In this document: piece after piece, positions 1 through 23,412 of the stretch
Layout: each line of letters opens with the position of its first letter
Position numbering within the stretch: position 1 is the stretch's first letter
Translations under genes and position numbers: made by a program
Origin: a virus
IMG/VR virus record: IMGVR_UViG_3300042691_002929
Coordinates: 1 to 23,412 of that record
DNA length: 23,412 nucleotides
Direction: 5' to 3' (one strand)
The notes under the pieces: generated by a model
What the model was told of the DNA's origin: nothing
Database searches by the model: none
The model's input: the letters and a program-made list of their open reading frames with translations, nothing else

Positions 1-2
1 GG

Positions 3-266
3 CTTCAACTTTCAGCCTATAATGAGCTGATCAAAGAGAATGGCGTAAAGGTTGATAAAGTCGGCATACTATGGCTTAACGCAAAGACACGCACAGAGGG
101 TAAGAAAGGCGCAATTCAAGGCAAGGGATGGCAGCTTGTAACAAAGGACATTGAGGTAGTGGCAGAGGATTGGGAGGTGTTCCAAACAACATATAAGCTA
201 TGGCAAGCAATCAACAACGACATCAAGCCTCGCAATCTTTCATATCAATTAAAACATCAGAAATGA
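3..266 (+). CDS. PD-(D/E)XK superfamily nuclease, C-terminal part
   Basis: An open frame enters from the left edge and stops at 264-266, giving the last 87 residues of a protein whose start lies outside the window. It begins LQLSAYNELIKENG, which resembles the QxxxY block of RecB/Cas4-like PD-(D/E)XK nucleases, and continues with ILWLNAKTRT and IQGKGWQL, a pattern I associate with phage exonucleases of this superfamily. The catalytic D, E and K residues would lie upstream, so activity cannot be judged. The stop overlaps the next start as ATGA. A role in phage recombination or DNA processing fits the helicase and methyltransferase neighbours. The family is inferred from a short C-terminal stretch only. 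Confidence 0.6.
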   Translation, partial: LQLSAYNELIKENGVKVDKVGILWLNAKTRTEGKKGAIQGKGWQLVTKDIEVVAEDWEVFQTTYKLWQAINNDIKPRNLSYQLKHQK

Positions 267-466
267 CAACAAAAGAAAAAGCATATCAATTAATAGAAAG
301 TTTTGCTGAAACAATTGAACCAATAAGAATAGATGTTTTAGTAGAAAGAAATTGGAATAATGCTAAACAATGTGCATTGTTAACAGTTGATGAACTTATT
401 GATCATTGCAATTATGTTAATAAATGGTATTGGGAAGAAGTAAAACAACAAATAGAATTATTATGA
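263..466 (+). CDS. small conserved phage protein, unknown function
   Basis: A 67-residue protein starting MTTKEKAYQLIESF. I chose the ATG at 263, which overlaps the upstream stop (ATGA), over the ATG at 200 that lies inside the nuclease gene. The C-terminal part, NAKQCALLTVDELIDH and YWEEVKQQIELL, resembles small hypothetical proteins that recur in Bacteroidetes phages, often with a central AKxCAL...VDE block. No membrane segment, signal peptide or Cys motif is visible. The gene is clearly more AT-rich than the genes on either side, which suggests a separate origin. Its stop overlaps the next start by ATGA, so it is part of the same transcription unit. No function can be assigned. Confidence 0.65.
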   Translation: MTTKEKAYQLIESFAETIEPIRIDVLVERNWNNAKQCALLTVDELIDHCNYVNKWYWEEVKQQIELL

Positions 467-693
467 GCGATTTCACAGTTACTTACAACACAGACAAAAT
501 AGTCTATTCAGTGGTTAAAAAGTTCAACGAGCGCAGCCAAGCCGGGCAAAAAAAATACGGGACCACTTTAAACCGTGAAGATTTGACACGCCTTGAATGG
601 ATCAATCACCTTCAGGAGGAGCTTATAGATGCAATCCTTTATTGCGAACGCTTAAAACAAGAACTACATGACAAGCACGAAAATATGTACTAG
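463..693 (+). CDS. MazG-like protein (copy 1)
   Basis: A 76-residue protein starting MSDFTVTYNTDK at the ATG at 463, which overlaps the upstream stop; the longer reading from 424 runs inside the preceding gene. The core is RSQAGQKKYGTTLNR, then EWINHLQEELIDAILYCERL. The HLQEELxDAxLY block matches the EExxD-type metal-binding helix of all-alpha NTP pyrophosphohydrolases of the MazG kind, here in the short form common in phages. Such enzymes hydrolyse nucleoside triphosphates or may counter stringent-response signals; substrate is not predictable here. A clear paralogue lies at 2282-2491. The call rests on one helix motif and the remembered phage family. Confidence 0.65.
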   Translation: MSDFTVTYNTDKIVYSVVKKFNERSQAGQKKYGTTLNREDLTRLEWINHLQEELIDAILYCERLKQELHDKHENMY

Positions 694-841
694 ATGCAAA
701 AAAGAAAAGCATCGCGACGAGTTTAAAAAGGATTACGCCCTTTTGGACAATCGACGATCGCAATGTAAAGAGTGCGACAATAAGCTAAGCAAAGAACGAA
801 GGGATAAGATTAAAGCGGATAAAAAATACGATTTAGTATGA
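668..841 (+). CDS. 57-residue CxxC/CxxC zinc-ribbon-like protein
   Basis: A short frame from ATG 668 to TGA 839-841 encodes 57 residues. It overlaps the end of the MazG-like gene by 26 bases and its stop overlaps the helicase start as ATGA, so the spacing fits translational coupling. The protein has two Cys pairs, KICTRCKKEK near residue 7 and SQCKECDNK near residue 33, spaced as in a small treble-clef or HNH-type zinc knuckle, and a strongly basic C-terminal half. The first pair followed by KKEKHRDEF resembles the start of many phage HNH endonucleases, but the catalytic HNH core is missing. A nucleic-acid-binding zinc protein is the best guess. It is real by context and composition; function is inference. 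Confidence 0.6.
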   Translation: MTSTKICTRCKKEKHRDEFKKDYALLDNRRSQCKECDNKLSKERRDKIKADKKYDLV

Positions 842-2073
842 CACAATTAAGGGATTATCAGGTAGAGATAAGCGATAAGGCGGTCAAGATATTGCGCAGA
901 TATAAAATGGTATATTTAGCAATGGAGGTGCGGACGGGTAAAACGCTTACAAGCCTTGCAACGGCGTATCTATTCGGAGCAAAACGAATACTATTTGTAA
1001 CTAAAAAGAAAGCCATTGATGACATCGTACATCAAGCCGCGAGCCTTCAATTCAATATGCAAGTGTTTGTTGTTAATTATGAGCAGTTGCACAATGTTGA
1101 GTATGGTTGGGATTTGGTGATAATCGACGAAGCGCACTCGCTTGGTGCTTATCCTACGCCGTCCATACGCGCAAAGGAGTTGAAGCGGATTTGCGTAGCT
1201 ACGCCGATAATATACTTATCAGGCACTCCAACGCCCGAAAGCTATTCTCAGATCTATCACCAATTATGGGTATCTACATTTTCGCCTTTCGCATTTCACA
1301 AAACGTTTTATAAATGGGCCGTTGACTATGTGAACGTATCTAAAAAGTGGATTGGCGGCCATGCTCACAATGACTACTCAAACGCTGACAAATCTTTAAT
1401 TGATGGCATGATCAAAGAGCTATTCGTTACATACACTCAACAAGAGGCGGGCTTTGAATCGCTTGTTCAAGAGGAGATACTCTATGTAAAAATGGAGCCT
1501 TCAACCTATGCCCTGGCGAATAGACTAAGGATCGATAAGATAGTAACTAATAAAGACGGCGAAAGCGTGATTGCCGATACGGGAGGTAAGTTAATGCAGA
1601 AACTTCATCAAATATATAGCGGATCGGTTATTGTCGATGAGCCTACACGAATATATAAATGCTTTGACTATTCAAAAGCCGAGTTCATTCGTGATTACTT
1701 TAAAGGCAAAAAGATTGCTATATTTTACAAATTCGCCGCCGAGCTTGCGGCCCTTAGTTGGGTTATGGGTGAAGAGATTTGTTTTACGCCCGAAGAATTT
1801 AATAATGGTAAAAGCAATATATTCGCATCGCAGATATTATCAGGTAGGGAGGGGATTAACCTAAGTACGGCCGATGCGCTTGTGTTTTACAATATCGACT
1901 TTTCAGCTACAAGCTACTGGCAAGCGCGTGCAAGGCTACAAACAAAGGACAGAGAGAAAGACGCTCAGATATATTGGATATTTAGCGAAGGCGGTATTGA
2001 GGATAAGATATATAAAGCGGTCTGCAATAAAAAGGATTATACATTAAGCCACTTTAAAAATGATTATAAATAA
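838..2073 (+). CDS. SNF2/SF2-type DNA helicase
   Basis: A 411-residue superfamily 2 ATPase. Visible motifs in order are: a Q-like N-terminus LRDYQVE; motif I EVRTGKT at residues 30-36; motif II DEAH at 97-100; motif III SGTPTPES from residue 128; a second RecA-like half with SGREGINLS; and motif VI QARARLQ at 362-368, followed by YWIFSEGGIEDKIYKAV, which is typical of SNF2-like phage helicases. Motif I is RTGKT rather than GxGKT, a variant seen in this group. The length is that of a minimal two-domain phage helicase with no extra domain. It probably acts in phage DNA replication or recombination together with the nuclease at the left edge and the primase-helicase downstream. The family call is firm; the exact role is inferred. 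Confidence 0.9.
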   Translation: MTQLRDYQVEISDKAVKILRRYKMVYLAMEVRTGKTLTSLATAYLFGAKRILFVTKKKAIDDIVHQAASLQFNMQVFVVNYEQLHNVEYGWDLVIIDEAHSLGAYPTPSIRAKELKRICVATPIIYLSGTPTPESYSQIYHQLWVSTFSPFAFHKTFYKWAVDYVNVSKKWIGGHAHNDYSNADKSLIDGMIKELFVTYTQQEAGFESLVQEEILYVKMEPSTYALANRLRIDKIVTNKDGESVIADTGGKLMQKLHQIYSGSVIVDEPTRIYKCFDYSKAEFIRDYFKGKKIAIFYKFAAELAALSWVMGEEICFTPEEFNNGKSNIFASQILSGREGINLSTADALVFYNIDFSATSYWQARARLQTKDREKDAQIYWIFSEGGIEDKIYKAVCNKKDYTLSHFKNDYK

Positions 2074-2079
2074 ATAACC

Positions 2080-2274
2080 ATGCCAGACATTACAAAATGC
2101 CTGGGTACTGATTGCCCATTAAAGGAACAGTGCTATCGCTTTACTTCAAAGGCTGACGAGTATCAAGCGTTCTTTGTTGAAGTACCTTACAAAGATGGCA
2201 AGTGCGAAATGTTTTGGGGGGATAATAACGAAGAGATATTTAAACAATTGCAAGATATTATTAATACTAAATAA
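2080..2274 (+). CDS. 64-residue Cys-rich phage protein
   Basis: A small protein starting MPDITKCLGTDCPLKEQC. Cysteines at residues 7, 12 and 18 form a CX4CX5C cluster, and a fourth at residue 42 sits in KCEMFW, so four Cys could bind zinc or an iron-sulfur cluster. The pattern C-x4-CP-x4-C-x-R followed by QxFF and a late CxxFW is one I recall from small uncharacterised Bacteroidetes phage proteins. It starts 6 bases after the helicase stop and ends 7 bases before the second MazG-like gene, so it is in the same operon. No function can be named. Confidence 0.6.
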   Translation: MPDITKCLGTDCPLKEQCYRFTSKADEYQAFFVEVPYKDGKCEMFWGDNNEEIFKQLQDIINTK

Positions 2275-2281
2275 ACAAAAA

Positions 2282-2491
2282 ATGAGCGACATTATCAACA
2301 ACGAACAAGATCCAATCGTGGCCTCGGTATTGCAAAAATATAGCGATAGATCAAAGCAAGGGATTATAAACTACGGCATGACAATGGCCGAAAATAACCT
2401 ATCATTTGACGAATGGCTCACCCATCTCCAGGAGGAGTTAATGGATGCGACTTTGTATATTGAAAGGATTAAAAAATTTGATTTAAAATAA
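2282..2491 (+). CDS. MazG-like protein (copy 2)
   Basis: A 69-residue protein starting MSDIINNEQDP. I use the ATG at 2282; the longer reading from 2174 overlaps the Cys-rich gene in another frame. The core DRSKQGIINYGMTM, then EWLTHLQEELMDATLYIERI, aligns without gaps over most of its length to the protein at 463-693. The EExxD-like helix suggests the all-alpha NTP pyrophosphohydrolase fold in a very short version. It is the last gene of the first operon: a 227-base untranslated stretch follows. Whether the short form is catalytic or only a binding subunit cannot be told from sequence. Confidence 0.65.
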   Translation: MSDIINNEQDPIVASVLQKYSDRSKQGIINYGMTMAENNLSFDEWLTHLQEELMDATLYIERIKKFDLK

Positions 2492-2520
2492 AGTGTAATT
2501 AAAAGCACATTTATTCGGAT

Positions 2521-2547
2521 TTTGTACGATTTATGACACATTATTTG
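2521..2547 (+). promoter_or_regulatory. weak candidate Bacteroidetes-type promoter
   Basis: TTTG at 2521-2524 is followed after 15 bases by ATTATTTG at 2540-2547. This resembles the Bacteroidetes TTTG / TAnnTTTG promoter, but the first two bases of the -7 element are AT instead of TA. The same 15-base spacing is seen in the better promoter at 7496-7521. Its place, after the end of one operon and before the tRNA-like element and the next gene block, is reasonable. The match is partial and could be chance in AT-rich DNA. Confidence 0.25.
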
Positions 2548-2588
2548 ACATAAAAAAAACTTTAAAAAGCAAGCCTTTTACATTTATA

Positions 2589-2699
2589 GTCGCAAAATGC
2601 GACCACAACGGCAAGGGAATGCGGTCATATTAACGATATAAAAAACTGTGGTTAGTAATAAAAAACGTTAATATTGTGGGTTCGATTCCCTACCTTGCC
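2589..2699 (+). other. structured untranslated element with tRNA-like fold
   Basis: Two adjacent structures fill this intergenic stretch. First, GTCGC (2589-2593) and GCGAC (2599-2603) form a perfect hairpin with loop AAAAT. Second, GGCAAGG (2610-2616) pairs perfectly with CCTTGCC (2693-2699), as a 7-bp acceptor stem would. Just inside its 3' strand is GGGTTCGATTCCC (2678-2690), a textbook T-loop with the conserved TTCGA, though its outer stem pairs are poor. The space where D and anticodon arms belong is instead one hairpin: ATATTAACG (2627-2635) with CGTTAATAT (2666-2674) and a 30-base loop. No CCA follows and no proper anticodon loop is visible. It is either a degenerate tRNA or a tRNA-like RNA in the leader of the gene at 2719. 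Confidence 0.45.
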
Positions 2700-2718
2700 C
2701 GAATCAAAAAAACAAAAC

Positions 2719-3141
2719 ATGGAACTTAGAACGACAAAATTTGATGTTACCGCCGATAACATCGGTTATTACTTAGGCATCCCCGTTGATATTGAAATTG
2801 ATTATTGGACTGAAAGGCATGATGAAAAGGTCATTGCATGGTATCTTGAGATTGAATCTTCAAAAGATGGTATGCCGTTTATCAAAACACGATTCCAATA
2901 TATTAACATAACTATTCATTGGTCAATTGATAAGGACGATCTTGACGATGATCAATTCGTAAGGCTTAAACTTAATCACGATGTTGAAGAGAAACGTAAC
3001 ACGCTTGAGGGTTCAATAATGATATACACAATCCGCGAAAAGGATAAGAACTGGCGTGTTGATTTCAATATTGATATAATCGGAGGCAATGGGTACTCTG
3101 CGCATATAGACTTTTTGGAAAATAAAATTGAGATAATATGA
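2719..3141 (+). CDS. acidic protein of unknown function
   Basis: A 140-residue protein starting MELRTTKFDV. I reject the longer reading from 2674 because its extra N-terminus (MWVRFPTLP) is translated from the tRNA T-arm-like sequence. The protein is acidic, with 29 Asp/Glu against 17 Lys/Arg and a DKDDLDDDQF stretch near the middle, and alternates polar and hydrophobic residues in a way that suggests mostly beta structure. No catalytic motif, Cys cluster or membrane segment is visible. Its stop overlaps the methyltransferase start (ATGA). An accessory role with the methyltransferase, or a DNA-mimic or anti-restriction role because of the charge, is only a guess. I do not recognise the family. 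Confidence 0.6.
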   Translation: MELRTTKFDVTADNIGYYLGIPVDIEIDYWTERHDEKVIAWYLEIESSKDGMPFIKTRFQYINITIHWSIDKDDLDDDQFVRLKLNHDVEEKRNTLEGSIMIYTIREKDKNWRVDFNIDIIGGNGYSAHIDFLENKIEII

Positions 3142-3938
3142 CGCATGGCTCACTATTTAGCGGAATAGGAGGCTTTGACCTGGCGGCTGAATGGATGGGA
3201 TGGGAGAATAAATTTCATTGCGAATGGAATGAGTTTGGTCAGAAAGTCCTTCATCATTATTGGCCTGAAGCAGAATTATTTACAGACATCACAAAATCAG
3301 ATTTTACTAAATATGCAAACAGAATTGATATTCTCACAGGAGGTTTCCCATGTCAACCATACTCAAGCGCAGGAAAACGACTCGGCAAAGAAGATGACCG
3401 ACATCTCTGGCCGCAAATGCTTAGAACAATTAGAGAAATTCAACCGCGTTGGGTTGTGGGCGAGAACGTTCGCGGCCTTACTAATTGGAATGGAGGGTTG
3501 GTATTCGACGAAGTGCAAGCTGACTTGGAAGCTGAAGGCTACCAAGTGCTCCCGTTTTTACTTCCAGCTTGTGCCGTCAACGCACCAACAGAAGAGATAG
3601 GATCTGGTTTGTTGCCTACTCCAAAAGTTGTGGAAGCTCCATCGGCAAGCTGGGAGAATCGCAAACTAGACAGCAAATACAAACCAGGGGTAACATTAAC
3701 GGACTTGAAGATTTGGGTATTGCTGCCGACACCACGAACATCAGACGAAAGGATGCATTGGAAAACGGAGAATTGGAAAGGCGACGATTTAGGGAGTCAA
3801 ATCAACGAAATGCTTGGCATACGTTCCCATCTGTCTCCCCAATTTGTAATGGAGATGATGGGATTTCCGACCGATTGGACTTTATTACCTTTCCTAAATG
3901 GCGAAACGAATCAATCAAAGCTGGAGGAAATGCAATAG
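3138..3938 (+). CDS. C5-cytosine DNA methyltransferase, N-terminal catalytic part with out-of-frame tail
   Basis: The first ~151 residues are a clear Dcm-type enzyme that transfers methyl from S-adenosylmethionine to cytosine C5. Visible are motif I SLFSGIGGFDLA (from residue 5), motif IV GGFPCQPYS with the catalytic Cys at residue 72, motif VI ENV at 109-111, and the start of motif VIII, LPACAVNAPT. After APT (about 3588-3590) the frame leaves the methyltransferase: the expected RRDRIWFVAY continues in the -1 frame (3569-4012). This frame instead reads GLLPTPKVVE, LLPTPRTSDE and EMMGFPTDWTLLPF to the stop at 3938, so the product has no motif IX or X. A single added base near 3587-3593 would restore a normal enzyme. 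As written it is probably inactive unless complemented by the second piece. Confidence 0.8.
   Translation: MTHGSLFSGIGGFDLAAEWMGWENKFHCEWNEFGQKVLHHYWPEAELFTDITKSDFTKYANRIDILTGGFPCQPYSSAGKRLGKEDDRHLWPQMLRTIREIQPRWVVGENVRGLTNWNGGLVFDEVQADLEAEGYQVLPFLLPACAVNAPTEEIGSGLLPTPKVVEAPSASWENRKLDSKYKPGVTLTDLKIWVLLPTPRTSDERMHWKTENWKGDDLGSQINEMLGIRSHLSPQFVMEMMGFPTDWTLLPFLNGETNQSKLEEMQ
3313..3938 (+). other. overprinted second reading frame inside the C5-methyltransferase
   Basis: In the third + frame an ORF is open from at least 3175 (ATG at 3313) to TAG at 3598-3600. It reads GRKCLEQLEKFNRVGLWART, then EGWYSTKCKLTWKLKATK and SRFYFQLVPSTH. If one base is inserted near 3587-3593 it joins the frame reading GSGLLPTPKVVE through EMMGFPTDW to 3938, making about 250 continuous codons. 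The string KCxLTWKLKxTK...FQLVPST...GLLPTP...MMGFPxxWT is one I remember as a recurring sequence in phage and metagenome proteins, often labelled methyltransferase. The same insertion also repairs the methyltransferase frame. This is either a real overprinted protein or a constrained shadow. Position 3175 opens with TTG; 3313 is the first plausible ATG. Confidence 0.4.
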
Positions 3939-4012
3939 TTCCTCAAGTAGTATATCAAATATTTAAAGCAATAGAACAATATGAAAGAATCAGAACTACA
4001 AACAAAGATTAA
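3569..4012 (+). CDS. C5-cytosine DNA methyltransferase, C-terminal fragment
   Basis: This frame carries the missing C-terminal half of the methyltransferase. From 3590 it reads RRDRIWFVAYSK, the rest of motif VIII; a variable target-recognition region follows; and it ends with ESIKAGGNAIVPQVVYQIF, the motif IX-X region that helps bind S-adenosylmethionine. The only start near the beginning is TTG at 3569 with no clear ribosome binding site, so independent translation is doubtful. It lies in the -1 frame relative to the N-terminal part, and I see no classical slippery heptamer at the junction (CCAACAGAAGAG). The likeliest reading is the second half of one gene split by a one-base loss. It overlaps the VRR-NUC start by 32 bases. 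Confidence 0.65.
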   Translation: MCRQRTNRRDRIWFVAYSKSCGSSIGKLGESQTRQQIQTRGNINGLEDLGIAADTTNIRRKDALENGELERRRFRESNQRNAWHTFPSVSPICNGDDGISDRLDFITFPKWRNESIKAGGNAIVPQVVYQIFKAIEQYERIRTTNKD

Positions 4013-4253
4013 AGAACGACTAACAAAACATGGATGGCTTGTTGTTAAATTAGAAAAAACATCATGGAATGGCATCCCCGATCTTATGTGTATTAGAAAA
4101 GGACATGTGATGTTTTTAGAGATAAAAACGGAAAATGGTGTAGTTTCGCCACTGCAAGACCATCGCATCAAAATGCTTAACGACATCGGATGTTTTGCGC
4201 GTGTGGTTAGAAGCATTGACGATACGGATATTTTTTGTTATAAAAACTTATAA
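3981..4253 (+). CDS. VRR-NUC domain nuclease
   Basis: A 90-residue protein that is almost entirely one VRR-NUC domain of the PD-(D/E)XK superfamily. The catalytic pattern is visible as GIPDLMCI with Asp at residue 34, and FLEIK with Glu 47 and Lys 49, followed by the QxxRIKMLND helix and FARVVRS. Phage proteins of this size are usually stand-alone nucleases, some acting on branched DNA such as Holliday junctions, others in a helicase-nuclease pair. It starts inside the end of the methyltransferase C-terminal frame and ends 2 bases before the next methyltransferase, so it is co-transcribed. Fold and active site are firm; the substrate is inferred. Confidence 0.85.
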   Translation: MKESELQTKIKERLTKHGWLVVKLEKTSWNGIPDLMCIRKGHVMFLEIKTENGVVSPLQDHRIKMLNDIGCFARVVRSIDDTDIFCYKNL

Positions 4254-4255
4254 TC

Positions 4256-4870
4256 ATGCCAACAAGCGAAGTGTTTAACATGGACTGTATGGAAGGGATG
4301 GCGCAATACCCTGACAAGTATTTTGAGCTAGCTATCGTTGATCCGCCGTATGGATTAGGCCAAAAAATATATTCAGGAGGTACAAAAGGATGCAAGTTTC
4401 ATACTTTATTTGGAGAAAATAAATGGGATGACAATATACCTCCTAATGAATATTTTTTGGAATTATTTAGAATAAGTAAAAATCAAATAATTTGGGGAGG
4501 AAATTACTTTCCATTAATGCCAACAAGATGTATTATAATATGGGACAAATTAAAAGGAGATAATAATTTTTCAATGTTTGAACTTGCTTGGACTTATTTT
4601 GATAAGCCAGCAAAAATATATAAAAAAAATTCATCTGATAATGATAAAATACACCCAACACAAAAGCCAATAAAATTATATAGTTGGTTAATAAATAAAT
4701 ACGCAACCCCAGGCGATAAAATACTAGATACCCATTTGGGTAGTGGTTCAAGCCGCATTGCTGCGTATGATCTAGGCTTTGACTTTACCGGTTATGAGCT
4801 TGATAAAGATTACTTTGACGCCCAAAACAAACGATTTAACGATTTCACAATGCAACAAAAACTATTTTAA
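4256..4870 (+). CDS. N6-adenine/N4-cytosine DNA methyltransferase
   Basis: A 204-residue DNA methyltransferase of the beta order: catalytic motif first, AdoMet-binding motif last. Motif IV is DPPYG at residues 29-33; the SAM-binding block is DTHLGSGSS from residue 158, preceded by the conserved IHPTQKPIKLYSWL and followed by GFDFTGYELDKDYF. DPPY points to adenine N6 more than cytosine N4. No restriction endonuclease partner is adjacent, so it likely protects phage DNA from host restriction. The segment from about 4380 to 4700, lying between the two motifs and containing the target-recognition part, is far more AT-rich than the flanks, suggesting that this part was exchanged. It ends 3 bases before the primase gene. 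Confidence 0.9.
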   Translation: MPTSEVFNMDCMEGMAQYPDKYFELAIVDPPYGLGQKIYSGGTKGCKFHTLFGENKWDDNIPPNEYFLELFRISKNQIIWGGNYFPLMPTRCIIIWDKLKGDNNFSMFELAWTYFDKPAKIYKKNSSDNDKIHPTQKPIKLYSWLINKYATPGDKILDTHLGSGSSRIAAYDLGFDFTGYELDKDYFDAQNKRFNDFTMQQKLF

Positions 4871-4873
4871 TAC

Positions 4874-7363
4874 ATGAATTACCTAAGACAAAACATCAAC
4901 GTTATTGCCGTCAACGACAAAAAGCAATCGATATTCCCGTGGAAGCGCTATCAATCCGAAATGATAACCGAGGCTGACTTACAAGCACAAATGAACGATC
5001 CGCGGGCGAAAGGTATCGCCGTTATATGTGGCGCAATATCAAGCGGTCTTGAAGTAATAGACATCGACACCAAGTACGAAACTTATCCGTTATGGGATGA
5101 GATTAAAAGTAAGATCCGCGAGGATATTTACTCAAAGCTGCATATCGTCAAAACGCGTTCAAATGGTTATCACCTATATTATCGATGCGAAGAGATTGAA
5201 GGGAATCAGAAACTAGCTCAACGCCCTCCAACAGACGAAGAGTCAAAAGCAAATCCACAGATCAAATCATATTGCATCATCGAAACGCGTGGCGAAGGTG
5301 GGTATGTTGTGGCTCCGCCTTCGGAAGATTATTCAATTGTGCAAGAGGGTATCAATGTAATATCTAGCGACGAACGTCATGAGCTATTTGAGATTATGCG
5401 CTCATTCAACGAAATCATTGAAGAGGTGCCTATTGAGGCGCACAACCGCCCAAGCTCAAAAGAATACGGCCTTTCACCTTTTGATGACTTCAACAAGCGT
5501 TGCGACTTTGTCGACTTGATGGAGCGCAATGGGTGGAAGAAAGTATTACAAGGTGATCTAAGGACTTACTTCCTACGCCCTGGCGGCACGTCTGAGCAAA
5601 GTGGCAACTATCATAAAGAATTAAACTTGTTCACTGTGTTTAGCGTGAACACGCCTTTTCAAGTTCAAAAGGGTTATAAACCTGCCGCCGTTTACACAAT
5701 CCTCGAACACAATGGCGACTTTAAAGCAGCCGCCCGAGCTTTGCTTGATATGGGTTACGGCGAAAAAAAAACGCCAGTCCCTTCTGCGGTATTGAAGGGG
5801 CTGAGCCAACGCAAGAACGAAGGCCTCTCAAACTTGGACTTAGTTAAATATCTTGTCAAAGAACACGATAAAGACATTGACGACGCTCAAAAAATTGTGC
5901 GCGAGTTCGAGCAATCTGGCGGCCCGGTCATTGAAACGTTTTGGGATCGTGATAAAAAGACGGGTGAGCTGCACATAAATAGATACAAGCTGCAAGTGTT
6001 CCTAACAAATGAAGGCGGCTTCAGGCTTTACTTTTATAACAACCAATCCACATCCTATCGCTTGATCAGGTTAAAGGATGGCTTTGTAGAGGAATCGTCA
6101 ACCGAGCAAGTTAAAAAGTTCATTAAAGATTATGTGAACACCCTACCAGACGAGTTCGACGGCGGTAAGAATCCCCAAGACTTGCTCGAGATTGTATATC
6201 GTGGCTCAAATGTACTTTTCTCGGATGCGTTCTTTGAGTTCTTTGAGCGTGCGAATATACAATTTCTAGAAGATACAAAGGATAAGGCATACTTCCCGTT
6301 TCGCAATGGGGTTGTTGAAGTTACAAAAGATAGTATTGAGTTAAAGACTTACGGAGAGCTCAAACGCTACGTTTGGCGTAGCCATGTAATTGATAGGCAT
6401 ATTATAGTTGATCCGTCAATTGATATTAGTCTAGTTCAATACGCCAAGTTTATAGAGCTTATAAGTGGTCAGAACGTTACAAAGAACACTTACGCCATAT
6501 CATTAATAGGCTATCTCTTGCACAAATATAAAGATCCGTCAAGGCCGTTCGCCGTCATTCTAGCCGAAGAGAATGATAATGAAGAGAAAGGCGGTGGAAC
6601 TGGTAAGGGTATATTCATTAAGGCCCTATCGTACATTGTTAACACGATCCGCGTCGATGGAAAGAACTTTAAAATAGATAAGAACTTCGCTTTTCAACGC
6701 GTTGATATTGATACAAAGATAGTCGCCATTGAAGATACACGTAAGAAAGTTGACTTTGAGGGTTTCTATTCCATAATTACAGAGGGTATAACAGTAGAAA
6801 AAAAGAATCAGGACGAGCTATTTATTCCTTATAAAGATAGTCCGAAGATCATGTTTACGACAAATTTCAGCATCCCAACCAACGGAGTTCACGCAAAAAG
6901 GCGTCAAAGGGTGCTTGAATTTGCACCTTATTTTAGCGATAAGCACACGCCAGAGGACGAATTTGGGAACAAATTATTCGACGGATGGAGCGATGACGAG
7001 TGGAATAGGTTTTTTAATTTCATGTTTTTAGCCGTGAATGACTACCTAGAAAACGGATTGACTGAGCTTCCTTTTAGTGAAAATATGGCTAAAAAAATGG
7101 TACGAAATCAATGCGGCGAAGAGTTCCTTGAATGGTTTTTGGATGCTATAAAAGTTGAAGATTGGGTGTCGGTTGAAGCGCTACATAATGAGTTTTTGAC
7201 CATGTACGGAATGGACAAAAAAGACTACTCAAGACGTCGTTTTATGTTCTCAATTAAACGGTCAAGTGAATTGTTGCAAGTGGAACATGTGGAACAAAAA
7301 GGGGCAAAAGAGCGCAATAAAGTTGCAATAAAATTTGTACACAAAGATTGTTTGCCTTTTTAA
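4874..7363 (+). CDS. primase-polymerase / SF3 replicative helicase
   Basis: An 829-residue two-part replication protein. The N-terminal ~180 residues look like a Prim-Pol domain: GIAVICG, then VIDIDTK (acidic pair near residues 62-64), RSNGYHLYY near 100, and ETRGEGGYVVAPPS. A middle region with YFLRPGGTS, NLFTVFS and TPF resembles other phage primases. The C-terminal part is a D5-like SF3 helicase: Walker A GGGTGKG from residue 573, Walker B IVAIED near 615, and sensor MFTTNFSIP near 662. It would prime and unwind phage DNA. The final ~45 codons contain two inverted iteron copies (7280-7296), so the gene end is part of the presumed origin. The modular call is firm; the exact primase boundaries are approximate. 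Confidence 0.9.
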   Translation: MNYLRQNINVIAVNDKKQSIFPWKRYQSEMITEADLQAQMNDPRAKGIAVICGAISSGLEVIDIDTKYETYPLWDEIKSKIREDIYSKLHIVKTRSNGYHLYYRCEEIEGNQKLAQRPPTDEESKANPQIKSYCIIETRGEGGYVVAPPSEDYSIVQEGINVISSDERHELFEIMRSFNEIIEEVPIEAHNRPSSKEYGLSPFDDFNKRCDFVDLMERNGWKKVLQGDLRTYFLRPGGTSEQSGNYHKELNLFTVFSVNTPFQVQKGYKPAAVYTILEHNGDFKAAARALLDMGYGEKKTPVPSAVLKGLSQRKNEGLSNLDLVKYLVKEHDKDIDDAQKIVREFEQSGGPVIETFWDRDKKTGELHINRYKLQVFLTNEGGFRLYFYNNQSTSYRLIRLKDGFVEESSTEQVKKFIKDYVNTLPDEFDGGKNPQDLLEIVYRGSNVLFSDAFFEFFERANIQFLEDTKDKAYFPFRNGVVEVTKDSIELKTYGELKRYVWRSHVIDRHIIVDPSIDISLVQYAKFIELISGQNVTKNTYAISLIGYLLHKYKDPSRPFAVILAEENDNEEKGGGTGKGIFIKALSYIVNTIRVDGKNFKIDKNFAFQRVDIDTKIVAIEDTRKKVDFEGFYSIITEGITVEKKNQDELFIPYKDSPKIMFTTNFSIPTNGVHAKRRQRVLEFAPYFSDKHTPEDEFGNKLFDGWSDDEWNRFFNFMFLAVNDYLENGLTELPFSENMAKKMVRNQCGEEFLEWFLDAIKVEDWVSVEALHNEFLTMYGMDKKDYSRRRFMFSIKRSSELLQVEHVEQKGAKERNKVAIKFVHKDCLPF

Positions 7364-7504
7364 AGTAAGATATTATGAAAATCTTTAATATCAAAGTCAA
7401 AAGTGTTCCACTTGTTCCACTTGTGTTCCACTTAAAAATGCTCAAGTGGAACACGCAATAAAATGATTATCAACTACTTAAAACCCTTGTTCCACTTGTT
7501 CCAC
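7280..7504 (+). repeat. eight TGTTCCAC iterons, candidate replication origin
   Basis: The 8-mer TGTTCCAC occurs exactly at 7404-7411, 7413-7420, 7424-7431, 7488-7495 and 7497-7504, and its reverse complement GTGGAACA at 7280-7287, 7289-7296 and 7446-7453. Neighbouring copies are 9 or 11 bases apart, near one helical turn. GTGTTCCACTT (7423-7433) and AAGTGGAACAC (7444-7454) form a perfect 11-bp stem with a 10-base loop. An AT-rich stretch (7505-7560) follows. Outside this cluster I saw only one exact copy, at 10985-10992. The repeat shares TCCAC with the DnaA box TTATCCACA. Lying between a primase-helicase gene and a DnaA domain-IV gene, it is a good candidate origin and regulator site. Confidence 0.75.
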
Positions 7505-7521
7505 TTATTTTTATATATTTG
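7496..7521 (+). promoter_or_regulatory. Bacteroidetes-type promoter for the DnaA-like gene
   Basis: TATATTTG at 7514-7521 fits the Bacteroidetes -7 consensus TAnnTTTG exactly. Fifteen bases upstream is TTG (7496-7498) as a partial TTTG -33 element, and this TTG lies at the junction of the last two iterons. Transcription would begin a few bases after 7521 and give a leader of about 55-60 bases, purine-rich, before the ATG at 7586. GGGGAGG at about 7561-7567 looks like a Shine-Dalgarno sequence but is too far from the ATG to serve it. The overlap with iterons suggests that the iteron-binding protein could control this promoter. Confidence 0.5.
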
Positions 7522-7585
7522 GTTAACACTAGTAAAAAGAGAGAGAAAAAAGAGAGTGTAGGGGAGGTAAAAACAAACGAAACAA

Positions 7586-7981
7586 ATGGAACTTAAAAAA
7601 ATCTTATCAGCGGTTAGCGAAATTACAGATGTAGAAAAATCAAAAATCCAAGGCACCGACCGATTCAAAAAAACGATGGCGGCGCGGCACTTGTTTTGCT
7701 ACTTTGCTCGGACTAAAACAAACGCAACTTTATTACAAATTGGGAACATGTTAAACAGACATCATTCAACTGTGATTAACTCCCTTCAGTTAATTTCGGA
7801 CATGATCGATATTGGCGACGAGGACACTAAAAACAGTATACAAAAAATAGACGACTATATTAAACACAAATATCAACAAGATATTATTTTGAAAATAATT
7901 CTGCCATTTGATGTTGATATTGAAAAAGTCAATATATTTTTGAAAAACGAAGCAAAAGCTAAATGTGTAGAGAAGCTATAA
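7586..7981 (+). CDS. stand-alone DnaA domain IV-like DNA-binding protein
   Basis: A 131-residue protein whose first ~95 residues match the DNA-binding domain IV of the bacterial initiator DnaA: a first helix with VSEITDVEKSKIQG, the block AARHLFCYFARTK, then LLQIGNMLNRHHSTVINSL. RHHSTV at residues 58-63 takes the place of the GGRDHSTV signature that reads the DnaA box in the major groove. The DnaA N-terminal interaction domain and AAA+ ATPase are absent, so it can bind DNA but not act as a full initiator. A ~30-residue C-terminal tail has no recognisable motif. Its own promoter region contains the iteron cluster, so it probably binds these repeats as origin-binding protein, autoregulator or both. 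Its end overlaps the sigma-like gene by 19 bases. Confidence 0.85.
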   Translation: MELKKILSAVSEITDVEKSKIQGTDRFKKTMAARHLFCYFARTKTNATLLQIGNMLNRHHSTVINSLQLISDMIDIGDEDTKNSIQKIDDYIKHKYQQDIILKIILPFDVDIEKVNIFLKNEAKAKCVEKL

Positions 7982-8478
7982 CTCAAGTTTATTTGTCGCC
8001 CCAGGTGGATGCCCTTATCAAGAGTGTACGTCCTGAGCATTTACAAGACGATTTAAGGCAGGAAATGGCTTTAGCCTTACTTTCTATTGACTGCAAAAAG
8101 ATAAGTGAAATTTGGGCCTCTAATGGCCTTATAGGGTATGCCATAAAAATCATAACGAATATGGCGTTTAGTTCGACATCGCCTTTTTATAAAAAATTCC
8201 GCAAAAAAGAGTACGATAATGCTATCCAATACCTTCGTAGTTTAGTCATATTACCTGAACTTGACATTAAACTGGCCCATATTGCCGACAACCGCCTCAA
8301 GCAAAAGTATCAAGAGGATGAACTTCAAGCTCACGAATCGATACTTTTTACAAAATATGTTGAACTTAGGTCATGTAAAAAGGTGGCCGACTTTTATAAC
8401 ATCCCAGAAAAACACGTTAAAGACGTGATTAAGAAAACTAAAAAAGAATTGAAACAATTATGTATATCACAATTTTAG
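7963..8478 (+). CDS. RNA polymerase sigma factor-like protein
   Basis: A 171-residue protein resembling small sigma-70/ECF-like proteins of Bacteroidetes phages. The N-terminal half has HLQDDLRQEMALALL, similar to the start of sigma region 2, followed by GYAIKIITNMAFSSTSPFYKKFRKK, the usual position of -10 recognition. The C-terminal part, KKVADFYNIPEKHVKDVIKK, is a helix-turn-helix like region 4, which would recognise a -35-type element. It overlaps the DnaA-like gene by 19 bases, so the two are likely made together, linking replication with a later transcription programme. A plain helix-turn-helix regulator is the alternative. The similarity is at the level of the family pattern only. Confidence 0.65.
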   Translation: MCREAITQVYLSPQVDALIKSVRPEHLQDDLRQEMALALLSIDCKKISEIWASNGLIGYAIKIITNMAFSSTSPFYKKFRKKEYDNAIQYLRSLVILPELDIKLAHIADNRLKQKYQEDELQAHESILFTKYVELRSCKKVADFYNIPEKHVKDVIKKTKKELKQLCISQF

Positions 8479-8699
8479 CAGCGTTCCTGACGGCTTACTA
8501 CTTTGTAAAAGTGGCCAAAATCGTTTACGTTATAAAAAAGGTATGGGGCATCCCGCACGAAAAAAGGATCAAGCCTTTCGACTGTGTAACGTGTTTAAGC
8601 GTATGGCTTGCGGTTGCTTTGTGGTTCATGCCGATAGGCGTGAATCAATTTTTAACAATCATTTTCGCGGCCGGGTTTATTGGCCATAAAATTAAATAA
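8460..8699 (+). CDS. small membrane protein with CxxC motif
   Basis: A 79-residue protein with two hydrophobic segments, residues about 2-27 and 46-74, separated by a basic, polar turn WGIPHEKRIKPFDCVTC. The Cys pair at 42 and 45 lies at the start of the second membrane segment. The KPFxCxxCxSxW pattern is one I recall from small uncharacterised membrane proteins in Bacteroidetes phages. Two-span topology and size would allow a holin-like role, but no endolysin lies beside it, and the early-gene position argues against lysis. It overlaps the sigma-like gene by 19 bases. Confidence 0.6.
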   Translation: MYITILAAFLTAYYFVKVAKIVYVIKKVWGIPHEKRIKPFDCVTCLSVWLAVALWFMPIGVNQFLTIIFAAGFIGHKIK

Positions 8700-8700
8700 C

Positions 8701-8937
8701 ATGGAACCGATCATTTTACCGATACTGATCCACACGGATAGCACAATGCTCTTAAAGAATTTGGGCGCAGACTTTAGATGGGAGGATTTAGTGGAGAGCG
8801 AGTTCTGTTTTTTTAAGATTGATTTCGCTTGTCGAAGTATAAAAGACGGGAGGGAATATGTTGAGATCAATGTGGGCCAAAATAGTTTTATCGCCAATGT
8901 AACATTTGACGAATTTATAAACGCTATCAATGAGTGA
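8701..8937 (+). CDS. 78-residue protein of unknown function
   Basis: The protein starts MEPIILPILIHTDST at the ATG at 8701, one base after the upstream stop; an in-frame ATG at 8680 would lie inside the membrane-protein gene. It is of mixed alpha/beta character with FRWEDLVESEFCFFKIDFAC and a C-terminal TFDEFINAINE. No known domain, signal or membrane segment is visible. It overlaps the glycosyltransferase start by 8 bases. I do not recognise it; it is accepted as a gene because of its coupling and normal composition. Confidence 0.55.
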   Translation: MEPIILPILIHTDSTMLLKNLGADFRWEDLVESEFCFFKIDFACRSIKDGREYVEINVGQNSFIANVTFDEFINAINE

Positions 8938-9943
8938 GATAATCCAAGTACTAGGTTTAACGCAAAAAGAAAGCGGGTGCGGATGGCATCGGGTTTTGTT
9001 GCCTCTTGCGTTCATGCCTGATTCATACAACCACATTTGTAATGTTGTTACCGAGGATATACTCAAAGAGCGTGATTTCAAGATTGTGCTTTACAATCGG
9101 TTCAGTATGTACGATAATGAATGGGATAAAACGAAGGCGGACGGCTTAAAGGTTGTCATGGATTTAGACGACGACTGGGATTTGCCGTACAATCACCCGA
9201 TTCATCATGTGTACGCTGCGCACCGCGAAAGGGTGATAAATAACATCAAGCACGCCGACATGGTTACGTGTACGAATGAGAGGCTTGCTAATAAGATTAA
9301 AAAATATCATAAAAACGTAGTAATACTACCCAATTGCATTCCACTCGGCGAGCATCAATACACGGAGCATCGTGAGGCGAGTGATAAGGTCAGGATATTT
9401 TGGGCGGGAGGATCAACGCACATGGACGACTTGCGTATTATATCGAATCCGATTAAGAGGCTTAACATCTATGACAATATCGAAATGGTCATTGGCGGAT
9501 ATACCGATACCGACGAGATCAGCAAAACGTACTGGGATAACATGGTGCATCTGTTTACGAATGGATCAAAGCTACCGCACCGCAAATTACCAGGCACGCT
9601 CCCGAATGACTATATGAAGCATTATGAACACGCTGACATTATGCTCATACCATTGGAATCAAGCGAATGGCACGCTTGTAAATCGAATCTCAAGATACTA
9701 GAGGCTGCATCAAAGCGAATACCTTGTATCGTTAGCCATGTGGAACCGTACTCAATGGATGCGGACGCTCCGGTGCTATTCGTTAAAAAGCAATCAGATT
9801 GGTTCAATCATTTGAAATATTTAATCAACAACCCATCCATACGGGAAAGTATGGGGAATGAACTTTATGAATGGGCGAAAACGAAATATAACTATAAAGA
9901 AATCGGCAAAGCCAGAAGAGAAGCCTTTGGCTCCATTATTTGA
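8930..9943 (+). CDS. GT-B family glycosyltransferase
   Basis: A 337-residue glycosyltransferase of the GT4/GT1 type. The N-terminal half opens with ESGCGWHRVLLPL, the position of the usual G-x-x-YR-x3-P loop of phage-encoded GTs, and carries DLDDDW at residues 78-83 and a linker TNERLANKIKK. The C-terminal half starts with VRIFWAGG and contains ADIMLIPLESS and KSNLKILEAASKRIPCIVS (about residue 248 on), which resembles the nucleotide-sugar-binding E-x7-E region. It has no membrane anchor, so it acts in the cytoplasm. The substrate could be phage DNA bases, a structural protein or host surface sugars; the sequence does not decide. It lies between the early block and the terminase genes. Confidence 0.8.
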   Translation: MSEIIQVLGLTQKESGCGWHRVLLPLAFMPDSYNHICNVVTEDILKERDFKIVLYNRFSMYDNEWDKTKADGLKVVMDLDDDWDLPYNHPIHHVYAAHRERVINNIKHADMVTCTNERLANKIKKYHKNVVILPNCIPLGEHQYTEHREASDKVRIFWAGGSTHMDDLRIISNPIKRLNIYDNIEMVIGGYTDTDEISKTYWDNMVHLFTNGSKLPHRKLPGTLPNDYMKHYEHADIMLIPLESSEWHACKSNLKILEAASKRIPCIVSHVEPYSMDADAPVLFVKKQSDWFNHLKYLINNPSIRESMGNELYEWAKTKYNYKEIGKARREAFGSII

Positions 9944-10166
9944 GGAGCCTGAGCATATTAAAACGCTGAAAAAGTACCGGCCACATTATGACTTGTTCAT
10001 AAAAACGGGCGAGCTTGTCAACTTCAACCATGACATACAAAACGAGCTTTTGCAAGTTATGAGGCTTAAAGATCCGATTTATGACTACAACCGGAGGTGT
10101 GATGCGTGCGTATGCGAGTTCCTCGTTTTGGTTTATAGGCAATATAAAGCTGAATTAGGCCTCTAA
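9858..10166 (+). CDS. unknown protein preceding the small terminase
   Basis: A frame of up to 102 residues. Both ATGs (9858 and 9867) lie inside the glycosyltransferase gene, giving an overlap of up to 86 bases; a TTG at 9927 is a shorter alternative. The body, LFEEPEHIKTLKKYRPHYDL, then DIQNELLQVMRLKDPIYDYN and RRCDACVCEFLVLVYRQY, is helical with a Cys-x-x-Cys-x-Cys cluster. Its position just before the terminase genes is one where small packaging-related hypothetical proteins often occur, but I do not recognise a domain. The body of the gene is credible; the start is uncertain. Confidence 0.55.
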   Translation: MNFMNGRKRNITIKKSAKPEEKPLAPLFEEPEHIKTLKKYRPHYDLFIKTGELVNFNHDIQNELLQVMRLKDPIYDYNRRCDACVCEFLVLVYRQYKAELGL

Positions 10167-10183
10167 ATTTTATATATATAGGT

Positions 10184-10609
10184 ATGATAAGGGAACAAAA
10201 AACAAATAAATTTATGGATGTAGATAAAGATAAATACTACCAATTGGTTGACGCATACTGCGACTATTGTATCAATAGCACAAAAGAGGTAGCGACGGGA
10301 TCGGGTAAGATTGTAGAGGTACGTGAGAGGCATTTGCCCACTACTAACTATTTTTTATACCATTGGTTGAGGCGTCATCATTTTGATTTTTACTCACGTA
10401 TGGGAGTTTGGAAGGTTAAGCAAGATCCAACGCATCCTTATCATGCTATGATTATGGAAACGGACGACAAGTTCAAAGCACTTGCCACTGATATTGTCGC
10501 CAATGAGGGTAAGGGTATTTTCTATGCTAAGAACGCCTTAGGCATGACTGATAGGGCGCAGACAGAAAATACAAACATCGACACGATTACAATAAAGTAT
10601 GAATCTTGA
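10184..10609 (+). CDS. terminase small subunit (probable)
   Basis: A 141-residue, mainly helical protein immediately upstream of the large terminase gene, which it overlaps by 11 bases. It has an N-terminal helical part with YYQLVDAYCDYC, then a segment that looks like a DNA-binding helix-turn-helix, LPTTNYFLYHWLRRHHFDF, then DDKFKALATDIVANEGKG and a C-terminal GMTDRAQTEN. The last part recalls the C-terminus of known small terminase subunits. The protein would recognise the phage packaging site and recruit the large subunit. Domain evidence is moderate; position gives most of the support. A TTTTATATATATA leader lies directly before the start. Confidence 0.65.
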   Translation: MIREQKTNKFMDVDKDKYYQLVDAYCDYCINSTKEVATGSGKIVEVRERHLPTTNYFLYHWLRRHHFDFYSRMGVWKVKQDPTHPYHAMIMETDDKFKALATDIVANEGKGIFYAKNALGMTDRAQTENTNIDTITIKYES

Positions 10610-11765
10610 GATTAAGCTACCTAAGCCACATGAAAAGCAGTTAGAAGTAATTAAGTCAGATTCCCGCTTTCGGGTTATGATGGCTGGGCGTAGGTTCGGG
10701 AAGTCGGTGATTAGTCAAAACATAGCGATTGAGAGCGCGTTAAAGCGTCAATACGTTGCGTATATCACGCCTACTTACCAATTGGGTAAGATGTTTTTTA
10801 AAGAGATATGCAAGCAATTGCCCGACAAGGTGTACAAAAAGAACGAATCGGACTTGTATATCAACTTTGTAACCGGTGGGAATATCCGCTTTTATACGGG
10901 TGAGCGTTTGGATGCTATGCGTGGTACAAAGTACCATTTAGTAATAATTGACGAGGCTAGCTACATTGCAAACCTTGAGGATGGGTGGAACAATTCAATA
11001 AGGCCAACGCTTACGGACTATAAAGGTAAGGCGATATTCCTAAGCACGCCGAGGGGTAAGAACTACTTTTATAGCTTGTTCATGCGGGGGGGCGAGCCAT
11101 CGTGGCAATCATTTAAGTTCACTACTTACGACAATCCGCATATTGATCCAACGGAGGTTGACGAAGCACGGGCGCAATTGCCAAGCGTAGTGTTCGAGCA
11201 AGAGTACCTAGCGAATCCGATGGAAAACGCAGCCAACCCGTTTGGTAGCGAATTTATCATAGCTTGCACACGGGAAACAAAAGGTGTGGCGGCATATTAT
11301 GGGATAGACTTAGCTAAGTCTGTGGACTGGACTGTGATAATTGGAATGGATAAGATGGGCAATGTGGTTCACTTCGAGCGGTTTCAAAAGGACTGGATGC
11401 AGACAAAAGAGGCAATCTTGAGGCTACCTAAAAACTTGCCGGTTGTTATTGATAGCACGGGCGTAGGGGATGCCATTGTCGAAGAGTTACAAAAAAAGTT
11501 TAGCAATATGCACGGGTTCAAGTTCACATCCGTAAGCAAGCAGCAACTTTTGGAGGCGTTGTCTAGTTCAATTCAAACAAAGTCAATATCTTACCCTGAC
11601 GGACCGATCAGGCAAGAGCTTGAGATATTTGAGTATAAGTTCACGCCTACGGGTGTGAGGTACTCGGCGCCCGATGGGTTCCATGATGACTGTGTAATAG
11701 CCTTAGCCTTAGCCAATAAGTGCCGACTTGATCATAAGGCAGTGGGTAAGTACCACGTAATCTAA
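10599..11765 (+). CDS. terL: terminase large subunit
   Basis: A 388-residue packaging motor with ATPase and nuclease halves. Walker A is AGRRFGKS at residues 29-36, Walker B VIIDEAS near 115-121, and the coupling motif FLSTPRGK follows. The nuclease, which has an RNase H-like fold, shows its acidic residues in GIDLAKSVDWT near 236, IDSTGVGD near 285 and DGFHDDCV near 359. The length is on the short side but all catalytic blocks are present. It drives DNA into the prohead through the portal and cuts concatemers. One isolated iteron-like GTGGAACA lies inside it (10985-10992), probably by chance. Confidence 0.95.
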   Translation: MNLEIKLPKPHEKQLEVIKSDSRFRVMMAGRRFGKSVISQNIAIESALKRQYVAYITPTYQLGKMFFKEICKQLPDKVYKKNESDLYINFVTGGNIRFYTGERLDAMRGTKYHLVIIDEASYIANLEDGWNNSIRPTLTDYKGKAIFLSTPRGKNYFYSLFMRGGEPSWQSFKFTTYDNPHIDPTEVDEARAQLPSVVFEQEYLANPMENAANPFGSEFIIACTRETKGVAAYYGIDLAKSVDWTVIIGMDKMGNVVHFERFQKDWMQTKEAILRLPKNLPVVIDSTGVGDAIVEELQKKFSNMHGFKFTSVSKQQLLEALSSSIQTKSISYPDGPIRQELEIFEYKFTPTGVRYSAPDGFHDDCVIALALANKCRLDHKAVGKYHVI

Positions 11766-11780
11766 AAACTATATTTATAA

Positions 11781-12422
11781 ATGATGAAGCTCACAATTGA
11801 CAAATTTCAAAGATTGCAAGCTATCGCCTCGATTGAAACGGAGGAGATCGAGAAGGCGAGCCGCCTTGTTCAGGTGTTATTGGACAAATCGGCCGAAGAG
11901 ATTGACGAGATGCACATTAAGGACTTCAACCTATTGTGCGAAAAGTTAAAGGCTATTTTTGATATAAAGGTAGATGCAGCGACAATGAGCAAGCCTCAAA
12001 GCGTGATCAAGGCTAACGGCAAAAGGTATCATTTGAATTATGAGATAAAAAAGCCGTTTAATACGGGTAGGTACATTGAGGTATTGACATTTAGTAAAGA
12101 GGATCCTATTGCAAATATGCACAATATTTTAGCATCAATTTGTACGCCGATGAAGTGGAGCTGGAGAAAGTTAGGATATATTAAAGAAAATTATGATGTG
12201 TTGGAACATGAAACCTACGCGAATGATTTAAAGCAAGCGGATTTCAGACATGGGTATCATGCAATGGTTTTTTTTTATTCGCTCTTAACCAATTTAACGG
12301 GGAGTTCAAATCCCTCTTTGGAATTGGAGATAGCGCGGAGGATGGGGAAGTCAAAAAAAGCAAAACAATTGAAGAGCATTTTTCAGACGCCTTCGGTTGG
12401 GTTTACAACGCAAAGCAAGTGA
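11781..12422 (+). CDS. tail assembly chaperone, zero-frame product
   Basis: A 213-residue protein starting MMKLTIDKFQ (the ATG at 11784 is equally possible). The N-terminal half is acidic and helical (EEIEKASRLVQVLLD, EEIDEMHIKDF), and the middle reads DPIANMHNILASICTPM. Its position after the terminase and upstream of the tape measure gene, and its overlap with a -1 frame extension, fit a tail assembly chaperone of the lambda G/GT type. The zero-frame end after about 12276 is rich in Ser, Thr and Lys (LTGSSNPSLELEI, KSIFQTPSVG) and looks less protein-like than the -1 frame over the same bases. The chaperone call comes from context and frameshift layout, not from a recognised domain. Confidence 0.6.
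   Translation: MMKLTIDKFQRLQAIASIETEEIEKASRLVQVLLDKSAEEIDEMHIKDFNLLCEKLKAIFDIKVDAATMSKPQSVIKANGKRYHLNYEIKKPFNTGRYIEVLTFSKEDPIANMHNILASICTPMKWSWRKLGYIKENYDVLEHETYANDLKQADFRHGYHAMVFFYSLLTNLTGSSNPSLELEIARRMGKSKKAKQLKSIFQTPSVGFTTQSK
12268..12359 (+). promoter_or_regulatory. two candidate -1 frameshift sites
   Basis: Two homopolymer runs in the chaperone gene are correctly phased for -1 slippage. A run of nine T (12268-12276) contains T TTT TTT at 12269-12275 in the zero frame, and a run of seven A at 12353-12359 reads as A AAA AAA followed by G. Slipping at either site leads into the same frame, open from 12227 to its stop at 12557-12559. The A-run is the more classical phage slip site; the T-run better explains where natural-looking protein sequence changes frame. 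Confidence 0.55.
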
Positions 12423-12559
12423 GTGAATTTGAGGGTGTGAGTTTAGAGGCGGTTTATGATCTTCCAGTTGTTCAATTTCTGAATGACTTAATGTATTTAA
12501 AAATGAAAAGAGAAGTAGATGAGTATCAATATCAGCAAAGCACAAAAAAAGGCACTTAG
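12275..12559 (+). CDS. tail assembly chaperone, -1 frame extension
   Basis: This frame has no start of its own but encodes a very protein-like stretch: FALNQFNGEFKSLFGIGD, then FSDAFGWVYNAKQVSEFEGV and LPVVQFLNDLMYLKMKREVD, ending at TAG 12557-12559. FGWVYNAKxVSEFExxSLE with LPVxQFLNDLxYLK resembles the end of tail-chaperone-like proteins I recall from Bacteroidetes phages. Joined by a -1 slip to the upstream gene it gives a fusion of 259 residues against the 213-residue zero-frame protein. It overlaps the next gene (start 12519) by 41 bases. If the T-run were really one base different in length, this would simply be the normal C-terminus of a single protein. Confidence 0.6.
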   Translation, partial: LFALNQFNGEFKSLFGIGDSAEDGEVKKSKTIEEHFSDAFGWVYNAKQVSEFEGVSLEAVYDLPVVQFLNDLMYLKMKREVDEYQYQQSTKKGT

Positions 12560-13163
12560 CGAGCTTGAAGGCTTGGCGGGTGAAGGCATTGCTGAATTTA
12601 ATGTTGTCAGCGGCGTGCTTGAGCAATATGCTGCAAACCTTGAGCAGAATATTGAGAAGTACGCGAAGGATTTGCAAGTTACTTCATCAGGTGATTTGTT
12701 GAAGTCAATGGCTGGTGAGATTGAGAGAAGTCCAGGAATTGAAATTTTCAGACTTCGGATGCTTAGTTATTACGACTATCCGAATCAGGGTGTAAAGGGT
12801 GTTGATTCGAGCCGTAACGCTCCATCATCACCTTATCAGTATAAGCACTATCGAATGAGCCCTGAGGGGTACGATTCACTGAAGCGGTACATATCAAGCG
12901 GCAAGGCGAAGATTTCAAGCGTGCGTAAGGATGTGTCGCTAGGTATTGGACTTGAAAAGAAAGGATTAAGGAGTGGCAATAAGAAAAGTCCACTTGACAA
13001 ACAAGCTGAAACGCTTGGGTACATGATTAAAAAATACGGAATTAAAGCAACTAACTATTTTACAAAAGCATTTGAAGAAACCTTCAAAGATTTCGAGGTA
13101 GTTATGAGCGAAGCGGTGGGGGAAGATATTGTTTTAACATTTGAAAGTATAAAGAAAAAATAA
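12519..13163 (+). CDS. probable tail/neck structural protein
   Basis: A 214-residue protein starting MSINISKAQKKALSELE, with a helical N-terminal third (LEQYAANLEQNIEKYAKDL) followed by a more extended part rich in Ser, Gly and Tyr (NAPSSPYQYKHYRMSPEGY). Its length and position between the tail chaperone and further tail genes suit a tail-completion or head-tail joining protein, but no signature is visible to confirm this. It ends directly before the next start (13164). The functional call is positional only. Confidence 0.5.
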   Translation: MSINISKAQKKALSELEGLAGEGIAEFNVVSGVLEQYAANLEQNIEKYAKDLQVTSSGDLLKSMAGEIERSPGIEIFRLRMLSYYDYPNQGVKGVDSSRNAPSSPYQYKHYRMSPEGYDSLKRYISSGKAKISSVRKDVSLGIGLEKKGLRSGNKKSPLDKQAETLGYMIKKYGIKATNYFTKAFEETFKDFEVVMSEAVGEDIVLTFESIKKK

Positions 13164-14387
13164 ATGGCAATTACTAATCTGGCTTACCCTAGCGGTGAGC
13201 CTACTGTTCAAGATAGCCTATGGCACGTATTCAGTTCAAACCTGACGGGCCAAACCAACTTCAAATATGTTGTTGATATATACGTCGGCGGAGTGCAACA
13301 AGTAAGGGTAAAACTTTACCCCGAGCCTTCAAATGGCAAGGCATACTTTGACGCTGGGCCTATCGTTCGCAATACAATGACGTATGAATGGCTAACGCCA
13401 AAAGAAGAGGTTTTTGTTTGCGAGCCGAATGTATCGGGGCAAATAGGACAAACATATCAATACCGACTAGGCGAAGAGTACACGGGAACGACTTATGCGA
13501 ATTTGGCGAGCGGAAATGTAACGGCTTACAATTGGTCGGCACCGCTTTTCAAACGCAAGGTAAGTGATACAACAACATACACGGATGTAATGTTTACGAA
13601 TAGGCCTAAAGAGATAAAAGCAAGTCTAGGTGATAATATTTATATTGGTGCGCGTAGTTTGTCGAGCTTCATCGTTAATACTTACGGCGGTGGTAATAAT
13701 TATATTACCGGTGTACCAATTTCGCTAGGCGGTTCTAAAACTTACGCTCAATTAAACATCGGATCAACGGCGATTAATAAGGTGGCCAATGTGATCAGCG
13801 ATTCAACGAAGTATTATGAGATACCCGTTGAAGAGTCGAAGTATTACAATCGCGTGATCGCTGACGGCGGTATCTGTGAAGGCTTGCAATGTTTAAATGA
13901 TGCACTCGCCGAGCTAGGCGAATCTGACGCATGGAGGGTAACACTTAACTGCAATCCTAAATACCAGTCTTACAACTTGCATTTCCTTAATCATTTGGGC
14001 GTGTACGATACGGCGAAGTTTGATTTAGTTAGTAGGTTGACAATGGACGCAACACGCAACAACTACACAAAGCGCGATTATTCGCTAGGCTCAAGTTCTG
14101 TTAATTACTTTGATTCAAACAATAAATACGTTTCGTCATCTATCAACTACCTAAATAAAAAGGACTATACATATAAGCTCACGATGGACGCTCCAACGGA
14201 TGCAGAGTATGAGTGGCTCGCGGAGCTTATAGGAAGTCCACAAATATACATGGAGGTTGATGGGTACTACTATCCCGTAAGTATTAAGAACACAAACTTT
14301 GAGTATTCTAAATACGTGAATAATAGGCTTCGCGTTTTTGAGGTTGACGTTGAAATGAATCAAACAAGGTACTCACAACTAAGATAA
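13164..14387 (+). CDS. structural protein, probable tail component
   Basis: A 407-residue protein starting MAITNLAYPSGEPTVQD, rich in Thr, Tyr, Asn and Gly with alternating beta-strand patterns, typical of phage virion proteins. The N-terminal ~120 residues (FKYVVDIYVGG, VRVKLYPEPS, YFDAGPIVRN) look like an immunoglobulin-like or jelly-roll beta domain, and the C-terminal part ends RLRVFEVDVEMNQ. It starts immediately after the previous gene and is one base from the next, so it is translated as part of the tail block. A distal tail or baseplate role is possible from its place before the hub-like protein. I do not recognise a specific family. Confidence 0.5.
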   Translation: MAITNLAYPSGEPTVQDSLWHVFSSNLTGQTNFKYVVDIYVGGVQQVRVKLYPEPSNGKAYFDAGPIVRNTMTYEWLTPKEEVFVCEPNVSGQIGQTYQYRLGEEYTGTTYANLASGNVTAYNWSAPLFKRKVSDTTTYTDVMFTNRPKEIKASLGDNIYIGARSLSSFIVNTYGGGNNYITGVPISLGGSKTYAQLNIGSTAINKVANVISDSTKYYEIPVEESKYYNRVIADGGICEGLQCLNDALAELGESDAWRVTLNCNPKYQSYNLHFLNHLGVYDTAKFDLVSRLTMDATRNNYTKRDYSLGSSSVNYFDSNNKYVSSSINYLNKKDYTYKLTMDAPTDAEYEWLAELIGSPQIYMEVDGYYYPVSIKNTNFEYSKYVNNRLRVFEVDVEMNQTRYSQLR

Positions 14388-14388
14388 T

Positions 14389-16410
14389 ATGACGCGGATT
14401 TTTATAGAGAATAACGAGCTTGATATTTCAAAGGAGCTATCTTATGAGATTACCTATTCAATTGATGACATCAAGCGAATAGATAGCAAAACGACATCGT
14501 TTAGTAAAACGATTGTACTACCTGGCACGGCGAACAATAACAAGATATTTGGTAATATCTTTGCGTTCAACAATGCTAATTTCACGGCCGATACTTTACC
14601 GAATGTATTATACAACTTTGACGCATCGGTTACGGCCGTTGCGCGTATTGAGGTTAATGGCTTGCAGATCATTAAAGGCGTTTTGCGATTGCTTGAGATT
14701 ATTCAAGTCAACGGGAATATTGAATATGAGTGCGCAATCTTTGGTGAGCTTGGTGGGTTTATATCTGCTTTGGGGAATAAGAAAATAGAGGATCTTGATT
14801 TTTCAGCATACGATCAAAAGTGGATATGGCAGAACATTACTGGTTCATGGGATAATATCGACGGCGATGGCGTGTACTATCCATTGATTGAATACAACGC
14901 TGAAAGTCCGAACGATATTGACTTTAACTTTACGGCGTTTAGGCCCGCATTTTATGTGCGTGAGATATTAAATAAGATTATTACATCCTCTGGGTACACA
15001 TGGGATTTCCCTTTGATTGATACTAATTTTTTCAAGCGTTTAGTAATTCCAAACAATCAACTTGAAGTATCAACTTTTGGAACTACTATTTTTAACGCAT
15101 CCCCAGATCAAACAACTGTATTTACATCGGGCGGGGATATGAAGTTCAATGTTACCACTCTTGGTCGGTTTACGGCGAACTTAGCAAGTACGCAATTTAC
15201 GTACACTGGATCAACTAGCGTAGTTGATTTTAACTTGTATTTCAACGTTCAATCAAACGATGCCGCCGATTATTTCAATTTTAAATTTTACAAAGGCATC
15301 ACACTTATCAGCGAGGTTACTATAAACGATACTAGTGGGTTTGTTGATTTGTCAACGGATAGCATTACATTAAACAATGGTGATATTTTAAAGGTTGTTA
15401 TTGCAACCACATCCGCGAGTTTTGAATTTTTTGGAGGCGGTGAGTTTAAAGTTGATTTGCAAACGCCCGTCAATGTGCCGGTTGCTTATGATGAAACAAT
15501 CTCAATGAATTCGTGCTTGCCCGTAGGTATATTTCAAAGGGATTTCTTTGTCGCAATATTGAAGATGTTTAATTTAATGATAACCGAGGATAAGTATAAA
15601 GAAAAACATTTGATCATTAAGCCGTACAAAGATTTTTATGATGGCACTTTAATTGATTGGAGCGACAAGTTAGATCGTTCAAAGGTCATTAAGCAAAAGC
15701 CAATGAGTGAGATTAACGCTAGATTTTATAATTTTAAGTACAAGCAAGATAATGACTTTTACAATGAAACATATTTTAAAAAGTTTAGCGAGGGATATGG
15801 CGATAGGCTATACGATAACAATTTGGACTTTGCAAAAGATACTGAAGAAAATGAATTGATGTTCGCCTCAACTATACTTTTGAAAACAAACGCAAACGAT
15901 AAGGTTTATTCAGCGATATTCAAGCGTTCAAATCAAAACACGGCAAAGGACAAAATGGCTTCCATTATACGTATTTTGCAAGCGCAGAAGATTACTGGCG
16001 TAAGTACATGGCATATCAGGAAACAAGATGCAGGAAACGTATCGCCAACACTAACTAGTTACGGCTACGCTGGGCATCTGTATTTCGGCACTGGTGCTTT
16101 ATCAACACCAACGATAGATATTAATTTCGGCGCACCTAAGGAGCTACAATTTGCTCCGACTACTTACCCATCGGATAATTTGTTCAATACTTACTATTCG
16201 CCGTACATGGCAGAGATAACTAGTAAAGATAGCCGATTGCTTACGGCATATTTCAAGCTAACGGATATTGACATATTCAATCTTGACTTTGCTAAGTTCG
16301 TTTATATCGATGGCGGATTGTATCGGTTGATCAAGGTGTATGATTACACGCCTGAAAGCAACGGCGTTACAAAAGTTGATTTATTAAGAGTTATAAATAA
16401 AACATATTAG
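14389..16410 (+). CDS. large tail/baseplate protein
   Basis: A 673-residue protein starting MTRIFIENNELDISKELS. Its opening, with YSIDDIKRIDSKTTSFSKTI and LPGTANNNKIFG, resembles large tail proteins of Bacteroidetes phages in which an N-terminal domain grips the tail end. The rest is beta-rich, with an internal section of strands around residues 225-365 (FTYTGSTSVVDFNLYFN) that looks like an inserted sugar-binding or jelly-roll domain, followed by a conserved-looking core (ILKMFNLMITEDKYKEKHL). Its size and position next to the tape measure fit a baseplate hub or tail-associated protein. No lysozyme or peptidase motif is visible. The placement upstream of the tape measure gene is the reverse of the common order. 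Confidence 0.55.
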   Translation: MTRIFIENNELDISKELSYEITYSIDDIKRIDSKTTSFSKTIVLPGTANNNKIFGNIFAFNNANFTADTLPNVLYNFDASVTAVARIEVNGLQIIKGVLRLLEIIQVNGNIEYECAIFGELGGFISALGNKKIEDLDFSAYDQKWIWQNITGSWDNIDGDGVYYPLIEYNAESPNDIDFNFTAFRPAFYVREILNKIITSSGYTWDFPLIDTNFFKRLVIPNNQLEVSTFGTTIFNASPDQTTVFTSGGDMKFNVTTLGRFTANLASTQFTYTGSTSVVDFNLYFNVQSNDAADYFNFKFYKGITLISEVTINDTSGFVDLSTDSITLNNGDILKVVIATTSASFEFFGGGEFKVDLQTPVNVPVAYDETISMNSCLPVGIFQRDFFVAILKMFNLMITEDKYKEKHLIIKPYKDFYDGTLIDWSDKLDRSKVIKQKPMSEINARFYNFKYKQDNDFYNETYFKKFSEGYGDRLYDNNLDFAKDTEENELMFASTILLKTNANDKVYSAIFKRSNQNTAKDKMASIIRILQAQKITGVSTWHIRKQDAGNVSPTLTSYGYAGHLYFGTGALSTPTIDINFGAPKELQFAPTTYPSDNLFNTYYSPYMAEITSKDSRLLTAYFKLTDIDIFNLDFAKFVYIDGGLYRLIKVYDYTPESNGVTKVDLLRVINKTY

Positions 16411-16413
16411 AAA

Positions 16414-18447
16414 ATGGCAGATAAGACTACAAATATAGCCGCCAAGATAACGGTTGATTCTACTGATGCTCAAAAAAATTTAGGGGAAACAAAAAAGCAG
16501 ATTGATAGTTTAGGCAATAGTGCCGAAAAAAGTACAAAGAGCGCAAAAGAAACGGCAGGGGCTTTTGGCAGTATTGGGAACGCTTTAAAGTCGTTGGGGA
16601 TAATTGGTGCGATAACGGCGGCATTTAATTTCTTTCGTGAAACATTAAGCAAGAATCAAAAAGTTGCGGATAGCGTTGCGGCGGTATTTAATACAATATC
16701 AACGGTTATTAATACGCTGATTGATATTTTTATAAGTGTAACAACTGAGGTAGGTAAAAATACAAACGGATTCGCTGCACTTGGTAAAGTATTGGGAGGT
16801 GTTTTAACGCTTGTTATAACGCCTTTAAAAGCGGCTTTTGATGGTGTTAAATTAGTTATTAATGAAATACAATTAGCGTGGGAGAAATCCCCTTTGGGTG
16901 ATAAGGACCAGACAACAATAAAAGAGCTAACCAAAAGCATCAATGAAACAAAAGATAGCTTATCACAAACGGGTAAAAACGCCGTACAAGCTGGCAAAGA
17001 TATTTATAACAATTTCGGTGAGGCTGCGTCGTCAGTTGTTGATGTAGTTAGCGGTGTAGTTGAGAAGGCTAGCAAAATAAATGTTGCCGCTATTTACGAG
17101 CAATCAAAGGCGACAATTGCACTGCAAAATAATGCAAAGATTGCCGCCGCTCAACTTCAAGGACTTGTCGAGCAATACGATAGACAAGCCGAACAATTAA
17201 GGCAAGTAAGGGATGACGAATTCAAAAGCATTGACGAAAGGATCGCGGCGAATGATGCGCTCGGTAAGGTATTGGACGATCAAGAGAAGGCATTAAAAAG
17301 ATTAGCAAATCAAAGGGTCGCCGCCGCCGCCGCTGAGCTTGCACAAAACAAATCAAGCGTTGAATTGCAAGCCGCATTGATTGAAGCGCAGAATGAAGTC
17401 GCTGCCGTTGAGGCTCAAGTCGCTGGGTTAAGATCGGAGCAGTTAGTCAACGCAACGGCTTTGACAAAAGAGCGGTTAGCTCTTGATCAAGCTATTGCGG
17501 CAAGTGAAAATAAATTGCTTATTGATAGAAAAAAGGCAAACGCTGAGCTTATAAAAGATGAGATTGAGAAGCTAAACACAAGTAGAAAAATAGCTCAAGA
17601 GGAATCAGAGATTGAATTAAAAAGGCTTCAAGATAATATAAATAATTCAAAAGCTGGTACTCAGGCGCGTGTTGACGCAGAGATTGCCTATGCAGAAAAA
17701 AAGCAGCAGATTGATCTTTCTTTACAAGCCTTAGACAATCAAATTGCGGTCGCTACTTATAAAAGAGAAATAGAGGTACTTGATAGGGTACAGACAGAAA
17801 GAGATATTGCTTTTCAAGTTAGGCTTGAAGCTCTTGATCAGGAACAGATACTTGTTCAAGAGGCTTTTGATAATAGATTAATAACAGAAAGCGAGTACAC
17901 TCAAAAAGTTAAGTCATTAACTGATCAGCGTATTGCTTACCAAGATGCAGAACTTCAAGCTAAATTACAATATGCAAACGCAATAGGTGGTATATTATCA
18001 GGACTTTCTGGATTATTTGAACAAGGAACTGCGGCCGCAAAAGTTGCTGCACTTGCCGAGATTGCTATCGGTACTGGTACTGGTTTTATTCAAGGTTTAG
18101 ATATTGCGCAAAAAAGTGCAAAAGCTGCTGGACCTGGTGCCGCGTTTGCTTTCCCTATTTTTTATGCTACTCAAATAGCAGCGGTACTTGGTGCGGCGTC
18201 AAAAGCCAAAAATATATTAACTCAAGTAAAAGGCGGATCTGGTGGTGGAGGTAGTATTGCTCCGCTTTCTGTTCCTACAATAAACGCTCAAGCTCCGCTA
18301 ACAAGCCAAACGCAAACTACAAGAATAGATCAAGATCAAATCAATCAAATTGGCAATGTGGCCGCTAGGGCATACGTTGTTGAAAGCGATGTATCAAACG
18401 CTCAAGAGCGTGCGGATAGGTTGAATCGTGCCGCTACAATCATGTAA
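16414..18447 (+). CDS. tail tape measure protein
   Basis: A 677-residue protein. The N-terminal ~50 residues are Lys/Thr-rich and helical (TKKQIDSLGNSAEKSTKSAK), followed by hydrophobic segments GIIGAITAAFNFF and VLGGVLTLVITPL. A very long Ala/Gln/Glu/Lys-rich coiled coil runs from about 220 to 520 (EQYDRQAEQLRQVRDDEF, AAAAELAQNKSS). A second hydrophobic block follows near 535-595, then a glycine linker GGSGGGGS and a C-terminal tail. This is the standard make-up of a tape measure, which sets siphovirus tail length and leaves the tail at infection. At the usual 1.5 angstrom per residue the length implies a tail of roughly 100 nm. Its Ala-rich reading leaves long antisense frames that are shadows. 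Confidence 0.85.
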   Translation: MADKTTNIAAKITVDSTDAQKNLGETKKQIDSLGNSAEKSTKSAKETAGAFGSIGNALKSLGIIGAITAAFNFFRETLSKNQKVADSVAAVFNTISTVINTLIDIFISVTTEVGKNTNGFAALGKVLGGVLTLVITPLKAAFDGVKLVINEIQLAWEKSPLGDKDQTTIKELTKSINETKDSLSQTGKNAVQAGKDIYNNFGEAASSVVDVVSGVVEKASKINVAAIYEQSKATIALQNNAKIAAAQLQGLVEQYDRQAEQLRQVRDDEFKSIDERIAANDALGKVLDDQEKALKRLANQRVAAAAAELAQNKSSVELQAALIEAQNEVAAVEAQVAGLRSEQLVNATALTKERLALDQAIAASENKLLIDRKKANAELIKDEIEKLNTSRKIAQEESEIELKRLQDNINNSKAGTQARVDAEIAYAEKKQQIDLSLQALDNQIAVATYKREIEVLDRVQTERDIAFQVRLEALDQEQILVQEAFDNRLITESEYTQKVKSLTDQRIAYQDAELQAKLQYANAIGGILSGLSGLFEQGTAAAKVAALAEIAIGTGTGFIQGLDIAQKSAKAAGPGAAFAFPIFYATQIAAVLGAASKAKNILTQVKGGSGGGGSIAPLSVPTINAQAPLTSQTQTTRIDQDQINQIGNVAARAYVVESDVSNAQERADRLNRAATIM

Positions 18448-18481
18448 AAGTACACATACTCAAATTTTTATATTTATATCT

Positions 18482-19543
18482 ATGGAATTGCCTATTTACG
18501 AACTAAGGATTCAAGAGGATTTGCAAGATGATGCGGAGGTGAGCTATATAGCATTAGTTGACAAACCGGCCATCCAAAAAGATTTTTTAGCGTTTGAAAA
18601 TCAAGAGTTTATCAATCCTAACAAGGGAGAGAGAAAGGATAATTTTTTGCCACGTTGTATATCTTACGTAATCAATGAAGGCAAACCAAGTGAGCAAGCC
18701 GTTGCGATTTGTAATTCAATATGGGAGGAGCATTTCGCTGAGGATTCATATAATGACTATCCTCAAAGCGCAAAAGACGCCGCCGAGCGTGGGATCAGAC
18801 TAAACGAGCAAGTCAACAACAAATGCGCTACTCAAGTGGGCAAAGTAAGGGCGCAGCAAATCATGAACGGCGAGAATTTATCGAAAGAAACGATAAAGCG
18901 CACTTATTCATTCCTAAGCCGAGCGGCTGAGTATTACAACCCGGACGACACGGAGGCTTGCGGTACAATATCTTATCTGTTATGGGGTGGCGAATCTATG
19001 CTTAGATGGTGCGAAAGCAAGATGAATAATGATGATTTTGCGGAAGTGAACGCGTCAAAGTCTATGACTTTTGCAATACAGAACGAAGATAAGCATATCA
19101 TATCTGGCCCGTTAATGCTAGCGGACGAGTTGATCTATCGTAATAACAAAAAGTTTGGTGAGCATTATGTAAAGTTTACGGCCGAAACAATTAAAGACAT
19201 CGCGATAAAATTTGCAAAGAAAGGCTATCAACAGAATGTTAATTTAATGCACTCCTCAGATATGAAGCTAGACGGCTTCATTATGTTTGAGAGCTTCATT
19301 GTTGACAAAGAGCGTGGCATCATGCCAATGCAAGGCTTTGAAGATGCAAAGGACGGCTCATGGTTTGGTAGTTTCTACGTTGAAAACGAGCAAGCGTGGG
19401 ATTTGATTAAGCAAGGCAAGGTTAAAGGCTTCTCTGTTGAGGGCTTCTTTGACTATGTAGTTCCACAAAATAAAGAGGTTAGCTACGCCGAGCGTAAGCT
19501 AGCAGAACTTGCCGAGATGTTAAAAGTACCTATTCACCAATAA
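18482..19543 (+). CDS. XkdF-like prohead protease with inserted domain
   Basis: A 353-residue protein starting MELPIYELRIQED; the earlier start at 18428 lies within the tape measure gene. Residues 1-45 (VSYIALVDKPAIQKDFLAF) and about 190-340 form the XkdF-type serine protease: IISGPLMLADELIYR, NLMHS with His 257, FIMFESFIVDKERG, DGSWFGSFYVENE and KGFSVEG with Ser 318. It would mature the head proteins. Between these halves, at about residues 48-180, lies a Cys-containing insertion: FLPRCISYVINEGKPSEQ, YPQSAKDAAERG, then QVGKVRAQQIMNGENLS and EACGTISYLLWGG. I recall similar insertions in other phage head proteases, with no known function. The scaffold-like gene follows. Confidence 0.8.
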   Translation: MELPIYELRIQEDLQDDAEVSYIALVDKPAIQKDFLAFENQEFINPNKGERKDNFLPRCISYVINEGKPSEQAVAICNSIWEEHFAEDSYNDYPQSAKDAAERGIRLNEQVNNKCATQVGKVRAQQIMNGENLSKETIKRTYSFLSRAAEYYNPDDTEACGTISYLLWGGESMLRWCESKMNNDDFAEVNASKSMTFAIQNEDKHIISGPLMLADELIYRNNKKFGEHYVKFTAETIKDIAIKFAKKGYQQNVNLMHSSDMKLDGFIMFESFIVDKERGIMPMQGFEDAKDGSWFGSFYVENEQAWDLIKQGKVKGFSVEGFFDYVVPQNKEVSYAERKLAELAEMLKVPIHQ

Positions 19544-19559
19544 TTATATATATACAAGT

Positions 19560-20132
19560 ATGGAAAATGCACAAACAATACTCGAGAAGGTTTCAGTATT
19601 CTTCTCTGAGCTAATAAACGCCGAAGATATGCCGAATGCATCAGGCGAGCCGGCAGCCGTTAAGATGATGGAGGCTAAGCTAAAAGACGGCACTATCGTA
19701 GAAGTTAGCGAGCTTGCCGTTGGCGGTATCGTTACAATCGAAGGTCAACCCGCACCAGTTGGAGAGCATGAGCTTGAAGATGGCGCGATAATTGTTTTGG
19801 GTGATAACGGCGTGATCATGGAGATCAAGCCAAAGCCTGAAACTATCGAAGTTGAGATTCCCGTTGTTGAAGATATGAGCGCAAAGTTTGCGGCTCTTGA
19901 AGCATCAACAAGCGAGAAGTTCGCAAGCTATGAGGCTAAGTTCGAAGCGTATGAGGCTAAACTTTCTCAAGCTAACAAAGTAATCGAAGGCTTAATGCAG
20001 ATCAGCAAAATGCTCGTTGAGGCACCTCAAGCAAGCGCGGATCAAAGCGTAAAGACTTCAAACTCATTCGCATCACAAAAAGCTGATCCGAAAGAGGCGT
20101 TCAAAAAGTTTTCTGAATCAATTTGTTCATAA
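19560..20132 (+). CDS. scaffold-like head protein
   Basis: A 190-residue protein between the protease and the major capsid gene, where scaffolding proteins normally lie. Residues ~33-95 form a beta-rich domain (LKDGTIVEVSELAVGG, then EHELEDGAIIVLGDNGVIM), followed by an acidic linker (PETIEVEIPVVEDM) and a heptad-like coiled coil FAALEASTSEKFASYEAKFE. A Ser/Lys-rich tail follows. A small beta domain and coiled coil before the capsid gene suit a scaffold that the XkdF-like protease would cut. The start at 19560 has a TTATATATATA leader just upstream. No sequence signature of a named family is certain. Confidence 0.6.
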   Translation: MENAQTILEKVSVFFSELINAEDMPNASGEPAAVKMMEAKLKDGTIVEVSELAVGGIVTIEGQPAPVGEHELEDGAIIVLGDNGVIMEIKPKPETIEVEIPVVEDMSAKFAALEASTSEKFASYEAKFEAYEAKLSQANKVIEGLMQISKMLVEAPQASADQSVKTSNSFASQKADPKEAFKKFSESICS

Positions 20133-20149
20133 TTAAAATTTAAAATAAA

Positions 20150-21109
20150 ATGGCACTAGTATTTTCAAACATAAGCGCATACACTAAACAAGAGATTGCG
20201 CCGTTGCTTACCGAAGCGGTATTTTCCGCTAAAACACAAGAGCTGATCAAGGCTGGCGGTATCCTTTTACCAAAAGTAAAAAGCTCTGTTGCAGTTCCTA
20301 AGCTCGTAACAAATGCAAACTTCCAGAGTGATGCTTGCGGTTGGAACGCTTCAGGTTCAACAACCCTTTCTCAAGCTACTGTAACTGTAGGTAAAATCAA
20401 AATCGAAGAGGCAATTTGTCCTAAAGATTTCGAGGCTTACTTCTCTCAAGAGGCTTTGAAAGCTGGTTCTACTTACGAAGATTTCGGATGGGCTGAGTTC
20501 CAATCTAAGTTCGCTGAGCAGAAGAACAAAATGATTGCAAAGCAACTTGAAGTTGCATTGTGGCAAGGCGACACTGGTTCTGGTAGCGAAAACCTCAAGC
20601 GTTTTGATGGCTTGATCAAGTTGATCGATGCTGGCTCACCAGTTGATGCAAACGTTTCTGGTTATGTATCAGGTGCTCCTTTGGCTACTTTGACTGCTGC
20701 TAACATTGTTAGCGCTCTTCAAGGTATGTACAAAGCAATCCCAGTTGAAATTGTTGATGCTGACGATCTTCACATCTTCGTAGGTCATGATGTTTACAGA
20801 CTTGCGGTATTGGCTTACCAAGCTCTTAACCTTTACAACTATCAAGTTGACGGAAGCGCAGACAGAATGTTTGTAATCCCAGGAACAAATGTTAAGTTGG
20901 CAGCGGTTAACGGATTGAACGGAACTGGCGATATGTACGCAACAACTTTGTCGAACATCGCTCTTGCCTTCGATCTTGAAGCTGAAGAGGACAACTACAC
21001 TATCTGGTATTCTAAGGACAACAACGAGGTAAGATATCGTGTAGCTTTCAAACTTGGCGTAAATGTAGCTTACACTACCCTTTGCGTGAAGTTCAAGTCA
21101 GCTATCTAA
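20150..21109 (+). CDS. major capsid protein
   Basis: A 319-residue protein with the pattern of an HK97-fold capsid protein: an N-terminal helical part (EIAPLLTEAVFSAKTQEL), a conserved-looking E-loop region (ICPKDFEAYFSQEAL), a central spine helix (KNKMIAKQLEVALWQGD), then the A-domain (IVDADDLHIFVGHDVYR) and a C-terminal strand region (NNEVRYRVAFKLGVNVAYT). Its place directly after the protease and scaffold and before a strong terminator supports this. The gene uses GCT, GTT and CTT codons more uniformly than the neighbouring genes, as expected for a highly expressed protein. Specific family assignment was not possible by eye. Confidence 0.8.
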   Translation: MALVFSNISAYTKQEIAPLLTEAVFSAKTQELIKAGGILLPKVKSSVAVPKLVTNANFQSDACGWNASGSTTLSQATVTVGKIKIEEAICPKDFEAYFSQEALKAGSTYEDFGWAEFQSKFAEQKNKMIAKQLEVALWQGDTGSGSENLKRFDGLIKLIDAGSPVDANVSGYVSGAPLATLTAANIVSALQGMYKAIPVEIVDADDLHIFVGHDVYRLAVLAYQALNLYNYQVDGSADRMFVIPGTNVKLAAVNGLNGTGDMYATTLSNIALAFDLEAEEDNYTIWYSKDNNEVRYRVAFKLGVNVAYTTLCVKFKSAI

Positions 21110-21129
21110 TTAATCAATAATCAAAAAAG

Positions 21130-21158
21130 GGCGGTGCAATAAACGCCGCCTTTTTTTT
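21130..21158 (+). terminator. rho-independent terminator after the capsid gene
   Basis: GGCGGTG (21130-21136) pairs with CGCCGCC (21144-21150) over 7 bp including one G-T pair, with loop CAATAAA. Eight T follow at 21151-21158, and six A precede the stem. This is a classical intrinsic terminator lying 20 bases after the capsid stop, between the capsid and the tail tube-like gene. It would limit readthrough or trim the capsid mRNA. Confidence 0.9.
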
Positions 21159-21171
21159 AAATTTTACAAAT

Positions 21172-21690
21172 ATGCCATGTGCAATAACAAGCGGATACAC
21201 AATTGATTGTCGCGAAAATATCGGCGGCCTCAAAGCGGTATTCCTTATCGAATACGCTAACGTTTCGGGCGTTACCGAAGTTAGCGGCTTAGTAACTGGC
21301 CTCACAAAAGCCGTCGGCAAAAGATTCTACAAATTTGAAGTACCAAGAGCGGTGGCCAATACATCAAGCACCGGCACTGGTTCTGAAGAGAATGGTTCAT
21401 TCTTTTACACTCATCAAGTTGTATTCCCTCTCAACAAAAGAGATAGCACTACTGCAAACGTGGTTCGCACTCTTGCTAAGAATAAGTTGATGGCGGTTAC
21501 TCTTGATATGGATGGTAATTACAGAATGTACGGCCGCGGAAATGGTCTTTTTGTTGCAACAAGCGAGAGCGGAAGCGGAACTGCCGCTGGCGATCGTAAC
21601 GGGTACAACATCACTTTGAGCGGTGTTGAAACTGACGACTTTTTGCAAGTTAGCTCGGCCGTTGGTCTAGCTCTTGAAACTGCCGGCTAA
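21172..21690 (+). CDS. probable tail tube protein
   Basis: A 172-residue protein starting MPCAITSGYTIDCREN. It is beta-rich with GGLKAVFLIEYANVSGV, then KFEVPRAVANTSST, THQVVFPLNKRD and LTLSGVE-like ends, and lacks coiled coils. I recall MxCAIT...C.....GGIKAVY as a conserved start in Bacteroidetes phage structural proteins thought to be tail tube proteins. It lies between two intrinsic terminators, so it may be transcribed at a high, independently set level, as a tube protein needs. Codon use is as biased as in the capsid gene. An alternative is another major virion protein such as a head decoration protein. Confidence 0.6.
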   Translation: MPCAITSGYTIDCRENIGGLKAVFLIEYANVSGVTEVSGLVTGLTKAVGKRFYKFEVPRAVANTSSTGTGSEENGSFFYTHQVVFPLNKRDSTTANVVRTLAKNKLMAVTLDMDGNYRMYGRGNGLFVATSESGSGTAAGDRNGYNITLSGVETDDFLQVSSAVGLALETAG

Positions 21691-21715
21691 GATTTGAGAT
21701 AAGCCGATAATATTA

Positions 21716-21752
21716 AAAGGCCCTACCTACTAATAGTGTGGGTGGGGCCTTT
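21716..21752 (+). terminator. rho-independent terminator after the tail tube-like gene
   Basis: AAAGGCCCTACC (21716-21727) pairs with GGTGGGGCCTTT (21741-21752), giving a 12-bp stem with one T-G pair; within the 13-base loop ACT and AGT can add a short inner pairing. The T-tract is only TTT before AAA, but the stem is strong. It lies 25 bases after the stop at 21690 and 12 bases before the next start. Confidence 0.75.
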
Positions 21753-21763
21753 AAACATATAGT

Positions 21764-22132
21764 ATGATTCATATATACAAAGGTCAAAACAACGAAATTA
21801 TTTTCACTGGATTAGAGCTTGCGACTATTGTGAATCCATACTATTTGTTTATATTTACATCGGCAAATGAGGATGAAGTTAAGTTTGTAGGAACAAACAT
21901 AAGCACGGACGCAAGGTATCAAAAGATAAGCGTATTAAACGCCGTGTTTAATACTAAAGAAAGCGGTACATGGAGGTATGAAGTGCGTGAGCAATTAAGC
22001 TCTTCAAATGTTGATCCCGCTTTGTCGGGCGGTGTTGTTGAGATGGGTTTCATGTACTTACACGACGCGACGGAGTTCGAGCCAATAGAATACGATTTGC
22101 AAGATAACGAGTTCAAAGCATACAATGGCTAA
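21764..22132 (+). CDS. 122-residue structural-region protein, unknown
   Basis: The protein starts MIHIYKGQNNEIIFTGLE. It is beta-rich with NPYYLFIFTSANEDEVKF, a TWRYEVREQLSSSN section and a C-terminal VVEMGFMYLH and ATEFEPIEYD. Length and strand pattern are like small virion or head-tail joining proteins, but I recognise no family. It begins just after a terminator and overlaps the portal start by 8 bases. Confidence 0.55.
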   Translation: MIHIYKGQNNEIIFTGLELATIVNPYYLFIFTSANEDEVKFVGTNISTDARYQKISVLNAVFNTKESGTWRYEVREQLSSSNVDPALSGGVVEMGFMYLHDATEFEPIEYDLQDNEFKAYNG

Positions 22133-23412
22133 ACAATACAATCTTATAAGAGTCGAGTTTGACCAAGCTCAACAACCAAAATTTGCCGAAAAGAAAGGCA
22201 AAAAATATGTTGAGTTCGGAGAGCGTAACGACTATCCTAATTACTTAATATCACTTTTTGGCGAAAGTCCGAAACACGGTGCGATCATCAAAGGTAAGGT
22301 TAACTACATTTTCGGTAAAGGTTTCGATGACGTTCCAAAGGCTGCGAATAGTCGCGGCGAATCATGGAATCAGATCATGAAGCGCGCCATCATGGACGAC
22401 GAGATTCATGGCGGTTATTATTTACAAGTCATTTACAATGCACTTGGTCAGATTGCTGAAACATATCACATTGAATTTCAAAAGGTCAGAGCCTCAAAGG
22501 ATCTGACAAGTTTCTATATTAAAGACGATTGGACGGCTAGCGACTTCAAAGAAAAGGCAAGGGAATACCCCGCGTTCAATCCAAACGAGCCTCAAGGCGC
22601 ACAGATACTTTTTGTAAAGCAATACAACCCGAAGAGCGACGTTTACCCGTTGCCTTCGTATTTCCAGGGGTTGAATTATCTTGAGAGTGATATTCAGGTA
22701 TCACGTCATATATTGGGCAATGCTAAAAACAATTTCGTAGCTACTAAGCTAATTAACTTCAACAATGGACTACCTCAAGAGGAAGAACAAGAGGAAGTTG
22801 AAAGGGATTTGAAGCGTAAGTTTCAGAATCATGACGGCGATAGGGTAGTGATTGCGTTCAACCCATCAAGGGAAAATGCGGTTGATATTCAAGACTTAGG
22901 CGAAACAAGCCTCACAAAAGAGGACTTTACAAATATTAATAACCTGATTCAGCAAGAGATATTCGCTTGTCATCAAGTTACATCACCAAGCCTTTTCGGT
23001 ATTAAGACGGAGGGGCAGCTCGGCGGGCGTAACGAGATAAGAGATGCTTATCAGATCTTTCAGAATACATACGTTAATGAGCGTCAGCAAGAGCATGAGG
23101 CGAACTTCAACAAGTTAATGAATTTAGCGGGTATTCAAGGCGAGTATAAGATACTACCCGTTGAGCCGTTGAGCTTTGAATTTAGCGAGGCAATCATTGC
23201 GGCCAATATGACACGCGATGAAATCCGTGAGAAATTAGGACTTGAGAAGGATATGACGGCGGCTCCGGCGGTTGGTGTAGATGCTCAACCCGTTGCGGCG
23301 TCAAACGAAGCAATAAAGAATCTAAGCGGTAGGCAATATCAAAACGTCATGCGTATCGTTCGCCAATTCGGTAGCGGTAAGATCAACAAGCAGCAAGCGG
23401 CTTTGATGTTGA
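22125..23412 (+). CDS. portal protein, N-terminal part (runs off the window)
   Basis: From ATG 22125 an uninterrupted frame of 429 codons runs to the right edge. It reads KKYVEFGERNDYPNYLISLF, then KGKVNYIFGKGFDD and ILFVKQYNPKSDVYPLPSYF, a stem-like region, and CHQVTSPSLFGIKTEGQLGG followed by NEIRDAYQIFQNTYVNERQQ. The order of an N-terminal wing, a region naming a chosen Y/P-rich site and this late GQLGGRNE-type block matches phage portal proteins. The portal forms the ring through which the terminase packages DNA. It lies 10 kb downstream of the terminase, after the capsid gene, which is unusual. Its C-terminus is outside the window. Confidence 0.8.
   Translation, partial: MAKQYNLIRVEFDQAQQPKFAEKKGKKYVEFGERNDYPNYLISLFGESPKHGAIIKGKVNYIFGKGFDDVPKAANSRGESWNQIMKRAIMDDEIHGGYYLQVIYNALGQIAETYHIEFQKVRASKDLTSFYIKDDWTASDFKEKAREYPAFNPNEPQGAQILFVKQYNPKSDVYPLPSYFQGLNYLESDIQVSRHILGNAKNNFVATKLINFNNGLPQEEEQEEVERDLKRKFQNHDGDRVVIAFNPSRENAVDIQDLGETSLTKEDFTNINNLIQQEIFACHQVTSPSLFGIKTEGQLGGRNEIRDAYQIFQNTYVNERQQEHEANFNKLMNLAGIQGEYKILPVEPLSFEFSEAIIAANMTRDEIREKLGLEKDMTAAPAVGVDAQPVAASNEAIKNLSGRQYQNVMRIVRQFGSGKINKQQAALML

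Follow-up and report, generated by a model that had tools for sequence, protein, structure and literature searches.

Sequence evidence for a second gene nested within a subfamily of phage C5-cytosine methyltransferase genes

Two overlapping genes and one lost base

The window analyzed here, the 23,412-base virus record IMGVR_UViG_3300042691_002929 (positions 1 to 23,412), carries a C5-cytosine methyltransferase (MTase) gene that is divided between two reading frames; unless stated otherwise, all features of the window described below are on the plus strand. The N-terminal half (3138–3587) begins in frame 0 with the ATG at 3138, contains the FSGIGG, GGFPCQP and ENV motifs, and matches PF00145 (E 3.1e-36, residues 2–150) and phrog_363 (E 1.6e-53). 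The C-terminal half (3588–4012) runs in the −1 frame from RRDRIWFVAY to GNAIVPQVVYQIF, reaches its stop at 4012, matches phrog_363 positions 204–322 (E 1.7e-7) and has motif X visible. The C5-MTase motifs I (FxGxGG), IV (PCQ), VI (ENV) and X (GNAxVP) are all present in the window, distributed over the two frames, and lie in one frame in relatives; motif IV, the GGFPCQP that holds the catalytic cysteine, is at 3339–3359. Motifs and profile matches in both halves thereby bear out the first-pass annotation, made from the DNA letters alone, according to which the MTase passes at ~3588 into the −1 frame and continues through 4012.

The +1 frame relative to the MTase holds a second, overprinted gene, likewise in two pieces. 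The ORFs of the window confirm that an open frame at 3175–3600 is joined to another at 3591–3938 by the same −1 shift. The N-terminal half of the second gene, with a probable start at ATG 3313 (3313–3600), reads MQTELIFSQEV through to LTWKLKATKCSRFYFQLVPST, and the C-terminal half past the lesion (3591–3938) reads GLLPTP, LLPTPRTSD and on to LSPQFVMEMMGFPTDWTLLPF. Matched against phage protein families, both halves found the PHROG family phrog_1008, at positions 36–126 (E 1.1e-9) and 159–279 (E 3.6e-6), respectively; another search returned E-values of 1.6e-7 and 2e-6. The product would open with MQTELIF (3313–3333), the form that an N-terminal Q-motif takes in the window lineage and that elsewhere reads QISLF, QTSLF or QLTLF. 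Conservation in the second protein is highest in LTWKLKATKCSRFYFQLVPST (3520–3582), which is predicted to form a β-hairpin in an AlphaFold2 model of a relative and whose W, L, K, F and L columns are strongly above null. Further downstream, alignment columns and consensus place a GLLPTP motif (3606–3623) over the RIWFVAYS of the MTase, and MMGFPTDWT (3855–3881) lies over the MTase sequence DDGISDRLD, with M, G and P invariant in alignments A2–A4 and columns reaching z 41. Strings that had initially been noted as recurrent in phage proteins, among them LTWKxK, FQLxPST, LLPTP and MMGFPxxWT, proved in the family alignments to be genuine signatures of this family.

The loss of one base within 3585–3593 shifts both frames. 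In a DNA alignment with the 16 nearest relatives shown (72–84% identical), a single-column gap at ~3587/3588 is unique to the window and absent from all 16; intact copies therefore exist, and the one base first proposed to be missing near 3587–3593 suffices to break both ORFs. Since the relatives lack the gap, the lesion alone also accounts for a 266-aa ORF at 3138–3938, in which the MTase N-terminus is fused to the C-terminal half of the second frame. The longest other out-of-frame ORF has, as originally counted, 113 codons (16656–16997, minus strand). We lean slightly toward the lost base being a sequencing or assembly error in a phage that has both genes whole, as close relatives are intact and both frames are undamaged elsewhere around the lesion; natural single lesions in one or the other frame do, however, occur elsewhere (L120, L083, L248 and L276).

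Selection on the nested frame

When the joined second frame was used as a tblastn query, 18 phage records matched. Lactobacillus phage Lc-Nu is one of the phages with an intact copy. Ten loci were read closely, from Bacteroides, Porphyromonas, Lactobacillus/Lacticaseibacillus, Paenibacillus, marine and other phages, and all had the second frame at +1 of an MTase; in loci found by this search, the +1 open run extended up to 379 codons, as compared to 38 for the +2 frame. To limit bias, 160 viral loci were fetched with MTase queries only, and 157 intact MTases, including nine of the ten annotated phage loci, were tested against codon-permuted genes that kept protein and codon usage (cut-off p<0.01). 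The +1 open run was longer than 99% of the codon-permuted versions for 93.6% of these MTases, a proportion that describes the subfamily rather than C5-MTases in general because the first query alignment (A1) was drawn from phages found via the second frame. The median +1 open run covered 79% of the gene. The same test was passed by 0.6% for the +2 frame and by 1.3% of 226 neighboring genes; homologues thus keep both frames open. Rare members (L120/L121, L083, L322 and L420) have an intact MTase and one stop in the second frame, which in L120 sits at the same motif as the window lesion.

Conservation of the encoded protein was queried using 53 representatives less than 65% identical, for which the +1 BLOSUM score per column was compared to codon-permuted controls. 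The mean was 0.805, against a null of 0.029 ± 0.008 (z = 95). Conservation in the +1 frame extends from just before GGFPCQP, which marks its upstream border closely, to a DG[IL]P motif, with z near 0 on both flanks, and second-frame columns are fixed (P at 100%, W at 84%, TP at 90%) at sites that vary widely in the MTase frame. The +2 frame has a weaker excess (z = 33), as expected because it shares the constrained bases. Because +1 conservation starts only just before GGFPCQP, and the upstream extension of the frame (3175–3312) is open but unconserved (z near 0) and probably untranslated as part of the second gene, the start likely lies at ATG 3313, which would give an intact product of ~208 codons. 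A nested gene was thus correctly called at the outset, but not its start at 3175 nor its length of ~250 codons.

Substitutions tell a similar story at the level of codon positions. Across 67 independent close pairs, we counted differences per MTase codon by position; at the third position (p3) these amounted to 0.116 at PC+26 to PC+65 versus 0.285 in the non-overlapped N-terminus, and more broadly to 0.116–0.228 inside the overlap versus 0.285 and 0.315 outside. The ratio of third- to first-position differences (p3/p1) fell from 5.97 upstream of the overlap to 1.54 and 1.21 within it, and was 2.31 downstream. Synonymous-site variation is thus reduced over the overlap; openness, +1 protein conservation and third-position constraint all agree with the conserved overprinted gene that the first-pass annotation had suggested. 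Of the two outcomes named there as refuting it, homologues with a second frame full of stops and an overlap with no drop in synonymous variation, neither was seen when both were checked.

Could the +1 ORF be a mere shadow of the conserved MTase protein, of its codon usage or of base composition? Some +1 strings do overlay conserved MTase motifs (GLLPTP over IWFVAYS, and MGFPxxWT over DGISxRLD). Codon-permuted genes, however, reproduce neither the openness nor the +1 protein similarity, such openness is seen neither in the +2 frame nor in neighboring genes, and canonical C5-MTases have no open +1 frame; moreover, third-position changes are suppressed in the overlap only, and +1 residues are kept where MTase residues are not. 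We rejected a shadow or composition artefact on codon permutation, the +2 frame, the neighboring genes and the canonical MTases, and consider its probability negligible, short of an mRNA constraint outside the model that happened to span precisely the overlap. By the sequence evidence, a subfamily of phage and prophage C5-MTase genes is dual-coded, and the window copy is broken in both proteins by one lost base.

Synthesis and possible role of the second protein

A model of the locus emerges, in which we have high confidence as the best explanation of the whole: a dual-coded MTase with an internally initiated second protein. The sequences show the second protein to be encoded in ~160–360 codons at +1 on the MTase strand, wholly nested in the MTase from just before the PCQ motif to ~25 codons ahead of the MTase stop, and maintained by purifying selection in phages and prophages from many bacterial phyla. 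Its likely route of synthesis is internal initiation of translation on the mRNA of the MTase, from an ATG 8–28 codons upstream of the PCQ codons (ATG 3313 in the window). Among 166 non-redundant members, an in-frame ATG is present in the open stretch ahead of the conserved part in 92.8% (null 28.7%), and an SD of at least 5 nt precedes an ATG in 12% (null 2.4%); both enrichments owe something to the +1 frame being open in the first place. A candidate internal start stands out clearly in L173/L196, with GGAGGACAAATG, and in LILY_63 and RANI_51, where it is the annotated one. The start does not keep strictly to one position, and the SD is absent in most Bacteroidota-type members.

The second frame might instead be reached from the MTase frame by programmed ribosomal frameshifting, with no start of its own. 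The window ORF at 3138–3938 has the form of such a fusion, and in L008 the MTase N-terminus and the second frame share a phase, separated by a stop. Yet the window fusion stems from a gap absent in relatives, the +1 frame of most intact homologues is closed shortly upstream and opens beside an ATG, and no common slippery sequence was noticed among homologues. We regard frameshifting as improbable and retain internal initiation as the preferred route.

Searches of the second protein against Pfam returned no family, with weak, scattered or chance matches only, and a PDB sequence search found no relatives. The AlphaFold2 model of a relative has a mean pLDDT of 59, with 83–88 in the hairpin block (strands 69–76/82–89) and low values in the rest. 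The best-conserved segments are this hairpin, LTWKxK...RxxFQL, and the MMGFPxxWT end, not the N-terminus. Just past the start, the motif Q[ILMTV][STDN]LF occurs in 67 of the 166 non-redundant members (40%) versus 1.0% in the null; it is found in two registers (−17 and −9, counted from the PC in PCQ), and the ATG lies most often 5–7 codons ahead of it. Within the window lineage, MQTxLxF is present in 22 of 26 members against 0.58 in the null; the window itself has MQTELIF, which is not a strict clamp pentapeptide. The consensus of bacterial β-sliding-clamp binders is QLxLF (PMC4549789), and the QLTLF, QISLF, QTSLF and QMTLF sequences near the start of the second protein are alike. These candidate clamp motifs differ from those clamp-binding peptides in that they are N-terminal and are absent in about half of the members.

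Given these likenesses, our leading guess, which we offer tentatively, is that the second protein may serve the MTase as an accessory that binds the clamp, or may inhibit the host clamp. The N-terminal Q-x-x-L-F peptide would dock on the bacterial β sliding clamp (DnaN), while a partner, which could be the MTase itself, would be bound by the LTWK...FQL hairpin and the MMGFPxxWT segment at the C-terminus; the second protein would in this way tether methylation to replicating DNA, or else occupy the host clamp. A working clamp motif would link phage DNA methylation or host shut-off to the replication fork. There is a close to even chance that the second protein of this selected overlap acts as an MTase regulator, folding partner or other anti-host factor that does not bind the clamp, with the Q-motif meaning something else. 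Such a role would sit well with a protein that is never found without the MTase frame, that lacks the clamp-like motif in about half of its members and that is better conserved in the hairpin and the MMGFPxxWT end than at the N-terminus. Against it stands the strict QxxLF motif, at 40% versus 1% expected and in two independent registers close to the start.

Distribution, annotation and variants of the overprinted family

A profile search with the second frame retrieved 160 loci from viral contigs and bacterial genomes, mostly Bacteroidota, with Bacillota, Pseudomonadota, Calditrichota, Patescibacteria and others also represented. Every one of these loci has the second frame at +1 of an MTase, and none of the 160 carries it as a stand-alone gene outside an MTase. 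When Pfam was used to select 63 C5-MTase loci in Bacteroidota and Bacillota genomes, plus six genomes known beforehand to be carriers, the loci split cleanly and bimodally into 10 with the second frame and 53 without, a ratio that, given the six known carriers, is no estimate of prevalence. The overprinting belongs, on these sequence comparisons, to a defined subfamily of C5-MTases. The PF00145 match in overprinted MTases covers mainly the N-terminal half; the dual coding explains the poor Pfam fit of their C-terminal half.

The PHROG family phrog_1008 (329 positions), matched by all 84 aligned second-frame proteins, is the same family; its label, ‘DNA methyltransferase’, is misleading, as the family is the +1-frame product and not the MTase, and is silent on the overlap. 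‘Internal gene’ calls in phages of Paenibacillus larvae (LILY_63, ‘g62 internal gene’; RANI_51, ‘g50 Internal gene’) correspond to the same +1 frame at the same MTase position; these were entered one genome at a time, with no function assigned, no test of conservation and no wider context. Literature searches found no paper describing this MTase overlap or its second protein. Elsewhere, the overlap has spread an error of naming, with the second-frame protein entered as the enzyme whose gene it shares (‘DNA methyltransferase’, ‘putative cytosine-specific methyltransferase’): TADHANA_55 of a P. larvae phage (L448, 1183–1887) is named DNA-cytosine methyltransferase, and KT997847 cds26 (L008, 2049–2636) bears an MTase-type name. 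A strongly selected protein family lies inside one of the commonest phage enzymes, misnamed and usually missing from annotation.

Same-strand nested or overprinted genes are familiar in phages, as with Rz1 within Rz and the overlaps of microviruses. The MTase pair is alike in that one DNA stretch encodes two proteins in shifted frames and the inner gene probably has its own start. It differs in that the outer gene encodes an enzyme, the inner ORF has 160–360 codons, and the pair occurs in phages and prophages from a wide range of bacterial phyla. Overprinted MTases offer a naturally replicated test case for two proteins evolving in one sequence.

In one group, a stop precedes the catalytic cysteine of the MTase. 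A 6-nt insertion, TRA-YYR, converts the catalytic motif to GGFP-stop-[LPS]-CQP in L173 (1762–2620), L186, L196, L309 and L313, and the same interrupted motif is present in 19 of 47 pattern-scan contigs (L333, L335, L337, L340–L343, L345, L348, L350, L357, L361, L365, L368–L370, L372, L376 and L378); the insertions seen are TAACTA, TAACCA, TGACCA and TGATCG, and both frames are otherwise open. In the eleven distinct pattern-scan sequences, of a Bacteroidetes-phage lineage, a stem-loop lies directly ahead of the stop, with an MFE of −25 to −31 versus −10 ± 4.5 for the corresponding region of other MTases, and with three covarying pairs; the same stem-loop is absent from L309 and L313. The MTase frame past the stop is still constrained (p3 0.274, p1 0.184, p2 0.127), which makes a recoding event or a split enzyme plausible, and this lineage is a candidate for programmed bypass, readthrough or a split MTase. 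A more far-reaching possibility, which we consider rather unlikely as a whole, is that one gene might encode in two frames an MTase and a small clamp-binding partner that either ties methylation to the replication fork or hijacks the fork, and that the MTase of this one lineage, with its stop before the cysteine behind a covarying hairpin, might be completed by programmed recoding such as a 6-nt ribosomal bypass.

In its variable middle part, the overlap acquires and sheds LLPTPxAxD modules in the second frame (L001, L003, L196 and other long members); in the window, LLPTP-type modules are found at 3606–3623 and in the later LLPTPRTSD stretch. The count of PTP repeats appears to covary with the length of the MTase target-recognition region (~245–490 MTase codons in total). 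Downstream in the window, a short nuclease-like ORF (3981–4253), VRR-NUC-like by our own reading and by its neighbors in related phages, starts within the last 32 bases of the MTase and so forms a third overlap at the locus; it is followed at 4256 by a probable amino-MTase (DPPYG).

Follow-up and report, generated by a model that had tools for sequence, protein, structure and literature searches.

Positions 7280-7530 of IMGVR_UViG_3300042691_002929, a virus record with terminase, portal and replication genes that was analysed over its whole length of 23,412 bases (the window), quite probably form the replication origin of a tailed phage, similar to those of the self-loading helicases of SaPI and SCCmec elements and of P4, at which the iterons are read by the winged helix of the helicase and the DnaA-like protein encoded nearby is not the reader. 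The repeat cluster is very probably the site where replication starts, and the helicase is likely to be the motor of this origin, in agreement with a preliminary description in which ATP-driven unwinding comes from the SF3-type helicase, its natural source; the DnaA-like protein is unlikely to read the iterons. Taken together, this is a variant form of a known type, the self-loading helicase origin, that has DnaA domain IV as a constant companion. Its features are as follows.

4874-7363, plus strand: Prim-Pol/SF3-type helicase, 829 aa, proposed all-in-one initiator (PF09250, 6.5e-14; PF19263, 1.1e-7; fold match to SaPI5 7OLA/7OM0)
7079-7339, plus strand: codons of the C-terminal winged helix, residues ~736-822, proposed iteron reader (AlphaFold model; iteron co-variation)
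~7232-7273, plus strand: recognition helix KKDYSRRRFMFSIK of the helicase winged helix, within the winged-helix codons
7280-7287, minus strand: iteron 1, exact TGTTCCAC, within the helicase ORF
7289-7296, minus strand: iteron 2, exact TGTTCCAC, within the helicase ORF
7404-7411, plus strand: iteron 3, exact TGTTCCAC
7413-7420, plus strand: iteron 4, exact TGTTCCAC
7424-7431, plus strand: iteron 5, exact TGTTCCAC
7446-7453, minus strand: iteron 6, exact TGTTCCAC
7464-7472, no strand: palindromic spacer TGATTATCA, separating the iteron groups
7488-7495, plus strand: iteron 7, exact TGTTCCAC, first of the tandem pair by the AT tract
7497-7504, plus strand: iteron 8, exact TGTTCCAC, second of the tandem pair
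7505-7530, no strand: AT-rich tract, candidate unwinding element, 85% AT; the tandem pair runs into it
7586-7981, plus strand: 131-aa protein, a DnaA domain IV on its own plus a C-terminal extension kept in relatives (PF08299, 1.4e-15; model)

The 8-mer TGTTCCAC occurs nine times in the window, compared with a mean of 0.52 and a maximum of 3 in 100 dinucleotide shuffles, and eight of the nine copies fit into 225 bp (7280-7504) in both orientations with a start-to-start spacing of 9-11 bp within sub-clusters, as originally described; the ninth is isolated at 10985 on the minus strand. The true iteron unit is 9-11 bp long, (T)TGTTCCACT(T), and the array runs from two inverted through three direct copies and one further inverted copy to the palindrome, the tandem pair and the AT-rich tract that had already been noted after the array, with positions 7461-7520 falling in the top 3% of the 60-bp segments of the window by AT. 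The array had been placed between the helicase and DnaA genes, which is correct for six copies, but the primase-helicase ORF, which ends with a stop at 7363, contains those at 7280 and 7289, and the array is therefore not wholly intergenic. When the last 60 helicase codons are recoded synonymously, 1.6% of the recodings have two such copies of TGTTCCAC. On these checks of array, gene and fold, the original observation holds, except that the array starts within the helicase gene. The array is also upstream of the DnaA-like gene, near its start. Canonical DnaA boxes are no commoner in the window than expected (6 sites at ≤1 mismatch, 6.0 expected), and no cluster of DnaA boxes (TTATNCACA) of the oriC type was found, the array itself containing 0 one-mismatch boxes. 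GC skew, which had been put forward as a check of origin position, does not change direction around 7.4 kb and is uninformative as an origin marker.

The 829-aa protein is composed, from N- to C-terminus, of a Prim-Pol domain, a DUF5906 helicase core and a winged helix. In an AlphaFold model of residues 340-829, the winged helix is predicted as H-H-H-helix-beta-beta, with pLDDT values mostly of 84-91 across the block and lower at the extreme C-terminus; the ATPase core partly has low pLDDT. The nearest solved structures are those of the SaPI5 primase-helicase, 7OLA/7OM0 (Foldseek 7.3e-8; VIA Z 15.4, rmsd 4.8, 359 residues, in an alignment that reaches model residue 474-477), which identifies an SF3/D5-type helicase fold, and the NrS-1 and PriRep1-dsDNA structures scored below SaPI5. 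This relationship was found by the fold search; a PDB sequence search with the helicase profile gave no match. As in a SaPI Rep/Cch2-type origin, the iterons lie downstream of the helicase gene, and the modelled C-terminal fold is that of the winged helix of such systems, a predicted DNA-binding domain.

Published work on Cch2 shows its C-terminal domain binding to iterons that lie 3' of the cch2 gene, in the same way as SaPI Rep (PMC7581432), and the phage helicase shares with SaPI Rep and SCCmec Cch2 a D5/primase C-terminal class helicase, a C-terminal DNA-binding domain (predicted here) and iterons directly 3' of the gene. It differs from them in belonging to a tailed phage, in iterons that are partly within the helicase ORF and change fast in sequence, in a Prim-Pol domain fused in front and in the adjoining stand-alone DnaA domain IV gene, and its sequence identity with SaPI5 Rep is only ~14%. 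In the account given by PMC4234260, which cites Yeo 2002, P4 alpha combines primase, helicase and a winged helix binding the origin repeats in one polypeptide; the phage protein has the same three parts, with its winged helix as the proposed binder, and matches the P4 primase C-terminal family weakly (0.0027). However, the P4 alpha primase is of the TOPRIM type (PMC4234260) and the score for that family, TIGR01613, is far below its cut-off (16.6 vs 108.7 bits). Similarly, ORF904 of plasmid pRN1 joins Prim-Pol, SF3 helicase and winged helix, and the replicon has its origin immediately 3' of the gene (PMC4234260), a placement like that proposed for the phage, although the origin of pRN1 is a stem-loop and contains no iterons. 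Given the fold and the precedents of SaPI5, P4 alpha and pRN1, an origin of the self-loading helicase type is the economical explanation. The order of events that we infer is one in which the primase-helicase would bind, through its C-terminal winged helix, to iterons in and just after its own gene, the iteron groups flanking the spacer would place helicase assemblies beside the AT tract, the SF3 motor would melt this tract and the Prim-Pol domain would prime.

Related loci, ~40 and then ~80, were gathered by helicase searches; the 131-aa protein alone, used as a query of viral_contigs, gave no match, and the relatives came via the helicase and alignment. Almost everywhere the relatives share one layout of in-gene inverted iterons, direct iterons, spacer, tandem pair and T/A run, with 1-2 inverted iterons in the final codons of the helicase, 3-5 direct iterons after the stop at a spacing of 9-12 bp and, in most, the T/A run 3' of the tandem iteron pair. 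A TGATNATCA-like spacer, TGAT(A/T)ATCA, occupies the corresponding position in 17 of the 29 distinct relatives compared. The iterons themselves differ among the ~30 distinct relatives with this layout and include TGTACCACT (L124), TGTACCGCT (L138), TGTGCTACT (L161), TGTAATCGA (L144), TGTGCACGA (L140), TGTAACCGA (L145), GGTACGCGA (L123, L151 and others), GGTACGTCA (L126), TTAACATCA (L134) and TGTAGTCCA (L205). Copy numbers (4-14) are well above shuffles in most loci, those in L145, L224 and L226 being within reach of the largest shuffle, and the in-gene inverted iterons vary in step with the intergenic copies. With ~30 distinct loci and at least 14 iteron sequences, the family offers a natural series of origins and initiators for reading the DNA-recognition code of a replicative helicase.

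The reader of the iterons was sought by co-variation in 31 loci (26 after dereplication), for which eight iteron consensuses were set by hand. Iteron distance was correlated with distance in residues 755-793 of the helicase winged helix (r=0.49, p=0.0005, 31 loci, in a permutation test that ignores shared ancestry, the CACT group being possibly one clade); these residues were picked so as to lie 5' of the iterons within the gene, which excludes shared codons as its cause. The partial correlation for the winged helix was 0.51 and its plain correlation after dereplication 0.45, and with the whole winged helix the signal was stronger than with the helicase core (partial 0.37 when controlling for the core, p=0.001). 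Towards its end, the recognition helix has S/T-R-x-R-Y/F and a Lys in loci with CACT/CGCT-type iterons and mostly a hydrophobic residue and an acid in those with CGA/TCA-type iterons. L124 and L138 have an identical recognition helix, with all iterons one base apart (CCACT vs CCGCT), so that the reader lacks a residue-by-residue explanation, and the helix KKDYSVKRFTKG accompanies several iterons within one clade.

Helicase and DnaA-like gene can also be uncoupled. In five relatives the DnaA gene is kilobases from the iterons (~7 kb in L145, 5-9 kb in L233-L236) and in L233 and L236 it is on the opposite strand; the iteron cluster adjoins the helicase in L145 and L233, and L235 shows a similar short repeat pair. 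Outside the family, the same iteron adjoins a helicase without a lone DnaA domain. In Flavobacterium phage lotta8-1, TTGGAACA/AGTGGAACA repeats start a few bases past the stop of a VirE helicase and PF08299 is absent from the 34.7-kb genome; the L032/L093 records, in which PF08299 was not found, have the order Prim-Pol, VapE helicase, TGTTCCACG iterons, TTGATATATCAA spacer and tandem pair; and L023, a short record in which PF08299 was likewise not found, encodes a DUF927 helicase with a terminal Cch-type helix-turn-helix domain, followed by TGTTCCAC repeats. Marine phages, including L018, L046 and L081, have two-armed TGTTCCAC arrays with no adjoining helicase gene in the available sequence and for this reason were not counted in favour of a helicase reader. 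The L007 record contains a VapE gene, though none was seen next to its array. Arrays were searched with a two-orientation pattern because a loose pattern, TGTTCCACNTGTTCCAC, mostly matched protein-coding repeats in one strand and frame. The human-gut records H39 and H40 were set aside, the one examined being a full-length host DnaA.

The 131-aa protein had been described as a lone DnaA domain IV with the RHHSTV motif, and this is borne out: Bac_DnaA_C (PF08299) is its sole family above cut-off (57.5 bits, cut-off 31.5), the motif is present and AAA+ domain III of full-length DnaA is absent. Its model has a pLDDT of 92.6, and its best PDB matches, 3pvp and 1j1v, are DnaA domain IV bound to DnaA boxes. 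R26, R34 and H60, which we take to be the equivalents of the E. coli DnaA DNA contacts, are invariant among relatives. Fold and contact residues are thus shared with bacterial DnaA domain IV, whereas domains I-III are lacking and the iterons of the relatives are not kept as DnaA boxes. The lone domain is encoded in all 18 tested genomes carrying this helicase, and its gene starts 165-530 bp (813 bp in one case) past the helicase stop in 69 of the 74 loci with enough flank. This directly downstream position could mean a role at this origin too. No description of such a tailed-phage protein was found in the open-access literature.

In the preliminary description, the iterons are diverged DnaA boxes to which the lone domain IV would bind, so marking the origin and passing it on to the SF3 helicase. 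The constancy of its gene and of its DNA-contact positions fits this proposal, as does the TCCAC of the repeat, which matches part of TTATCCACA, but TCCAC is missing in most relatives, whose repeats are wholly different in sequence, and TGTTCCAC arrays occur in phages without PF08299, all of which speaks against it; a derivation of the repeats from DnaA boxes is likewise not supported. Moreover, the recognition motif does not follow the iteron (r=0.00 for the DnaA-like protein over 31 loci; partial correlation -0.17; -0.01 after dereplication), whereas the repeats co-vary with the winged helix. The motif DHTTV pairs with nine different iterons, the iteron GGTACGCGA with six DnaA motifs, and HHSTV is found with TGTTCCACT in the window, TGTGCTACT in L161 and GGTACACGA in L202. 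L202 and L187 are identical in the final 90 helicase residues and in their GGTACACGA iterons, with the DnaA motifs HHSTV vs DHATV. The co-variation of repeat and HHSTV that had been proposed as a test, and that would be expected at an oriC-type origin, is therefore not seen, the repeats changing under a constant DHTT and the motif under constant repeats. It is highly improbable that the small protein marks the origin in the way proposed, and tempting as the assignment of a lone DnaA domain as origin reader is, it is probably wrong and is corrected here.

In a two-protein origin, the winged helix would read the iterons and domain IV would act as co-initiator or regulator from another element nearby, for example the TGATNATCA spacer or a box in front of the gene that encodes it. 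This is rather unlikely. The near-constant gene neighbourhood, the spacer kept in 17 of 29 relatives and an exact TTATCCACA just 5' of the DnaA-like gene in L123, L189 and L254 (3 of 68 regions, 0.1 expected) speak for it; on the other hand, the gene is displaced in L145 and L233-L236, the closely similar spacer TTGATATATCAA occurs in the L032/L093 records without PF08299, DnaA boxes are enriched neither in the window nor in the phage genomes (in relatives, none above a reversed-pattern control), and no upstream iterons were found in phages that carry such a protein near DnaB-type helicases or family A polymerase. Iteron-like arrays also act as operators and centromeres, and the position of this array upstream of the DnaA-like gene, near its start, together with the inferred nature of origin function, would allow an operator, partition or packaging site in place of an origin. 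That the array adjoins and co-varies with the primase-helicase, that an AT tract lies by the tandem pair and that the placement is as in SaPI/Cch2 origins (PMC7581432) make this improbable, and the earlier impression that the array looks like a replication origin is likely to be right.

With the iterons assigned to the winged helix of the self-loading helicase, the lone DnaA domain IV is most likely a constant companion and not the iteron reader. It probably keeps a DnaA-box-type specificity and acts at a separate target, and it may bind the origin at a second site, regulate its own gene or compete for the DnaA boxes of the host. A tentative possibility is that it is an obligate partner of the self-loading helicase origin, either as co-initiator at a second site or, there being no boxes on the phage, by occupying host oriC boxes, so that host initiation would be stopped in favour of the phage. 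The lone domain is constant beside helicases of two unrelated classes, which makes its target a testable question.

The space between the iterons, the short repeats in and just after the primase-helicase gene, and the gene for the stand-alone DnaA domain IV is occupied in many relatives (including L123, L132, L145 and L155) by repeated tracts of the GGGGTTTTTGG type, which could possibly form G-quadruplexes; none of these tracts is present in the window, where the stretch from the AT tract to the DnaA-like gene holds the following:

7531-7556, two purine-rich repeats, AGTAAAAAGAGAG / AGAAAAAAGAGAG

In three relatives (L123, L189 and L254) an exact DnaA box, TTATCCACA, precedes the DnaA-like gene by 36-62 bp, which hints that this gene may be autoregulated in some relatives.

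In L239/L240, a distant Prim-Pol helicase is associated with TTGATGGC iterons, several of them within its last codons, and after helicase and iterons comes a gene for DnaA domain IV whose HHSTV motif is identical to that of the window. In L263, L267, L288 and L293, a lone DnaA domain IV protein is encoded near a helicase of the DnaB type, and a search for repeats upstream of the domain IV genes of these four found none.

A two-armed TGTTCCAC array was found in marine phages (L018, L046, L078, L081, L085, L166-L171 and others), a mirrored arrangement with two or three direct copies and one inverted copy, about 200 bp apart. The array-bearing records tested, L085, L169 and L171 among them, lack PF08299. 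In the DNA examined, no helicase gene adjoined the array.

Other genes of the window flank the primase-helicase and DnaA-like genes:

3138-3938, C5-cytosine methylase, upstream of the primase-helicase gene
Between the two methylase genes, VRR-NUC nuclease, likewise upstream
4256-4870, N4/N6 DNA methylase, likewise upstream
7963-8478, ORF of 171 aa that overlaps the last bases of the DnaA-like gene

The last of these is possibly a phage sigma factor, judging from a weak, below-cut-off sigma-70/ECF match (NCBIfam, 6.6e-5).
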